From assembly GCA_018449715.1 (NCBI GenBank), contig JAAVVA010000004.1, positions 186,001 through 250,000 of the forward strand: a stretch of DNA of 64,000 nucleotides, in the 5' to 3' direction. The translations under genes were made by a program, and so were the position numbers. Below, one piece after another: positions 1-64,000 of the stretch. Source of the DNA: Acidobacteriaceae bacterium dw_441 (GTDB lineage Bacteria > Acidobacteriota > Terriglobia > Terriglobales > Acidobacteriaceae). The notes under the pieces are model-generated. The model had not been told where the DNA came from. It saw nothing but the letters and a program-made list of their open reading frames with translations, and ran no database searches. How positions within the stretch are numbered: position 1 is the stretch's first letter; the number at the start of each line of letters is the position of its first letter.

Positions 1-1
1 T

Positions 2-538
2 GTCTTCCTCGCGGGCCTCTCTGGATTCGTGCTCATCTTCTTCGTCTTCTGCTTCCTGATGGGTAAGGTCATCAACGGAGCCCTGCAGAAGGCGGACGGC
101 CCCACGGATAAGTGGCACCAGGCCGAGCAGAGCGGAGTCAAGGGGCTGACCAGCAACCCGGAACTCGAGCAGAAGCAGTTGCAGAAGCTGACGGAGGCGT
201 TCCCGGAGCCGCGTGTCGATCTCGACGACGGCAACCAGCAGACGGCTGATCTGCATGCGCGTGAGGATCTGATGCTGGAGCACTACAGCAGTTCTTCGGA
301 CCGCGATGGTATCCGTATTCCGATCGAGCGGGCCATGGAACTGGTTGCTCAGCGGGGACTTCCGGTTCACGCGAATGCGGAGACGACGGAGGTGAAGATG
401 GCCGGCGATGTCGAGCCCCAGATTCAAACTCCTCTGACGAATGGCTTCGCCCGCACCGGCTACGAGCTGGAGCAGATCGAGGCTCGCAAGCAGAAGATGG
501 ACTTCAGCAGGGCGGAAGAAGCGGCTCACCACGAGTAG
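2..538 (+). CDS. membrane-anchored protein of unknown function in a cytochrome oxidase operon (5' end outside window)
   Basis: The reading frame is open from the window edge, so the true start lies upstream; the first internal start is a GTG at 29. The visible part opens with one hydrophobic membrane segment (about residues 1-20 from the edge), followed by a hydrophilic, charged region of about 150 residues without cysteines. A conserved-looking stretch, IPIERAMELVAQRGLPV, sits at about two thirds of its length. Small proteins with one membrane anchor and this (V/I)RIPI-(D/E)RAM-(D/E)L motif are commonly found just before SCO and cox genes in many bacteria, and no function is established that I know of. 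The SCO gene starts 70 bp downstream, so it is probably in the same operon, perhaps after alternative complex III genes lying outside the window (inference). Confidence 0.75.
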   Translation, partial: VFLAGLSGFVLIFFVFCFLMGKVINGALQKADGPTDKWHQAEQSGVKGLTSNPELEQKQLQKLTEAFPEPRVDLDDGNQQTADLHAREDLMLEHYSSSSDRDGIRIPIERAMELVAQRGLPVHANAETTEVKMAGDVEPQIQTPLTNGFARTGYELEQIEARKQKMDFSRAEEAAHHE

Positions 539-608
539 TGGCGGGTTCGGTAATCGAAACCGCCTTAACATAGAGATAGGTACAACAGGAACGGCGAAGG
601 GCTGAGCA

Positions 609-1514
609 ATGATGGAGACACTGACAAGACGGAGCGGATGGAGCGTGGCGAAGGCCGTGCTCGGCTGCGCGCTGCTGTGCTCTTCCGCGTTTGCTCAGGT
701 CTCCAGCTACGGGGACAAGCAGACCGGAGAGAATACCGGAGATCAGCTTCCCCAGGTTCTCCAGCGCGTTGGAGTCACGCAGCGACTGAACCAGCAGCTT
801 CCTCTCGATACGCAGTTTGTCGACGACACAGGCAAGCAGGTTCGCCTGGGAGACTACTTCGGCAAGCGCCCCGCAATCCTGACGATGGTGTATTACACCT
901 GCCCGATGCTCTGCTCGGAAGAGCTGGATGGTCTGGCCGGTGCGCTTGAGATGGTCAAGCTGGTTCCGGGCAAAGACTTCGATGTGATCGTCGTTTCGAT
1001 CGATCCCAGCGATACTCCCGAGATTGCAGCGAAGAAGAAGGCCTACTACGTCAAGCGGTATGGTCATCCGGAGACGGCTGCTGGCTGGCACTTTCTGACC
1101 GGGCAGCGTCCTGCGATTGACCAGCTTACCGGTGCGACGGGGTTTGGATATGTTCGAGTTCCGGGGCCGGATGGCAAGCTGACACAGTTCGCGCACGCCA
1201 GCTCGATTGAGCTGGTTACGACGGATGGCAAGCTGGCGCAATACTACCTCGGTGTGGAGTACTCGCCGAAGGACATTCTGCTGGGGCTGATTGAGGCCTC
1301 GGACAACAAGATTGGTTCCACGGTCGCCAATATTCTGACCTACTGCTATCACTACGATCCGCATAACAACAAGCACTCGCTGATCGTCGCGCGGGTGGTG
1401 CAGTTGGGGGGAGTGGTAACCATGGCTGGTTTGGGCGGTTTTATGTTCGTAATGTTCCGCAGGGATATCAAACTCGGACGCGACCACGATTTGACGAAGA
1501 AAGAGAATGGATAA
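609..1514 (+). CDS. SCO1/SenC-family copper chaperone for cytochrome c oxidase
   Basis: A 301-residue thioredoxin-fold protein that in this family delivers copper to, or keeps reduced, the CuA site of cytochrome oxidase subunit II. The copper ligands are visible: C98 and C102 in TCPMLC, and H196 in FAHAS. The N-terminus looks like a cleavable signal or anchor (hydrophobic run at about 14-28 ending AFA). An additional membrane segment near the C-terminus (about 258-278, followed by RRD) suggests that it is anchored in the cytoplasmic membrane from that end. It directly precedes the CuA-bearing coxB with a 9-bp gap, which fits its role. The ATG at 609 is followed by a second ATG, and either could be the start. 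Confidence 0.93.
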   Translation: MMETLTRRSGWSVAKAVLGCALLCSSAFAQVSSYGDKQTGENTGDQLPQVLQRVGVTQRLNQQLPLDTQFVDDTGKQVRLGDYFGKRPAILTMVYYTCPMLCSEELDGLAGALEMVKLVPGKDFDVIVVSIDPSDTPEIAAKKKAYYVKRYGHPETAAGWHFLTGQRPAIDQLTGATGFGYVRVPGPDGKLTQFAHASSIELVTTDGKLAQYYLGVEYSPKDILLGLIEASDNKIGSTVANILTYCYHYDPHNNKHSLIVARVVQLGGVVTMAGLGGFMFVMFRRDIKLGRDHDLTKKENG

Positions 1515-1523
1515 AGGGTAACG

Positions 1524-2567
1524 ATGCATATCAGTCCCGTACTGTGGCAATTTCTGGTGAAGTGGCTTGACGCTTCGGCGCTTTTCCCGCAAGAGGCGTC
1601 TACGATCGCGCCGTATACCGACGCGCTCTACTTCTTTCTCTTGCTGATCACCATCGTCGGCCTTGTGCTGGTGGGCGCACTCATCTTCGGTTTCGCCATC
1701 CGGTACCGCAAGGAGCGGAACCCGGTTGCGACCCAGGTCGAGGGCTCGACGCTGCTTGAGGCCACCTGGACGATCATCCCGCTGGCCCTGTTCCTGATCT
1801 GCTTCGTCTGGGGAGCCCTGCTGTACTTCCGCATCTTCAACCCCCCGACCAATGCGATGAACATCTACGTGGTGGGCAAGCAGTGGATGTGGAAGGCGGA
1901 GCATCCGGGCGGACAGCACGAGATCAACAACCTGCACGTTCCGACAGGTCGTCCGGTCCAGCTGACGATGATCTCGCAGGACGTCTTCCATAGCTACTCG
2001 ATTCCCGCCTTCCGCGTGAAGCGTGAGGTGATCCCGGGCCGCTACTCGACCGTGTGGTTCGAGGCGACCAAGCCGGGAACGTACCACATCTTCTGCACTC
2101 AGTATTGCGGAACGAAGCACTCGGGCATGATCGGTGAAGTGACGGTGATGAGCCCGGATGACTACAAGGCCTGGACCGAGAGTTCGACCAGCGGCATGTC
2201 GCTGGCTCAGAACGGCGAGCGCTTGTTTGCCAGCATGGGCTGCAACGCGTGCCACAGCGGCGGTGCCGCCGCGCGCGGACCGAACCTTGCCGGCGTCTAC
2301 GGATCGAAGCTGCGGCTGGCGAATGGTTCCGACGTCGTGGTCAACGAAGCTTATCTTCGCGATGCGATCCTGAATCCTTCGCAGCATGTGACGGCGGGCT
2401 TTGCCCCCATTATGCCCACCTACCAGGGGCAGATCAGCGAAGAGGGGCTGATCGATCTGGTTGAATATCTGAAGTCCCTCAAGACAAATTACCGTGTTCA
2501 GCAGACGCTGACCACGTCGGAGTCTAACCAAGCGGCGCCGATGACGCCAGGGGTGGTGAAGCCATGA
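1524..2567 (+). CDS. coxB: cytochrome c oxidase subunit II with fused cytochrome c domain (caa3 type)
   Basis: 347 residues. Two N-terminal membrane helices (about 36-60 and 80-102) are followed by the periplasmic cupredoxin domain carrying the binuclear CuA centre: H156, C191, C195, H199 and M202. The residue between the cysteines at the position of the usual Glu is Gln193. A C-terminal class I cytochrome c domain has the haem site C240-x-x-C243-H244 and a likely axial Met in APIMPTY. The fusion makes this a caa3-type oxidase, which accepts electrons through its own haem c. The stop overlaps the coxA start (ATGA at 2564), a sign of translational coupling. Confidence 0.96.
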
Positions 2568-4237
2568 GTGCAACCAGTTCAACCATCGTCAATCTTCCGG
2601 ATCAGCGGACAGCGACGCTCCCGAAGAAGAACTATATCAATGCGGAAGACGGTATTCTCAGCTGGCTGCTGACGGCCGATCACAAGCGTATCGGTATCCT
2701 GTACCTGATTACGATTACCTTCTTCTTCCTTATTGGTGGAATCTTTGCGGGCCTGATCCGTCTGGAGCTGTTGACGCCCCAGCCCGATCTGGTGGCTTCG
2801 GATACCTACAACAAGCTCTTTACGCTGCATGGCATCGTGATGATCTTCCTGTTCCTGGTGCCTTCGGTTCCGGCGACGCTGGGCAACTTCCTGATCCCGA
2901 TCATGATCGGAGCCAAGGATCTTGCCTTCCCGAAGATCAACCTGCTGAGCTGGTACCTGGCGGTGATCGGCGGTTCTTTCACGCTGGCGACGATGGTTCT
3001 CGGCGGTGTGGATACGGGGTGGACCTTTACGACCCCGCTCTCGACGCACTATTTGAACACGCACGTCGTGACAGCCGGCCTCGGTGTCTTCATCCTCGGC
3101 TTCTCGTCGATCTTTACCGGACTGAACATCATCGTGACGGTTCACCGTCTGCGCGCTCCGGGCATGACCTGGTTCCGTATGCCGCTGTTCGTGTGGGCGC
3201 ACTATGCGGCCTCGATCATGATGGTTCTGGGAACCCCGGTTCTGGCCATCGCGATCACGCTGGTCGCTCTTGAGCGCACGCTCCACATCGGCGTCTTCGA
3301 CCCGGCGCTGGGCGGCGATCCTCTGCTCTTCCAGCATCTGTTCTGGTTCTACTCGCACCCGGCTGTATACATCATGATTCTTCCTGGATTTGGTGTCATT
3401 TCCGAGGTGATCTCGACCTTCAGCCGCAAGCGCGTCTTCGGATATACGGCCGTCGCGTTCTCGTCGGTGGCGATCGCAGTCTTCGGCTTCCTCGTCTGGG
3501 AGCACCACATGTTCATCATGGGTGTCTCGAACTACTCGGCGCTGGTCTTCTCGCTGCTGACGATGCTGGTCGCGGTTCCCTCCGCCATCAAGATCTTCAA
3601 CTGGTCCTTCACGCTGCAGAAGGGATCGATCACCTTCGAGACTCCGATGATGTATGCCCTGGCGTTCATCGGTCTGTTCACGATCGGCGGCCTGACGGGC
3701 ATCTTCCTTGGCTCGCTGGGGATGGACGTTCACCTGACCGAGACGTACTTCATCGTGGCGCACTTCCACTACGTGATGGTGGGCGGTATGTTGATGGCCT
3801 ACCTCGCCGGTCTGCATTTCTGGTGGCCGAAGATGACGGGCCGCATGTACCCCGAGGCAGTTTCGAAGCTTTCGGCGGTGGTGAGCTTTATCGGCTTCAA
3901 CCTTACCTTCATGCCGCAGTTCATCCTTGGCTACCTTGGCATGCCGCGCCGCTATCATGCGTATCCTGCGGAGTTCCAGGTGCTCAACGTTCTTTCGACG
4001 GCGGGCGCAACGGTGCTTGGCGTGGGCTTCCTGATGCCGGCCATCTACCTGGTCTGGTCGCTGAAGTATGGAAAGATTGCCGGTAACAATCCCTGGCAGG
4101 CAACTGGCCTGGAGTGGCAGATCCAGTCGCCGCCGCTGACTGAGAACTTCGTCGAGTCTCCTGTGATCGACTACGAAGCTTACGACTATGAGTGGCTTGC
4201 CCACAAGACGGAACAAGAGGTGACGACCGTTGGATAA
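2564..4237 (+). CDS. coxA: cytochrome c oxidase subunit I, A2-type haem-copper oxidase
   Basis: 557 residues with the twelve-helix layout of subunit I, which holds low-spin haem a and the haem a3-CuB centre where oxygen is reduced. Visible ligand motifs are LHGIVMIF (haem a His), the CuB His plus cross-linked Tyr in YSHPAVYIM, the His pair in WEHHMFIMG, and VAHFHYVM for haems a3 and a. The usual proton-gating Glu of HPEVY is replaced by Ala while a Tyr-Ser pair precedes the His. In this superfamily that marks the A2 subtype, as in Rhodothermus caa3. The gene overlaps coxB by 4 bp and coxC by 8 bp. Confidence 0.97.
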
Positions 4238-4988
4238 CACGATCGTAGCAACACACGATACGCACGCAGAGGAGCACCATCACTCTCTGCCGCAGCTCCG
4301 GCATCACTTCGAGACGGAGCAGCAGCAGCGCGAGGCCGGAACCTTCGGGATGTGGCTCTTCCTGCTCACCGAAATCATGTTCTTCGGCGGGCTGTTCTTC
4401 GCCTATCTGCTTTACCGAAACTGGTACAACCCGGCCTTCGTGGCGGCGTCGAACCAGCTCAGCATTCCGATGGGAACGGTCAACACGGCGATCCTGATCT
4501 CCTCGGGCTTCTTCATGGCTCTTGGCGTGTGGGCGGCCGAGGTTCGCAAGCAGGGCCTGCTGGTTCTCTTTCTTCTGCTGACGACCCTCTTCGGATGCCT
4601 CTTCCTTGGAGTGAAGTACTTTGAGTACAAGGAGAAGTGGGAGAAGCACCATATTCCTGGCGCCAACTTCGACATCTCGGAGTTCGTCAATCCTCCGCTG
4701 AACCCGACGACGCACAAGCCAATTGAAGAGCCGCTCTCGCCCGATATGGCGAAAAAGACCCAGGTCTTCTTCTCGCTGTACTTCGTGATGACCGGAATGC
4801 ACGCTCTGCACATGATTATCGGAATCGTGCTGCTGGGATGGCTGACATGGAGGGCCAACCGAGGGGAGTTCACCGAGGGGTACGTGGCGCCGATTGAGAA
4901 CTTCGGCCTGTACTGGCACTTCGTCGATATTGTGTGGATCTTCCTGTTTCCGCTGCTTTATCTCATCAACCGTCACCCCGGCACGTAG
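4230..4988 (+). CDS. coxC: cytochrome c oxidase subunit III
   Basis: 252 residues with five to six predicted membrane helices and the family signatures [17 protein letters not shown] near the N-terminus and [17 protein letters not shown] at the C-terminus. Subunit III stabilises the proton-pumping core of the oxidase. Translation starts at TTG 4230 inside the end of coxA (8-bp overlap); no ATG or GTG gives a better match to the family N-terminus, and a histidine-rich leader of about 30 residues comes first. An insert at about residues 140-170 rich in Pro and Lys separates two helices. It belongs to the same operon as coxBA. Confidence 0.95.
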
Positions 4989-5009
4989 CCGTATCGCAAG
5001 GAGAAGATT

Positions 5010-5348
5010 ATGTCGTCTCAATATCACGACCCGGCCAACGTGAACAATCCGGAGCACGCGGAGCATCATATTGTCGGGCCTGGAACCTACATCGCGATCT
5101 ATGTCACGCTGCTGGTTTTTACCGGCATCACGGTTGGGGCAGCCTTCATTGATCTGGGCGTTCTGAATCCGATCATTGCAGTGGGAATCGCCTGCATCAA
5201 GGCGACGATCGTGATCCTGTTCTTCATGCACGTCATCTATCAGTCCAAGCTGATCAAGATGACGGTCGGAGCGGGATTCTTCACCTTCCTGATTCTGCTG
5301 ACGATGACCCTGACCGATTACATCAGCCGCGCCTGGGGCCGCTGGTAA
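5010..5348 (+). CDS. cytochrome c oxidase subunit IV-type small membrane protein
   Basis: 112 residues with three predicted helices (about 27-49, 52-75 and 84-104), the size and layout of the prokaryotic COX4 (CoxD/CtaF) family. The stretch IKATIVILFFMHVIYQSKL is typical of that family. It is the last gene of the oxidase operon: 21 bp after coxC, preceded by a good ribosome site (AAGGAGA), and followed within 35 bp by a rho-independent terminator. Subunit IV is thought to assist assembly or stability of the core; it has no cofactor ligands. Confidence 0.9.
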   Translation: MSSQYHDPANVNNPEHAEHHIVGPGTYIAIYVTLLVFTGITVGAAFIDLGVLNPIIAVGIACIKATIVILFFMHVIYQSKLIKMTVGAGFFTFLILLTMTLTDYISRAWGRW

Positions 5349-5381
5349 AACTCAGTCACAAACTGCTTCAAACGATAAAGT

Positions 5382-5410
5382 GCGGCCCGAATGGGCCGCC
5401 TTTCTTTTTT
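5382..5410 (+). terminator. rho-independent terminator of the cox operon
   Basis: A perfect 7-bp GC stem (GCGGCCC/GGGCCGC) with a GAAT loop is followed by a T-rich run (CTTTCTTTTTT). It sits 33 bp after the subunit IV stop and before the convergent AraC gene. Confidence 0.9.
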
Positions 5411-5443
5411 GCAGGCTAAGAGCACGCGGAGTCTGCATGATGG

Positions 5444-6403
5444 CTATTGGGACGCGGCGTTGGCGTTGTGTTCTTCGCTGGGGGTTTTGGTCTTCCGGTT
5501 GTTGCGGAGATACTGTCGCGGGGAAGTTCCCATCACTCGCTTGAAGGCTGTGCTGAAGGCGCTTTCGGATTCGTAGCCGAGTGAGAGCGCAATGGCGGAG
5601 AGAGGGTCGCTCGAAGAGGTCATCCTTTCTCCCGCGAGCAGCATGCGCCAGCGTGTGAGGTACTCCATTGGGGATGTTCCGACCATCTTTTTGAACTTCA
5701 TGGCGAAGATCGAGCGGGACATTCCGGCTTGCTCTCCCAACTGATGCAAGGTCCAGCGCTGGCCGGGAGAGGCGTGCATGGCGGTGATTGCCGCGCTGAT
5801 CTGTTTGTCTGCCAGGGCGAAGAGCCATCCGGTTCGGTCGCCTGATCCCTCCGCGAGGTGTCGCCTCAGGGCCTGAAGCAGGAGCATGTGGGCGAGGTGT
5901 TCGGCGACGAGAGAGGCTCCGGGCTGCTGCTCGAACAACTCCTGTCGCATTCGTTGGAGAGACCAGCGCATGGCGTCTTTGTCGGCCTCTTTCTGCAGGT
6001 GGAGGATGGGGGGCAACATTCCCAGCAGGATGCTGGAATGATGGCCGCTGAAGGTGAAGTGGCCTCCCATGATGCAGCATCCTCCACCGCCGTTGATGCG
6101 AGCGATGACGCCTTCTTTTTTCGCCGCCTTCAGCATGGGGAGGGGATCGATCGGCGGAAGCGCCAGATCGCTGGCCAGTCGAAATGGTCTTCCGTGGGGC
6201 AGCAGAAAGCAGTCGCCGGTCTGCAGAAGCACGGCTTCGGGGATGCCTTCCACGGCGAGCCAGCATTGCCCGGAGATCACGGCGTAGCACTTGATGCCGT
6301 CGTGCTGACCGAAGCGGGCAGACCATTCGCCGCCGATGTCGAAGCCTCCGGAGAGATAGCTTTGCGGTTTCAGCAGCGAGAGAACGTCAGAGAGAGGGTC
6401 CAT
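5444..6403 (-). CDS. AraC-family transcriptional regulator with N-terminal cupin domain
   Basis: 319 residues. The N-terminal half (about 1-190) resembles the cupin/AraC-ligand domain (SGQCWLAVEG, TGDCFLLPHGRP). The C-terminal 100 residues carry the double helix-turn-helix: first helix pair around LHQLGEQAGMSRSIFAMKFK, second around AIALSLGYESESAFSTAFKR, ending in the usual GTSPRQYLR. It is transcribed away from an SDR gene with a 126-bp shared control region. In comparable AraC/SDR pairs the regulator controls its divergent neighbour; this is inference here. The inducer is unknown. The C-terminal tail after about residue 300 is polar and poorly conserved in appearance. Confidence 0.92.
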   Translation of the reverse strand: MDPLSDVLSLLKPQSYLSGGFDIGGEWSARFGQHDGIKCYAVISGQCWLAVEGIPEAVLLQTGDCFLLPHGRPFRLASDLALPPIDPLPMLKAAKKEGVIARINGGGGCCIMGGHFTFSGHHSSILLGMLPPILHLQKEADKDAMRWSLQRMRQELFEQQPGASLVAEHLAHMLLLQALRRHLAEGSGDRTGWLFALADKQISAAITAMHASPGQRWTLHQLGEQAGMSRSIFAMKFKKMVGTSPMEYLTRWRMLLAGERMTSSSDPLSAIALSLGYESESAFSTAFKRVMGTSPRQYLRNNRKTKTPSEEHNANAASQ

Positions 6404-6529
6404 TGGGTATCCGGACGATTGCGAAGATAATACGGACTTCTAAGTATAGATCGTATCGCGTATGTCTTCTATTTTTGATCTTAATGTGACTGCATCGGCG
6501 GTCATGCAAAGTAGCTGGGGAGAGATTTC
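6404..6529. promoter_or_regulatory. divergent promoter region between AraC regulator and SDR
   Basis: This 126-bp A/T-rich spacer must hold both outward promoters and probably the AraC-type operator. The segment CGGACGATTGCGAAGATAATACGGACTTC contains two CGGAC boxes 22 bp apart, a possible pair of half-sites. No promoter matching consensus closely could be fixed by eye. Confidence 0.4.
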
Positions 6530-7420
6530 ATGCGGGTTTTTGTTACAGGAGCAACGGGTTTTGTCGGTTCTGCGGTCGTTCGTGAGCTTATAGGAGCGGG
6601 GCATCGGGTGCTTGGGCTGGCTCGTTCGGAGGCGGGAGCCAGTGCGCTTGCCGCCGCGGGGGCCGAGGCGCATCGCGGCGATCTGAGCGATCTTGAAGGA
6701 TTGCGGAGCGGGGCGGCTGGGTGCGATGCCGTGATCCATACAGGCTTCAACCATGATTTTTCGAAGTTTGCGGAGAACTGCGAGATGGACCGGCTTGCCA
6801 TCGAGGCCCTGGGGGCGGAGCTTGAGGGGAGCGAGCGGCCTTTGCTGGTGACCTCGGGGGTTGCGGTTCTGGCCAGGGACGGGATCGCGAGGGAGAACGA
6901 CGAGGCTGTTCCGGTCACGGACGCTTATCCTCGTGCGTCGGAGGCGACGGCGATGGCCCTGGCGGCTCGCGGGGTGCGGGCTTCGGTGGTGCGGCTTCCG
7001 CCAACGGTTCATGGCGAGGGAGATCATGGTTTTGTTCCGCTGCTGATTGGCCTTGCTCGCGAGAAGGGAGCGGCGGCGTATATCGGCGAGGGGCTCAATC
7101 GCTGGCCCGCGGTACACCGGCTGGATGCGGCGGCGGTCTATCGGCTGGCGCTGGAGAAGAACCTGATTGGCGGGCGGTTCCATGCGATTGCGGAGGAGGG
7201 GGTTCCCTTCCGCGAGATTGCTTCGGTGATCGGGAACCGGCTGGGCGTTCCGGTTGTCGGTAAGACTCCCGAGGAGGCAAAGGAGCACTTCGGATGGTTT
7301 GCGAGGTTTGCCGGGATGGGGGTTCAGGCTTCCAGTGAGCAGACGAGGTCGGTGCTGGGGTGGCAGCCGAAGCAGGCTGAGTTGCTCGCCGATATGGAGG
7401 AGTATTACTTCAGGGCGTGA
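6530..7420 (+). CDS. SDR-family NAD(P)-dependent epimerase/oxidoreductase
   Basis: 296 residues of extended or atypical short-chain dehydrogenase fold. The N-terminal Rossmann motif [11 protein letters not shown] (about residues 7-17) and the later LARSE segment indicate binding of a dinucleotide, probably NADP. The family's strand motif before the active site appears as VTSGVAV, and [16 protein letters not shown] matches the substrate-side motif of this subfamily. The classical Tyr-x3-Lys pair is not clear: the corresponding stretch is YPRASEAT, without the Lys, so the catalytic mechanism may differ or the protein may only bind nucleotide. The substrate is unknown. It is divergent from the AraC gene that probably controls it. 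Confidence 0.88.
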
Positions 7421-7444
7421 GCGCTTTTTGGGGGAACAGGGGTG

Positions 7445-7548
7445 GGCATTCCATCCTTCGCGGTGAGGCTGCGAAGGATGGAATGCCGAGGTGGGTGTGG
7501 CTGTTTAGAGGAGAAGCAGATTCCTCCGCTCTGCTGCGGAATGACAAG
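7445..7548. repeat. dispersed palindromic repeat, copy 1 (single hairpin plus GAGAAGCAGATTCC module)
   Basis: A perfect 17-bp inverted repeat (arms 7445-7461 and 7471-7487, 9-nt loop GGTGAGGCT) is followed at 7511-7548 by a 38-bp module that starts GAGAAGCAGATTCCTCCGCT and ends GGAATGACAAG. The same inner hairpin occurs at about 12978, 23255 and 40004, and the second module at 13039 and 23316. It lies between the convergent SDR and hydrolase genes. Confidence 0.85.
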
Positions 7549-7596
7549 TTTTAAAGGTGGTGGATGGGGAGATATTTGTGACGGTACGGGCGAAAT

Positions 7597-8532
7597 TCAG
7601 ATCATCCCGAGCGATTTCAGCCATGTCTCTACCAAGTCGGGCCACCTTGTCACAGGAAGGTTGGTGCGGCGCAATCCGAAGGCGTGGCCTCCGTGTGGGA
7701 ACAGGTGCATCTCTACGGGAACTCCGATTTTCTTGAGGCCCATGTAGTAGCTGAGAGAATCCTCGACGCGGTCCACGTTGTCGTCCTCGTTTTGCAGCAG
7801 AAACGTGGGAGGAGTTTGCGGCGTGATGTGCGAGCGGATATCGGGGTTCAACTCGATGCTGTTTGCGGCCCTGGAGAGATGACCTGGATAGATCGCAACG
7901 GCAAAGTCGGGACGGCAGCTTACTTTGTCTGCGGCATCGATGGTTGGGTACAGGCGCTTGTCGTAGTGGACGCTGATGGCGGTTACCAGATGGCCTCCTG
8001 CCGAAAATCCCAGCACACCGATCTTGTGGGGATCGATGTGCCATTCGGAGGCGTGAAGTCGAACGAGCCCCATCGCTCTCTGGGCGTCTTCGAGGGCCTC
8101 TGGAGATTCGGGGTAGGCGCCGGACTTCGGCAGCTTCGCCTCGCCGGGGACGCGGTACTTCAACAGGACGCAGGTGATCCCCTTCGCGGTCAGCCAATCG
8201 CAGACCTCCGTGCCTTCGAGGTCGATAGCGAGAATCTGGTATCCGCCGCCGGGGAAGACGAGCACAGCGGCTCCGGTATTCTTGCCGGTCGGGCGATAGA
8301 CCGTAATCGTCGGTTTGGAGACGTTATTGATGTAGACCCACGACTTGCCTGCGACCAGGTCCTTATCGTCCACCTTCAGGGTCTCGGGGCCTGTAACGGG
8401 GCGGGCGTCCGGAACTTTGTCCGGCCATATCGGGATTTGGGTGTGTCCGGGTGAGGGCTGCCAGGTGGGTGTTTGTCCACTGAGTGGACGGAGGGCGATG
8501 GTGAGGAAAAGAAGAATCAGTAAGGTTTTCAT
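7597..8532 (-). CDS. secreted alpha/beta hydrolase (acetyl-esterase/lipase family)
   Basis: 311 residues with an N-terminal signal peptide (about 1-19, ending LSGQ). The fold signatures are the oxyanion motif VFPGGGY, the nucleophile elbow GFSAGGH, an acidic residue in QNEDDNVD and the catalytic His in HGGHAFGLR, in the expected order for a serine hydrolase of the Aes/BD-FAE type. Such enzymes often remove acetyl or feruloyl groups from plant polysaccharides, but the true substrate cannot be read from the sequence. It is convergent with the SDR gene; between them lie only palindromic repeats, so it appears to be monocistronic. Confidence 0.88.
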   Translation of the reverse strand: MKTLLILLFLTIALRPLSGQTPTWQPSPGHTQIPIWPDKVPDARPVTGPETLKVDDKDLVAGKSWVYINNVSKPTITVYRPTGKNTGAAVLVFPGGGYQILAIDLEGTEVCDWLTAKGITCVLLKYRVPGEAKLPKSGAYPESPEALEDAQRAMGLVRLHASEWHIDPHKIGVLGFSAGGHLVTAISVHYDKRLYPTIDAADKVSCRPDFAVAIYPGHLSRAANSIELNPDIRSHITPQTPPTFLLQNEDDNVDRVEDSLSYYMGLKKIGVPVEMHLFPHGGHAFGLRRTNLPVTRWPDLVETWLKSLGMI

Positions 8533-8625
8533 GGAAAGCTCTCCCGCTTCAGTGAGAGCGAGTGTAGGGCTTCCGATTGCCGGGGTTTTCCTTTTCGCGC
8601 GGCGGGAACTGACTTAATTAACCGA

Positions 8626-8669
8626 GACGAATCACCGTGGCGAATCTCCTTCGCGTGCGGCGATTCGTC
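8626..8669. repeat. nested inverted repeat after the GT39 gene
   Basis: Outer arms GACGAATC (8626-8633) and GATTCGTC (8662-8669) enclose inner arms GCGAA (8640-8644) and TTCGC (8650-8654). No T-run follows on either side, so it is not a typical terminator. It lies 12 bp beyond the stop of the minus-strand glycosyltransferase gene. Confidence 0.45.
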
Positions 8670-8681
8670 TTCTCCTATCTG

Positions 8682-10604
8682 CTATGAGAGAGGGTGATTG
8701 GTCAGAATCTCTTTGCCGCCGTTTTGCAGGATGAGGTAGGTGGGGACGCGAAACTTCGGCAGCGGCTGGGTGACGTCCTGCCATAGGAAGACGCGCTGTT
8801 TTCCTTCCCACTTTTTGTTGAGCGAGTCCGCGTCTTCGAAGATGTGCGGGGCGTCGGGGAAGAAGCTTCCGTACCAGAGGTTCGAGCTGCGCCCTTCGAA
8901 GATGTGCAGGTCGTTTCGCTTCAGGTAGAAGCCGAGCGTGCTTCCGGCCTCGTACTCCCCGTGCAGCACGATGATGTCGTCGGGTTTGAGCACGGGGGCG
9001 ATGGCGTCGGCGAGCTGCTTCGAGCTCAGCACGGGAGCGAAGGTTTGCAGGCCGAGGTGCGCGGCCAGTAGAAACCCGAAGGCTCCTGCGGCGAGCCACA
9101 GGTTTGCGGCGTGCGGGCGGTAGCGGCGGCGCAGAAGGCACGACGCCAGGGTTCCGAGGAAGAGCGAGGCCGCGGTGATGGCGAGCGGAACCCGGAAGGC
9201 TCCCATCGCCTTGGCGTTCAGGTCGAGGAAGTGGCCGAAGGAGAGGGCATACTCCCCGGGGTTCTGCTGGAGCAGCATGGCAAGGTCGGTTCCGGGTTCG
9301 GCGGGTTGCGTGTGCGCGATGAAGAAGATCGCGGCCAGCGCGATGACGGTGCCGAAGGCAAGCAGGATGACGGCGATGCGCTGTCCTGCGGTGACGAGAC
9401 GGTTGGGAACCGTGAAGGCTTCCGCCTCCTCCGCTTCGCGGCAGAGCCAGTAGGCGATCAGAAGGATGAGCGCCGGAAGCGCGGGGAGGACGTAGTACTC
9501 CTGCCGGGTGGAGAAGGAGAAGAAGAGCAGGGGCAGGGCGGCCCAGAGTCCCAGCAGAAGCAGCGTGGATTGCTGCGCGGTGAGCGTGGCACGGCGAAGA
9601 ATCCCCTTCCACGGAACGGCGGTGACGGCATGGAAGAGGAAGGCGCTCCAGGGCATCAGCCAGATAAGGACGAGTCCCCAGAAGAGGAAGAGGGGGACAG
9701 TGTCGTAGTCGCGTGGGACGCGGAGGTTGAGGTAGCGCAGAAGCTGTTCGTTGACGAAGTAGAACCATGTCCAGCCGTGGACGTTGCCGTCGGTCGGCTG
9801 CGGAACAACCCAGTGGCCATTGGTGTAAGTGATGCTTCCGGGATTGCCCTGCGATGGATTGGCGATGCCGATGAGGACATGCCACGGCACAGCGACGACG
9901 AGGAAGACCAGTGTGCTTTCGAAGAGATGAAACTGGCGGATGCGCGAGAGTGCTCCTCGCAGACCGCGGGTGAGGACGAGGTGCAGAAGGACAATTCCGA
10001 TGGGAAAGACGATGCCGATCAGCCCTTTGGTGAGGACGTTGAAGGCGCAGCAGACGGCGAATCCGTAGCAGGGCAGGCTGCGGGGTGTGGTCTGTTGTTC
10101 GGTGAGCCAGTAGCAAAAGACCGACAGGGTGAGCCAGAGGCAGACCATCGCGTCGGGAATGGTGATGCGGGTGAAGATGAAGATTCCGAAGCTGGAGAGA
10201 AGGATCAGCCCGGCGTAGTGGCCCGCTCGTATGCTGAGGTCGTCTGATGTGTTCTGGGCGCTGCGGAAGGCGCGTCGGGCGAAGGCCTCGACCGCGAAGG
10301 CGAGTGCGAGAACCGTGAGGGCGAGGGGAAGACGTGCGGCGGCGGTGCCGACTCCGAAGAGCTTGAAGCTGGCGGCCATCGACCAGTAGAGCACCGGGGC
10401 TTTTTCGAGGTAGCGGATGCCGTTGGCGTAGAGAGTGGTCCAGTCGTGGCGGACGAGCATCTCGCGGGAGACCTCGGCGTGGACCGAGTCGGCGTCGTCG
10501 AGCAGGGGAGGAGCGAGCAGCGTGAAGCTCGCATAGAAGAAGAACCACAGCGCGAGGAGAATGAGGCGGTTGCGCGTTGTAAATCGTTGCAGGGAGGTGG
10601 GCAC
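8682..10604 (-). CDS. GT39/ArnT-like polytopic membrane glycosyltransferase
   Basis: 640 residues. The first two thirds consist of about eleven to twelve membrane helices, and the C-terminal 180 residues are mostly soluble and probably periplasmic. The first periplasmic loop has DDADSVHAEVSREML followed by RYLEKAPVLYWSM, the arrangement seen in ArnT/PMT (GT-C) enzymes, where acidic residues of that loop form the active site. These enzymes transfer sugars from polyprenyl-phosphate donors to lipid A, proteins or other envelope acceptors; donor and acceptor here are unknown. It is transcribed alone and divergently from the Rieske oxygenase gene with a 139-bp gap. Confidence 0.88.
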   Translation of the reverse strand: MPTSLQRFTTRNRLILLALWFFFYASFTLLAPPLLDDADSVHAEVSREMLVRHDWTTLYANGIRYLEKAPVLYWSMAASFKLFGVGTAAARLPLALTVLALAFAVEAFARRAFRSAQNTSDDLSIRAGHYAGLILLSSFGIFIFTRITIPDAMVCLWLTLSVFCYWLTEQQTTPRSLPCYGFAVCCAFNVLTKGLIGIVFPIGIVLLHLVLTRGLRGALSRIRQFHLFESTLVFLVVAVPWHVLIGIANPSQGNPGSITYTNGHWVVPQPTDGNVHGWTWFYFVNEQLLRYLNLRVPRDYDTVPLFLFWGLVLIWLMPWSAFLFHAVTAVPWKGILRRATLTAQQSTLLLLGLWAALPLLFFSFSTRQEYYVLPALPALILLIAYWLCREAEEAEAFTVPNRLVTAGQRIAVILLAFGTVIALAAIFFIAHTQPAEPGTDLAMLLQQNPGEYALSFGHFLDLNAKAMGAFRVPLAITAASLFLGTLASCLLRRRYRPHAANLWLAAGAFGFLLAAHLGLQTFAPVLSSKQLADAIAPVLKPDDIIVLHGEYEAGSTLGFYLKRNDLHIFEGRSSNLWYGSFFPDAPHIFEDADSLNKKWEGKQRVFLWQDVTQPLPKFRVPTYLILQNGGKEILTNHPLS

Positions 10605-10743
10605 AAATTCAGTTTATGTGGTCAGCACGAAGATTTTGATAGCGGAAAGTTTGAAAAGCTGGTTCCCGCGATACGAGGGCAGGTGATAATCGACCGGGAA
10701 TGGCGGTCTTCCGAGGCGTGTTGATAGACTCAGGCAGACGCCC

Positions 10744-11877
10744 ATGCAGGATCTTGTCTCATTGACAGCACAGATGCAGGCCCCTCCGGCGGAGCTGATC
10801 TTCGGCGACTGGTATCCGGCGCTGCGCGTGGCCGAGCTGCAGGTGGGTAAGATGACGCAGGCGCTGTTGCTCGGGGTTCCGCTGATCCTGGGGCGCAAGC
10901 GCGATGGCCACCTCTTTGCCATGCGCGACCTCTGTCCGCATCGCGGGATTCCTCTCTCCGCAGGATGGTTCGACGGCGAGCATGTGCAGTGCAAGTATCA
11001 CGGCTGGAAGTTCGAGCCTTGCTCGGGACAGTGCTCGGAGATTCCTTCGCTCACGCGGCACGAGACGCTGGAGCCGGGAAAGATTTATGCCGGGGCGTAT
11101 CCCTGCGAGGAGCGCGACGGATATGCGTGGGTCTACATGCCCGAGGCGGGGATGGGCAGGGCGGTGATTGGAGCCTCCGCGGGCGTGAGCAGTGAGATCC
11201 CCCCGGTGCCGGAGCTTCCGAAGTTTTCAGACAAATATCGCAGCGCGCATCTTGTGGCCGACCTTCCGTGCAACGTCGATCACGGCATCATCGGGCTGAT
11301 GGACCCGGCGCATGGGCCGTTCGTGCATCAGGCGTGGTGGTGGCGCAGCCAGGCGAGCATCCACGAGAAGGAAAAGCACTTCGAGCCGATTGAGGACCGC
11401 GAGAACGGCGGAAGGAACGCGGGGTTTCGCATGGCCTCGCATGCTCCCAGTGCTAACTCTGCTCCTTATAAGCTGCTGGGAGTTTATGGCGAGCCGATCA
11501 CGACGACCATCGATTTCGTTCTGCCGAACCGTCGCTACGAGACGATTCGCGCAGGGGCGAAGTGGTTTTCGAGCCTGACGACGGTGACTCCGGTGACGCC
11601 TTCGACCTGCCGCATCGACGTGATCGCGGCGTGGAATGTGTTTTACCACGTGCCGCTGGTGACCACGATTGCGAAGTTCTTTGGGGCGCGGTTCGTCCGG
11701 CAGGATCAGGAGACGATGATCGAGCAGGCGCAGGGATTGAAGTTTCACCCCGGCCTGATGCTGATCGACGACGCGGACAAGCCCGCGAAGTGGTACTTCG
11801 CTTTGAAGCAGGCAAGGCTGAAGGGGACCGGCGAGCATCCTCTGGATGGGCCGGTCACCCTGCACTGGAGGAGCTGA
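10744..11877 (+). CDS. Rieske non-haem iron oxygenase, alpha subunit type
   Basis: 377 residues. The N-terminal Rieske domain binds a 2Fe-2S cluster through C64-x-H66 and C83-x2-H86 (CPHRG ... CKYHGW). The catalytic domain has the mononuclear iron triad context D187-x2-H190-x4-H195 (DPAHGPFVHQ), preceded by the conserved NVDH. This is the layout of ring-hydroxylating or O-demethylating oxygenases such as the dicamba/vanillate demethylase group. No reductase or ferredoxin gene is adjacent, so electrons must come from elsewhere. The substrate is unknown. Its last 23 bp overlap the end of the convergent CPBP protease gene. Confidence 0.9.
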   Translation: MQDLVSLTAQMQAPPAELIFGDWYPALRVAELQVGKMTQALLLGVPLILGRKRDGHLFAMRDLCPHRGIPLSAGWFDGEHVQCKYHGWKFEPCSGQCSEIPSLTRHETLEPGKIYAGAYPCEERDGYAWVYMPEAGMGRAVIGASAGVSSEIPPVPELPKFSDKYRSAHLVADLPCNVDHGIIGLMDPAHGPFVHQAWWWRSQASIHEKEKHFEPIEDRENGGRNAGFRMASHAPSANSAPYKLLGVYGEPITTTIDFVLPNRRYETIRAGAKWFSSLTTVTPVTPSTCRIDVIAAWNVFYHVPLVTTIAKFFGARFVRQDQETMIEQAQGLKFHPGLMLIDDADKPAKWYFALKQARLKGTGEHPLDGPVTLHWRS

Positions 11878-12721
11878 GGGGCTGCTTCAATCGGCGCAGC
11901 CATAGGATGAGAGCGGTGGCTCCGACGGTGAGCGCGAGGCCCGCGCCGAATTCAGTAGTGATGAGGGTGGTCTTGTTGCGGTCGGTCGCTGGATCGAAGA
12001 CGACCTGAAGGAAGGCGTTGTGGCTGGCGTGCATCAGGACGCAGGGCCAGAGGCTTTCGGTCTTCAGACGCAGCCAGCCGATCACGAAGGACAGGGCGAT
12101 CACCATGAGCGTGAAGCAGAGCATGCGTGCGAAGGCGTTGGGAGCGGTGAAGAATCCGAATGCGGCCAACATGGGGTAGTGCCAGAGAGCCCAGAGGCTT
12201 CCGGTGATAAGTGCAGCAAGGGAGAATCCGAAGCGTCGGGTGAGCTGAGGCAGGAGGAATCCGCGCCATCCGATCTCTTCGCCCAGGGTGTTGGGCAGGC
12301 GCATCAGTACCCCGAAGGTGAGGATGACCGGAAGGTAAAGGCCGAGCGTAGCGGCGTGCGGAAAGGCGGGAAAGCCTGCGGCCTTCGCTCCGTTGCTGAA
12401 GAATGTGGAGGACTGGAGTGAACCCGGGATGAGGAGCCACGTCGCCAGATAGACGGGAACGATGTAGGCGAGTGGGAGCAGATAGCCGAGGGGCATGCGG
12501 CGTGTCTCGGGCCAGTTCCAGCCGAAGCTCTCCGAGGGAAGGTTATAGAGGACACGAGTCGCGAGAGCCGCAAGACCGGGCGTCCACATGAAGACCGTGA
12601 TGTAGAGGTTCGCCAGCGAGGGGTGCGCGGCGAAGGCTGTGAAGAAGGGAATGTCCGCGAGGCCGCTGAAGAGGACGAGAAACAGAAGGAAGGCGGGTAT
12701 GGGCGGGAGAAGCTTCTGCAT
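11855..12721 (-). CDS. CPBP-family intramembrane metalloprotease
   Basis: 288 residues with about eight predicted membrane helices. The three family motifs are present in order: EExxxR in GEEIGWRGFLLPQL (around residue 150), the His of LWALWHYP, and the HxxxN-type motif in MHASHNAF. CPBP (CAAX protease and bacteriocin-processing, 'Abi') proteins are intramembrane glutamate/metal-dependent endopeptidases; bacterial members process peptides or give self-immunity, and most have no known substrate. No bacteriocin-like gene is visible nearby. The 3' end overlaps the Rieske gene by 23 bp on opposite strands. A repeat cluster lies upstream. Confidence 0.88.
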   Translation of the reverse strand: MQKLLPPIPAFLLFLVLFSGLADIPFFTAFAAHPSLANLYITVFMWTPGLAALATRVLYNLPSESFGWNWPETRRMPLGYLLPLAYIVPVYLATWLLIPGSLQSSTFFSNGAKAAGFPAFPHAATLGLYLPVILTFGVLMRLPNTLGEEIGWRGFLLPQLTRRFGFSLAALITGSLWALWHYPMLAAFGFFTAPNAFARMLCFTLMVIALSFVIGWLRLKTESLWPCVLMHASHNAFLQVVFDPATDRNKTTLITTEFGAGLALTVGATALILWLRRLKQPLSSSSAG

Positions 12722-12835
12722 CGCCGGGGTCCTTTGCGGGGAGCGATTTGAGGCCTTGTGGATTGTCTCGTTGGACGCATTCGGATAGAAGACGTACCGG
12801 AAGGATAAGTTCTAAAAGTGAATGGGGAATTCCAT

Positions 12836-13076
12836 CATCCTGCGAACCCGCATCTGGCGATACAACCGCCAGATATGGGGCACCCGGCACCTGGCGTTCT
12901 GCAAAAATGCTGAGATTCTTCGTTTCGCTGCGCTTTACTCAGAAATGACGGTTGTGGTGAGTGTGGACAGGATTCGTCCCACCCTTCGCGGTGAGGCTGC
13001 GAAGGATGGGGCATCCGGTCTTTTGTGGCGGTACGGAAGAGAAGCAGATTCCTCCGCTCCGCTGCGGAATGACGAG
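12836..13076. repeat. dispersed palindromic repeat cluster, copy 2 (four modules)
   Basis: It occupies most of the 377-bp spacer between two minus-strand genes. The modules in order are: CATCTGGCG/CGCCAGATATG stem (12851-12859/12867-12877) ending GGGGCACCC; the module ATGCTGAGATTCTTCG... (about 12899-12952); the hairpin CCCACCCTTCGC/GCGAAGGATGGG (12978-12989/12999-13010, one mismatch); and the 38-bp GAGAAGCAGATTCC module (13039-13076). Each has relatives elsewhere in the window. No gene is visible in this spacer. Confidence 0.82.
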
Positions 13077-13098
13077 CTCCGAAGTAGCTATTTAGCGG

Positions 13099-14253
13099 CT
13101 ACTCGGTAGCCGCGAGCATTGCGGCCAGCAGCGCGGTGCGCGGGACGATGTGCTCTACGAGGATGTGCTCGTGGGCAGCGTGGGCTCCGGCTCCGATGGC
13201 TCCCATGCCGTCGAGCGTCGGGACGCCGAGCGCGGCGGTGAAGTTGCCGTCGGAGCCTCCTCCGGTGGAGGCCTCGTCGAGAGCGAAACCTAGTCCGGCC
13301 GCGAGCTTCTTCGCCTGCTTGAAGAGGGCGATGGTTCCGGACTTGCGCTCCATCGGGGGGCGGTTGATGCCTCCGGTGAGGGTGAGTTTGCAGGCGGGGT
13401 CGAAGGGCTTGAGCGAGCGGAAGAGGCGGGAGACGCGGGCCTCGTCGCTGGCGCGGGCGATGCGGACGTCGATTTCGGCGTGGGCCGCGGCGGCGATGAC
13501 GTTGGAGCGGGTGCCTCCGGAGACGACGCCGCAGTTGACCGTCAGGCCGCGGGAGAGATCGGTGAAGCCGGAGATGCGCTCGATCTGGCGAGCCAGCTCG
13601 AGGACGGCCGAGTGGCCGCGCTCGAAGTCGACGCCCGAGTGCGCGCCGACGCCGGTGACGTGGAGGTCGTAATGGCCGACTCCCTTCCGGGCGGTCTTCA
13701 GGGCGAGACCCTGCGCGGGTTCGAGTACGAAGACGGCGGAGGATTCCTGGGCCAGCCGCTCTGTGATGGGGCGCGAGATGGGGCTGCCGATCTCCTCCTC
13801 GCTGACGAGCAGAAGGGTGACGGGGCGCAGCAGGTCGAGGTCGCGCAGGATCGAGACGGCGGCCAGCGCCATGACCACCCCAGCCTTCATGTCGAGCACG
13901 CCGGGGCCGGAGAGGATGCCATCGCGGTTGGTCCAGGGCATGGATTTAAGGGTGCCGTGGGGCCAGACGGTATCGAGGTGGCCGAGCAGAAGGATGGGCT
14001 TGCGGCGGGAGCGAGAGGCTCCAAACCGAAGCTCGTAGACATCGCCAAATTTTTTTTGACGATGGCGCTTTACGCGCCCTCCCAGGGACTCGGCCCAGCC
14101 CGCGACCAACTGCTGCGCGGAGTTAACTGCGGCAGGATCTTCACTTGGACTTTCGACTCGGACGAGTTGTTCGAGGCTCTGGAGGAACCACGGGAGTACC
14201 GTCTGGGTGCGGAGAAGGATATCTTGGGGGATCGGCTGGGGTGTCATGGTCAT
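13099..14253 (-). CDS. M20-family metallopeptidase (glutamate carboxypeptidase-like)
   Basis: 384 residues of the zinc-dependent M20 exopeptidase family. Visible are the metal motif GHLDTVWPHG, the bridging Asp in GVLDMKAG, the catalytic Glu pair in VSEEEIGSP, and the C-terminal metal His in AHAAHEHILVEH. The middle portion (about 190-300) corresponds to the dimerisation domain. There is no signal peptide, so it should be cytoplasmic. It resembles carboxypeptidase G2-type enzymes that remove C-terminal Glu from folates or peptides; the exact substrate is unresolved. It is divergent from lpxC across 145 bp. Confidence 0.9.
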   Translation of the reverse strand: MTMTPQPIPQDILLRTQTVLPWFLQSLEQLVRVESPSEDPAAVNSAQQLVAGWAESLGGRVKRHRQKKFGDVYELRFGASRSRRKPILLLGHLDTVWPHGTLKSMPWTNRDGILSGPGVLDMKAGVVMALAAVSILRDLDLLRPVTLLLVSEEEIGSPISRPITERLAQESSAVFVLEPAQGLALKTARKGVGHYDLHVTGVGAHSGVDFERGHSAVLELARQIERISGFTDLSRGLTVNCGVVSGGTRSNVIAAAAHAEIDVRIARASDEARVSRLFRSLKPFDPACKLTLTGGINRPPMERKSGTIALFKQAKKLAAGLGFALDEASTGGGSDGNFTAALGVPTLDGMGAIGAGAHAAHEHILVEHIVPRTALLAAMLAATE

Positions 14254-14398
14254 CTTGTTGATGGTGAATGATTTACTGCGACGGTCTAGGCCTTGTGTTG
14301 GAGGGAAGACAATACGAAAGTGTGTCTTTTTTACAACACTCCTGAGAGGGGACAGCGCGTTTACCCTTATTAACGGATTGTAATGGAGACGCTGTTTC

Positions 14399-15316
14399 GT
14401 GGCATCTGAGCCTCATTTTGAGCAGACGATTCGCTCGGCGATTGAGTTCTGTGGAGTAGGACTTCACAGCGGCGCACCCGTTTCGATGCGGCTGGTCCCC
14501 GCCCCGGCGGGCTCGGGAATCGTCTTCCGCAGGACCGATCTGGACAACTTTGAGATCGCGGCCACGGGACGGAACGTTGCCAAGGTGAGCTACGCGACCA
14601 GCCTGATGCGAGGCAGCGTGCTGATCTCGACGACCGAGCACCTGCTCTCCGCCCTTATCGGCTATGGCGTCGATAACGTAATCGTGGAGATCAACAATCT
14701 CGAAGTTCCCATTCTGGACGGAAGCTCGCTTCCTTATATTCAGGCGTTCGAGAAGATCGGGCTGAAGCAGCAGCGCCGCAAGCGCGAGTACATGCGGGTG
14801 CTGAAGCCGGTGGAGGTTCGCGAGGGGAGCAAGTTTATCGGGGTCTATCCGGGCAGGGGGTATGCGATCGATTACACGATCGACTTCCCGGAGCCGATTG
14901 GCTACGAGACGCTGCGGGCGGACCTGGCGACGGGAGATTATGCGAAGCTGATCGCTCCAGCCCGGACCTTCGGTTTTAAAGAGGACGAGGCGATGCTGCG
15001 GAACATGGGACTGATCCGCGGAGTCTCGGACGAGAGCGCGATTATTCTTTCGCGCACGGGTGTCGAAAATGGGCCGCTGCGGTTTCCTGACGAGTTTGTG
15101 CGGCACAAGGTGCTGGATTTGATCGGCGATCTGGCGCTGGCTGGACGAAGGATCGAGGGCCGAGTGGTAGCCGAGCGTGCTGGCCATGCGATGCACACGG
15201 CGCTGGTGCAGCGGCTGCTGCGCGACCGTTCATCGTGGGAGATGGTCTGCGGATACGACGAGGTCGCCGAGTCTGAGAGCGAGGCAATTTCACATCTGAG
15301 GCCGGTTACGGTCTAG
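14399..15316 (+). CDS. lpxC: UDP-3-O-acyl-N-acetylglucosamine deacetylase
   Basis: 305 residues; the zinc-dependent deacetylase performing the committed step of lipid A synthesis in the cytoplasm. Zinc ligands H81 (STTEHLLSAL), H236 and D240 (RHKVLDLIGD) and the catalytic H263 (AGHAMH) are all present, as is the substrate segment LDGSSLPYI. Its length is that of the canonical single-domain enzyme, without FabZ fusion. The start is GTG 14399. folK starts on the base after its stop, so the two are translated from one message. It shows that the organism makes lipid A-based outer membrane. Confidence 0.97.
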   Translation: MASEPHFEQTIRSAIEFCGVGLHSGAPVSMRLVPAPAGSGIVFRRTDLDNFEIAATGRNVAKVSYATSLMRGSVLISTTEHLLSALIGYGVDNVIVEINNLEVPILDGSSLPYIQAFEKIGLKQQRRKREYMRVLKPVEVREGSKFIGVYPGRGYAIDYTIDFPEPIGYETLRADLATGDYAKLIAPARTFGFKEDEAMLRNMGLIRGVSDESAIILSRTGVENGPLRFPDEFVRHKVLDLIGDLALAGRRIEGRVVAERAGHAMHTALVQRLLRDRSSWEMVCGYDEVAESESEAISHLRPVTV

Positions 15317-15796
15317 GTGAGTCTTCTTGATTTCAATAAGTTAGCGGCGGTTGCGCTAGGGTCGAACCTCTCTTCGGGGTTCGGCGACCGCGAGGCGAAC
15401 CTGCGTGAAGCGGTGCGGCGGCTGGCGGCTCTGGGTGAGGTGAAGGCCGTGTCGCGGTTCTACGATACGGAGCCGGTGGGGTATCTGGACCAGCCGAAAT
15501 TTTTGAATGGAGCGGCGGTGATCGAGACGGCGCTGGAGCCGTTGGATCTGCTGCGGGGGCTGCTCGGGATTGAGCACGAGATGGGGCGCGAAAGGCTGAT
15601 CGACAAGGGGCCGAGGGTGATCGATCTCGACCTGCTGCTTTATGGGAACCGTGTGATGAGCACAGAAGAGCTGACGCTTCCTCACCCGGAGATGCAGGCG
15701 CGGAGGTTTGTGCTGGAGCCATTGGGGGAGATCGCGGGGGACTGGGTGCATCCGGTGCTGGGAGAGACGGTGGGGGAGTTGTTGCGGCGGTTGTGA
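15317..15796 (+). CDS. folK: 2-amino-4-hydroxy-6-hydroxymethyldihydropteridine diphosphokinase
   Basis: 159 residues; transfers pyrophosphate from ATP to hydroxymethyl-dihydropterin, the step just before FolP in folate synthesis. Signatures are ALGSNLSS...REANLREAV at the start, FYDTEPVGYLDQPKFLNGA, and the family pattern GPRVIDLDLLLYG. The GTG start at 15317 directly follows the lpxC TAG, an unusual gene partner. folP lies about 29 kb away in this window. After the gene comes a palindromic repeat element. Confidence 0.95.
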   Translation: MSLLDFNKLAAVALGSNLSSGFGDREANLREAVRRLAALGEVKAVSRFYDTEPVGYLDQPKFLNGAAVIETALEPLDLLRGLLGIEHEMGRERLIDKGPRVIDLDLLLYGNRVMSTEELTLPHPEMQARRFVLEPLGEIAGDWVHPVLGETVGELLRRL

Positions 15797-15823
15797 GGGC
15801 ATGGCGTACCGGCACAGACGTTT

Positions 15824-15965
15824 GGGTGCGCCATCCTTTGCGGTTTATCGCAAAGGGTGGGATGAGGATTTTAGTGCTGGTTTTTCAGACGAAGATTGTG
15901 TCCGTACGAAAGGAATTCATCCCACCCTTTCCGACGATGGAACTGTCGAAAAGGATGGGGCACCC
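15824..15965. repeat. BIME-like element, copy 3, with terminal inverted repeats
   Basis: A 142-bp element begins GGGTGCGCCA (15824) and ends TGGGGCACCC (15956-15965). The left hairpin has arms CCATCCTTTGCG (15831-15842) and CGCAAAGGGTGG (15849-15860). The right hairpin has arms 15921-15935 and 15945-15959 with the tip CCGAC/GTCG. The inner spacer (CAGACGAAGATTGTG) resembles that of copy 4. It fills most of the 343-bp gap between folK and the phosphodiesterase gene; nothing else is seen there. Confidence 0.85.
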
Positions 15966-16139
15966 GGACATCCTGCAAAGACTAGGACATTCGGACGATG
16001 TTTCGGGAACGAGGTGCGATTACATTAGCTTGGTAAAGCTCTCCGGGGTGCCCACGACGGCGCCTCTTTTTTTGTGCTCCTGTTGATGGAAAGAGTCTTT
16101 AACGCTTACGTAATCTGCGTATAAGATGCTTCCATCTTG

Positions 16140-17258
16140 ATGACCAATAAAGTTTTGAGCGGCGTTCTTTTCTGCGTGGGTGCTGTTGCGATGGCAAAGG
16201 CACAGGATGTTTCGGCGAACCCTTACCTCCAGGTGATAGAGAAGGCGTGGAAGCACGCCCAGGAGCATGGAGCGGTGCGGCCCGTGCTGTCGCCGGTCGA
16301 TGCGACGATGCTGAACGGTGAAGTTCCCCTGAAGGAGTTGCAGGCTCGGGGCTTCCAGGTGGTTCCGTGGACGACGAACGAGCCGGAGAAGATGCGGACC
16401 CAGATCCGCATGGGAATCGACGGTCTGATTACCGATCGTCCTGACCTGCTGCAGCAGGTGCTGAAGGAAGAGCGGGCGAATCCGCAGCCGGGAGAGAGGC
16501 TGAAGGGGTTTGATGTTTCGGCGCACCGCGGCGGTCGCGGGCTTCGTCCGGAGAACACGCTGCCCTCGTTCGAGAGCGGGCTCGACCAGCTGACGACGAC
16601 GCTGGAGACGGATACGGGCGTGACGACGGACGGCGTTTCGCTGATGTGGCACGATCAGTTTCTGAACCCCGAGAGCTGCCGCAAGGCGGACGGCTCGGCG
16701 TATACGGCGGAGAACCGCGTCTTTATTAAGGACATCTCGATGCCGGAGGCGCAGAAGACCTTTATCTGCGACAAGGTCCACTTTGGCGCGGACCAGAAGA
16801 ACGATCTGGCTCTGTCGCCGGTGGCCGTGGCGTTTGCGAAGAAGGAAGGGATGATCAGCCCGTATGCTCCGACGTACGTGGCGCAGCTCTTCCGGTTTGT
16901 GGATTTTTATGTGGATTACTACCGCAAGGGTGCGGGCAAGAGCGATCCTCATGCGAAGGAGCGGGCGGAGAATGCGGCCCGTGCTCGCTTCAACATCGAG
17001 ACGAAGATTATGCCCGAGGGTCTTGCGACCGATGAGGCGCACCGCAATCACACGGTGGCGCCGCAGGCGTTTGTCGATGCCCTGTGCGGAGCCATCGTGA
17101 AGAACAAGATGGAGTCGCGGGTCGAGGTGCAGAGCTTCGACTTCAGGACGCTGTTGCTGGTGGCCGAGCAGTTTCCGAAGATTCCCACCTACTATCTGAC
17201 CGGAGGCTCGAAGCTGCTTACGAGCCCGCTGGTTCCGGAGCAGTTGCGAGCGAAGTAG
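16140..17258 (+). CDS. secreted glycerophosphodiester phosphodiesterase with apparently permuted domain order
   Basis: 372 residues from ATG 16140 (a TTG directly before it is also in frame). A signal peptide (about 1-21, ending AKAQ) indicates export. The catalytic start motif of the GDPD TIM barrel, AHRGGRGLRPENTLPSF, begins at residue 128 rather than near the N-terminus, with H129, E138-N139 and the second His in WHDQ (171) in normal order. The segment that normally closes the barrel, GFQVVPWTTNEPEKM...GIDGLITDRPDLL, is found at about 71-104, before the catalytic motif. The C-terminus stops shortly after FDFRTLL...IPTYYLTG, where that closing segment would be expected. It probably hydrolyses glycerophosphodiesters in the periplasm if the barrel can close. 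Confidence 0.85.
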   Translation: MTNKVLSGVLFCVGAVAMAKAQDVSANPYLQVIEKAWKHAQEHGAVRPVLSPVDATMLNGEVPLKELQARGFQVVPWTTNEPEKMRTQIRMGIDGLITDRPDLLQQVLKEERANPQPGERLKGFDVSAHRGGRGLRPENTLPSFESGLDQLTTTLETDTGVTTDGVSLMWHDQFLNPESCRKADGSAYTAENRVFIKDISMPEAQKTFICDKVHFGADQKNDLALSPVAVAFAKKEGMISPYAPTYVAQLFRFVDFYVDYYRKGAGKSDPHAKERAENAARARFNIETKIMPEGLATDEAHRNHTVAPQAFVDALCGAIVKNKMESRVEVQSFDFRTLLLVAEQFPKIPTYYLTGGSKLLTSPLVPEQLRAK

Positions 17259-17287
17259 CTCTTCGGCAACTCTCGTTTCCTCCGAGT

Positions 17288-17324
17288 CGCATCCCGCCCA
17301 TCACGCGGGATGCGGTTTGTGTTT
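17288..17324 (+). terminator. rho-independent terminator after the phosphodiesterase gene
   Basis: A perfect 10-bp stem CGCATCCCGC/GCGGGATGCG (17288-17297/17305-17314) with a 7-nt loop is followed by GTTTGTGTTTT. It lies 30 bp downstream of the stop. Confidence 0.85.
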
Positions 17325-17359
17325 TGGAGAGGATCTCCGGAGATGCTGTAAGGCGATCT

Positions 17360-17389
17360 GAGATTCTTACGTTTCGATAAAAGAATCTC
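17360..17389. repeat. 9-bp inverted repeat upstream of TonB-dependent receptor
   Basis: Arms GAGATTCTT (17360-17368) and AAGAATCTC (17381-17389) are separated by 12 nt, with no following T-run. It lies about 100 bp before the receptor start and may be an operator or a leader hairpin; the role is unproven. Confidence 0.4.
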
Positions 17390-17487
17390 CACCGGGTGTT
17401 GATTTATTTAGCACACTGCCAGTTCTGAAACGCTCTATTCATGAAACGGTAATCGGGGGTTTACAAGGCCTCGTTAGCGTTACCCCC

Positions 17488-20400
17488 ATGCGTAAAATTT
17501 TTTATCTACTGACAGCGGCAATCGTGTGTCTTGTTCTGCTCCCGGGGAAAGCTGTGGCGCAGTATGAGAACGGCAGCATCGTAGGAACGGTTCACGATGG
17601 TTCGGGCGCGGTGGTTCCCGAGGCAACCGTGAAGGTGACCAATGTGGCGACCGGTGTGGTGAGCACGCGCCAGACGAACGCAAGCGGTGACTACGAAGTT
17701 CCGGCGCTGCGCGTGGGACAGTACAACGTCGAGGCCACCAAGGATGGCTTCTCCATCAGCCGCGCAACAGATATTACGCTCTCGATCGGAGCCCGCCAAC
17801 GTATCGACCTGACGCTGAACGTCAGCGGTACCAGCGAGACCGTCGAGGTGACGGGCGTTTCGCTGGGCGTGGAGACCGAGACCAGCCAGCGTGGACAGAT
17901 CGTGACCCAGTACCAGACGGCGGCGCTTCCCCTGGTCAGCCGCAACTACTCGGACCTGATCGGACTAACGGCGGGTGTGCGTCAGGCGGCGGGTGCTTAC
18001 ACCAGCACCTCGAACACCGGCCTGGTGCGCGAGGGTTCGTTCAACGTCAACGGCCAGCGCTCGATCTTCAACAACTTCCTGCTCGACGGTATGGACAATA
18101 ACGCCTATGGCGAGTCCAACCAGGGATTTTCGAACCAGATCATCCAGCCCGCTCCGGACTCGATTGCGCAGTTTCAGGTTGTGACCAACAACGAGTCCGC
18201 CGAGTATGGCCGCGCCTCGGGTGCGGTGGTCAACGTGGCCTTCGCGCAGGGCGGCAACAAGTTTCACGGTCGCGTGTACGAGTTCCTCCGCAATACGGAC
18301 CTGAACGCCACCGGCTTCTTCCGTCCGCCGGGAGGCCAGAAGCCCTCGTACAACCGCAACCAGTTCGGCGGCAACTTCAACGGACCTATTATTAAGGACC
18401 ACCTGTTCTTCTTCCTCGATTACGAGGGCTTCCGCCAGGTGCGTAAGCAGGTTTCGTCGGCCACGGTTCCTACGGTGAACCAGGCGAACGGCATCTTCTC
18501 GAAGGATGTCTACGACCCTTATAACGGTACGAAGTACGCTGCAGGCACCTCGGTCCTGAATGCCCCGGATATCTCTCCGGCGGCGCGCACGATTGCGGGC
18601 CTCGTTGCAAAGCTGGGACAAACCTCGGCGACGAACAGCAACTTCACTACCTTCCAGCGCTCGAACAACTACACAGACAAGGGCGACCTTCGTCTGGACT
18701 ACACTATCGATTCGAAGAACTCGGTCTTCGTGCGCGCTTCGCACCTGAAGACGAACGCGACCGACTTCCCGATCTTCGACCTGCCGCTGGACGGCGGCTC
18801 GAACGGTAAGCAGCGCATCTTCGATCAGCAGATTGCCGGTGGTTATACCCGCGTGATCGGAGCCAACCAGCTTCTCGATGCGCGTATCGGCTTCTCGCGT
18901 ACCCGCGCGGGTAAGTACTCGGTTTCGATCGGAACCGATCCGGGCTTCTCCTTCCCGGGCCTGCCCACGGATCCGTCGGTGGCCGGAGGCATCCCGTCGA
19001 TCAGCATCTCCGGCTTTACCGGACTGGGTCGCCAGGGAACCAACCCGCAGTTCCAGAACCCCTCTCTGCTGAACCCCAAGGTGAACTACACCTGGGTCGT
19101 CAAGAACCACTCGCTGAAGGCGGGCTATGAGTACCAGCGCATCTGGATGGACGTGCAGGATACCAACCCGCTCTACGGTGGATTCAGCTTTGCCGGTGGT
19201 TACAGCCGCCCTTATACCCTGGATACCACGACCTCGAAGTACTCGACCGCGGAGACCGCGACGAGCGACAACAACTTCGCCGACTTCCTGTGGGGGGCGT
19301 CGAATCAGTACAACCTCTCCAGCTACTTTGTGGCTCAGCTGCGTAACTTCTCTCAGTTCGCCTACGTGCAGGATGACTGGAAGGTGACTCCGAAGCTGAC
19401 TCTTAACCTGGGCCTGCGCTATGAGTACACGAGTCCTTACTGGGAGGCGCAGAACCGCCAGTCGAATCTCGACCTGACGAAGATCGCCTCGGACCCCAAG
19501 GGAGCGATGGTTCCTGTCAGCTCTACCGGCAACAAGTATGGCTACGATCCGGACCGCAACGACTTTGCTCCCCGCTTCGGTTTTGCGTATGCGGCGGATG
19601 AGAAGACGGTCATTCGTGGCGGTTACGGTATCAGCTTCTCGCACTATGACCGCGCGGGCTCGGGCAACATCCTTGCGATCAATCCTCCTGAGGCGCTGTT
19701 CGTGACGGTAACCCAGACGGCTCCGAACGCAGGTGGCAATGCCTCCCAGTTCGTGAAGATGGATCAGGGCTTCCCGGCTTCGACCCTGCAGTTCGATCCG
19801 ATCACGGCCAACGTGACTTATATCGACAGCAACAGCTACCGCGACAGCTACGTGCACAACTACTACCTCGAAGTGCAGCGCAGCGTGGCGAAGAACATCC
19901 TGTTCGACGTGGCCTATGTGGGCAACCACGGATTGAAGCTGCTGCAGCTTGCCAACCTCAACCAGAAGGACCCGGCGAATGGAATGGCTCGGCCCTATCC
20001 GACCTACGGCGATATCACCATCGCGCTGCACTCGGCCTACTCGCACTACGATGCGCTGCAGGTTCGTTATGAGCAGCGCATGGTGGCGGGACTTACGCTG
20101 TTGAACTCCTTCACGTGGTCGCATGCGCTGGACAACGCGGGAGCTTCGCTCGAGGCCGCAACGCCCTCGCCGCAGGATATCCGCAACCTGGCTGCCGACT
20201 ATGGCCAGTCGGAGTACAACCAGCCGGTGATCAATACCACCTCGCTGGTCTACGAGCTGCCATTTGGTCGTAACCGTCGCTGGATGAATACGGGCGGCGT
20301 GCTCAACCAGGTGCTTGGTCAGTGGCAGATTTCGGCTGTGAATCAGGCCATGAGCGGCTTCCCCTACCAGATCGGCTACAACCCGCCGGCGGCCTTCCAG

Positions 20401-20829
20401 GTCTCGGGCATTGCGGCCAGCTATCGTGGTTCGAACCTCTACCGTCCGAACCGTGTTGCTGGTGTATCTCTGAACTCGCTCGACAAGTCGAAGTCGAACG
20501 GAACCTCGTTGCAGTACGTCAACCTGGCGGCAGTCCAGATTCCGACCAATGTTCCGGGTGCGACCTCGCCCTTCGGCAACATGGCGCGTGATCCGGGCCG
20601 TAGCCCGACGTTCAATACGCTGAACATCGCCTTCAACAAGCGCTTCGACACTCCTCTGGAAGCTCTGAAGGTGGAGTTCCGCGGTGAGTTGTACAACGCC
20701 TTCAACCACACCAACTTCACTGGACCGGGTGGCAGCATTGCGACCTCAAACTCGGGGCTTACGGGTGGCACCATCACCAGCACCTTCGATCCGCGCATTG
20801 TGCAGTTCGGTCTAAAGGCGATGTTCTAA
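17488..20829 (+). CDS. Oar-like TonB-dependent receptor with carboxypeptidase-regulatory domain
   Basis: 1113 residues. Signal peptide at about 1-24 (LLPGKAVAQ), then a CarboxypepD_reg/CNA-B-like beta-sandwich (GSIVGTVHDGSGAVVPEATVKV, about 30-110), a plug domain (about 115-250), and a long outer-membrane barrel rich in aromatic residues ending in the C-terminal Phe (GLKAMF). This architecture is the expanded receptor family of Acidobacteriota and myxobacterial Oar, thought to import or bind large oligomers; its ligand cannot be predicted. The energising tonB-exbBD genes lie at 35-38 kb. It stands alone between two terminators. The start codon has no obvious ribosome site (TTACCCCC precedes it). 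Confidence 0.93.
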   Translation: MRKIFYLLTAAIVCLVLLPGKAVAQYENGSIVGTVHDGSGAVVPEATVKVTNVATGVVSTRQTNASGDYEVPALRVGQYNVEATKDGFSISRATDITLSIGARQRIDLTLNVSGTSETVEVTGVSLGVETETSQRGQIVTQYQTAALPLVSRNYSDLIGLTAGVRQAAGAYTSTSNTGLVREGSFNVNGQRSIFNNFLLDGMDNNAYGESNQGFSNQIIQPAPDSIAQFQVVTNNESAEYGRASGAVVNVAFAQGGNKFHGRVYEFLRNTDLNATGFFRPPGGQKPSYNRNQFGGNFNGPIIKDHLFFFLDYEGFRQVRKQVSSATVPTVNQANGIFSKDVYDPYNGTKYAAGTSVLNAPDISPAARTIAGLVAKLGQTSATNSNFTTFQRSNNYTDKGDLRLDYTIDSKNSVFVRASHLKTNATDFPIFDLPLDGGSNGKQRIFDQQIAGGYTRVIGANQLLDARIGFSRTRAGKYSVSIGTDPGFSFPGLPTDPSVAGGIPSISISGFTGLGRQGTNPQFQNPSLLNPKVNYTWVVKNHSLKAGYEYQRIWMDVQDTNPLYGGFSFAGGYSRPYTLDTTTSKYSTAETATSDNNFADFLWGASNQYNLSSYFVAQLRNFSQFAYVQDDWKVTPKLTLNLGLRYEYTSPYWEAQNRQSNLDLTKIASDPKGAMVPVSSTGNKYGYDPDRNDFAPRFGFAYAADEKTVIRGGYGISFSHYDRAGSGNILAINPPEALFVTVTQTAPNAGGNASQFVKMDQGFPASTLQFDPITANVTYIDSNSYRDSYVHNYYLEVQRSVAKNILFDVAYVGNHGLKLLQLANLNQKDPANGMARPYPTYGDITIALHSAYSHYDALQVRYEQRMVAGLTLLNSFTWSHALDNAGASLEAATPSPQDIRNLAADYGQSEYNQPVINTTSLVYELPFGRNRRWMNTGGVLNQVLGQWQISAVNQAMSGFPYQIGYNPPAAFQVSGIAASYRGSNLYRPNRVAGVSLNSLDKSKSNGTSLQYVNLAAVQIPTNVPGATSPFGNMARDPGRSPTFNTLNIAFNKRFDTPLEALKVEFRGELYNAFNHTNFTGPGGSIATSNSGLTGGTITSTFDPRIVQFGLKAMF

Positions 20830-20857
20830 AACCCTGTAGGAATCCCTGTTCCTTATG

Positions 20858-20890
20858 TCGGCTGCCCATTGTGGGCAGCCGATATTTTTT
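20858..20890. terminator. strong bidirectional terminator after TonB-dependent receptor
   Basis: A perfect 11-bp stem (20858-20868/20872-20882, TCGGCTGCCCA...TGGGCAGCCGA) with a 3-nt loop is followed by TATTTTTT on the plus strand. It separates the receptor from the convergent esterase. Confidence 0.9.
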
Positions 20891-20905
20891 GCGAGAGATT
20901 GCGGT

Positions 20906-21949
20906 TTAGTGCGCCTCGCGGTTGGTGATGGTGACGCGGAAGGGCGGCTTCGATGCCTCGGTGGGGTCTTGCGTGAAGGTCTGCGAGGTGCGGCCGGGGT
21001 CGTAGTCGCGCCAGAGCCAGGTCATCTCCTCGGGGAACTCGGCTGCGCCTTCGTTCGGGCTGTGGGGGCCGGTGCCAAAGCTGAAGTGGAAGTCGTAGGA
21101 CTTCAGCTTGAGGGCGTTGGCCATGCGGATGTTCGCCATCGGCCAGCTTCCGTAGCGGTCGTTCTCCTGGTCGTTGGAGCCGTCCTGCAACCAGACGCGG
21201 AGGTTGCGGTGAGGCTCGCGGAGGATCTTTTCGGGGTAGTTGAGGCCGCCGTCGGGGATGCTGGGGTCTTCGTGCCACTGGATCGCGGTGAAGCTGCCGA
21301 TCCACGAGAGGACGCGGCTGAAGTCGTCGGGCATCTGCCAGGCGGCGTTGAACGAGGCGATGCCGCCGGAAGAGAGGCCGGTGATGGCGCGGCTGTATCC
21401 GTCCTTGCGGAGGTTGTACTTTGCGCCGACGGCGGCCAGAAGCTCGTCGCGCACGAAGCGTCCATAGCGGTCGGAGACGGTGTCGTACTCGGTGGAGCGC
21501 ATGGAGTCTTTGAGGGTGCGGGACCACTTCTTTGAGTAGGCCTCGACGAACGTGTAGGTCGGCGTGCCGGGGGAGTTGGAGATGTCGCCGGGGTCGGTGA
21601 AGACGGCGATCATCACCGGGATTTTGTGTTGCGCGATGAGGTTGTCGAGGACGTTGAGGGCCGGATGGCTGCCCTTGCGGTCGATGTATCCGCCGCCGTC
21701 GTTGAAGACCATGACGGGCGCGGGAGTTTTGGGGTCGTACTGGGCAGGGACGTAGATCCAGTAGCTGCTGACCATGCCGTCGTAGATACGGCTGGTGAGG
21801 GTGAGTTTTTCAGAGAGGGTTCCGGTGGGGACGCCGGGGTGCTGGAGAGAGTCGGCGGTGAGGGGAGGCGGTGGCGGCGCGGGGCCGGAGAAATTTTGGG
21901 CTGCGGCCGGGAGCGAGAGGCAGAGAGCGAGAAGGATGGGGTTGCGCAT
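20906..21949 (-). CDS. secreted Fes/esterase-D-like alpha/beta hydrolase
   Basis: 347 residues with a signal peptide (about 1-17, LPAAAQ) and a proline-rich linker (APPPPPPLT). The core resembles enterochelin esterase/putative esterase (COG2382-like) enzymes: IYVPAQYD near the start, VMVFNDGGGYIDRKG as the oxyanion region, a nucleophile elbow GLSSGGIASF (around residue 205), and a C-terminal His in TGPHSPNEG. It is therefore a periplasmic serine esterase acting perhaps on siderophore esters or polysaccharide acyl groups. It is convergent with a TonB-dependent receptor, which may be coincidence. It is divergent from tgt with only 50 bp between the starts. Confidence 0.87.
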   Translation of the reverse strand: MRNPILLALCLSLPAAAQNFSGPAPPPPPLTADSLQHPGVPTGTLSEKLTLTSRIYDGMVSSYWIYVPAQYDPKTPAPVMVFNDGGGYIDRKGSHPALNVLDNLIAQHKIPVMIAVFTDPGDISNSPGTPTYTFVEAYSKKWSRTLKDSMRSTEYDTVSDRYGRFVRDELLAAVGAKYNLRKDGYSRAITGLSSGGIASFNAAWQMPDDFSRVLSWIGSFTAIQWHEDPSIPDGGLNYPEKILREPHRNLRVWLQDGSNDQENDRYGSWPMANIRMANALKLKSYDFHFSFGTGPHSPNEGAAEFPEEMTWLWRDYDPGRTSQTFTQDPTEASKPPFRVTITNREAH

Positions 21950-21999
21950 GGGGTCTCCACTATAACGCCGGGGCGGCGCGAGCTTCTACAATCAAGGGA

Positions 22000-23145
22000 A
22001 TGGGTTTGACGTTTGAGATCAGCAGGACCGCGGAGGGCGGAGGGCGCAGAGGCGTGCTCACGCTGCCGCATGGAAGTATCCAGACGCCGGTGTTTATGCC
22101 GGTGGGCACGGCGGCGAGCGTGAAGACGGTCGAGCAGGGTGTGCTGGAACGGATTGGGCCTCCGAAGGAGGACGGCTCGCCGCGCGGCGCGGAGATTATT
22201 CTGGCCAACACCTACCACCTTTACCTGCGGCCGGGGCATGAGCTGATCGCGAGGATGGGCGGGGTGCATCGCTTCATGAGCTGGGAGAGGCCCATGCTGA
22301 CCGACTCGGGCGGTTTTCAGGTCTTCAGTCTGAGCAGCCTGCGCAAGGTCACGCCGGATGGTGTGGAGTTTCGCTCGCACCTCGATGGCTCGCGGCACTT
22401 CTTTTCGCCGGAGCACTCGATCGATGTGCAGATCGCGCTGGGCGCGGATATCGCGATGGTCTTCGATGAATGTGTGGAGACTCCTGCGAGTTGGGAGCGC
22501 ACGAAGGAGTCGATGGGGCTGACGCACGCGTGGGCGGCGCGGTCGAAGGACCACTTCGAGGCGAATAAGCATAAGGTTCCGTGGCATGAGGCTCTGGGTG
22601 GAGCGACGCAGAATCTCTTCGGCATTGTGCAGGGCGGCATGTATGTCGATCTGCGGAAGGAGTCAGCGGAGCGGCTGGTGGAGATGGATCTTCCCGGCTA
22701 TGCGATTGGCGGGCTTGCGGTCGGTGAGCCGCGCGAGGTGACGCGGGAGATGATTGCGCGGACGCTTGAATGGCTGCCTAAAGATAAGCCGCGTTATGTG
22801 ATGGGCGTGGGGTATCCCGACGAGATCGAAGAGTACGCGAAGATGGGCGTGGACATGATGGACTGCGTGCTTCCGACGAGGGCGGGGCGGCATGGGCTGG
22901 TGTTTATGCGTGGGGAGGACGGCGGCGTTGTCCGCATGAACATCAAGCGCAAGGAGTATGCCGAGGACCAGGGGCCTATTGATGCGGGGTGCGGCTGCAT
23001 GGTGTGCGGGCGCTACACGCGGGCTTACCTGCGGCACCTTTTCACGGCGGGCGAGCCGCTGGGGCTGATGCTGAACTCGATCCACAATTTGCATTTTTAT
23101 CTGGCGACGATGGATCGGGTGCGGGCAGAGGTTGCGGCCGTCTGA
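22000..23145 (+). CDS. tgt: tRNA-guanine(34) transglycosylase
   Basis: 381 residues from ATG 22000. The frame is open upstream to 21871, but the upstream part runs antisense into the esterase gene and lacks family similarity. The enzyme swaps guanine for a queuosine precursor in the anticodon of GUN tRNAs. Key residues: general acid/base D102 (TDSGGFQVFS), nucleophile D278 (MMDCVLPTR), and the zinc site C331-x-C333-x2-C336 with H362. The motif YRLRPG-like LANTYHLYLRPG is also present. In many bacteria tgt is next to yajC-secDF; here those genes are about 9 kb downstream. Confidence 0.96.
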   Translation: MGLTFEISRTAEGGGRRGVLTLPHGSIQTPVFMPVGTAASVKTVEQGVLERIGPPKEDGSPRGAEIILANTYHLYLRPGHELIARMGGVHRFMSWERPMLTDSGGFQVFSLSSLRKVTPDGVEFRSHLDGSRHFFSPEHSIDVQIALGADIAMVFDECVETPASWERTKESMGLTHAWAARSKDHFEANKHKVPWHEALGGATQNLFGIVQGGMYVDLRKESAERLVEMDLPGYAIGGLAVGEPREVTREMIARTLEWLPKDKPRYVMGVGYPDEIEEYAKMGVDMMDCVLPTRAGRHGLVFMRGEDGGVVRMNIKRKEYAEDQGPIDAGCGCMVCGRYTRAYLRHLFTAGEPLGLMLNSIHNLHFYLATMDRVRAEVAAV

Positions 23146-23147
23146 TT

Positions 23148-23293
23148 GGGTGCCCCATTATTCTTCCTGACGGTTTTGTCAGGAAGGGTGGGATGCGGAA
23201 TTTCGATGCAGGGTTTTTAAAGACGAAGACTGTGCGGGTGTGGACTTTGTTCATCCCACCCTTCGCGGTGAGGCTGCGAAGGATGGGGCACCC
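23148..23293. repeat. BIME-like element, copy 4, with perfect 10-bp terminal inverted repeats
   Basis: 146 bp beginning GGGTGCCCCA (23148-23157) only 2 bp after the tgt stop and ending TGGGGCACCC (23284-23293). The left hairpin tip is TTCCTGAC/GTCAGGAA (23164-23171/23178-23185); the right hairpin is CCCACCCTTCGC/GCGAAGGATGGG (23255-23266/23276-23287). No target-site duplication is evident at the flanks (GATT/GGTC). Confidence 0.87.
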
Positions 23294-23315
23294 GGTCGTC
23301 GGGGGTGATTCCAGG

Positions 23316-23430
23316 GAAAAGCAGATTCCTCCGCTGGCGCTACGGAATGACAAGGTCTAAAAAGTGGTAGGGACTTCGGGCATCCTGCAAACCCACATCT
23401 GGCGATAAAACTGCTAGATATGGGGCACCC
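23316..23430. repeat. additional repeat modules next to BIME-like copy 4
   Basis: A GAAAAGCAGATTCCTCCGCT module (23316-23354) is related to those at 7511 and 13039. The module CATCCTGCAAACCC...GGGGCACCC (23381-23430) is related to 12836-12888. With copy 4 they fill most of the 385-bp gap between tgt and the UPF0303 gene. Confidence 0.78.
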
Positions 23431-23480
23431 AATTGTTCTCGGCTTGTTCTCGGCAGGGGCACTCGATTTTTGGGCAATAG

Positions 23481-23515
23481 AAAAGCCCTGACCGCTATGG
23501 AGGTCAGGGCTTTTT
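23481..23515. terminator. bidirectional rho-independent terminator
   Basis: A 13-bp stem AAAAGCCCTGACC/GGTCAGGGCTTTT around CGCTATGGA, with T-runs on both strands, lies 16 bp beyond the stop of the minus-strand UPF0303 gene. It can also stop read-through from tgt. Confidence 0.9.
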
Positions 23516-23530
23516 CTGCTTGGAGCGGGA

Positions 23531-24031
23531 TTAGGGCAGGCGAAGCTCTTCGGGATCGCGCTCGAGGAAGAGGCAGAGGGCTTCGACGACGAGGTTGTGG
23601 TCCTCGCGCTGCGGAAGGCCCGAGACAGTGACCGCGCCGATGATTCCGGCGTTGACGACGTGCAGGGGGAAGCTGCCTCCGTGGGCGGCGTAGTCGGCTT
23701 CATCGAGCGAATACTTCGCGTTGATGGTGGTGTTCGTCTGCGCGAGGTACAGGCCGAGCTGGTACGAGCTGCGGTGGAAGCGCGCCACCGTGTTGGACTT
23801 GCGCTGCACCCAGCGGGAGTTGTCGGGCGTGGTGCCGGGAAGAGCGGCGTAGAAGAGCGGCTGGATGGGCTGTCCGAAGCGGCGGATGTCGATCACCATC
23901 GGAGCCTTGCGGGCGACGGCGAGGTCGCGCAGAAGGTTTCCGAGACGCCAGGCGTCATCGAAGTCGAAGCGGGGGAGGCGAAGCTCGGTCTCCTGGTGGA
24001 TGACGCGGGCGAGGTCGTTGGTCGATGCCAT
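23531..24031 (-). CDS. UPF0303 / heme-degrading-domain (GlcG/HbpS-like fold) protein
   Basis: 166 residues, with no signal peptide. The sequence matches the UPF0303 (YBR137W-type) group: an N-terminal helix, ARKAPMVIDIRRFGQPIQPLFYAALPGTTPDNSRWVQRK, and a C-terminal half with YAAHGGSFPLHV...GAVTVSGLPQREDHNLVV, the pattern of the GlcG/HbpS fold. Related proteins bind haem or small ligands, and the yeast member takes part in tail-anchored protein targeting; a bacterial function is not established. It is divergent from the M3 peptidase gene with 118 bp between. Confidence 0.85.
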   Translation of the reverse strand: MASTNDLARVIHQETELRLPRFDFDDAWRLGNLLRDLAVARKAPMVIDIRRFGQPIQPLFYAALPGTTPDNSRWVQRKSNTVARFHRSSYQLGLYLAQTNTTINAKYSLDEADYAAHGGSFPLHVVNAGIIGAVTVSGLPQREDHNLVVEALCLFLERDPEELRLP

Positions 24032-24149
24032 GTTGAGAATCCTTTATTATTAATGCGTATCGCGGATCGAATACCGTTGCGAGTGGCCGTTATACTCACC
24101 GGTACAACTTTAATCCTTGTCTCATGGGATTGTCCTCTGAAGAGGTTTC

Positions 24150-26201
24150 ATGATCTTTACTCGAACGATATCGGTGCGGCTTGTTGCGGGGGTGTGCATG
24201 GCGGTTCTTTCCGGAGTGACGGTTGCTCAGAGTTCTCCTGCCGCGCAGGACCCTCTTCATGCGTGGATGGGCGGCAACGATCCGGCGGCGCTGGAGGCAT
24301 GGGTGAACGCCCGGCTGGCAGCGGCGAAGGCCGATGTCGCAAAGATTGTGGCGGTGAAGGGCGAGCACACGGTCGCGAATACGGTGCGGCCTTATGACGA
24401 TGCTCTGAATGAGCTGGCGCTCGCGGGCAATGAGGCTTACCTGATGTATGCGGTCGGCGATGCTGCTCCTCTGCGGGACAAGGGACAGGCGCTGGTGGCG
24501 ACGATCTCCTCGGTTTCGACTGACCTGAACCTCAATCAGGAGGTCTATCGCGCGCTGGCGGCGGTTCCCTTGCCTGCGAACGATGCGGCGACGAAGCATT
24601 ATGTGGAGCGGGCTCTGCTGGAGTATCGGCTGGCCGGGGTGGACAAGGACGATGCCACGCGGGCAAAGATTCGCCAGCTGCAGGATAAGATCACCGACGC
24701 TTCGCTGGTCTTCGGTCGCAACGTCGCGGACGGCAAGCTGGAGGTGAAGGCGACGAAGGAGGAGCTGAAGGGGCTTCCCGACGATTACATCGCTCGCCAC
24801 AAGCCGAATGCGGATGGAAGCTACACCCTGAACACGGACTCGCCGGACAGCACGCCGGTGTTCAGCTTCGCGGACGATGCGGGGCTGCGCAAGCGGATGT
24901 ATCTGACCTATGACCAGAGGGCGTATCCGAAGAACGTCGCGGTGCTGAAGAGCATTCTCGAAGCGCGGCAGGAGCTGGCGACGACGCTGGGGTACAAGAC
25001 CTTCGCCGACCTGGCGATGGCCGATCAAATGATTGGCTCGGCGAGCAACCTGCGGAAGTTTTTGCAGGAGGTAGATGAGGCTTCGCGCGGCGCGGCGGAT
25101 AAGGAGTATGCCCTGCTGATGGAGTTTGCGAAGAAGCAGCAGCCGGGGTTGGCGAGCATCTCGGTCGCGGATGCGCGTTATTGGGCGGAGCAGTATCGCC
25201 GCTCGAAGTACAGCTTCGATGCGCAGAGTGTGCGGCCTTACTTCCCCTATGACGCGGTGGAGGGTGGAATTCTGAAGACGGCGGCGAGCCTCTTTCATGT
25301 AGAGTTCCGCCCGGTGAAGGATGCGAAGGTGTGGGATGCGTCGGTTTCGACCTATGACGTCTTCGACGCGGAGGGCGCGAAGAAGAAGCTGGGGAGGATC
25401 TACCTCGACATGCACCCGCGCGACGGGAAGGATAAGTGGTTTTCAAGCGCGCCGGTGGTTCCGGGGATTCGTGGGCGTCAGCTTCCCGAGGGTGCGTTGA
25501 TCTGCAATTTTTCGGGTGGGGTTGCGGGCGATGCGGGGCTGATGGAGTACGGCGAGGTGGTGACGTTCTTCCACGAGTTCGGCCATCTGATGCACCACAT
25601 CCTGGGCGGGCAGGGCGAGTGGTCGAACGCGGGCGGCTTCAACGTGGAGGGTGATTTCGTGGAGGCTCCCTCGCAGATGCTGGAGGAGATGTTCCGCGAC
25701 CCCGCGATTCTTTCGTCGTTCGCGAAGCACTACAAGACGGGCGAGACGATTCCTGCGGGGCTGATCGCTCAGATGAACGCGGCGGGGGCGTATGGACGCG
25801 GGCGATGGATGCAGGGGCAGCTGCTTTATTCGACGTACTCTTTGCAGGTACACGACCGCGACCCGCAGACGGTGGACTTCGATGCTCTGCTGAAGGAGGA
25901 CTCGGAGAAGTTCTCGCACTTCACGTTTCTTGAGGGCGACCGCATGTATGCGAGCTTCACGCACCTGACGGGATACTCGTCGAACTACTATACGTATGTG
26001 CTGGACAAGGTGATCGCGGTGGACTTCTTCGCGCAGTTCGATAAGGCGAACCTGCTGGGAGGAGCGACGGCGATGCGGTATCGCAGGAGCGTGCTGGAGC
26101 AGGGCGCGACGAAGCCCGCGGCGGAGCTGGTGAAGGACTTTCTCGGACGGCCGCAGAACCTTGAGGCGCTGAAGGTTTGGATCGACGAGGAGTTCAAGTA
26201 A
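24150..26201 (+). CDS. secreted M3-family oligopeptidase (thimet-like zinc metallopeptidase)
   Basis: 683 residues with a signal peptide (about 1-27, GVTVAQSS). The protein is mostly alpha-helical, with the zinc-binding active site HEFGH at 475-479 (VTFFHEFGHLMHH) and the third ligand Glu about 25 residues later in the GDFVEAPSQ segment. A C-terminal TGYSSNYYTYV motif is typical of substrate Tyr loops in M3 enzymes. These enzymes cut short peptides of up to about 20 residues; export suggests a role in periplasmic peptide turnover. A -10-like TATACT at 24091 lies upstream. It is followed by a BIME-like repeat. Confidence 0.93.
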   Translation: MIFTRTISVRLVAGVCMAVLSGVTVAQSSPAAQDPLHAWMGGNDPAALEAWVNARLAAAKADVAKIVAVKGEHTVANTVRPYDDALNELALAGNEAYLMYAVGDAAPLRDKGQALVATISSVSTDLNLNQEVYRALAAVPLPANDAATKHYVERALLEYRLAGVDKDDATRAKIRQLQDKITDASLVFGRNVADGKLEVKATKEELKGLPDDYIARHKPNADGSYTLNTDSPDSTPVFSFADDAGLRKRMYLTYDQRAYPKNVAVLKSILEARQELATTLGYKTFADLAMADQMIGSASNLRKFLQEVDEASRGAADKEYALLMEFAKKQQPGLASISVADARYWAEQYRRSKYSFDAQSVRPYFPYDAVEGGILKTAASLFHVEFRPVKDAKVWDASVSTYDVFDAEGAKKKLGRIYLDMHPRDGKDKWFSSAPVVPGIRGRQLPEGALICNFSGGVAGDAGLMEYGEVVTFFHEFGHLMHHILGGQGEWSNAGGFNVEGDFVEAPSQMLEEMFRDPAILSSFAKHYKTGETIPAGLIAQMNAAGAYGRGRWMQGQLLYSTYSLQVHDRDPQTVDFDALLKEDSEKFSHFTFLEGDRMYASFTHLTGYSSNYYTYVLDKVIAVDFFAQFDKANLLGGATAMRYRRSVLEQGATKPAAELVKDFLGRPQNLEALKVWIDEEFK

Positions 26202-26220
26202 AGGCGTGGAACAAGTAGTC

Positions 26221-26367
26221 GGGTGCCCCACCTTCCTGACGTTCTTGGGCGGGAAGGGTGGGGTGCAGGATGTTTGTGTCTGGAGAGGAATGGTGTCAGC
26301 GCCGAGTGCAGGCCGGATTCATCCCACCCTTTCCGACGATGGAACTGTCGAAAAGGATGGGGCACCC
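26221..26367. repeat. BIME-like element, copy 5, with perfect 10-bp terminal inverted repeats
   Basis: 147 bp from GGGTGCCCCA (26221-26230) to TGGGGCACCC (26358-26367). The left hairpin pairs CTTCC with GGAAG around 26232-26256. The right hairpin (26323-26337/26347-26361) is the same as in copy 3, with GACGATGGAACTGTCG at its tip. It lies between the M3 peptidase and the HipA-like kinase gene, ending 30 bp before the latter. Confidence 0.86.
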
Positions 26368-26397
26368 AGGCATTCTGGCAGTCGATACACTGAAGGT

Positions 26398-27183
26398 ATG
26401 CAGCTCAGGACAGTCAGGGCGACACAGTATGTAACGGCGCTGCGCGAGGGCGGGAGTCTTCCGGCGATCGTTGCGGCGGACGATCTTGGCCTGTACGTGC
26501 TGAAGTTTCGCGGCGCGGGACAGGGGCCGCTGGCGCTGGTGGCCGAGCTGGTCGCGGGTGAGATCGGGCGAGCGCTGGGGCTGAATGTTCCTGAGCTGGT
26601 CTTCATGGAGGTCGATGCCGCGCTCGGGCGCAACGAGCCGGACCAGGAGATTCGCGACCTGCTGAAGGCGAGCGTCGGGCTGAACCTTGCGCTGGATTAT
26701 CTGCCGGGCTCGACGATGTTCGATCCTGCGGCGGGTGACGTGGCCGATGCGAAGACGGCCTCGATGGCTGTGTGGTTCGACTCATTCGTGATGAACGTGG
26801 ACCGCACGCCGCGCAATGCGAATCTGCTGTGCTGGCATGGGGAGCTTTACTTCATCGATCATGGCGCTGCGATCTACGTGCACCATGACTGGGAGTCGAT
26901 GCCGGAGCGGGCGGAGTCGCCGTTTCGCGAGGTGAAGCATCATGTGCTGCTGCCGTGGGCCTCTGCGCTGGCGGAGGCAGAGGAGCGCGCAAAGACGGTG
27001 CTGACGGAGGAGAAGATCGCAGAGATTCTGGAGGCGGTTCCTGACCAGTGGCTGCTGCGCGAGGGCGATGGCGTGAGCGCGGCGGAGAAGCGCGTGGTGT
27101 ACAAGAATTTCTTTCTGCGGCGGCTGAAGGCTGCGGCGAAGTTTCGAGAGGAGGCCGAGCGTGCCCGTGCCGAGCTCGTTTGA
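26398..27183 (+). CDS. HipA-like kinase domain protein (HipA_2 type)
   Basis: 261 residues from ATG 26398; the frame is open to 26206 but that part is repeat DNA. It resembles the stand-alone HipA-like kinase family. A conserved Lys is in LYVLKFRGAGQG (K36), followed by EIGRALGLNVPE, the catalytic-loop-like NVDRTPRNANLL (D135, N140) and the metal-binding IDHGAA (D154). The kinase residues thus look intact. HipA toxins phosphorylate glutamyl-tRNA synthetase; the target of this subgroup is unknown. It lacks a HipB-like partner; instead it overlaps a DUF3037 gene by 23 bp, a recurring arrangement in this family. Confidence 0.82.
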   Translation: MQLRTVRATQYVTALREGGSLPAIVAADDLGLYVLKFRGAGQGPLALVAELVAGEIGRALGLNVPELVFMEVDAALGRNEPDQEIRDLLKASVGLNLALDYLPGSTMFDPAAGDVADAKTASMAVWFDSFVMNVDRTPRNANLLCWHGELYFIDHGAAIYVHHDWESMPERAESPFREVKHHVLLPWASALAEAEERAKTVLTEEKIAEILEAVPDQWLLREGDGVSAAEKRVVYKNFFLRRLKAAAKFREEAERARAELV

Positions 27184-27574
27184 TTACGCCGTGGTGCGCG
27201 TGGTGCCTCGTGTGGAGCGCGGGGAGTTCATCAATGCGGGCGTGATCGTCTTTTGCCTTGAGCATAAGTTTCTCGACGCCCGCGTGGTGGTGGATGAGGC
27301 GCGGCTGAAGGCTCTGTGGCCGGAGATCGACGTGGAGTTGGTGCGGCGGCATCTGGAGGCGATCCCCAAAATCGCTGCGGGAGATGCTTCGGCGGGACCG
27401 ATTGCGAGGCTCTCGCTGCGGGAGAGGTTTCACTGGCTGGTTTCGCCGCGCAGCACGATTATCCAGGTTTCTCCTGTGCATACGGGCCTGTGCGAGCAGG
27501 GGCCAACAAGCGCGGTGGAGGAGCTGTCGAAGCGGTTGTTGGGGATGTTGCCCGCCGATTCGGAGAGGTCGTAG
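27161..27574 (+). CDS. DUF3037-domain protein paired with HipA-like kinase
   Basis: 137 residues from GTG 27161, which lies inside the end of the kinase gene and is preceded by GAGGAGG 6-12 bp upstream. It opens with FDYAVVRVVPRVERGEFINAGVIVFCLE, the typical start of DUF3037, and has SLRERFHWLVSPRSTIIQVSPVHTG in the second half. No catalytic residues or membrane segments are evident. Its function is unknown. Tight translational coupling with the HipA-like kinase argues that the two act together, possibly as regulator and effector (inference). Confidence 0.82.
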   Translation: MPVPSSFDYAVVRVVPRVERGEFINAGVIVFCLEHKFLDARVVVDEARLKALWPEIDVELVRRHLEAIPKIAAGDASAGPIARLSLRERFHWLVSPRSTIIQVSPVHTGLCEQGPTSAVEELSKRLLGMLPADSERS

Positions 27575-27773
27575 GCCGCTTGCAGGGGTGGGGCGGAGAT
27601 TTTTCAAAGACGGATTGCCGGTGGTATTGTGAACGGAAGATTAACAAAAAGTCATTTAGGACTTCTCGCTGACTGTCCGTCCTGAGAGGCAGAAGATCAT
27701 TGGTGCAGAACGAAGATCATTGATTCGAGCTGAAGTCCCTGTGTTCTGAAATCTTCCCCTGGGATGTGATTCG

Positions 27774-30700
27774 ATGTCTTTGGCTCTGATTTGCTGTTCG
27801 CGTCGTCTTTGTTTTGCCCTTTTCGTCATGGTGGCCCTGATGTGCGGGATGCCCGCAGAGGCCCAGTCTCCGGCGTTTGAGGTCAGTGCCTCCGTCGCCT
27901 CCGTCACCATTCATCCTGGCGATACGAACGTTCCGCTGCCGGTCACGTTGAAGGGGACCTCCGGGGATGCACCGGTCACGATTACGCTGACAGGGCTTCC
28001 GTCGGGAATCACCGTGACGCCTGTAACTCTATCCGGCAGCGGCCAGGCGACCCTGCTGTTGAACGCATCGCTTTCCGCCGACCAGGAGTTCTTTGTAGTC
28101 GAAGGCAACAATGCGCGTCGCAGCACGGTGCCGCAGGTGACGGAGAATGTGACGCTTCTCGCGTTCTCGGGGCAGGAGAAAGCCACCGGAGCGCTTTCGC
28201 TGGTTATCTCGGTCAACAACCCTGCGTTTGTTCCCAAGACGCTTAATCTTCCTGTCGTGAGGATCGATACGAAGGGAGTTGCGGTTACCAGTAAAGATGT
28301 CGATGTTCCCGGCACGGTGACGATTACCTCGCCCGAGGGTCAGACGTATCTTGCCGAAAGCACGGCGACGTTTCATGTTCATGGCAATTCATCGGCTGGA
28401 TTTCCGAAGAAGCCCTACAACATGAAGTTCGATACGGGGATCGACCTGCTGCACATGATGGGGCTGGAGTGCGGCTATGTGAACGGATCGGGAGATTCGG
28501 TCTGCGATAAGAGCAAATCGTACATCCTGCTGGCCAACTACGATGACAAGACCATGTTGCGGGACTGGGCGGCCTTCGATCTGGCCGACAGGTTTCAGAG
28601 CGGAGGCGATTATCTTGCATACACGCCGGACTCGCCTACGCCGACGGGGACCGATGAGCTGAAGTGGTGGGTTCCGCACTCTCTTTTCGTGGAGGTTTAC
28701 CTGAACGATGCGTACCAGGGAACCTATCAGCTTACGGAAAAGATCACCATCGACAGCCACCGGGTGAATATTCACGAGATGGACGATGACGATATCTCGG
28801 GTAAGTCGCTTACGGGCGGCTATCTGCTAGAGATCGATGCTCGGCGCGATGAGACATATTCGTTTGTGACGAACAAGAACGTCGCCATTGATGTGGATGA
28901 TCCGGATTCGGGTGTGAAGGAGCAGGACGATTACATCACGGATTACGTGAACAACTGCGCCGAAGCCCTGCTGTACTCCCCCATTGCGGATACATCGTGT
29001 GATGGCACGGATTGGCACCAGTACTTCGACGAGGCCTCCATGGTGAACTTCTACATCGTGAACGATGTGATGGGGAACGTCGATGGCGGAAGGATGTATC
29101 TCAGCGACTTTCTTTATAAAGACAAAAACAACCCTCTTCTCTATATGGGGCCGGTGTGGGACTTCGATATCGGAGCTGGGAACACGAATTACGAGAGTAT
29201 CGTCGATCCTGCGATTTCGTGGATGCAGAGCGCGCCCTGGTATAGCGCGGCCTTTCATGACGCGGCGTTCAGGGCAGACGTTGTAAAGCAATGGAATGCC
29301 CTGAAGAAGAATGGTGTCTTTGAGCAGTGGCTTGCCGCGGTCGATCAGAAGGCAACGACGCTGCAGCAGGCACAGGCCAATAATTTCGGACGATGGCCGT
29401 CGCTTGGAGTGTATATCTGGCCGAACCCCGTGGTCTTTGGGAACTACGATGGCGAAGTCTCGTACATGACGAACTGGATACGCGCGCGCATCGCGTATCT
29501 CGATGGGCAGTTCAACAACAAGGGCGTAACGGAGACAACGCTGGATACCCCCACGGGGACGCTTCGCACGGGCTCTGAGGTCGTGCTGACGGCCAGGGTC
29601 ACGGGAGGGACGAGCCCGAGCGGGACCGTCAACTTCATGAGCAACGGCGCAGTGCTTGGGGTCGGAACCCTGGATGGAAGCGGAATTGCGACGGCTACGG
29701 TTACGAATCTTCCAGCGGGAGCTGACACGTTGCAGGCGATGTACCAGGGAGACTCTGTCAATGGGGTTTCGCTCTCGTCCGCAGTCGTGGTGAATGTGCT
29801 TGAGTCTCTACTGAATGCCACGGTGAACATGGTTTCTTCTGCGTCGTCTGTCGTGGAGGGGCAGAGTGTTCAATTGACGGCAACAGTCGTGGCGAACAAA
29901 GGAAGCTCCATCCCGACGGGAACATTTACGTTCTCGGTGAACGGTCAGCAGCTCCCCGCTGTTCCTCTGTCTGCTGCCGGGACCGCCAGCCTGGAGACGA
30001 CGTCGCTTATCGTGGGGAGCAATCTGGTTTCGGGAGCTTATAGCGGAGATGCGACCTTCAGTCCCGCAAACGCCAATACGGTTCCTGTCGAGATGTCGCT
30101 TGTCCAAACGGTGGCTCCTGTCTTTTCGGTGGTTCCAGGAAGCTATGAGTCGACGCAGACGGTTGCTTTGAGCGATGCGACTCCCGGAGCGGTGATCTAT
30201 TACACCGTGGATGGGACGACACCAACGACCCTATCCACGATTTACAGCGCGCCGATTGCGGTTCACTACTCGCAGACGATTCAGGCAATCGCTGTGGGCT
30301 CGGGGTATGGGCCCAGTCCTGTAAGCTCCGCGGCTTACGAGATTACGCCGACTTTTGTGCTCGATGCGACGCCGGTGCCGGTGGAAGGGGCGACTACGGC
30401 GGAGTTCACGATTGTTCTGACTCCAAGGCATCGCTTCTCTTCCCCGGTGACCTTCTCCTGCGTGGGGTTGCCTGCGGACGAGGTGTGCGGCTTCGATCCT
30501 GCGGTGATCACGCCGCAGAGTGGAGAGGTTTCCACGACGTTGACCCTGACTCGCACGGGTGTCGCGCGGGTGCAGCGGTCGAATGGTCTTGCGGGAGCGG
30601 GAATCGCCATTGGCTCGGTTCTCTTCCTGCTTCCTTTCGGAAGGCGGAGCCTGCGTGCCGGGTTGCTGGTGGTGGCGAGCTTCCTGATTGTGGGAGGAGT

Positions 30701-30833
30701 GGTGATCGGCGGGTGTTCCTCTTCGTCTTCGCCCAGTTCTCCTGGAGGGACGAAGACGATCGCGTTCTCGGTGAAGGCTACGAGCGGGGACATCGTTCAG
30801 ACCAAGGATCTTACGGCGGTTGTTCCGAAGTAA
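27774..30833 (+). CDS. secreted CotH-kinase-family protein with Ig-like and chitobiase-like domains
   Basis: 1019 residues. Signal peptide at about 1-31 (GMPAEAQ); an N-terminal beta-sandwich region (about 35-140); a CotH kinase domain (about 155-580) with HGNSSAGFPKKPYNMKFD, YQLTEKITID, GYLLEIDARRDE, VNFYIVNDVMGNVDGG and GPVWDFDIGAGN; two bacterial Ig-like repeats (about 590-780, GTVNFMSNG and GTFTFSVNG); a chitobiase/FN3-like module (about 785-860); a final beta region; and a C-terminal hydrophobic anchor (about 940-975). CotH is an atypical protein kinase of spore coats that phosphorylates in the secretory space. The bacterial surface target here is unknown. It ends 9 bp from a convergent gene. 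Confidence 0.88.
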   Translation: MSLALICCSRRLCFALFVMVALMCGMPAEAQSPAFEVSASVASVTIHPGDTNVPLPVTLKGTSGDAPVTITLTGLPSGITVTPVTLSGSGQATLLLNASLSADQEFFVVEGNNARRSTVPQVTENVTLLAFSGQEKATGALSLVISVNNPAFVPKTLNLPVVRIDTKGVAVTSKDVDVPGTVTITSPEGQTYLAESTATFHVHGNSSAGFPKKPYNMKFDTGIDLLHMMGLECGYVNGSGDSVCDKSKSYILLANYDDKTMLRDWAAFDLADRFQSGGDYLAYTPDSPTPTGTDELKWWVPHSLFVEVYLNDAYQGTYQLTEKITIDSHRVNIHEMDDDDISGKSLTGGYLLEIDARRDETYSFVTNKNVAIDVDDPDSGVKEQDDYITDYVNNCAEALLYSPIADTSCDGTDWHQYFDEASMVNFYIVNDVMGNVDGGRMYLSDFLYKDKNNPLLYMGPVWDFDIGAGNTNYESIVDPAISWMQSAPWYSAAFHDAAFRADVVKQWNALKKNGVFEQWLAAVDQKATTLQQAQANNFGRWPSLGVYIWPNPVVFGNYDGEVSYMTNWIRARIAYLDGQFNNKGVTETTLDTPTGTLRTGSEVVLTARVTGGTSPSGTVNFMSNGAVLGVGTLDGSGIATATVTNLPAGADTLQAMYQGDSVNGVSLSSAVVVNVLESLLNATVNMVSSASSVVEGQSVQLTATVVANKGSSIPTGTFTFSVNGQQLPAVPLSAAGTASLETTSLIVGSNLVSGAYSGDATFSPANANTVPVEMSLVQTVAPVFSVVPGSYESTQTVALSDATPGAVIYYTVDGTTPTTLSTIYSAPIAVHYSQTIQAIAVGSGYGPSPVSSAAYEITPTFVLDATPVPVEGATTAEFTIVLTPRHRFSSPVTFSCVGLPADEVCGFDPAVITPQSGEVSTTLTLTRTGVARVQRSNGLAGAGIAIGSVLFLLPFGRRSLRAGLLVVASFLIVGGVVIGGCSSSSSPSSPGGTKTIAFSVKATSGDIVQTKDLTAVVPK

Positions 30834-30842
30834 GATTCAGGG

Positions 30843-31712
30843 TTACGAGCGGGGATGATCGGCCTCGGCGATGGCCTGCTCGGCGCGGTCGCGGCGGAAG
30901 AAGTCGTTGATCTCGTCGTAGGGGGTGATGTCGTCGAGGCTCGCCATGCTGTTTTCGCGGGCGATGCCACGCGCGGCGGTGAGGAAGCCGGTCCAGGCGG
31001 CTCGGGCGAGGGCAGAGCCGGTACTGACGCGGCGGACGCCTAGCTGCTCAAGCTGGGGCAGCGAGAGCGGGGCGCTGGAGGTCACGAGTACGTTAACTGG
31101 TTTGGGATGAACGGCCTGGACGATGGCCTCGATCTCGAGCCGGGTGCGGGCTCCGGGGGCATAGAGGACGTCGGCTCCGGCGGCGGCGAAGGCTTCGAGG
31201 CGGCGGAGGGCCTCGGGGAGAGGCTCGGGGTGGCCGGTGAGGAAGCATTCGGTGCGCGCGGTGAGCAGGACTCCGGATTGCCCGATGGCCTGTTTGGCGG
31301 CGCGGATGCGCTCGGTGGCGAGCGGGAGATCGTAGAGCGGACGGGCGGGGTCACCGGTGATGTCTTCGATGGAGAGGCCTGCGACTCCAGTGGCGACGCA
31401 GAGGCGGACGTTTTCGGCGACCTCGTCGGGCGAGTGGGCATAACCGGACTCGAAGTCGGCGTTGATGGGGAGATCGACGGAAGAGACGATGGCTCGGATG
31501 TGCGCGAGGACGGCGTTGAGGGGGACGGCCCAGGCGGCGTCGGGGAGTCCGTGGGAGAAGGCGAAGCCGGAGCTGGTGGTGGCCAGCGCCTTGAAGCCCA
31601 GCGAGCGGAGGTAGCGGGCGGTTCCGATGTCCCAGGGGTTCGGGATGACAAAGAAGCCGGACTCGTGAAGCTGGCGGAAGGCAGCGCGTCGGGTAGCGAA
31701 GTCGTTTGGCAT
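30843..31712 (-). CDS. isocitrate lyase/PEP mutase-family protein
   Basis: 289 residues from the ATG at 31712, chosen because an AGAGAGAG sequence lies upstream; the frame also has ATGs at 31730 and 31760. It is a TIM-barrel protein of the PEP mutase/isocitrate lyase superfamily: FVIPNPWDIGTARYL near the start, GFKALATTSSGFA, the Mg-binding acidic region NADFESGYAHSPDEV, LSIEDITG and ARTECFL. The KKCG catalytic motif of true isocitrate lyases is absent, so it is more likely a C-C or C-P bond lyase acting on an oxaloacetate-like acid. Its substrate is unknown. It is convergent with the CotH gene. Confidence 0.88.
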   Translation of the reverse strand: MPNDFATRRAAFRQLHESGFFVIPNPWDIGTARYLRSLGFKALATTSSGFAFSHGLPDAAWAVPLNAVLAHIRAIVSSVDLPINADFESGYAHSPDEVAENVRLCVATGVAGLSIEDITGDPARPLYDLPLATERIRAAKQAIGQSGVLLTARTECFLTGHPEPLPEALRRLEAFAAAGADVLYAPGARTRLEIEAIVQAVHPKPVNVLVTSSAPLSLPQLEQLGVRRVSTGSALARAAWTGFLTAARGIARENSMASLDDITPYDEINDFFRRDRAEQAIAEADHPRS

Positions 31713-31885
31713 GGCGCTCTCTCTGGACATGAGACTGCGGAGAAGCGGCGGGTGGTTCATTTAAAAACGAAGGGTTTAAGGGAAGAGGCTTGGTTTCTTT
31801 CTGTTATGGGAGAAGGGCTTGCGGGGGGCCGGATACCTCTTTTTGTTGAATGGAATGTAAATGAGCGCGTCGGGACTGGCTTTTC

Positions 31886-31996
31886 TTGACACCGGGGCGG
31901 ACAAACGGCGATGCTTAGGGGCTAAGGCACCAATTTTGGCCCCCGGGGCGAAGTGTGCCCTTTGCCGCGCACTATTTGGCAGAGACGGCGATGCTT
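31886..31996 (+). promoter_or_regulatory. possible promoter region of yajC-secDF with 12-bp direct repeats
   Basis: TTGACA (31886-31891) matches the -35 consensus, but the -10 at about 31910 (GATGCT) is weak. A 12-bp direct repeat ACGGCGATGCTT occurs at 31905-31916 and 31985-31996. The rest of this 300-bp gap before yajC shows nothing else recognisable. Confidence 0.35.
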
Positions 31997-32010
31997 GAAG
32001 CCTGAGGGGG

Positions 32011-32337
32011 ATGGAGTTCTATAGGATGTTCGCAATCTGGTTGCAGAGTTTGCCCGGTGGCATGGGAAGTCTGGGCGGTCTGATTCTGCCGATCCTCTTC
32101 TTCGTCGTTCTGTACTTTTTGATGATTGTCCCCAATCAGCGGAAGCAGAAAAAGTGGCAGGAGATGCTGGGACAGATCAAGTCCGGCGACCGCGTGACGA
32201 CGAATGGCGGAATCCGGGGCACGGTGCTTACGGTGAAGGATGACTCCGTGATTCTACGGGTGCAGCCGGATGGTGTGAAGCTGGAGTTCGTGAAGAGCGC
32301 GATTGCCGCGGTGACGACCGACGAGTCTGCGGCCTGA
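32011..32337 (+). CDS. yajC: preprotein translocase accessory subunit YajC
   Basis: 108 residues: one membrane helix (about 22-42, LILPILFFVVLYFLMI) followed by the family signature VPNQRKQKKWQEMLGQIKSGDRVTTNGGIRGTV. YajC forms a subcomplex with SecD and SecF at the SecYEG channel and supports protein export. Gene order yajC-secD-secF is the classical one; the gap to secD is 100 bp. Confidence 0.96.
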   Translation: MEFYRMFAIWLQSLPGGMGSLGGLILPILFFVVLYFLMIVPNQRKQKKWQEMLGQIKSGDRVTTNGGIRGTVLTVKDDSVILRVQPDGVKLEFVKSAIAAVTTDESAA

Positions 32338-32437
32338 CGGCGAGCCCTCTAAAAGCAGAACTTCAAACGGACTTTAATTAAAGAAGGAGCGGATGCGGCA
32401 GATGCTATTAAGGCCGCAGTCGCTGTGAAGAGAGACG

Positions 32438-34045
<1,608 letters not shown>

Positions 34046-34095
34046 TTGATTTTTGAGAATGCGGGGCCGAGAGCCTCCGCCTGAGGATTGTAAGC

Positions 34096-35058
34096 GTGGA
34101 ATTTTTCCGGAGTACCAATATCGACTGGCTGGGGAAGAAGTGGTTCTTCCTCGGATTTTCGCTGATCTTCTCCGTGTCCGGGGTGCTGAGCATCCTCTTC
34201 TGGCACGGCATTCCCAAGGGAGTGGACTTCACGGGCGGAACGCAGATTCGCGTTGCCTTTGACAGCACGCCGAACGAGGACCACATCCGCGAGGCGATGG
34301 ATAAGGCCGGTGTTCACGATGCGCGCATTCAGCGCGTGAGCGACCCGAGCGGAAACGCCGCCAACAAGGTCATCATTGCCCTGCCGATCTCGTCGGCGAC
34401 CGACCAGGCGCACGACGCCGGCCGTCAGGCTGTCGAGAGCGCGCTGGCCTCGAACTATCATGACTCGAAGGCGTCGGTGGAGCAAGTCGAGATCGTCGGC
34501 CCGACGGCTGGTAAGCAGCTGCAAAAGCAGGCGATCCTGGCGACGGCGTACTCGCTGATCGGAATGCTGATCTACCTGTGGTTCCGATTTGAGCTGATCT
34601 ACGGCCTGGCTGCCGTGGTGGCGGTCTTCCACGACACCCTGATTACGGTCGGAGCCTTCAGTCTGACGAATAAAGAGATCACCCTGACGGTGATCGCGGC
34701 CATCCTGACGCTGATCGGTTACTCGATGAACGATACGATCGTTGTCTTTGACCGTATCCGCGAGAACCTGGCTGGATCGCGTCGCGAGTCGCTGGCAGAT
34801 GTGGTGAACCGTTCGATCAACCAGACGCTGAGCCGAACCCTGCTGACCTCGGGCCTGACCTTCCTTACGGTGTTGAGCCTGTATCTTTTCGGCGGCGAAG
34901 TGCTGCACGGCTTTTCGTTTGCCCTGGTTGTGGGTATCCTGATCGGAACCTACTCTTCGATCGCCGTGGCGGCACCTATGCTGGTGGCTTACCAGGAGTG
35001 GCGGACCAAGCACGGCAAGGCGGCGATGCTTCCCGCAGGGAAAAAGGTCAAGGCCTGA
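34096..35058 (+). CDS. secF: protein translocase subunit SecF
   Basis: 320 residues from GTG 34096. First helix at about 15-37, then KGVDFTGGTQIRV, a small periplasmic domain, and five C-terminal helices including GYSMNDTIVVFDRIRENL, the partner of the SecD proton-path motif. It works as one unit with SecD. The gene is followed by a 99-bp gap to tonB that contains the imperfect repeat AATAATTTCGA twice; a separate promoter for tonB there is possible. Confidence 0.97.
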   Translation: MEFFRSTNIDWLGKKWFFLGFSLIFSVSGVLSILFWHGIPKGVDFTGGTQIRVAFDSTPNEDHIREAMDKAGVHDARIQRVSDPSGNAANKVIIALPISSATDQAHDAGRQAVESALASNYHDSKASVEQVEIVGPTAGKQLQKQAILATAYSLIGMLIYLWFRFELIYGLAAVVAVFHDTLITVGAFSLTNKEITLTVIAAILTLIGYSMNDTIVVFDRIRENLAGSRRESLADVVNRSINQTLSRTLLTSGLTFLTVLSLYLFGGEVLHGFSFALVVGILIGTYSSIAVAAPMLVAYQEWRTKHGKAAMLPAGKKVKA

Positions 35059-35157
35059 AAATAATTTCGAATAATTTCGAAAATCTGTTTTGAATCGGGA
35101 ACAAACGCCACAGGCGTGGTGTCTATAGTCAAATAGCTCTTCTCTGCGAGGCTGGAT

Positions 35158-35895
35158 ATGTTTGAAGATGCATTGATGGAGTCTAGCGGTAAGCTCAAGA
35201 CGAAGTCCAAGTACTGGATGATCGGAACGTTTCTGTTCAATGGTGCCATTCTTGGCGTCATGATCTTGATCCCACTGCTCTACCCCGAGGCTCTGCCGAA
35301 GACGGCGATGACGGCGATGCTTACCGCGCCGCCCCCACCCCCGCCTCCTCCGCCCCCGCCGCCCCCGGCGCAGGTGGTGAAGCCGATTAAGATGGTTTCC
35401 GAGATCGATCAGGGCCTGCACGCTCCGACCAAGATCCCCAAGGATATCAAGATGCTGAAGGAAGAGGCTGCGCCTCCTCCGCAGGTCGCTGGTGTCGCCG
35501 GTATGAGCGGAATGGGTTCTGGATCGGGCGTTCCTGGTGGCGTGATGGGCGGAATCGGAGATGCTCCGGCTCCTGTCGTCAAGGCCGCTCCTGAGAAGCC
35601 GAAGGGTCCTGTCCGTGTTTCGAGCGGCGTGGTCGCCGGTATGGCGATCTCGGCTCCGAAGCCGGTTTATCCTCCGATCGCAAAGGCCGCGCACGTCTCT
35701 GGCGCCGTGGTTCTGCACGCTGTGATCTCCAAGGCTGGAACCATTCAGAACCTGCAGGTCGTCAGCGGTCCCGAGATGCTTCGCGCTGCTGCTCTCGATG
35801 CAGTTCGGCAGTGGCGATATAAGCCGTATGTTCTGAACGGCGAGGCGACCGAGGTCGACACCACAATTACGGTGAACTTCAACATCGGCGGTTAG
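35158..35895 (+). CDS. tonB: energy transducer TonB
   Basis: 245 residues. A cytoplasmic N-terminus of about 20 residues precedes one membrane anchor (about 20-41), then an uninterrupted run of 13 prolines (58-70) in place of the usual long Pro-Glu/Pro-Lys spacer, a Gly/Met-rich linker, and the C-terminal TonB fold (about 160-245: SAPKPVYPPIAKAAHVSGAV, ending in DTTITVNFNIGG). It carries proton motive force from ExbBD to outer-membrane receptors such as the two in this window. It starts the tonB-exbB-exbD-exbD cluster. Confidence 0.92.
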   Translation: MFEDALMESSGKLKTKSKYWMIGTFLFNGAILGVMILIPLLYPEALPKTAMTAMLTAPPPPPPPPPPPPPAQVVKPIKMVSEIDQGLHAPTKIPKDIKMLKEEAAPPPQVAGVAGMSGMGSGSGVPGGVMGGIGDAPAPVVKAAPEKPKGPVRVSSGVVAGMAISAPKPVYPPIAKAAHVSGAVVLHAVISKAGTIQNLQVVSGPEMLRAAALDAVRQWRYKPYVLNGEATEVDTTITVNFNIGG

Positions 35896-36035
35896 GCTCT
35901 TTCATGCGGGGCGTCGCTGTAGCGGGCGCTCCGAGACGATAACGATTTTTCTCGCAAGTCTCCCTTTGTGCTTTTTGGGGATCTTCGAAATTCGAATTAC
36001 GAAAGCTTAGAGTTTCCAATCAGGAGGAATATTCT

Positions 36036-36776
36036 GTGATTCTCGCTCATCTCGCAAACCTGGCTCATGTTCCCACTTCACTCGGTCTTTTCTTCCAGGA
36101 AGCGCAGGTTGGATTCAGCCCCCTGCAGCTCTGGGGCAACATGGGCAATCTGGCCCGCGCCGTCGTTATCATCCTCTTCGTTATGTCGATCTGGTCGCTG
36201 GCCGTGATCATCGATCGCGCCCTGTACTTCTCGGCTGCCCGCAAGCAGTCGCGTGAGTTCGCTCCCAAGGTTGCCGGAGCCCTGAAGGACGGACGTCTGG
36301 ACGAGGCGATCAAGGTTGCCGATCGTTCGAAGAAGTCGCACCTCGCCGAGGTTGTCACCGCCGGTCTGCAGGAGTTCCGCAGCTACGGTTCGGGTGGCTC
36401 CATCACGGAGGAGCAGATCGAGAGCTCCAAGCGCGCCCTCGAGCGTTCTGAGGCCATCGTTCATGCCAAGCTGAAGCGCGGCCTGGGCGGTCTGGCAACG
36501 ATCGGTTCGACCTCTCCCTTTATCGGACTGTTCGGAACCGTCGTCGGTATCTTGAACGCCTTCCAGCAGATCGCTACGCAGAAGACCTCTGGTATCGGCG
36601 CTGTCGCCGGCGGTATCTCGGAAGCTCTGGTTACGACCGCGTTCGGTCTTCTGGTCGCCATCCCGGCCGTTATGTGCTTCAACTACTTCACCGGCAAGGT
36701 TGAGTCCTTCGACGTGGAGATGGACAACAGCTCCAGCGAGCTTCTGGACTACTTCATCAAGCAGAGCCACCGGTAG
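36036..36776 (+). CDS. exbB: MotA/TolQ/ExbB proton channel family protein
   Basis: 246 residues, three membrane helices (about 40-60, 150-172 and 190-212), with the family segment LGGLATIGSTSPFIGLFGTVVGI and GGISEALVTTAFGLLVAIPAV. It forms with ExbD the stator-like proton channel that energises TonB. The start is GTG 36036, set by a strong AGGAGGA ribosome site at 36022. It could also serve as TolQ, but tolA/tolB/pal are not here and tonB is adjacent. Confidence 0.93.
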   Translation: MILAHLANLAHVPTSLGLFFQEAQVGFSPLQLWGNMGNLARAVVIILFVMSIWSLAVIIDRALYFSAARKQSREFAPKVAGALKDGRLDEAIKVADRSKKSHLAEVVTAGLQEFRSYGSGGSITEEQIESSKRALERSEAIVHAKLKRGLGGLATIGSTSPFIGLFGTVVGILNAFQQIATQKTSGIGAVAGGISEALVTTAFGLLVAIPAVMCFNYFTGKVESFDVEMDNSSSELLDYFIKQSHR

Positions 36777-36843
36777 TTCTCCTCTCCCCTTGGGGAGATA
36801 GAAGCACCGAAGTAAATCCTGCGAGAATGACAGCTTGAGACTC

Positions 36844-36873
36844 CTCGGATGCTGGTGAAAACCGGCATCCGAG
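36844..36873 (+). ncRNA. intercistronic hairpin with GAAA tetraloop between exbB and exbD
   Basis: Arms 36844-36856 and 36861-36873 form a 13-bp stem containing one G-U pair, closed by GAAA. There is no T-run after it, so it is not a terminator. It may be an mRNA-stabilising or processing structure within the transport operon. Confidence 0.5.
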
Positions 36874-36948
36874 GGATCAAGAGAGCTTCAGGGGAGACAG
36901 GAAAATCGCTGGACGTGAATACGGCACATCCGGACGGAGTATAGAAAT

Positions 36949-37389
<441 letters not shown>

Positions 37390-37440
37390 AAGATTTGCGT
37401 AGCAACCGGACATAGTCCGGAGTGCATAGGAGAGTATGTT

Positions 37441-37875
37441 ATGGGAATGGCTGCAGGAGGCTCGGGTGGATCGGTATCGGAGATCAACGTAACCCCGTTG
37501 ATCGACGTTCTTCTGGTGCTGTTGATCATCTTCATGGTCATCGTTCCGGTGACACCGAAGGGACTGGATACGTTGGTGCCACAGCCACCCAAGAACAAGA
37601 CGAACGATACGACGAATGATCGCACGATCGTCGTTCAGGTTCTCTCGAATGGCGCTGGCGCTCCTTCGTACAAAATCAATGACAATGCCTTCAACAAGCA
37701 GGACATCGAGCCGAAGCTGGTCGAGATCTTCTCGGCTCGTCAGGAGAAGGTGATGTTCGTCAAAGGCGACAAAGATCTGGACTTCAGCTTGGTTGCTGAG
37801 GTCATCGACTTCGGTCACCAGGCCGGCGTCGACAACATCGGTCTGATTACACCTCGCGTTGAAGCTGGACAGTAG
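37441..37875 (+). CDS. exbD: ExbD/TolR-family biopolymer transport protein (second copy)
   Basis: 144 residues with the same layout as its upstream neighbour: SEINVTPLIDVLLVLLIIFMV as the membrane segment with the key Asp, and a periplasmic domain from about residue 40. It has a longer insertion (PKNKTNDTTNDRTIVVQVLSNG) than the first copy. A good ribosome site (AGGAG) precedes ATG 37441. It is the last ExbD of the cluster; a likely terminator follows. Confidence 0.92.
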   Translation: MGMAAGGSGGSVSEINVTPLIDVLLVLLIIFMVIVPVTPKGLDTLVPQPPKNKTNDTTNDRTIVVQVLSNGAGAPSYKINDNAFNKQDIEPKLVEIFSARQEKVMFVKGDKDLDFSLVAEVIDFGHQAGVDNIGLITPRVEAGQ

Positions 37876-37908
37876 CTTAAAAGAATCTCTCGTTTCAGAA
37901 GGATTGCT

Positions 37909-37951
37909 TCGGGCGGTTCGGCTATGAGAGCGGCCGCCCGATTCGTTTGTC
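37909..37951 (+). terminator. possible terminator after the second exbD
   Basis: Stem TCGGGCGG/CCGCCCGA (37909-37916/37934-37941) with a long 17-nt loop is followed by TTCGTTTGTC. The T-run is poor, so it may terminate only partly. Confidence 0.5.
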
Positions 37952-38167
37952 TCTGCAGTAGTGGAAGTATGGTTTCAATAGTGGGAAGGTTTTGCCGAAG
38001 GCCCTTCACGTCATTTTGATCGTTCGATTATGGAACGAATAGCAAATTCACCTCTGGTCACAGAGGCGGGTGTACCATTACAATCAATCGGCAAGCACAA
38101 AGTTTCGTTTTACCGAACTTACCGTCCACAGACGATACGCGCCCATTTGAAGGAGATATCACGTCCC

Positions 38168-38989
38168 ATGAAATTGACCGCACGGATTCCGGTTACGGCC
38201 GCTTTGCTGGCGCTCATGCTTAGTACGGTTACCGGATGCAATAAGCTAAAATCGCGCGACCAGCTAGTTAAAGGCGTGCAGTCCTTCAAGAATGCGCGCT
38301 ATGAAGAAGCGGTCAATCACTTCCAGGAAGCGATCAATCTGGACCCGGATTCTGCTGATGCCAAACTCTATCTGGCAACGGCCTACTCCTACCAGGTGGT
38401 TCCGAATCTCGATACGCCGGAGAATCTGGCGCTGGCAAACAAGGCTCTCGACGGTTTCAAGGATGTTCTGTCCAAGAACCCGAACGACGTGACCGCTCTC
38501 AAGCAGATCGCCTCGATCAACTTCAACATCAAGAAGCTGGATGAGGCCAAGGATTACCAGAAGAAGGTAATTGCCCTCAATGCGAACGATGCCGAGGCCT
38601 ACTACACGATCGGCGTTGTGGACTGGATGCAGTCCTATAAGAATGCAGTTGCCGCACTCGCCGCAGACGGTCTGACCGATGACGGTAACGGCAATGTGAA
38701 GAAGAGCAAGGGAACCTGCCAGAAGATTCAGGAGCAGAACACTCCCTTGGTAACGGAAGGCCTGGAGTATTTGCAGAAGGCCGTGGATATCAATTCGACT
38801 TACGATGAAGCCATGCAGTATTTGCAGCTGACCTATCGTCGTAAAGCTGATCTGGAGTGCGGTGATGACAACGCCCGTAAGGACGATCTCGCCAAGGCCG
38901 ACGATTGGATCCAGAAGGCAATGAATGCTCGCAAGGAAAACGAGAAGAAGAAGGAAGAAAAGACGAGCGGCGGCGTCACGATGAACTAG
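38168..38989 (+). CDS. TPR-repeat lipoprotein
   Basis: 273 residues from ATG 38168, preceded by GAAGGAG; the frame extends further upstream without a signal. A lipoprotein signal peptide ends in the lipobox TVTGC (Cys at about residue 24). About five tetratricopeptide-like repeats follow: GVQSFKNARYEEAVNHFQEAINLDPDSADAKLY is the first, then further ones with A-x-Y and K-A-L-x-x patterns. The C-terminus is Lys/Glu-rich. Such envelope TPR lipoproteins often scaffold complexes; the position after exbD suggests an envelope role, but the partner is unknown. A strong terminator follows. Confidence 0.85.
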   Translation: MKLTARIPVTAALLALMLSTVTGCNKLKSRDQLVKGVQSFKNARYEEAVNHFQEAINLDPDSADAKLYLATAYSYQVVPNLDTPENLALANKALDGFKDVLSKNPNDVTALKQIASINFNIKKLDEAKDYQKKVIALNANDAEAYYTIGVVDWMQSYKNAVAALAADGLTDDGNGNVKKSKGTCQKIQEQNTPLVTEGLEYLQKAVDINSTYDEAMQYLQLTYRRKADLECGDDNARKDDLAKADDWIQKAMNARKENEKKKEEKTSGGVTMN

Positions 38990-39014
38990 TCGTTCTCTTC
39001 TTCTGTGGAAACGG

Positions 39015-39044
39015 GAGCCTCCCTTCGGGGAGGCTCTTTTATTG
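39015..39044 (+). terminator. rho-independent terminator after TPR lipoprotein gene
   Basis: A perfect 9-bp stem GAGCCTCCC/GGGAGGCTC closed by a stable TTCG tetraloop is followed by TTTTATTGTTTATT. Confidence 0.93.
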
Positions 39045-39145
39045 TTTATTGAGTTCTGGCTGCGAATCCTGTTTTCTGCCGAGGTGTGGCGGGCTACAAT
39101 CCTGCCACGGAAGATTGGCGATCCTGGTCGAATCTGGAGATGCAG

Positions 39146-39889
39146 ATGGGCGAAGAGATTGCAGGCGGTTCTGGAGCGGGCCTAAGCGAGGTCGAGCGCG
39201 TTGTCGATGTATTTGTTGCTCCCTCGAAGACATTCACCGATATGCTGCGTAGCACGAGCTGGTGGCTGCCGTTTGTTCTCATGCTGCTGATGACGGTGGG
39301 GGCGACGGTCGCGGTCGATAAGCAGGTTGGATTTGCGCGGGTTGTCGAGAACCAGATTCAGCAGAATCCGAAGCAGGAAGAGCGATTGAATAGTCTGACC
39401 GCGGAGCAGAGAGCGGTTCAACTGCGCGGGATGGAGAAGGGTTATCGCGCCACCAGCTACGGGTCGTTTCTCTTCATCCTGATCTTTGTCGCGATTGGAG
39501 CGTTGCTTTACTGGGCAAGCTTCAACTTCGGATTGGGAGCACGGACGACCTATGGGCAGATGTTCGCGGTGTGGATGTATGCCTCGTTGCCGAGGCTCAT
39601 CAGCGGCCTGCTGGCGATTGTTCTGCTGATGGCCGGGGTGAATACGGACAGCTATAACCTGCAGAATCCGGTGGGGACGAATCTTGCTTATTACATGTCG
39701 GATGCGGCGCCGTGGCTGCGTGTGGCGTTGAGCTTCTTCGACGTGATCGGGTTGTGGGTGCTGGTTCTGCTGGTGCTGGGGACGGCAATCGTCGCGAAGG
39801 TTCCCAAGGGAAAGGCCGCCGTGATTGTGGTCGGGTGGTGGGTTGTGGGGCTGATCGTGATAACCGGGATTACGGCGGCTACCAGCTGA
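39146..39889 (+). CDS. Yip1-domain integral membrane protein
   Basis: 247 residues from ATG 39146, which has GGAG 7 bp upstream; a second ATG at 39140 and a GTG at 39086 are alternatives. Five predicted membrane helices begin after a short cytoplasmic segment with VERVVDVFVAPSKTFTDML, the usual opening of bacterial Yip1-like proteins. Helices contain GALLYWASFNFGLGARTTYGQ and IGLWVLVLLVLGTAI. Bacterial Yip1-domain proteins have no firm function. The gene is followed by a convergent fabF with repeats in between. Confidence 0.82.
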   Translation: MGEEIAGGSGAGLSEVERVVDVFVAPSKTFTDMLRSTSWWLPFVLMLLMTVGATVAVDKQVGFARVVENQIQQNPKQEERLNSLTAEQRAVQLRGMEKGYRATSYGSFLFILIFVAIGALLYWASFNFGLGARTTYGQMFAVWMYASLPRLISGLLAIVLLMAGVNTDSYNLQNPVGTNLAYYMSDAAPWLRVALSFFDVIGLWVLVLLVLGTAIVAKVPKGKAAVIVVGWWVVGLIVITGITAATS

Positions 39890-39925
39890 AGCCTGGGATG
39901 TCTTTCGAGGCCCGGTTATCCTGGT

Positions 39926-40041
39926 CATCCTGCAAAGAGATGCTGGGATTCTTCGCTGAGCTCAGAATGAGGGGACGGTGGTGCTGGGATGAACGGGATT
40001 CATCCCACCCTTCGCGGTGAGGCTGCGAAGGATGGGGCACC
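39926..40041. repeat. dispersed palindromic repeat, copy 6 (single hairpin plus ATTCTTCGC module)
   Basis: The module CATCCTGCAAAGAGATGCTGGGATTCTTCG... (39926 on) is related to 12899-12952, followed by the hairpin CCCACCCTTCGC/GCGAAGGATGGG (40004-40015/40025-40036) ending GGGGCACC. It lies in the 324-bp spacer between the convergent Yip1-like and fabF genes; apart from the terminator at 40159 nothing else is seen there. Confidence 0.82.
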
Positions 40042-40158
40042 GATTGGTAGTGGTGGTACAAGGAAGAGACGGCCGAGCTTCGCTCAATACCCACTCATGC
40101 GATGAAGCCGCATGAGTGGGTCGCCCAGCCATTCTCATCTTCACTCGACGGTCGGCTT

Positions 40159-40200
40159 AAATGCAAAAGGAGAAGGCCTGAGCCTTCTCCTTTTGCATTT
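40159..40200. terminator. long bidirectional terminator hairpin of fabF
   Basis: A perfect 19-bp inverted repeat (arms 40159-40177 and 40182-40200, AAATGCAAAAGGAGAAGGC and its complement) has the 4-nt loop CTGA. A-rich and T-rich outer arms give T-runs on both strands. It lies 14 bp beyond the fabF stop. Confidence 0.9.
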
Positions 40201-40213
40201 GAATTGGGTTGGT

Positions 40214-41464
40214 TTACTCGGTCCAGCGCTTGAAGATGAGCGAACCATTGGTTCCGCCAAAGCCGAAGGAGTTCGAAAGAGCGTAGTCGATCTTCAGTGG
40301 CTCGGGCCTGTTGGGGACGTAGTTCAGGCGGCACTCCGGATCGGCCTCGACAAGGTTCATTGTCGGGGGAGCGATCTGGTTCTGCATCGCCATGATGGTG
40401 ATGCCTGCCTCGAGTCCGCCTGCTCCGCCGAGCAGATGCCCGGTCATGGATTTGGTGGAGCTGACCCGCAGGGTTCCGTTCTTGGCGCGCTCGCCGAAGA
40501 CGTTCTCGATCGCCTTGGACTCAAGAGCATCGCCGAGAGGCGTCGAGGTGGCGTGCGCGTTGACGTAGTCGATCTGGTCCGGCGAGATTCCCGCAACCTT
40601 GAGAGCGTGGACCATCGACCGATAGCAACCTTCACCCTCAGGAGCCATGCCGGTCATATGGAAGGCATCGGCCGAAAGACCGTAGCCGATGATCTCGGCG
40701 AGGATCTTCGCTCCGCGTGCCTTGGCGAACTCCAGCTCCTCAAGGATGAGGATTCCCGCGCCTTCGCCGACCACGAAGCCGTCGCGGTCCTTGTCGAAGG
40801 GGCGGCAGGCATGCGTGGGGTCTTCGTTGCGGGTGGAGAGTGCCTTCATGGCGGCGAATCCGCCGACTCCCATAGGAGTGATGGCGGCTTCGGTTCCTCC
40901 AGCGATCATCACGTCGGCGTCGCCGCGCTGGATGATGCGGAAGGCGTCGCCGATGGAGTGTGCGCTGGTGGTGCAGGCCGTCGCCGTGGCCTCGTTCGGT
41001 CCCCTCGCCTTGTAGCGGATGGAGACGTGGCCGGCGGCGAGATTGACGATGGAGGCCGGGATGAAGAACGGCGAGATCTTACGCGGACCGCCCTGCATCA
41101 GAGCCGTGTGCTCGCGCTCGATGACGTCGAATCCGCCGATGCCCGAGCCGATGTGGACTCCGACGTGTTCGGAGATTTCATCGGTGACGACCAGGCCAGA
41201 GTGCTTCATCGCCTCATCGGAGGCAGCGAGGGCGAAATGGATAAAGCGTCCCATCTTGCGGGACTCTTTCTTTTCCACGAACTGAAGGGGGTCGAAGTTC
41301 TTCACCTCGGCGGCGAAGCGGACGGGATGGCCGGTGAGATCGAAGGAGGTGATCTCGGCCATTCCGCTCTTGCCTGCCATCAGGCCGTCCCATACTTCAG
41401 ACGCGGTATTGCCAACCCCGCAGATAAGTCCGAGGCCGGTTACGACGACACGACGCTCAAGCAT
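40214..41464 (-). CDS. fabF: beta-ketoacyl-ACP synthase II
   Basis: 416 residues, the standard length. Condenses malonyl-ACP with acyl-ACP in fatty-acid elongation. The catalytic triad is visible: C164 in ATACTTSAHSIGDAF, His in VNAHATSTPLGD and His in KSMTGHLLGGAGG, plus the C-terminal NSFGFGGTNGSL loop. It directly follows acpP (2-bp gap), so the two genes share the promoter upstream of acpP. Confidence 0.97.
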   Translation of the reverse strand: MLERRVVVTGLGLICGVGNTASEVWDGLMAGKSGMAEITSFDLTGHPVRFAAEVKNFDPLQFVEKKESRKMGRFIHFALAASDEAMKHSGLVVTDEISEHVGVHIGSGIGGFDVIEREHTALMQGGPRKISPFFIPASIVNLAAGHVSIRYKARGPNEATATACTTSAHSIGDAFRIIQRGDADVMIAGGTEAAITPMGVGGFAAMKALSTRNEDPTHACRPFDKDRDGFVVGEGAGILILEELEFAKARGAKILAEIIGYGLSADAFHMTGMAPEGEGCYRSMVHALKVAGISPDQIDYVNAHATSTPLGDALESKAIENVFGERAKNGTLRVSSTKSMTGHLLGGAGGLEAGITIMAMQNQIAPPTMNLVEADPECRLNYVPNRPEPLKIDYALSNSFGFGGTNGSLIFKRWTE

Positions 41465-41466
41465 GG

Positions 41467-41709
41467 TTACTTAGCCTTCTGGTTCTTCTCGATGTAGTCG
41501 ATGGCGTCTTTGACGGTCTTGATCTTCTCGGCGTCCTCATCGGGGATCTGGATGTCGAAGGCCTCTTCGAACTGCATGACGAGCTCGACTACGTCGAGAG
41601 AGTCAGCACCGAGGTCTTCCTGAAAGCTTGCGCCCGGGGTGACTTCCGCCTCATCCACCTGAAGCTGCTCGACGATAATCTGTTTTACCTTTTCATCAAC
41701 TGCTGCCAT
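41467..41709 (-). CDS. acpP: acyl carrier protein
   Basis: 80 residues, acidic and helical. The phosphopantetheine attachment Ser is S37 in [12 protein letters not shown]. The length is normal for AcpP. It is the first gene of an acpP-fabF operon; the ribosome site is TAGGAG before the ATG. Confidence 0.97.
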
Positions 41710-41785
41710 GTCGTTCTCCTATATCTCTCTTGGGGTCAAAACCGTTGCGCTACGTGGGCGCTCGTCCCGTTGCAGGCCAATCTCA

Positions 41786-41814
41786 AGCATACTGAGGGCC
41801 TAGCAGAGTGTAAA
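41786..41814 (-). promoter_or_regulatory. sigma-70-like promoter of acpP-fabF
   Basis: On the minus strand TTTACA (-35) and TATGCT (-10) are 17 bp apart, about 75 bp before the acpP start. It matches consensus at 5 of 6 and 4 of 6 positions. Confidence 0.6.
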
Positions 41815-41935
41815 GCAAAGCGGGGGGCGAGTGGGAACCCGGTGCATAACAAAAAATCTTCTATTCAACAACACGACCTCGCAGGAGATAAGGTTGCATA
41901 TACATCATTCTATACCGGGCGAGATTCCCTCTCCT

Positions 41936-41952
41936 AAATGCGATACGCATTT
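41936..41952. promoter_or_regulatory. perfect palindrome upstream of rmuC
   Basis: Arms AAATGCG and CGCATTT flank a 3-bp centre (ATA), 73 bp before rmuC, in the 315-bp divergent spacer from acpP. It could be an operator. The rest of the spacer shows only the acpP promoter. Confidence 0.35.
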
Positions 41953-42024
41953 TGCACAGTGTGGAATGCGGACTGTGGAAGATGTGGGGTTGGGTTTGGC
42001 GAAGATTAGGCGTAAATTTGAGGC

Positions 42025-43479
42025 ATGACGATCCTCTGGTTTCTCCTCGGGTGTGGTGCGGGCGCGTTGGTTGTGTGGCTGGTGATGAAGAGCCTGGCCG
42101 CGCAGACGCGTGCTGTGGCCGAGGCTCGGATGGCCGTGCGCGAGGCGGAGTTTGCCGGGGCGCGCGAGGGGATCGCCGAGAGGGATCGCGTGCTTGAGGA
42201 GCGAGCACGCGAACTGGAGGCTCGTGGGCGCGAGTTGACCGCGGTTCGTGAGATGGGAGAGAAGGCGCGTGTGGAGGCGGCCTCACTGCGGGCGCAGCTT
42301 GAGGCGGAACAGCGTGCAACGGAAGAGAAGATACAGTCGCTGAAGGATGTGGAGGTGAGCCTGAAGCAGAGCTTCGAAGCTCTGGCAGCGAACGCTCTGG
42401 ACGCGAACAGCAGAAGGCTGATGGCGTTGGCGAAGGGCGAGCTGGATAAGCAGCAGATGGAGTCGGCGAAGGGGCTGAAGGAGAAAGAGACGGCGATTGA
42501 GAACCTGCTGCGGCCAATGCAGGAGTCGCTGGCGAAGCTTTCGAACCATAGCCAGGATCTCGAGGTGAAGCGCGAGGGGGCGTATCGCGAGGTTCTGAAT
42601 GAGATTAAGAACATGCAGCTTTCGCACACTGATCTTCGCAAGGAGACGGCGCAGCTGGTTGCGGCGCTGCGGGCTCCGAAGGTGCGTGGAAACTGGGGCG
42701 AGATGCAGCTTCGGCGGTGTATCGAATTTGCCGGGATGGTGCAGTATGCCTCGTTCGAGGTGGAGCAGTTCGTGCGCGGGGAGGATCAGTCGATTCGTCC
42801 TGATGTCGTGGTGAAGCTGCCGAATGGGCGCAGCATTATTGTGGACGCGAAGACCCCGCTGGATGCGTTTCTTGACGCCAGCGCGTGTGAGGACGAGGTG
42901 CAGCGCGGGGTGTTTCTGAAGGCGCACGCGGCGCAGGTGAAGAAGCATCTCGACGCTCTGTGCGGCAAGGCGTACTGGAAGCAGTTTCCGGATTCGCCGG
43001 ACTTCGTGGTGTGCTTTCTGCCGAGCGAGGTGTTGTTCTCTGCCGCGCTGGAACAGGACCCGACTCTGCTGGAGTACAGCGCGGAGGCCAGGGTTCTGCT
43101 GGCGACGCCGACGACCCTGATTGCTTTGCTGAAGGCCGTGGCGTATGGCTGGAAGCAGTCGCAGATTGCGCGGGACGCGCAGATGATTCGGGACGAGGCG
43201 TTGAAGGTGCAGTCGAAGCTGGTGGGGCTGCACGATGCCATCGTCGACCTTGGCAAGCGGCTGAAGGGCGCGGTGGGGGCGTACAACGACATGCTGGTGA
43301 AGGCCGAGGGGCAGGGTGGGCTGTTCTCGATCTCGGACCGGCTGCGGAAGCTGGAAATCGGCGAGAAGGATCTCGGGACGAGGGAGCCGGTGGAGGTTCA
43401 GGTGCGTCCGACGACGAATGATGGGTGGCAGTCGCGGCTGTCGCTGGTGGCGGCTTCCGAGGAGAATCCCGAAAGCTAA
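42025..43479 (+). CDS. rmuC: DNA recombination protein RmuC
   Basis: 484 residues. A short N-terminal membrane anchor (about 3-20) is followed by a long coiled coil of about 170 residues rich in Glu, Arg and Ala, and then the RmuC nuclease-like core, starting with LRAPKVRGNWGEMQLRR and continuing with RPDVVVKLPNGRSIIVDAKTPLDAF. That pattern corresponds to a PD-(D/E)XK-type fold with D and the DAK. RmuC limits inversion recombination at short inverted repeats. This is worth noting because the window holds many such repeats; the connection is speculative. It is transcribed alone. Confidence 0.93.
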   Translation: MTILWFLLGCGAGALVVWLVMKSLAAQTRAVAEARMAVREAEFAGAREGIAERDRVLEERARELEARGRELTAVREMGEKARVEAASLRAQLEAEQRATEEKIQSLKDVEVSLKQSFEALAANALDANSRRLMALAKGELDKQQMESAKGLKEKETAIENLLRPMQESLAKLSNHSQDLEVKREGAYREVLNEIKNMQLSHTDLRKETAQLVAALRAPKVRGNWGEMQLRRCIEFAGMVQYASFEVEQFVRGEDQSIRPDVVVKLPNGRSIIVDAKTPLDAFLDASACEDEVQRGVFLKAHAAQVKKHLDALCGKAYWKQFPDSPDFVVCFLPSEVLFSAALEQDPTLLEYSAEARVLLATPTTLIALLKAVAYGWKQSQIARDAQMIRDEALKVQSKLVGLHDAIVDLGKRLKGAVGAYNDMLVKAEGQGGLFSISDRLRKLEIGEKDLGTREPVEVQVRPTTNDGWQSRLSLVAASEENPES

Positions 43480-43532
43480 GAAGGAGAATGTGGGGCTTTC
43501 TTCTTCTGGACATTTTCTTTCCTACTAAAAAA

Positions 43533-43608
43533 ATGAACAAGTTCAAAAATGTATTGCAACCCGGCTTGCTCTTGGTGTATCCAAGTAATTGAACATGTTC
43601 AAAAATGT
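43533..43608 (+). promoter_or_regulatory. paired TetR-type operators upstream of small membrane protein and TetR gene
   Basis: Two related sites, ATGAACAAGTTCAAAAATGT (43533-43552) and TTGAACATGTTCAAAAATGT (43589-43608), are 56 bp apart. The second contains the perfect 14-bp palindrome TTGAACATGTTCAA; the first has one mismatch in the equivalent centre. A weak promoter, TTGCAA (43554) and TATCCA (43578) 18 bp apart, lies between them, so a repressor bound at both could block or loop it. Confidence 0.65.
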
Positions 43609-43627
43609 TGAAAGAGAGGGTTCCACC

Positions 43628-44002
43628 ATGAATGTTGCGGCCTGCTACTTCAGCTATCTCGCTATTACGATTGCGCTTACCATGTGGGTGGCGCGAACGC
43701 TTTATAAAAACGGCAGAATTTTTCTGGTAGATGCTTTTCAGGGGAACGAGCAGTTGGCGGACTCTGTAAACCATCTGCTGGTGGTGGGGTTTTATCTGGT
43801 CAATGTCGGCTATATCGCCCTGGCCCTGAAGACAACCGATCCGCTCGCCAATCTCAGGCAGGTGATCGAGCTTGAGAGCACAAAGATAGGAGTTGTATTG
43901 CTGATCCTGGGGGCAATGCACTTTTTCAATATTCTTGTTCTTGCCAGGATGAAGAGCCGCGGTAGCGTTCTGAGTAGCGAACCTGTTTCGCGGACGGCAT
44001 GA
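43628..44002 (+). CDS. small four-helix integral membrane protein, unknown function
   Basis: 124 residues from ATG 43628 (GAGAGGG ribosome site); an upstream ATG at 43595 lies inside the operator palindrome and is unlikely. About four hydrophobic segments alternate with short loops: MNVAACYFSYLAITIALTMW, NHLLVVGFYLVNVGYIALAL and IGVVLLILGAMHFFNILVL are the clearest. No known domain is recognised. It lies 10 bp before a TetR gene and behind two palindromic operators, so it is probably repressed by that regulator and may protect or transport against its inducer (inference). Confidence 0.8.
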   Translation: MNVAACYFSYLAITIALTMWVARTLYKNGRIFLVDAFQGNEQLADSVNHLLVVGFYLVNVGYIALALKTTDPLANLRQVIELESTKIGVVLLILGAMHFFNILVLARMKSRGSVLSSEPVSRTA

Positions 44003-44012
44003 GTTTCTAGGG

Positions 44013-44675
44013 ATGAAGATCAAAAAATCGGATGAAACCCGCAACCGAATTCTTGAAGCCGCGCTGACGATCTTTCGTGAGCGCGGCTTCGAGCGTGCCA
44101 CGATGCGCGAGATCGCCACGGCGGCCGAGGTGGCCGTGGGAGCGGCTTATTACTACTTCGAGTCGAAGGATGCGATCGTCATGGCATTTTATGAACGGTC
44201 GCAGGGAGAGATGAGCGATCGGATTGAAGCCGGTCTGGACCGCTGTAAAACTCTGGAGACTCGGCTGAGTACGATTATTTCTACCAAGTTTGAGTGTTTT
44301 GCCCCGAATCGAAAATTGCTGGGAGCCTTGTCGGCGCACGTTGACCCGGAGCATCCGCTGTCTCCCTTCAGCGAGGAGACGGCAGCGATTCGGAAGGTGG
44401 ACATTGGTTTCTTCTCGCGCGCGGTCGAAGAGTCGGAGGTAAAACTTCCGGCGAGCATCAAGCCGTACCTCCCCAGGCTTTTGTGGATGTACCAGATGGG
44501 ATTGATCCTTTTCTGGGTCTATGACCGCAGCGAGAACCAGAGCAAAACGAAGGTTCTGTACGAAAAGAGCCTGAAGATGCTTTTGATTACGTTGAAGGTT
44601 GCAGGTGTGCCTCTGCTGAGACCTCTGCATCGGCTGGCTGCCGAGCTGTTGGAAACGGTTTACGGTAAGGCTTAG
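44013..44675 (+). CDS. TetR/AcrR-family transcriptional regulator
   Basis: 220 residues. The N-terminal helix-turn-helix is clear: TRNRILEAALTIFRERGFERATMREIATAAEVAVGAAYYYFESKDAIV. The C-terminal ligand domain is all-helical and not assignable to a subtype. It follows the small membrane protein gene by 10 bp, so the operators at 43533-43608 probably bring both genes under its own control. Its 3' end overlaps folP by 4 bp in the convergent sense. Confidence 0.93.
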   Translation: MKIKKSDETRNRILEAALTIFRERGFERATMREIATAAEVAVGAAYYYFESKDAIVMAFYERSQGEMSDRIEAGLDRCKTLETRLSTIISTKFECFAPNRKLLGALSAHVDPEHPLSPFSEETAAIRKVDIGFFSRAVEESEVKLPASIKPYLPRLLWMYQMGLILFWVYDRSENQSKTKVLYEKSLKMLLITLKVAGVPLLRPLHRLAAELLETVYGKA

Positions 44676-45574
44676 TTCTTATTGAGGATTGCGTCGGCGA
44701 TGGCGGCTGCTTCGGCTGCGGAGCGCACGTCGTGGACACGCAGGATGTGCGCTCCTCCAAGGATCGCCGCGACGTTGGCCGCAGTGGTGGCGTGCAGGCG
44801 CTCGCTTGCCGGTGGTACCTCGCGATGAAGTGTGCGGGCGATGGTTTCGCCGAGGAAGCTCTTGCGGGAGAGGCCTATCAGGATGGGAAGGCCAAGGCGC
44901 TGGAAGGCTTCGAGGTGCGCGAGCAGAGGGTAGTTTTCGTCGAGGCGCTTGCCGAAGCCAAGGCCGGGGTCGATCACGATGCGCTCGAGCAGGATGCCTG
45001 CCGATTTTGCGGTGGCAATGACGGCTTCGAGGTCGCGGAGAACGAGTGGAGCGATCTCTTCGGGAGTGAGGGGCGGTAGAGTGGGCCACTCGGCGGGGGT
45101 TCCGCGCGTGTGCATCAGGATGGTTCCGCAGGCTAGATGGGCGCAGATGGAAGACATCTCCACGTCCCAGAGGAGGCCGCTGACGTCGTTGACGATCTCG
45201 GCTCCGGCCTCGATGGCGCGCCGGGCGGTGGCGGCGTGGAAGGTGTCGATGGAGACGATGGCGGAGGGCCGCTCGCGCAGGATAGCTTCGAGTGCGGGGA
45301 GGATGCGCGCCTGCTCCTCGTCGGGGGTGAGAGGGGTGGCGCCGGGGCGGGTGGACTCGCCGCCGAGGTCGAGGATGTCCGCCCCTTCGTCGAGCATCTG
45401 GAGGGCGTGTTCGAGAGCGCGGTGCGGGGACTGGCCGGGAGTATAGAAGTGGCCGCCGTCGGAGAAGGAGTCGGGCGTGATGTTGAGGATGCCCATGATG
45501 AGGGTTCGCCGCCCGAGCGCGAGGGAGCGGGTGCGGAGACGCCAGTCGTAGGTGGGGCGCGTGGCGAAGGGCAT
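44672..45574 (-). CDS. folP: dihydropteroate synthase
   Basis: 300 residues; joins hydroxymethyl-dihydropterin pyrophosphate with p-aminobenzoate. The TIM-barrel signatures are MGILNITPDSFSDGGHFY, DLGGESTRPGATPL, IVIDPGLGFGKRLDENY and RKSFLGE, with a final RVHDV. It is the target of sulfonamides in the family. The preceding folate enzyme FolK is at 15.3 kb. It is divergent from dacB with 51 bp between the starts. Confidence 0.96.
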   Translation of the reverse strand: MPFATRPTYDWRLRTRSLALGRRTLIMGILNITPDSFSDGGHFYTPGQSPHRALEHALQMLDEGADILDLGGESTRPGATPLTPDEEQARILPALEAILRERPSAIVSIDTFHAATARRAIEAGAEIVNDVSGLLWDVEMSSICAHLACGTILMHTRGTPAEWPTLPPLTPEEIAPLVLRDLEAVIATAKSAGILLERIVIDPGLGFGKRLDENYPLLAHLEAFQRLGLPILIGLSRKSFLGETIARTLHREVPPASERLHATTAANVAAILGGAHILRVHDVRSAAEAAAIADAILNKN

Positions 45575-45625
45575 GAGTGAATTTTAGAAGGATTGCTGCC
45601 GGACAGGGTGCTAGACTTCGCGCAT

Positions 45626-47251
45626 ATGAAGCGATGGCTGATGGGAGCGGCTTTGGCTGCGATGTGCTGTTGTGCGGCGCAGTCGCAGCAGGTTGGGTGC
45701 GATGGAGCGGCTGCGGTCACGGCGTGCAGCGATCTTGCTGCGAAGATTGCCGCGGTGCTGACCGATCCGGCGGTGGCGCGGGCGCACTGGGGTATCAAGG
45801 TGACGACGATGGAGGGAGCTCCGCTCTACTCCATGAACGAGGCGCAGTTCTTTCAGCCGGCGAGCAACACGAAGATGTTTACGACGGCGACGGCGCTGGC
45901 GTTGCTGGGGCCGGGTGCGACCTTCGAGACGAAGGTGATGGCGCAGGGAAGCTACAGTGCTGCTGGCAGACTGGCTGGCGACGTGGTGCTGGTGGGCGCG
46001 GGCGACGCGAATCTTTCGGGGCGCGAGATTCCTTATGTTGCTCCTGCGATGCGTCCGAAGGTTCCTGCAGGGCAGACGCCTCCTCCGGGGCCGCTTGCGT
46101 TGCGGTATCTCGACGAGATGGCCGACCAGGTGGCGAAGACGGGACTGAAGACGGTCAACGGCGATGTGGTGGGGGATGACACGCTGTATCCGTGGGAGCC
46201 TTACGCGCAGGACTGGTCGATCGACGATACGGTGTGGGGATATGGCGCGCCGGTTTCGGCGCTGGCGATCAACGATAACCAGTTGAAGGTGACGGTTTCG
46301 CCGGGAGAGGCTGCGGGGAGGCCCGCGCATGTCGCGGTCGATCCTGTCGCTCCGTACTACACGGTGGACACGAGCGGGTTGACGACGGGGGCGGCTCACA
46401 GCGGAAGCCATGTGGAGATGGAGCGGGCGATGGGCTCGAAGGTGCTGCGTATCTATGGCTCGATTGCGGTGGATGCGCACGCCGATGAGGAGGAGGTCGC
46501 GATTCATGACCCCGCGGAGTATGCGGCTGCGGCGTTGAAGTCGATGCTGGAGGCAAGGGGGATTGTGGTGACGGGAGTGGCGAGGGCGAGGCATCGCATC
46601 TCGAACGACGCGCGCGGATTTTTGCTGGCATCGCGCGAGCCTTTGCCTGCAATCGACTGGTCAAAGAGCTATGGCGCGGCGAGCGCGGCGTTGGAGGGCA
46701 CGGTACTGGCGAGGCATGTTTCGCCTGTGTTGATTGAGGATATGGTGGTGACCAACAAGGTGAGCCAGAACCTTCATGCGGAGATGTTTCTGCACAACGT
46801 GGGGGCGGCGGTCGCGGGGGACGGCTCGACCGTGAATGGGGCGCGGGTGGTGCGGGCGTTTCTGACGACGCGGGTGGGGATTGACCCTGACGACTTTATC
46901 TTCTTCGATGGCTCGGGGCTGAGTGGGCATGATCTTGTGACTCCGCGGGCGGCGGCGCGGCTGTTGCAGTATGCGTCGACCCAGCCGTGGTTTGCGGACT
47001 GGAAGCGGACGCTGCCGATTGGAGGCGAGGATGGCTCGCTGGTGGAGCGGTTCGGCAAGGCTCCGCTGAAGGATCATGTGTTTGCGAAGACGGGGACGCT
47101 GGGAGAGGCTCGGGCGCTGAGCGGATATCTCGACTGCGCGAGCGGGAAGACGGTGATCTTTTCTGTGATGGTGAGCCCTCATGCTCCGGGGTCGAGTGCG
47201 GACCGCGTGGCGATGGACAGGATCGTCGGGTTGATTGCCGCAGAGGAGTAA
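45626..47251 (+). CDS. dacB: D-alanyl-D-alanine carboxypeptidase/endopeptidase (PBP4, S13)
   Basis: 541 residues from ATG 45626 with a Cys-rich signal peptide (about 1-20). Penicillin-binding motifs are in order: SxxK with S80 and K83 (QPASNTKMF), SxN in DGSGLSGHD, and KTGT in FAKTGTLGEA. The long inserted domain between the first two motifs is typical of the class C PBP4 family. It trims peptidoglycan side chains or cuts crosslinks in the periplasm. The gene stands alone between divergent folP and a TauE-like gene. Confidence 0.94.
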   Translation: MKRWLMGAALAAMCCCAAQSQQVGCDGAAAVTACSDLAAKIAAVLTDPAVARAHWGIKVTTMEGAPLYSMNEAQFFQPASNTKMFTTATALALLGPGATFETKVMAQGSYSAAGRLAGDVVLVGAGDANLSGREIPYVAPAMRPKVPAGQTPPPGPLALRYLDEMADQVAKTGLKTVNGDVVGDDTLYPWEPYAQDWSIDDTVWGYGAPVSALAINDNQLKVTVSPGEAAGRPAHVAVDPVAPYYTVDTSGLTTGAAHSGSHVEMERAMGSKVLRIYGSIAVDAHADEEEVAIHDPAEYAAAALKSMLEARGIVVTGVARARHRISNDARGFLLASREPLPAIDWSKSYGAASAALEGTVLARHVSPVLIEDMVVTNKVSQNLHAEMFLHNVGAAVAGDGSTVNGARVVRAFLTTRVGIDPDDFIFFDGSGLSGHDLVTPRAAARLLQYASTQPWFADWKRTLPIGGEDGSLVERFGKAPLKDHVFAKTGTLGEARALSGYLDCASGKTVIFSVMVSPHAPGSSADRVAMDRIVGLIAAEE

Positions 47252-47350
47252 GTCCGTATCTGTAAGCGGTCTGCTGAAGCGGAAGAATAGCTAGAATTAG
47301 CTGGTTATGGAACTTCGAAGCAAACAACTGGTTCGGTTGTCGCAACTTCT

Positions 47351-48100
47351 ATGGTCGCGACAATGACCGGAAGCACTGTCGCGATTTTGGCCATTCTTTT
47401 TTTCGCTACCTTCATTCGCTCGGCGTTTGGGTTTGGCGAAGCTCTCGTCGCGGTTCCGTTGCTTGCGCTTTATCTTCCGCTCCGGATTGCCGCGCCATTA
47501 GCGGTCCTTGTCTCCATTACGATTGCGGCCCTGGTTGTCGCGCAAGACTGGCGCAGGATTCACTTTCGCAGCGCTGGAAGGCTTTTTTCTTCGACACTGC
47601 TGGGGATTCCCTTCGGTTTGCTGCTTCTGACGAGCACTCACCAGAGGACGGTCAGGATTGTGCTCGCGGTGATCCTTCTTGCATTTTCCCTGTATTCGTT
47701 GATTGGTCGCAGACCTCCGGAACTGAAGGGCGACCATCCGGCCTGGCTGATCGGCTGCGGATTTTGTGCAGGAGTATTGGGAGGAGCCTATGGCATGAAC
47801 GGGCCGCCCCTGGTGATTTATGGGGCAATGCGTCGATGGTCCGCGCAGCACTTTCGGGCGACGCTGCAGGGGTATTTCCTGCCAGCAAGTATCGTCGGCA
47901 TGGCGGGATACTGGGCCGCCGGATTGTGGAGCTATGCAGTGACGCACTATTTTTTGCTTTGTCTGCCGATTCTGTGGCCTGCTGTCTGGCTGGGCCGGTG
48001 GGTGAATCATCGTCTGCACGGCGATCACTTTCTTCGTTATGTCTATCTGGGACTGATTGGGATTGCGGTGTTGCTGCTGGTTCAGTCCGCTCGCGGATAA
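47351..48100 (+). CDS. TauE/SafE-family (sulfite exporter-like) membrane protein
   Basis: 249 residues with about eight membrane helices in two repeated halves. Family motifs are FIRSAFGFGEALVAVPLLAL in the first half and GVLGGAYGMNGPPLVIYGAM in the second. Members export or import sulfonates, sulfite or sulfoacetate; specificity cannot be read here. A second start at 47363 is possible. The next gene, for a lipoprotein cytochrome c, begins 18 bp downstream. Confidence 0.9.
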   Translation: MVATMTGSTVAILAILFFATFIRSAFGFGEALVAVPLLALYLPLRIAAPLAVLVSITIAALVVAQDWRRIHFRSAGRLFSSTLLGIPFGLLLLTSTHQRTVRIVLAVILLAFSLYSLIGRRPPELKGDHPAWLIGCGFCAGVLGGAYGMNGPPLVIYGAMRRWSAQHFRATLQGYFLPASIVGMAGYWAAGLWSYAVTHYFLLCLPILWPAVWLGRWVNHRLHGDHFLRYVYLGLIGIAVLLLVQSARG

Positions 48101-48118
48101 AGTGAGAGAATAAAGGGG

Positions 48119-48466
48119 ATGAAACGTTTTTTTCTGGGATTAATGGTGGCCTCGATGCTGGCCGGGTGCAAGTCCGCGCCTCCGCCCCCGACTCCGCTGG
48201 AGCAACTGAATGCGCAGCAGAAGAGCGGCCACGTGGTCTTCCAGTCGCACTGCCAGATCTGCCACAACGACCGGACGAACGATACGCTGGTTGGCCCGGC
48301 GCTGATCGGGATTTACAAGAAGCAGTATCTTCCCAGCGGGGCGGCGGCGACCGATGAGCGCGTTTCCGCGACGATTCTGCATGGAAGGAACATGATGCCT
48401 CCGCAGGCGAACGTGATCAACCAGCAGGATCTCGATGACCTGCTGGCTTATCTGCACACACTATGA
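48119..48466 (+). CDS. small lipoprotein cytochrome c
   Basis: 115 residues. A lipobox SMLAGC ends a short signal peptide, giving a membrane-anchored periplasmic protein. A proline-rich linker leads to a class I cytochrome c domain with haem site CQICH and axial Met in GRNMMPPQ. It can pass electrons to a terminal oxidase such as the caa3 enzyme at the window start. It overlaps the next gene by 4 bp (ATGA). Confidence 0.92.
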   Translation: MKRFFLGLMVASMLAGCKSAPPPPTPLEQLNAQQKSGHVVFQSHCQICHNDRTNDTLVGPALIGIYKKQYLPSGAAATDERVSATILHGRNMMPPQANVINQQDLDDLLAYLHTL

Positions 48467-48852
48467 GCGATCAGAACAATAACGAAGCCGAGATCAAAAA
48501 GCTTCAGGCGAAGGCGGGCGGGATGCTTCCCGGCGTTGCGGGCATCTGCATGTTCATGCTGCTGGTGACGATTATGAACGCCTTTGCCGCGCTGCGCGGC
48601 GTCTTTGGCGCTGGTCGGGGCAAGGTTGGCGTACTGGTTATCTGCACGCTGCTGGCGGCGGGAGTTTTTGGTCTGCTGAAGATGACGCGGTGGGGATGGT
48701 CGCTGGTGCTGGCGGGATGCCTGACGCTGTTCATTGGGAACATCGTGTACTTCCGGCAGACACATGCGCCGCCATTCGTGGTGCAGGGACTGTTTGCTCT
48801 CGTGTTCTTTCTGTATCTCGTGCGGCCCGAGGTCAGGGAGCGTTTGCGCTAA
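48463..48852 (+). CDS. small integral membrane protein, unknown function
   Basis: 129 residues with three to four hydrophobic segments: GVAGICMFMLLVTIMNAFAAL, VGVLVICTLLAAGVFGLL, WSLVLAGCLTLFIGNIVYF and VVQGLFALVFFLYLV. It is polar at both ends and has no recognised domain. It is translationally coupled to the lipoprotein cytochrome c, which hints at a shared role. purU begins 26 bp downstream. Confidence 0.75.
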   Translation: MSDQNNNEAEIKKLQAKAGGMLPGVAGICMFMLLVTIMNAFAALRGVFGAGRGKVGVLVICTLLAAGVFGLLKMTRWGWSLVLAGCLTLFIGNIVYFRQTHAPPFVVQGLFALVFFLYLVRPEVRERLR

Positions 48853-48878
48853 CCGTTTGCCGCTGAGGAACGATCGTT

Positions 48879-49739
48879 TTGCCGACTCCTAAAAATAGCT
48901 CTGCTGTTCTGCTGATTACCTGCCCGGACCAGAAAGGCCTTGTCGCCACGGTTTCGGGTGAGCTTTATCGCTTCGGCGCCAACATTATTCATGCCGATCA
49001 GCATCAGGACCATGAAGAGGGACTTTTCTTCATGCGCGTGGAGTGGCTGCTTGAAGACTTCGATCTTGCGGGCTTCCGCTCGGTCTTCGAGGAGATTGCT
49101 GCGCGCTTCAACATGACCTGGCAGCTTAAGGTGAATACGGAGCGTCCTCGGGTCGCGATTCTCGTCTCGCAACACCTGCATTGCCTCGCTGACCTGTTGC
49201 AGCGACATCAGCTTGGGGAGCTTGAGTGCGACATTCCTCTGATTCTCAGCAACCACAACGATGGCGAGTCGCTGGCGAAGTACCACGGGATCGACTTCCG
49301 CGTGATTGAGGCTTCGGCGGCGAACCGCGCCGAGGCGGAGGAGAAGCAGCTTACGCTGCTGCGCGAGGCCAATGTCGAGTTGATTGTGCTGGCTCGTTAC
49401 ATGCAGATTCTGACGCCGAACTTTGTCGCACATTATCCGTTCGGAATCATCAATGTGCATCACTCGTTTCTACCGGCGTTCATTGGGGCAAGGCCTTACC
49501 ACGCGGCCTTTGGGCGCGGAGTGAAGCTGATCGGGGCCACGAGCCACTATGTGACGGCGGGACTGGATGACGGCCCCATCATCGAACAGGATGTGGCTCG
49601 CATCTCGCACAGGGACCAGGTGCAGGACCTTGTCGCCCGCGGGCGCGATCTGGAGCGGTTGGTGCTGTCGCGGGCCGTGCGATGGCATTTGGACCGCAGA
49701 ATTGTCTCGTATCGCAACAAGACCGTGATCTTCGATTAA
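48879..49739 (+). CDS. purU: formyltetrahydrofolate deformylase
   Basis: 286 residues from TTG 48879, preceded by GAGGAA. An N-terminal ACT domain (about 8-85, ITCPDQKGLVATVSGELY) senses one-carbon metabolites in this family, and the C-terminal formyltransferase-fold domain has the catalytic Asn-His-Asp residues in SNHNDGE, INVHHSFLPAF and GLDDGPIIEQD. It releases formate from 10-formyl-THF. The unusual TTG start may keep expression low. Confidence 0.94.
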   Translation: MPTPKNSSAVLLITCPDQKGLVATVSGELYRFGANIIHADQHQDHEEGLFFMRVEWLLEDFDLAGFRSVFEEIAARFNMTWQLKVNTERPRVAILVSQHLHCLADLLQRHQLGELECDIPLILSNHNDGESLAKYHGIDFRVIEASAANRAEAEEKQLTLLREANVELIVLARYMQILTPNFVAHYPFGIINVHHSFLPAFIGARPYHAAFGRGVKLIGATSHYVTAGLDDGPIIEQDVARISHRDQVQDLVARGRDLERLVLSRAVRWHLDRRIVSYRNKTVIFD

Positions 49740-49791
49740 GCTGGCTGGGACATGAATCCGGCAGTTGCCTGCTTCATAGAAGGAGTGCGGC

Positions 49792-50679
49792 ATGATAAGT
49801 CGAAGAGGTTTCGGAAGACTGATGGGGGCTGCGCTGCTTGCGGGGCATGTTCCGCGAGGTTGGGGAGAGCCCTTCGCGAAGCCGCAGGACCGCTTCTCGG
49901 TGATGATCTGGACGCTGAAACAACGCGGCAGCTTCGAGGAGAATCTTGAGCGCGTGGCGCAGGCGGGATATCGCCATGTCGAACTGGTTGGCGAGTTTCT
50001 GAAGTGGACCGACGCGGAAGCCAGTCGCATGATGAGCCGCATGGATGCGCTCGGGATTACGGTCGATGCGACCTCGGGGCTTGTTCCGGGCTTTGCCGAT
50101 CCTGCCGAAGCCGCGACCTATCCGGCGAAGCTGAAGGAGTTCGCTCAGGTGGCCGCCGAGCGGGTGCGGTGCAAGCGGCTGATTCTGCTTTCGGGCAAGC
50201 GCGTTGCGGGGATGAGCGAACAGGAGCAGCAGCAGGTCGCCATTGAGACGCTGAAGAGGACCGCCGACTTTCTGGAGCAAACAGGCACGGAGATTCTTCT
50301 GGAGCCGATTGACCGGCTGGAAAATCCGCCGATCTGGATGGACACGGTCGAGCAGGCCTTTGCGATCGCGCAGGCGGTGGGAAGCCCGCGGATCAAGGTG
50401 CTGTACGACCTGTACCACGAGCAGCGGACCCACGGGAACCTGATCGAGAAGCTCGAAAAGAACATCGGGGCGGTCGGACTGGTGCACATTGCGGATGTTC
50501 CGGGGCGGCATGAGCCGGGGACGGGCGAGATGAACTATGGGAATCTCTACCGCAAGCTGGGGGAGCTGAGGTACGAGGGCATGATCGCGATGGAGTTCTA
50601 CCCGACGGGCGATATCGTCGGGATGCTGCGGGCGGCGCGCCTCGAAGCGGGACAAAATCTGCTGAAGGGATACAATTAA
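49792..50679 (+). CDS. Tat-exported TIM-barrel protein of the hydroxypyruvate isomerase type
   Basis: 295 residues. The N-terminus MISRRGFGRLMGAALLAG is a twin-arginine signal. The rest is an AP-endonuclease-2/xylose-isomerase-like TIM barrel similar to hydroxypyruvate isomerase (Hyi): metal-binding residues are expected in ILLEPIDRLENP, VLYDLYHEQ, VHIADVPGRHEPGTGE and AMEFYPTGD. Export of a folded metal enzyme suggests a periplasmic sugar isomerase or epimerase; the substrate is unknown. lipA starts 4 bp after its stop. Confidence 0.88.
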   Translation: MISRRGFGRLMGAALLAGHVPRGWGEPFAKPQDRFSVMIWTLKQRGSFEENLERVAQAGYRHVELVGEFLKWTDAEASRMMSRMDALGITVDATSGLVPGFADPAEAATYPAKLKEFAQVAAERVRCKRLILLSGKRVAGMSEQEQQQVAIETLKRTADFLEQTGTEILLEPIDRLENPPIWMDTVEQAFAIAQAVGSPRIKVLYDLYHEQRTHGNLIEKLEKNIGAVGLVHIADVPGRHEPGTGEMNYGNLYRKLGELRYEGMIAMEFYPTGDIVGMLRAARLEAGQNLLKGYN

Positions 50680-50683
50680 AGGG

Positions 50684-51604
50684 ATGACTCCGACCGCCGA
50701 GCTGGTCCAGATCGACCTGACGCCCCGCAAGCCCGCGCCGAAGCCGGCATGGCTGAAGGCGAAGGCTCCGATGGGCGAGACCTTCCACAGCCTGAAGAAG
50801 ATGGCGCGCGAGTTGAACCTCCACACCGTCTGCGAGAGCGCGCACTGCCCGAACATCGGCGAGTGCTGGAACCAGAAGGCCGCGACCTTCATGATGCTGG
50901 GTAATCTTTGCACGCGGCGCTGCGGATTCTGCGCGGTTCCGAAGGGCAAGCCGGAGCCGATCGATCTCGACGAGCCGCGCCGTGTGGCCTATGCCGTGGC
51001 GCAGCTTGGATTGCACCATGCGGTCATCACCAGCGTGAACCGTGACGACGACAACATTGGCGCGGCGCAGGCCTTCGTGAAGGTGGTCGAGGAGATTCGC
51101 CTTCAGGCTCCCGGATGCCGCGTCGAGATTCTTACGCCGGACTTTCAGGGGAACGAAGCGGCGCTGCGGTTAGTCGTTGCGGCGCGTCCTGAGATTCTGA
51201 ACCACAACATCGAGACGGTTCCGCGTCTTTATCGTGTGGCGAAGTCAGGCGGACGCTATGAGCGCTCGCTGCGCTTTCTCGAGCAGGCCAAGGAGATCGC
51301 CGCGGAGACGGGTGAAGAGATCGTCACCAAGACCGGCATCATCGTCGGCATGGGCGAGGAGATGCACGAGCTTTTGGATGTCTTCCATGATCTTGCTGCG
51401 CGTCGCGTTGGGATTCTCACGATCGGCCAGTACCTTCGTCCCTCGCGCGATCATCTGCCGATGACGCGCTACTACACTCCCGAAGAGTTTGCTTTCCTGA
51501 AGCACGAGGCTCTGGGCATGGGCTTCAAGCATGTGGAGAGCGGCCCGCTGGTGCGTTCGAGCTACCACGCGCAGGAACAGGCTGAATCGACTGGGCTGGC
51601 GTAA
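50684..51604 (+). CDS. lipA: lipoyl synthase
   Basis: 306 residues of the radical-SAM superfamily. The auxiliary cluster binds C50, C55 and C61 (CESAHCPNIGECW); the SAM cluster binds C76-x3-C80-x2-C83 (CTRRCGFC). The C-terminal RSSYHA supplies the final Ser ligand. It inserts sulfur into octanoyl groups of lipoyl-dependent enzymes. Its immediate neighbour upstream is an unrelated Tat-exported protein; no lipB is here. Confidence 0.96.
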   Translation: MTPTAELVQIDLTPRKPAPKPAWLKAKAPMGETFHSLKKMARELNLHTVCESAHCPNIGECWNQKAATFMMLGNLCTRRCGFCAVPKGKPEPIDLDEPRRVAYAVAQLGLHHAVITSVNRDDDNIGAAQAFVKVVEEIRLQAPGCRVEILTPDFQGNEAALRLVVAARPEILNHNIETVPRLYRVAKSGGRYERSLRFLEQAKEIAAETGEEIVTKTGIIVGMGEEMHELLDVFHDLAARRVGILTIGQYLRPSRDHLPMTRYYTPEEFAFLKHEALGMGFKHVESGPLVRSSYHAQEQAESTGLA

Positions 51605-51734
51605 CGATTCGGAATCCAGCAAGTCTATACGTATGGACAATGTTGATTCAGGACGTTACGACTATTCTGCGTCTGCGCTGATCTTTAGTGCTATAGTAGA
51701 AACCTCTCAAACTCAATAAGAGCGAGTCGGGATC

Positions 51735-51829
51735 CCTTTTATCAAAAGGTGTGCTCGAGTTGTATTTCCCGAGGAATTCTGCCGGACTCAGAGGAGTAGA
51801 TTGCGCTCGCGGCAGAATTGAATTCAGCG
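51735..51829 (+). promoter_or_regulatory. leader of response regulator gene with two inverted repeats
   Basis: CCTTTT/AAAAGG (51735-51749) is a short palindrome. AATTCTGCCG and CGGCAGAATT (51775-51784 and 51820-51829) form a 10-bp inverted repeat with a 35-nt interval. Both lie in the 250-bp gap before the response regulator, together with a possible -10 TATAGT at 51692. They may be operators or form RNA structure. Confidence 0.4.
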
Positions 51830-51854
51830 AAACTTTACTTGACTGGATAACTAC

Positions 51855-52553
51855 ATGCTTTCCGTGTTGATTATCGATGACGATGTCGAGTTTTGCTCTA
51901 TGCTGCGCGAGTACATGGCGAGACACCAGGTGCAGCTCTCCATGGTCCATAGCGGAGTTCAGGGACTCAGTGCGATTCAGGGCGGGAGCTATGATCTGAT
52001 TCTTCTGGATATCATGCTGCCGGAGATGGATGGCTTCTCTGTGTTGCAGGCTCTGCCCTGTCCTTCGCCTGCCCCGATTATTCTTCTCACAGCGCAGTCG
52101 GGAGACCATGAGCTTGTGACGGGGTTGGATCTTGGAGCTGATGATTACATCACCAAGCCAATCAATCCACGCGAGCTTATTGCGAGAATCCATGCAGTGC
52201 TGCGTCGAAGCGCTCGGCTGCAAGCGGTTCCTGTTGTTGCGATGCGATCACCAAGCCTTGACCCTGCGAGACGTTGTCTGCGAGTGCAGCAGCAGAGCAT
52301 TCAACTGACGGATGTGGAGTACTCGATTCTGGAGGCTCTCATGGCGTCGCCTGGTGAAGTGATGACGCGCGATCATCTTGTGCGCCATGTATTTCAACGG
52401 GACTTCCATCCACTGGATCGCTCGCTGGATATGCACATCAGCCGCCTGCGAAAGAAGCTGGATGTTGTAACGCAAGCGCGTCTTAAGATTCGTTCTGTTC
52501 GCAATATGGGATATGCGTACTTACAGGATTCTCCGCTCTCTTCTGTGATGTAA
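51855..52553 (+). CDS. OmpR/PhoB-family response regulator
   Basis: 232 residues. Receiver domain (about 2-115) with acidic residues D8-D10, phospho-acceptor D52 (LILLDIMLPEMDG) and the conserved Lys in DYITKPINP. The C-terminal winged helix of the OmpR type contains LTDVEYSILEALMASPGEVMTRDHL and LDMHISRLRKKL. Its likely partner, a histidine kinase, lies 7.7 kb downstream at 60.3 kb beyond the receptor and peptidases, so the four genes between are probably its regulon. It has no clear ribosome site. Confidence 0.93.
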   Translation: MLSVLIIDDDVEFCSMLREYMARHQVQLSMVHSGVQGLSAIQGGSYDLILLDIMLPEMDGFSVLQALPCPSPAPIILLTAQSGDHELVTGLDLGADDYITKPINPRELIARIHAVLRRSARLQAVPVVAMRSPSLDPARRCLRVQQQSIQLTDVEYSILEALMASPGEVMTRDHLVRHVFQRDFHPLDRSLDMHISRLRKKLDVVTQARLKIRSVRNMGYAYLQDSPLSSVM

Positions 52554-52640
52554 GTTGTAACTTCGTATCGGCACGCCGTTACAAATTGTTACAAAAATCA
52601 TCTTTGTGTTGGACTGTCGTTCTGACATAGTTCAACCATA
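52554..52640 (+). promoter_or_regulatory. promoter region with tandem GTTACAA boxes between response regulator and receptor
   Basis: GTTACAAA occurs at 52578-52585 and 52588-52595, a 10-bp repeat, followed by TTGTGT (52604-52609) and CATAGT (52626-52631) as a possible -35/-10 pair 16 bp apart. An inverted third box, GTTGTAAC (52554-52561), overlaps the region just past the regulator stop. Direct repeats of this spacing next to a -35 are typical of OmpR-family activators. The remaining part of the 365-bp gap shows nothing recognisable. Confidence 0.5.
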
Positions 52641-52918
52641 GGCCTCCGCTATTTTCATAGCCAGCTGATCTGTCTGTCCATGCCGTGAGTCGGCTTTCTC
52701 TGTTGACTTGCAGATCAGGCATCGATGTAGAAGCCCAGTCGTCTTCTGCATCCTTAGGAGCCCTGTGCACTTGCGAAATTTGCATCTATGACTCGCCGAA
52801 GCGGTTTGTGGCGAGGCTAAGAGTCTGTGTCTTAAAAGCGGTCAATGAAACTTCGCACAGATATCCGCCGCTTTTGATCTCGCAGCGATCGATGGACCTA
52901 CCAGCTTCAGGAGTAACT

Positions 52919-55762
52919 ATGCGGATCTTACGAGTTTTATTGCCCCTTCTCTTCTTTGTCTCTACTGTTTTATCGGCGCAGGTGGCGGTTAACGGACGAA
53001 TCACCGGCACCGTGCGCGATGTCTCCGGAGCTGTGATCGAAGGCGCGACGCTGGAAGTGAAGGGCCCCGCCCTTATGAACTCGCGCATAGTGAAGTCGCA
53101 GGCGGGAGGCGTCTATCTTGTAGAGCAATTGCCTCCGGGAACTTACTCGCTAACGGCGACGCACTCCGATTTTCAAACCTTTCTTGCGAACGATATTGTT
53201 CTCGTTCCGGGGTTTACCGCAACGCTTAATGTGGAGCTTAAGTTAGGTTCAACGAGCGAGACCGTTGAGGTAACAGCAGCAGGTCCAGTGATCGATGTGC
53301 AGGCATCCGCGGCGCAAACCAACTTCGATGTTGCACTGCTTCAGAACATTCCCAGTGGTCGTGATCCCTGGTCGACGATTGCGCAGGTGCCTGGAGCAAC
53401 TCCTGGAACCTTCGACGTTGCCGGCAGCAATATGGCGCAGCAGACAAGCACGGCGGTCCACGGCTCTAAGCCGGGTGAGACGGTGTACTCCTTCAACGGT
53501 CTTAATCTGAACTGGCCGGGAGGCAATGGCGGCTCTACTGCTTTTTACGTTGATTACGACTCGTTTGAGGCGATTCAGTTGGTCACCGACGCTGCTCCTC
53601 CGGAGGTTTCCGTCGGTGGTTCGTATATCAACATGGTTACGAAGTCAGGCTCGAACCTCTTTCATGGTATGGCTGCTGCTTACTACCAGACGAACGGAAC
53701 GCAGGCTGCGCTGAACGCTCCTTCGTTTACTCCGATCGGAACAAGTGCTCCTGTCAGTGTTACGAATGTCGGCACCCCGTTTATTATGGGGCGCGATCTG
53801 ACGGTGCAGATGGGAGGGCCTGTTCTGCGTGACAAGCTCTGGCTATTTGGCGCCTATCGCTTTTACGTCACTAAAATGCAGCAGCTAAACGTACAGGATA
53901 GACCGGGAGTTCTGGGCACGGATCCTAATCACCAGAGCAATGGCACGGTTCGTCTGGACTATCACGTCAATAACAAGAACACCGTCAATGCCCAGTGGCT
54001 GTATAACGTGCAGAACCGCTTTTACCGGCGCTCGACTTCTTATACCTACGTTACTTCGAACGCTTCCATTCGCCAGATTGAGCCCGCATGGGTGATGCAG
54101 GGGCAGTGGATTTACACGATCAGTCCAAACCTTCTGCTCGATAGTCGTATTGGATACATGCACCTTCACTTCGATTCCCAGCGTCAGCCGGGAGTTGATC
54201 CGACGACACTCTCGATTGCGGATGCGGGGGCATCGACTCTGATCGGCGCAGCCCAGAACTATAGCCTGCAACGCACAGGAGCAACCCGCGCTGCAAGCTC
54301 GTTGTCCTGGTTCAAGTCTGGTTGGGGAGGGAGTCATAACTTCAAAGCCGGATTTGATACTTCGGTCGATAGTCTGAATAACGATATTTATGTAAATAAA
54401 GATATCAACGTACTCTTCAATAACGGCAATGCATACCAGGTGCGCGCGTATAACTCCCCGGTATCAAACAAGAGCATCTTTCACTCTTACTCGATCTTTG
54501 CGCAGGATGCCTGGACGATTGGACGCAAACTGACGCTGAATCTTGGCGTTCGATTCGATCACTTCCGTACCTTCAATCCCGCGCAGTGCAGTCCCGCTGC
54601 TGCCGGTGATATTGGCCAGGCTGAATTTCCTACACGCTGCTATCCGCAGAGTCGAGATCTTGCCAGCTTCAACAACGCGGTTCCGCGTATTTCGGTTGCG
54701 TATGATCCCGGTGGAAACGGACGTCAGGTAATCCGGTTTGGCTATAACCGCTTCATGCTTTCACAGGGAACCAGCTTTGCCCAGACGCTGAATGCGAATG
54801 GCTCCGGTTACAAGACCTATCTGTGGACGGATACGAATGGAGACAAGGTTCCTCAGACCAATGAGTGGTATACGAACGCCAGCGGAGTGGTTCAGACACC
54901 GGTCAGCGTGACGGGTGGAGTTGTTACTCGTGTTGATCCAAATGTTTCTCGTCCTTACTCGGATCAGATCAATGTTGGTTATCAGCAATCTATTATGAAG
55001 AGTCTGGCAGTAGGAGTTTCTTACTACTACCGTACAACCAAGAACCAGATCGGACGTTATAACGCCGCGATCCCGCGTGACGCGTACTTCCTCGATACCG
55101 CTCATAATTTCGTCAATGGACTTACAGGTGAGACCGTTACACCATATAACATTCCGGCTTCCTACAGAGGACTGTCCGACTATGTGATCACGAATATTCC
55201 TCTGACCGACGACAACCGTTACGACGGTGTTGAGATTACCGGGCAGCGTCGTTTCGATGGTAAGTGGCAGGTCAATGCGGGACTTACGCTGCAGAAGAAC
55301 CGCGGTACTTATGGGAATGGAACCAGTGATGATTTCAATGATCCTAATCAGGACTTCAATCGCGCAAATGGCTCTATCGATCAGGATGCCAGGGTTGTGT
55401 TGAAGCTTGCAGGTACATATGTGATGCCGCTCAAAATCTCGAGCAGCGTGAACTACCAGCACACCAGTGGTTTCGCCATTCTGCCAACGCAGACCTTGAC
55501 GGGACTCAACCTTTCGGAGTCAGTCAAGATCGGGACTTCTGGCTCGCGTCGCCTGGGAGATGTTGATCTGCTCAATATTCGCTTTTCCCGTCCTACGAAG
55601 CTGAGTGAGAAATTGACACTGGAACCGATCGCCGATCTAAACAATGTTCTCAATACCAACGCTGTTATTTCAGTGACCAGCACCTATGGCGCTAACTTCC
55701 TCCGTCCGGGTAATGTGGTGAATCCATTTATTGCTCGCTTTGCGATGAGACTCAACTGGTAA
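52919..55762 (+). CDS. Oar-like TonB-dependent receptor
   Basis: 947 residues from ATG 52919 (AGGAG site 6 bp upstream); the frame is open from 52685 but that part has no protein character. Signal peptide at about 1-20 (FVSTVLSAQ), CarboxypepD_reg domain (NGRITGTVRDVSGAVIEGATLEV, about 23-100), plug domain (about 105-230), then an outer-membrane barrel ending in FAMRLNW with the usual C-terminal aromatic residue. It is the presumed uptake pore of the peptidase locus that follows; the ligand may be a peptide (inference). An intrinsic terminator overlaps its stop codon. Confidence 0.93.
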   Translation: MRILRVLLPLLFFVSTVLSAQVAVNGRITGTVRDVSGAVIEGATLEVKGPALMNSRIVKSQAGGVYLVEQLPPGTYSLTATHSDFQTFLANDIVLVPGFTATLNVELKLGSTSETVEVTAAGPVIDVQASAAQTNFDVALLQNIPSGRDPWSTIAQVPGATPGTFDVAGSNMAQQTSTAVHGSKPGETVYSFNGLNLNWPGGNGGSTAFYVDYDSFEAIQLVTDAAPPEVSVGGSYINMVTKSGSNLFHGMAAAYYQTNGTQAALNAPSFTPIGTSAPVSVTNVGTPFIMGRDLTVQMGGPVLRDKLWLFGAYRFYVTKMQQLNVQDRPGVLGTDPNHQSNGTVRLDYHVNNKNTVNAQWLYNVQNRFYRRSTSYTYVTSNASIRQIEPAWVMQGQWIYTISPNLLLDSRIGYMHLHFDSQRQPGVDPTTLSIADAGASTLIGAAQNYSLQRTGATRAASSLSWFKSGWGGSHNFKAGFDTSVDSLNNDIYVNKDINVLFNNGNAYQVRAYNSPVSNKSIFHSYSIFAQDAWTIGRKLTLNLGVRFDHFRTFNPAQCSPAAAGDIGQAEFPTRCYPQSRDLASFNNAVPRISVAYDPGGNGRQVIRFGYNRFMLSQGTSFAQTLNANGSGYKTYLWTDTNGDKVPQTNEWYTNASGVVQTPVSVTGGVVTRVDPNVSRPYSDQINVGYQQSIMKSLAVGVSYYYRTTKNQIGRYNAAIPRDAYFLDTAHNFVNGLTGETVTPYNIPASYRGLSDYVITNIPLTDDNRYDGVEITGQRRFDGKWQVNAGLTLQKNRGTYGNGTSDDFNDPNQDFNRANGSIDQDARVVLKLAGTYVMPLKISSSVNYQHTSGFAILPTQTLTGLNLSESVKIGTSGSRRLGDVDLLNIRFSRPTKLSEKLTLEPIADLNNVLNTNAVISVTSTYGANFLRPGNVVNPFIARFAMRLNW

Positions 55763-55786
55763 TCCAGTTGAGTCTCATTTTTTATT
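55746..55786 (+). terminator. rho-independent terminator overlapping receptor stop codon
   Basis: A perfect 14-bp stem (55746-55759/55764-55777) has the loop TAAT, which holds the TAA stop codon, and is followed by TTTTTTATT. The upstream arm encodes the last residues of the receptor. It should uncouple the highly expressed receptor from the peptidase genes, which start 29 bp later. Confidence 0.93.
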
Positions 55787-55814
55787 CGACAAGTTAATTG
55801 CGCGGAGGAAGAGG

Positions 55815-57992
55815 ATGTTTGGAGTAAAAGTTTTAGGTCGTGTGGTAATTCTTGCGATTACTGTGGCAAGCGCTTCTGCAATGGCAGAGGCTCCAAAAGG
55901 AAGCATCACGATTGATCGGATTGCGGATATCAAGTATCCGACGGATCCGGTTTGGTCTCCCGATAGTAAGTCCATCACTTTTTTGTGGGATGCTGCGGGG
56001 AAGCAGGATCTTTTTCTTGTTACTCCGGGATCGGCTCCTGTCGCGCTTACGGACTTTCCTGTGAACCCTAACACGCTTCGTTCGGACATAGGGCACTTTG
56101 ACTGGGTTAGTCCGAGCAAGATCATTTTTTCGCGGCAGGGGGGCTTGTGGTCCGTGTCTCAGGGAGAAAAACCAGCGCGAATGGCGGGCTTTGAAGGGGT
56201 CGCGCAGTTCGCGCTGTCACAGGATAAAAAGATCATCGTGTTCGTTCGCGCAGGGCAGATTTTTACAACATCGCTCGTGGCTGGAACGGAGCGACAGCTC
56301 AGCAATCTAACCGAGGGATATAACATCTCTGGTTTGCAGTTCTCGCCTGACAATCAATGGATTAGCTTCAACGTGGCGCATGCTCGTGAGGTTCCGATGT
56401 CGATGCCGTATAACGGCGATCGCGTTCGCGTGATGCGTTCCACGGTGTCCGGAAACAAGATGGGGGTTATCTCGATTTACGCTATTGAAGGAGACCCCAT
56501 CTGGCTGGAGACGGGACAAGGTGGCCTGGGAGATCGGAGCGGTGCGCAGTGGACCAGCGGCTCTACGCTGCTTCGTACGGAGTTTTCTCCAGATCGAAAG
56601 ACCCGTTGGATCAAGCTGACGGATGTTTCTACAGGAGAGACGCGCACTTTGTGGAAGGATTATGATCCTGCCTATTGGACGCCAAATGCAGGCTCACGGC
56701 CCGCTATCTCTCCTGATGGAAAGACGCTTGTATTTCTGAGCGATCGTACCGGGTGGCCGCATCTGTACATGATGCCGCTCAATGCTACGTCAGAGTCACA
56801 GGCGAAGCAGATCACCAATGGTAAGTATGGTGCGAATTATGCGACGTGGTCGCCTGATGGAAAGCACATTGCCTATACGCACTCGGTCGATGGAAACCAG
56901 ATGGAGCGTTTCCTTGCCATCTATGACATTGATACAGGCAAGAGTGTGGATGCGGGGAACGCTCGAGGCGTGAACTTTGATGCTTCGTACTCGCCTGATG
57001 GCTCTCAACTTGTTTATTCGCGTGCTGCGATTGAACATCCACTTGAACTTTATGTGACGCCTGCCAAAGCAGGCACGACATCCACGCGGCTTACTGTTTC
57101 AATAGATACGGCAATCAAGACAACGGACCTGACGGCTCCTGTTCCTGTCTCGTTCCCCAGCCGTGCGGATAAAAAGCCAGTTCCGGCAACACTAATGGTC
57201 GCTTCGACCATCGACAAAACCAAGAAGCATCCTGCGATCATCTGGATTCACGGTTCGGGTTCAGATCAGAACTATCTTGGCTGGCACCCAGGAGCTTATC
57301 GAATGTACTACGCCATGCATCAATACCTGGCGCAGCAGGGGTACGTCATTCTTACTCCGGACTATCGTGGCTCTTCTGGTTATAGCCGTGATTGGGCTGT
57401 GGGCGATTACATGGATATGGGCGGCAAGCCTACGGAAGATGTAGCTTCTGGCGCTGACTATCTGAAGACGCTTTCCTATGTCGATCCTGATCGCATTGGA
57501 GTCTGGGGGCTTTCCTACGGTGGTTACATGACGCTGCAGGCCATTACGACGACGCCCACGCTCTTCCGCTGTGCAATCGATGTTGCCGGTGTTGGTGATT
57601 GGGCGACGTGGAGTCCTGGAGCTTATACGATTGGCCGTCTTGGTACTCCGGTGACGAATCCTGAAGGCTTCTATCGTTCTGCCGCTGCTCTTCACCTTGA
57701 TAAGGTACAGCGCCCTCTCTTCATCATGCACGGAACTAACGATACCAACGTTGGATTCTGGGAATCACTCAAGGTGTTTGATGAGTTAGAGAAGATGGGA
57801 AAGCCATTTGACATGATGATCTATCCCGGTGAGATTCATTTCTTCCGTCGAGCCTATGTGTTACGCGATGCCTGGCATCGTAGCGAAGACTTCTTCGATA
57901 AATACCTGAAAGACACTGGCAACACAGTTAAATCCGTCGGATCGGTGGAGTCTCCTAAACACCAGAAATTCACCGTAGCTGCGGGACAGTAA
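55815..57992 (+). CDS. secreted S9-family (DPP IV/acylaminoacyl-type) serine peptidase, first copy
   Basis: 725 residues. Signal peptide at about 1-23 (ASAMAEAP), N-terminal beta-propeller with WD40-like PD40 repeats (WSPDSKSITFLW, SPDGKHIAYTHS, SPDGSQLVYSRA; about 25-440), then an alpha/beta-hydrolase domain with nucleophile S567 in GLSYGGYM, Asp in HGTNDTNV and His in YPGEIHFF. Such enzymes remove dipeptides or acyl-amino acids from short peptides admitted through the propeller. A paralogue follows 39 bp downstream. Confidence 0.93.
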   Translation: MFGVKVLGRVVILAITVASASAMAEAPKGSITIDRIADIKYPTDPVWSPDSKSITFLWDAAGKQDLFLVTPGSAPVALTDFPVNPNTLRSDIGHFDWVSPSKIIFSRQGGLWSVSQGEKPARMAGFEGVAQFALSQDKKIIVFVRAGQIFTTSLVAGTERQLSNLTEGYNISGLQFSPDNQWISFNVAHAREVPMSMPYNGDRVRVMRSTVSGNKMGVISIYAIEGDPIWLETGQGGLGDRSGAQWTSGSTLLRTEFSPDRKTRWIKLTDVSTGETRTLWKDYDPAYWTPNAGSRPAISPDGKTLVFLSDRTGWPHLYMMPLNATSESQAKQITNGKYGANYATWSPDGKHIAYTHSVDGNQMERFLAIYDIDTGKSVDAGNARGVNFDASYSPDGSQLVYSRAAIEHPLELYVTPAKAGTTSTRLTVSIDTAIKTTDLTAPVPVSFPSRADKKPVPATLMVASTIDKTKKHPAIIWIHGSGSDQNYLGWHPGAYRMYYAMHQYLAQQGYVILTPDYRGSSGYSRDWAVGDYMDMGGKPTEDVASGADYLKTLSYVDPDRIGVWGLSYGGYMTLQAITTTPTLFRCAIDVAGVGDWATWSPGAYTIGRLGTPVTNPEGFYRSAAALHLDKVQRPLFIMHGTNDTNVGFWESLKVFDELEKMGKPFDMMIYPGEIHFFRRAYVLRDAWHRSEDFFDKYLKDTGNTVKSVGSVESPKHQKFTVAAGQ

Positions 57993-58031
57993 GTCTCTTC
58001 TTCTGGCTCTCACAAGAAAGGAATTTGATCG

Positions 58032-60188
58032 ATGCTGAGTCGTCGCGTTCTATCTTCCGCAATCTTCTCTATGGCTGTGATGCTCGGGACAGGTTTCCTG
58101 TGTGCACAAACGAAAAGCATCACGATTGAGAATGTTTCCGATATTAAGTATCCGACGGCTCAGCAGTGGTCTCCTGACAGCAAAAGTATCGCTTTCCTGT
58201 GGGATGCTGCTGGAAAACAGGATCTCTTTCTTGTTCGCCCAGGTGGTAAGCCGGTTGCTCTAACGAGCTTCCCTTTAAATCCCGCCATGTTGCAATCTGA
58301 TATCGGTCGTTTTGAATGGGCTTCGGATCAGCAAATTATCTTTGCGAGAGATCGAGGGCTTTGGACTGTTTCCACCAATGGCGAAAAGCCTCAACCACTC
58401 GCGGGCTTTGAAGGAGTCAGCAGTTTTTCTCTTTCACGCGATAAGCAGCAGATAGCTTTTGTTCGTAAGGGGCAAGTCTGGATTGCAAATCTGCATGCGC
58501 ATACCGAGCGGTTGTTGACGCATTTGCCTGTGGGGCTGAATGCAAATGCTCCGGGTTTTTCTCCAGATGCCCGCTTCGTGGCGTTTACTGCTTCACGAAG
58601 TGAAGATGCTCTTCTTCCCTTGCCGTTCAATGGGGAGCGACTCAAGGTTTACCAGAACTCGGCTTATGACACGTATCTCGGAATCGTGTCGGTTTTTGGT
58701 GGTGATCCGGTTATGCTTCCCAGCTCAGGTGGTGGGGGTGGTCTACGTGGGATGGGAGCTCATCAATGGGCAACGAATGATGCGCTTGTGCACCAGGAGC
58801 TTTCAGCGGATCGACGAACACGTGAGATTCGCGTTACGCAGACCGATGGCAGCACACGCGTTCTGTGGCGCAGTTTCGATGCGAAATGGTTTACTCCGAC
58901 CGATGGACCCGCGACGGTAGCTTCGCCTGATGGTAAGTGGGTGGCCTTCGTGGATGATCGCTCGGGATGGCCGCATGTCTATGCCATTCCAACGGATGCA
59001 AAAGACCAGTCCGAGGCGAAAGAAATCAGCAAAGGCGATCTTGGTGCGGGATATGCGGCGTGGTCGGAAGACAGCCAGCACCTCGCATTTGCTCATAGTA
59101 CGGTAGGCAATCAGATGGAGCGCTTTATTGACGTCACGGATGTTCGTACGGGAGAGGTTAAAACTGTTGTCAAATCGAGAGGGGTCAATATTAATCCATC
59201 GTTCTCTCCGGATGGAACCATGTTGGCGTATTCAAGGGCAGCAGTCGAACATCCTCTGGAGGTGTATTCGATTACGCTCAACGGCGGAACGCCTACACGG
59301 CTTACAGATTCGCTTCCAGCATCGCTCAATCCTGCCGATCTTACTGCCCCGGTCCCAGTTCATTACGCCAGCCGAGCTGCTGATCATCAGCAGGTTCCTG
59401 CAACGTTGATTGTTGCAAAGGATCTCGACAAAACGAAAAAGCATCCGGCTATTATCTGGATTCACGGTTCTGGTGCGGACCAGAATTACCTTGGCTGGCA
59501 TCCTGGTGCGTACCGCATGTACTACGCGATCCATCAGTATTTAGTTCAGCAGGGCTATGTCGTTCTTACGCCGGATTACAGGGGATCTTCGGGTTACAGC
59601 CGGGCCTGGACGCAAGGGCACTATATGGATCTTGGCGGCACGGAATCGGAGGATGTTGCTGGAGGAGCCGATTATCTCAAAACGCTTCCTTATGTAGACC
59701 CCGACCGCATTGGCGTATGGGGACTTTCTTATGGTGGCTTTATGACTTTGCAGGCAGTAACGACTACTCCGCAGTTGTTTCGTTGTGCAATTGATGTCGC
59801 TGGCGTTGGCGACTGGGCGACACATACGCCGTGGAGCATTGGTCGTATGGGAACGAGCGTTTCCAATCCGGAAGGACATGAGCGTTCGGCCCCTGTACGT
59901 CATCTAAGCAAGTTGGAAAGACCTCTGCTTATACTTCAGGGAACAAATGACGTGAATGTTCCTTTCATTCAAACCCTTGCCGTCGTCGATCAGCTTGAGA
60001 AACTGGGGAAGCCTTTTGAGTTAGCTATCTATCCAGGGGAGATACATTTCTTCCGTCGCTCGTATGTTTTGCGGGATGCGTGGAAGAGGTCGGTGGATTT
60101 TTTCGATCGCTATCTCAAGGAGGAAGCTCCTGCACCATCCGTTGGAGAGGTGGCCGTGCCAGAGAAAAGTGAGGCTACAGGGCAATAG
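58032..60188 (+). CDS. secreted S9-family serine peptidase, second tandem copy
   Basis: 718 residues, clearly a duplicate of the preceding gene over its whole length (for example FLWDAAGKQDLFLV and HGSGADQNYLGWHPGAYRMYY are almost identical). It has a signal peptide at about 1-25 (GFLCAQTK), a beta-propeller, and a hydrolase domain with S566 in GLSYGGFM, Asp in QGTNDVNV and His in YPGEIHFF. Differences are concentrated in the propeller, which suggests altered peptide preference (inference). An AAGGAA ribosome site precedes ATG 58032. Confidence 0.93.
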   Translation: MLSRRVLSSAIFSMAVMLGTGFLCAQTKSITIENVSDIKYPTAQQWSPDSKSIAFLWDAAGKQDLFLVRPGGKPVALTSFPLNPAMLQSDIGRFEWASDQQIIFARDRGLWTVSTNGEKPQPLAGFEGVSSFSLSRDKQQIAFVRKGQVWIANLHAHTERLLTHLPVGLNANAPGFSPDARFVAFTASRSEDALLPLPFNGERLKVYQNSAYDTYLGIVSVFGGDPVMLPSSGGGGGLRGMGAHQWATNDALVHQELSADRRTREIRVTQTDGSTRVLWRSFDAKWFTPTDGPATVASPDGKWVAFVDDRSGWPHVYAIPTDAKDQSEAKEISKGDLGAGYAAWSEDSQHLAFAHSTVGNQMERFIDVTDVRTGEVKTVVKSRGVNINPSFSPDGTMLAYSRAAVEHPLEVYSITLNGGTPTRLTDSLPASLNPADLTAPVPVHYASRAADHQQVPATLIVAKDLDKTKKHPAIIWIHGSGADQNYLGWHPGAYRMYYAIHQYLVQQGYVVLTPDYRGSSGYSRAWTQGHYMDLGGTESEDVAGGADYLKTLPYVDPDRIGVWGLSYGGFMTLQAVTTTPQLFRCAIDVAGVGDWATHTPWSIGRMGTSVSNPEGHERSAPVRHLSKLERPLLILQGTNDVNVPFIQTLAVVDQLEKLGKPFELAIYPGEIHFFRRSYVLRDAWKRSVDFFDRYLKEEAPAPSVGEVAVPEKSEATGQ

Positions 60189-60276
60189 AATTTGCGTCGT
60201 ATATATCGTGCTACGTTACTGGTAGAAATCCCTTATAGCAGTTCCATCCATTCCCTCTATCAGAGGAACGGTATGC

Positions 60277-61650
60277 ATGCATAGCATTGGCTTCAAGGTT
60301 TTTCTGTCTTATTGTCTAGCGGTTATGTTTGTCATCATCGCTTCGAATGCGATGGGGCCGGACTCACTTCGAAGACCTGAACTTATTAAAGATGCTGTTA
60401 TCTCTTCCATGCGCATCGCGGGACAGGCTGCGGTTGCTGCGTATGAACGAGGTGGCTGCTCAGAGATAAAACGCGTGTTTCCAGAGGGCGATCGGGAGTT
60501 TACACTCGCATCTTCCGAAGGAAATGTTCTATGCGGCGTGAAGTGGAAGGCTGCTTCCTCCGAGTTAGTGCAAAACGCGGCGAAGACTGGGAAAGTATTA
60601 TCTCGCCGACACCAGAAACATCAGTTAGTTGCTCTTCCACTTCGTTCTTCATCGTCTGGTAAGTTATACGTTTTTGCCGCGAGAGCTCCTTATAGTTCTC
60701 CTTTGCAGCTCTTTGGCTGGTTTCCAGGACCTACAACCTGGCTTACGTGTTTGCTTGCCAGTGTTGTGCTTGCAATTATCTTTACTCGCCCCTTGCGCAG
60801 ACTGCGTAAGGCGGCACGCGCCCTTGCATCAGGAGATATGACGGCTCGTGTGAAGTGGCGAGGAGTTAGCCACTATAAGAAGTCTTCAGGTCGTGATGAA
60901 ATACAGGCGCTCATGTGCGACTTCAATCACATGGCTGCATGTCTACAGTCTCTGGTTGAGTCTCAGCGCATGCTTGTTCGAGACGTTTCGCATGAACTCA
61001 GGTCGCCTCTTGCTCGCCTTAATGTCGCGCTTGAGCTTGCCAAGGAAGAGCGGGATGGGGACGGTATTGTTCAGCATCTGAATCGCATTCAGCTTGAGAC
61101 GGACAGGCTGCGTAATCTCATTGAACAGTTGCTTTCACTTTCGGCTTTGCAACAGCCTGATCGAATTGTTCCTACATCGCGTCCTGTGCAACTGAATCAA
61201 GTGTTGCAGGACTTGGCGGATGACGCTCGATTTGAAGCGAATGCATGTAATTGTTCCGTCAAGCTAAGCTCTTCCTCTGCGGATATTTTTGTGCAAGGGA
61301 ACGAGCCGCTTCTTCGGGGAGCCATTGAGAATGTCGTGCGCAATGCTATTCAATACAGCGGAGAGGGTGGTTGCGTGGAGATTGATCTCTCTTCCGCTTC
61401 AGATACGGAAAAGAGTTATGCCGTGATCTCAGTTAAGGATAATGGCCCCGGTATTCCGGAAGAGGAGCTGAGAAAGATCTTTCGTCCGTTTTATCGGGTC
61501 GATGAATCCCGGCAACGATCTACGGGAGGCTTCGGTATTGGGCTTGCCATTGTCGAGAGATCGATTCGTCTTCATTCCGGAAAAATTGTTGCGAGTAACA
61601 GAAGTGAAGGTGGATTGACGGTAGCCATCTATCTTCCGATCAGCGCCTGA
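60277..61650 (+). CDS. sensor histidine kinase
   Basis: 457 residues. Two membrane helices (about 8-25 and 145-160) flank a periplasmic sensor of about 120 residues without a recognised domain. A HAMP linker (about 160-215) is followed by the phospho-acceptor H239 in RDVSHELRSPLARL and a complete ATPase domain (N box IENVVRNAIQYS, G1 DNGPGIP, G2 GGFGIGLAI). It is the likely partner of the response regulator at 51.9 kb. It follows the second peptidase by 88 bp and has an AGAGGA ribosome site. Confidence 0.94.
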   Translation: MHSIGFKVFLSYCLAVMFVIIASNAMGPDSLRRPELIKDAVISSMRIAGQAAVAAYERGGCSEIKRVFPEGDREFTLASSEGNVLCGVKWKAASSELVQNAAKTGKVLSRRHQKHQLVALPLRSSSSGKLYVFAARAPYSSPLQLFGWFPGPTTWLTCLLASVVLAIIFTRPLRRLRKAARALASGDMTARVKWRGVSHYKKSSGRDEIQALMCDFNHMAACLQSLVESQRMLVRDVSHELRSPLARLNVALELAKEERDGDGIVQHLNRIQLETDRLRNLIEQLLSLSALQQPDRIVPTSRPVQLNQVLQDLADDARFEANACNCSVKLSSSSADIFVQGNEPLLRGAIENVVRNAIQYSGEGGCVEIDLSSASDTEKSYAVISVKDNGPGIPEEELRKIFRPFYRVDESRQRSTGGFGIGLAIVERSIRLHSGKIVASNRSEGGLTVAIYLPISA

Positions 61651-61693
61651 AGTGTGTCGTACGCAAAATCTAAACGGGAGTTAGCAAATACTT

Positions 61694-63241
61694 ATGATCC
61701 AGATTCGATTCATTCCTATATTGATTTTTGCTCTTGGAGTGCTTCCTCTTTATGCGCAGCGTAACAGTCGTCCTACAGGAGACAATGCTCCTGGCGGGAT
61801 AGAGCCTGCTGTGGCTCTGACTCACAAAGAGGAAGTTTCAGTAGAAAAACCTATCGTTACGCATCATTCCGTCACGGTGCATGGCAAGGCGCTTCAGTAC
61901 ACAGCTACGACCGGTCGAATGCCTATCAAGAATAAGGAGGGTAAGATCGATGCTTTTATGTTTTATGTCGCCTACACCCTTGATGGAGGAACGGAAAAAC
62001 GCCCGCTGACATTCGCATTTAATGGCGGACCTGGATCGGCCACGATCTGGCTGCATATGGGAGCTTTTGGCCCAAAGCGCGTGAAGATGTTGTCAAACGG
62101 ATTTATGCCGTCGCCGCCCTTTCAACTGGAAGATAACCAGGACACGTGGCTCGACAAAACAGACCTCGTCTTTATCGATGCGATTGGTACGGGCTATAGT
62201 CGTGCTCTGACTCCCGAATCGGGTAAGAAGTATTGGGGCTTGATGGGAGATCTGGAAGCATTCTCTGAGTTCATTCGACTCTACCTGCAGACGAACTCGC
62301 GCTGGACCTCGCCGTTATATCTGGCGGGAGAAAGTTATGGAACGACTCGCGCGGCGGGTCTATCCGGAATGCTGATTGATCGAGGGATTGCTCTCAATGG
62401 CATTGTTCTTATCTCGACCGTGATGAACTTTCAGACCTCGGGATTTACTATCGGAAACGATCTTCCCTACCTTTGTTTTCTTCCTACATACGCGATGACT
62501 GCGGCATATCATAAGAAGCTTTCAAAGGATTACAACGATAGTCCTGAAAAGCTTAAAGCAGATGTCGAAGCCTTTGCGTCTACGGAGTATCCGGTGATTC
62601 TGTCGAAGGGAGATTCTCTCACTCCCGCAGAACGGCAGGATGCTATCTCGAAGTTAGCTAAATTTACCGGGCTCACGCCGAAGTTTATCGACCAAAGCAA
62701 CCTTCGCGTCGATCTATCTCATTTTGATGCTGAGTTGCTTCGTGATGAGGGGAAAACTGTTGGCAGGCTGGATGGTCGCTTCACCGGCGTGAATAACTCT
62801 GGCACGCAACAATCTGCAGACTACGATGCAAGTGAAGCTGCTATTCGCCCTCCTTATACCTCGCTGTTTGGTGATTATGTAGTCAAAGAGCTTGGTTATC
62901 AGAGCGATCTTACTTACTGGGTTCTGGGAGGAGGGATTGGACCCTGGGAGTATCCCGGTAATGGACGCTCAGGTTTCCCTGATGTCAGCGATATGATGCG
63001 ACATGCTTTCGCGAAGAATCCTTCTATGCACGTTCTGATCGCCGAGGGATATTATGACTCGGCGACTCCTATGGGAGGCGTGGAATACACGCTGAACCAC
63101 ATGGGACTGAAGCCGGAAAACCACGCCAATATTGTCCGTAAAACCTTTACGGCCGGACACATGATCTATATCGATGAAAAAAGTCTTCACCAGTTCAAAG
63201 GAGATGTGGACCAGTTCTTTGCGGTTACAGCTCCTAAGTAA
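61694..63241 (+). CDS. secreted S10-family serine carboxypeptidase
   Basis: 515 residues with a signal peptide (about 1-21, LPLYAQ). The family signatures are FAFNGGPGSATIWLHMGAFGP, the nucleophile S214 in AGESYGTTRA, the Asp in EGYYDSATPM and the His in FTAGHMIY. S10 enzymes remove C-terminal residues from peptides at acidic pH, which would complement the S9 enzymes acting at N-termini. It follows the histidine kinase by 43 bp, probably in one message. Confidence 0.93.
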   Translation: MIQIRFIPILIFALGVLPLYAQRNSRPTGDNAPGGIEPAVALTHKEEVSVEKPIVTHHSVTVHGKALQYTATTGRMPIKNKEGKIDAFMFYVAYTLDGGTEKRPLTFAFNGGPGSATIWLHMGAFGPKRVKMLSNGFMPSPPFQLEDNQDTWLDKTDLVFIDAIGTGYSRALTPESGKKYWGLMGDLEAFSEFIRLYLQTNSRWTSPLYLAGESYGTTRAAGLSGMLIDRGIALNGIVLISTVMNFQTSGFTIGNDLPYLCFLPTYAMTAAYHKKLSKDYNDSPEKLKADVEAFASTEYPVILSKGDSLTPAERQDAISKLAKFTGLTPKFIDQSNLRVDLSHFDAELLRDEGKTVGRLDGRFTGVNNSGTQQSADYDASEAAIRPPYTSLFGDYVVKELGYQSDLTYWVLGGGIGPWEYPGNGRSGFPDVSDMMRHAFAKNPSMHVLIAEGYYDSATPMGGVEYTLNHMGLKPENHANIVRKTFTAGHMIYIDEKSLHQFKGDVDQFFAVTAPK

Positions 63242-63264
63242 TTCGTCCGACAAAGACGTCGGGT

Positions 63265-63302
63265 GTGAATGGGATGAAGCATTTGATCTTCATCCCATTC
63301 AC
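63265..63302. repeat. 15-bp perfect hairpin between convergent S10 and RND genes
   Basis: Arms GTGAATGGGATGAAG (63265-63279) and CTTCATCCCATTCAC (63288-63302) have an 8-nt loop. No T-run follows on either strand, but it lies 23 bp after the S10 stop and 12 bp beyond the RND stop, so it may act as a transcription barrier. Confidence 0.6.
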
Positions 63303-63314
63303 TCATCAGGAGTC

Positions 63315-64000
63315 TTACGAACGAGGTGAGAACGTACGATATAGAAGTGGAAGAACATAGAGCGTGAGGGCTGTTGCGCTGAAGAGCCCTCCAATGACAA
63401 CCGTCGCTAAGGGACGTTGAACCTCTGCTCCTCTTGACTGAGAAAGAGCCATCGGGATGAATCCAAGGCTTGCCACAAGAGCAGTAATGAGTACAGGGCG
63501 AAGGCGGTCAACTGCTCCTTGTCGAATGGCCTCTTCTAAGTCATAACCTTTGAGGCGAAGAGCATTGATGTGGCTGACCATGACAACACCGTTCAAGACA
63601 GCGATTCCAAATAGAGCGATAAAGCCGACGCTCGCGGAGAGATTAAGATTAATTCCTCGCGCCCAGAGTGCGGCGATTCCTCCTACAAGCGCAAGAGGAA
63701 CGATCAGCAGGATCAGAAACATCTGGCGGACGTTGCGGAAGGTGGCATAGAGAAGGCCTGCAATGATCAGGACCGAGACGGGAAATACGATCGCCAGGCG
63801 AGCCTGTGCGCGTTGCTGGTTCTCATACTGCCCGCCCCATTCAAGCCGATATTCTGTGGGCAGAGAGAGCCTCTGGTTGACGGAGCTTTTCGCGTCTTCG
63901 ACAAAGCCGCCAAGATCACGGTCTCTTACGTTTGACATCACCACAACGCGGCGTCGCGCCTGTTCTCGACCGATGATGATTGGTCCGCGCACCTGGCGAA
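63315..64000 (-). CDS. RND efflux permease, CzcA/CusA heavy-metal type (5' end outside window)
   Basis: The C-terminal 228 or so residues of an RND permease; the frame stays open to the window edge. A GTG at 63992 is internal. It starts within QVRGPIIIGREQARRRVVVMSNVRDRDLGGF, the CzcA/CusA pattern of the periplasmic porter domain, followed by five to six membrane helices, including VGFIALFGIAVLNGVVMVSHIN and RLRPVLITALVASLGFIPMAL, which precede the short tail YRTFSPRS. These pumps export metal ions across the envelope with adaptor and outer-membrane partners that must lie outside the window. Confidence 0.92.
   Translation of the reverse strand, partial: RQVRGPIIIGREQARRRVVVMSNVRDRDLGGFVEDAKSSVNQRLSLPTEYRLEWGGQYENQQRAQARLAIVFPVSVLIIAGLLYATFRNVRQMFLILLIVPLALVGGIAALWARGINLNLSASVGFIALFGIAVLNGVVMVSHINALRLKGYDLEEAIRQGAVDRLRPVLITALVASLGFIPMALSQSRGAEVQRPLATVVIGGLFSATALTLYVLPLLYRTFSPRS

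Follow-up and report, generated by a model that had tools for sequence, protein, structure and literature searches.

A naturally circularly permuted glycerophosphodiesterase gene inherited in the Acidobacteriaceae

The open reading frame (ORF) at 16140..17258 (+) of the window, by which we mean the whole stretch of 64,000 nucleotides analysed (186001-250000 of contig C6 in the coordinates of the genome search), belongs to a known enzyme family, the glycerophosphodiesterases (GDPDs) of Pfam family PF03009, and is a circular permutant that is natural and inherited. With a probability of roughly 0.88, we consider that the gene encodes an active, exported periplasmic GDPD of a natural circularly permuted subfamily, which probably arose once in the stem of the Acidobacteriaceae. 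As C7 of the own genome carries a GDPD of ordinary order, and two further matches in the genome exceed the Pfam cut-off, the permuted gene is an additional paralogue. The presence of the permuted clade and its ordinary relatives in one genome makes the cost, route and benefit of rotating a barrel directly testable.

To our knowledge, natural circular permutations of enzyme barrels are few. GH70 glucansucrases, compared with GH13, are natural circularly permuted (beta/alpha)8 barrels. Transaldolase and class I aldolase are presented as another such natural pair in PMC2213659. Both permutants resemble the present case in having a rotated barrel with its fold preserved, and differ from it in belonging to different enzyme superfamilies. 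No permuted GDPD is described among the literature matches listed, from a search that had most subscription journals outside it; PMC3482391 has both terms, and the GDPD passage in it concerns toxin immunity.

Order of the GDPD segments

The ORF encodes 372 aa plus stop and starts with MTNKVLSG, with a TTG one codon 5' of this start as an alternative opening. A probable Sec signal peptide, read by eye from the sequence, occupies residues 1-22 (16140..16205, +) and ends in AMAKA before QD; no lipobox was seen in it by the same reading, and its pLDDT is <50 in the structural model. It is followed by the N-part, residues 28-104 (16221..16451, +), which is the former C-terminal end of the barrel according to the Pfam GDPD match, PDB entry 3ch0 and pLDDT, and which contains helix alpha6, the LSP strand, VVPWTTN and GLITDRPDLL. 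Between the old C-terminus and the old N-terminus there is now a linker, assigned from motif spacing to residues 105-122 (16452..16505, +), and the distance from the ITD.P. motif to HRG is 18-30 residues in 55/55 permuted members. The C-part, residues 123-354 (16506..17201, +), is the former N-terminal and middle barrel as judged from Pfam and PDB matches, the alignment and the model, with the motifs HRG..PENT, ETD, WHD, NIETK, QSFDF and YYLT in that order. It includes a long stretch that separates the WHD strand from the NIETK strand, at about residues 175-282 (16662..16985, +; alignment and model). After beta6 comes a new C-terminal tail, residues 355-372 (17202..17255, +), placed by alignment, motif spacing and the model.

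The hairpin scan found a terminator-like hairpin before the gene (16045..16066, +) and another, of 15 pairs, after it (17283..17319, +). The gene may be monocistronic between them, with the number of such hairpins in the region at chance level (2 found, 2.4 expected from shuffles).

The Pfam GDPD profile matched the ORF with 87.5 bits in total, against a cut-off of 23.6, in two stretches; the best of them, residues 35-103, aligns with the end of the model, at profile positions 170-244 of 244. In the profile search of the genome, 202167-202448 matched positions 145-244 and the downstream 202524-203228 matched positions 1-176. A permuted protein thus appears in a profile search as two partial matches, and the rearrangement is easily missed. 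The best sequence match in the PDB was 3ch0, a Cytophaga GDPD (E 1e-21), in which query residues 123-193, 279-355 and 48-104 correspond to chain residues 8-78, 128-198 and 214-269; from these piecewise positions, the query has to be rotated for its pieces to follow the order of the chain. The closing GDPD segment (residues ~48-104) therefore stands before the opening one, with HRG at 129. The swapped order is not a product of chance, given the E value for 3ch0 and its recurrence in 43/299 genomes of the family.

The canonical order, with the HRG strand first and the WT.N...ITD strand last, is absent from this ORF. By motif pattern, both motifs were found in 75/101 ordinary ORFs, all 75 in canonical order, and one or none in the other 26. 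The rotation was also examined by blastp, using residues 119-372 followed by 28-118 as query against these 101 ordinary GDPDs, a set gathered by similarity rather than at random, of which 98 gave a match. The rotated query produced a single alignment across the artificial junction with 66/98, and in an alignment of five rotated members and 11 ordinary proteins the sequences were collinear through the motifs. With the query in natural order, the halves were joined for 1/98 (L159, where the alignment continues upstream of HRG) and lay in swapped order for 35/98; the best score was lower in natural than in rotated order for 71/98.

Compared with PF03009 GDPDs such as 3ch0, the protein shares the motifs HRG..PENT, E.D, HD, E.K, SFD, WT.N and ITD.PD and the TIM barrel, and differs in its rotated segments, in termini lying between beta6 and alpha6 and in a longer region before NIETK. 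The ordinary GDPDs of the Acidobacteriota, of the FNIETK type (own genome C7, L002) and the G800 type (L159), resemble it in FNIETKI and SFDFRTL/SFDWRT, in an aligned Cys pair that a pattern finds in FNIETK types of the own class, and, for G800, in RL.GFDV before HRG; in both of these ordinary types the order is canonical.

The first-pass annotation had described a barrel-closing segment placed before the catalytic opening, with a signal peptide now ahead of the former tail. The position and content of the swap agree with the ORF and with the Pfam and 3ch0 matches, and the order is further borne out by conservation and structure prediction; the probable signal peptide does precede the N-part.

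Distribution, conservation and integrity

Homologues of the same order, which the first-pass annotation had suggested searching for, were found in 43/299 sampled Acidobacteriaceae genomes (own genome included; counted from the match table) and in 15 named loci. At E 1e-5 or better, 61/299 genomes gave a match of any kind, and the 43 with both parts in permuted order fall under 7 genus codes (g1, g3, g9, g32, g43, g64, g66). The permuted genes in the family genomes are 49-81% identical over the full length, and two genomes carry two copies. The named loci (L034-L048) belong to Edaphobacter, Terriglobus, Granulicella, Bryocella and unnamed Acidobacteria, and partly represent the same genomes as the sampled set (an overlap of at least 8/15). 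A sixteenth match of the named-contig pattern search, L049, is an ordinary GDPD.

A profile of 16 members, used at a threshold of E 1e-20, had matches in 47/399 genomes of the class sample, every one of them with the own family code: 33/34 of the same-genus genomes listed and 14 genomes of four other genera. The remaining genome of the own genus, G257, had no permuted gene by this profile at this threshold. In the phylum sample, 26/396 genomes matched at E 1e-20, all of the own family, so that no permuted GDPD was found outside the family at that threshold in either sample. Other phyla were covered only through the named-contig pattern search and through phage, viral and plasmid collections, so that permutants of independent origin may exist elsewhere. 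The phage collection gave no match to the permuted GDPD, the viral contigs no confirmed relative, and the plasmid collection only partial matches of ordinary order, in 4 records.

Among 55 distinct members, 15 of the 20 positions examined are invariant (H129, R130, G131, E138, T140, E156, D158, H171, C180, C210, D99, E287, K289, S332 and F333). The other five depart in one member each: W77 (G), T79 (P), N139 (S), D172 (E) and D334 (Y). The catalytic and metal motifs HRG, E.D, HD and E.K are accordingly present in 55/55, with D172 in 54/55. Against seven orthologues, dN/dS was 0.08-0.39 for residues 28-118 and 0.09-0.17 for residues 119-372, values which indicate purifying selection and that both parts matter. 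Two diverged permuted paralogues occur in G166, with WTT changed to GTT in one (L092) and SFD to SFY in the other (L093).

Since the same rotated order has been kept in dozens of related species, the gene is an inherited rearrangement and not a sequencing error. The ORF could otherwise be what is left of a disrupted tandem pair, a pseudogene or a misassembly, as deletion in frame inside such a pair would produce the observed order and single relatives do show decay: a stop in the N-part in G270, a missing signal peptide in G457, and in G470 a second, 76-aa copy of just the C-terminal end, 2.7 kb away from the full gene on its far side. We give this explanation a negligible probability, as the order recurs in 43/299 genomes, 42 of them (all except G270) without a stop in the match, the catalytic residues are invariant in 55/55 and dN/dS is low in both parts. 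For the window's gene, misassembly and pseudogene formation were ruled out by conservation across many assemblies, which also disposes of the mis-assembled tandem gene raised in the first-pass annotation.

Of the G270 and G457 copies (L204 and L205), that of G270 has an in-frame stop inside a disturbed stretch of the N-part and that of G457 has a stop just before the permuted part, with no signal peptide in frame; these could be cases of decay in single relatives. Seven full-length matches of the 16-member profile in the class sample contain a stop. Five of them are in genomes with a stop-free match in the family search (G130, G150, G209, G233 and G278), another is the G457 copy, and the stop in the G166:C13 match is taken to be the gene's own end. 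The G470 fragment lies at about 1086-1307 (-) of L117, contains only the C-terminal end and is separate from the intact gene.

Predicted barrel, catalysis and neighbourhood

The structure of the full protein was predicted with AlphaFold2 from a shallow alignment of 16 members, giving a mean pLDDT of 79.9 and a pTM of 0.81. Block means of pLDDT reach 93-98 in residues 31-100, and low values occur around 171-230 and 291-310, so that within the WHD-NIETK region only the stretch at about 171-230 is low. With VIA-align, 3ch0 residues 1..212 of 272 fit model residues 106..369. The designed symmetric barrel 6yqx aligned over model residues 29..354 (168/181 residues, rmsd 2.6, Z 11.7), and 6yqx, 7p12 and deoxyribose-phosphate aldolases fit along residues about 24-354; these full-length fits are to unrelated barrels and are evidence for shape only. 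In Foldseek, GDPDs scored TM 0.29-0.37 by query length, with 3ch0 as the best fold match. Both structural aligners are sequential and returned no rotated superposition, and their covering mainly the C-part of known GDPDs is what would be expected for a permutant.

As a control, the C-part alone was predicted with the same 16 members and had a pLDDT of 72.2. Its first two blocks, around HRG, reached 51 and 46, compared with 90 and 70 in the full model, and residues with pLDDT >=90 numbered 62/254, compared with 202/372 in the full protein, of which some 80 are in the N-part by block means. These values suggest that the C-part could fold partly alone, but less surely. From the pTM, the barrel fits and the loss of confidence without the N-part, both parts are predicted to form one complete, closed TIM barrel. 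The first-pass annotation had proposed structure prediction as a check on this; the model points to N- and C-terminal parts completing each other, and the confidence over residues 31-100 argues against the unfolded N-terminal fragment that it had named as the opposite outcome.

The barrel is opened between beta6 and helix alpha6, with the new N-terminus preceding alpha6 and the new C-terminus 18 residues past the beta6 strand (YYLT) in the window's protein. In the near groups of ordinary relatives the beta6-beta7 stretch, helix included, is 19-44 residues long, so that the break fell in a region of variable length. In TIM barrels the old termini are close together, which makes joining them cheap.

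The fold, the catalytic residues invariant among members and a likely signal peptide together suggest a periplasmic, metal-dependent GDPD. Once exported, the two parts, of which the N-part spans alpha6 to beta8 and the C-part beta1 to beta6, would fold into one ordinary barrel, the old termini bridged by the linker and the new ones between beta6 and alpha6. Catalysis would be the standard metal-dependent GDPD reaction, in which glycerophosphodiesters from deacylated phospholipids would be converted to sn-glycerol 3-phosphate and an alcohol. We take His129 and His171 to be the acid/base pair and Glu156, Asp158 and Glu287 to hold the metal. Cys180 (16677-16679) and Cys210 (16767-16769), invariant in 55/55 by alignment, could possibly form a disulfide. 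An aligned Cys pair was found by pattern in 41/101 ordinary proteins (FNIETK types of the own class and L049); the same pattern, written for ordinary proteins, found only 2/55 members.

A TonB-dependent/Oar-like outer-membrane receptor gene (17488..20829, +) is the downstream neighbour, and it is kept beside the permuted gene in relatives. A relative of the receptor is directly downstream in L034-L042 (9/15 named loci), and of the remaining loci some have short contigs or other genes downstream. In L048 (Bryocella), an aquaporin-family (MIP) gene at 6002-7051 separates the permuted gene from a receptor gene downstream, and a nearer receptor relative lies upstream. The gene after the receptor varies (DHA2 exporter, tgt, sigma factor, PafA-like phosphatase under the cut-off). 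The MFS gene at this place in L034, L037 and L040 was considered as a glycerol-3-phosphate carrier and rejected, as it is of the DHA2 exporter type. In Terriglobus albidus (L041, 9563-11093), the gene after the receptor is a PafA-like alkaline phosphatase (298 bits, cut-off 650).

A joint role of GDPD and receptor in phosphodiester scavenging is a guess. The folded permuted barrel might also no longer be a GDPD and bind or cleave some other phosphodiester, perhaps delivered by the neighbouring receptor. Such a change would fit the receptor's conservation in 9/15 loci, the length of the WHD-NIETK region and the very long stem, of 1.83 changes per column, on which the permuted family stands in the C-part tree, yet the metal and acid/base positions are kept in 55/55, and we regard it as unlikely. 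A broader version, in which the clade joins parts of two GDPD paralogues, acts on a new substrate and scavenges soil phosphodiesters with a dedicated TonB-dependent receptor, seems to us very doubtful.

Origin of the rotated order

The simplest account of the active permuted GDPD is permutation of one ancestral gene, which we favour over a chimera of two genes. There was probably a single origin in the stem of the Acidobacteriaceae, followed by inheritance. Most simply, one exported GDPD gene would have been duplicated in tandem and then trimmed, in line with the general model of permutation described in PMC2213659. The first-pass annotation had likewise proposed tandem duplication followed by loss of the outer parts. 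This is still plausible as a mechanism, but no tandem GDPD or leftover parts accompany it and the N-part trees leave room for fusion. No tandem GDPD was present among the 101 ordinary ORFs, and leftover outer parts were not found at E 1 beside the gene in 18 sequences (window, L034-L048, L117 and L118) except for the G470 fragment; such absences prove little. One candidate tandem pair, G207:C4:1445910 (query 70-186, with TGA read-through), was rejected, as the region held one ordinary GDPD ORF.

In a chimeric permutant, the N-part would come from another, UgpQ-like, GDPD gene than the C-part through a tail-to-front fusion, with one barrel as the product. By blastp, the N-part is most similar to short UgpQ-like proteins (L137, 58.9 bits) and the C-part to FNIETK-type proteins (L104 and L122, 90.9 bits), and FastTree sets the N-part beside L138/L052/L053 at 0.79. 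However, the N-part, with its 77 columns, was compatible with each grouping that was tried (AU p 0.18-0.28 with the careful tree, 0.51-0.71 with the quick one), and the quick and careful trees disagree on its place. There is similarity, too, between the N-part and the ordinary GDPD of G800, a protein that also matches the C-part and the end of the linker. We consider this fusion quite unlikely, and simple permutation of one gene is retained.

Before the trees were made, 9/101 ordinary proteins lacking the motif used for cutting were dropped and the 55 family members were thinned to 42; the careful trees comprised 7 family and 27 ordinary rows, picked by hand, and are preferred because the quick trees missed better topologies. 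In the careful C-part tree, the family is placed, on its long stem, with exported FNIETK, 3ch0-like and G800-like GDPDs (100/99), which are of Acidobacteriota and Bacteroidota type. An AU test did not reject placing the C-part with UgpQ types instead (p 0.44), despite the 100/99 split in the free tree. By score, the closest ordinary proteins are L164, L159 (G800) and L163, from another class, with 148, 140 and 132 bits, and the linker end RLKGFDV resembles RLTGFDV before HRG in the ordinary GDPD L159 of G800 (RLTGFDVQGHRGARGLAPENT).
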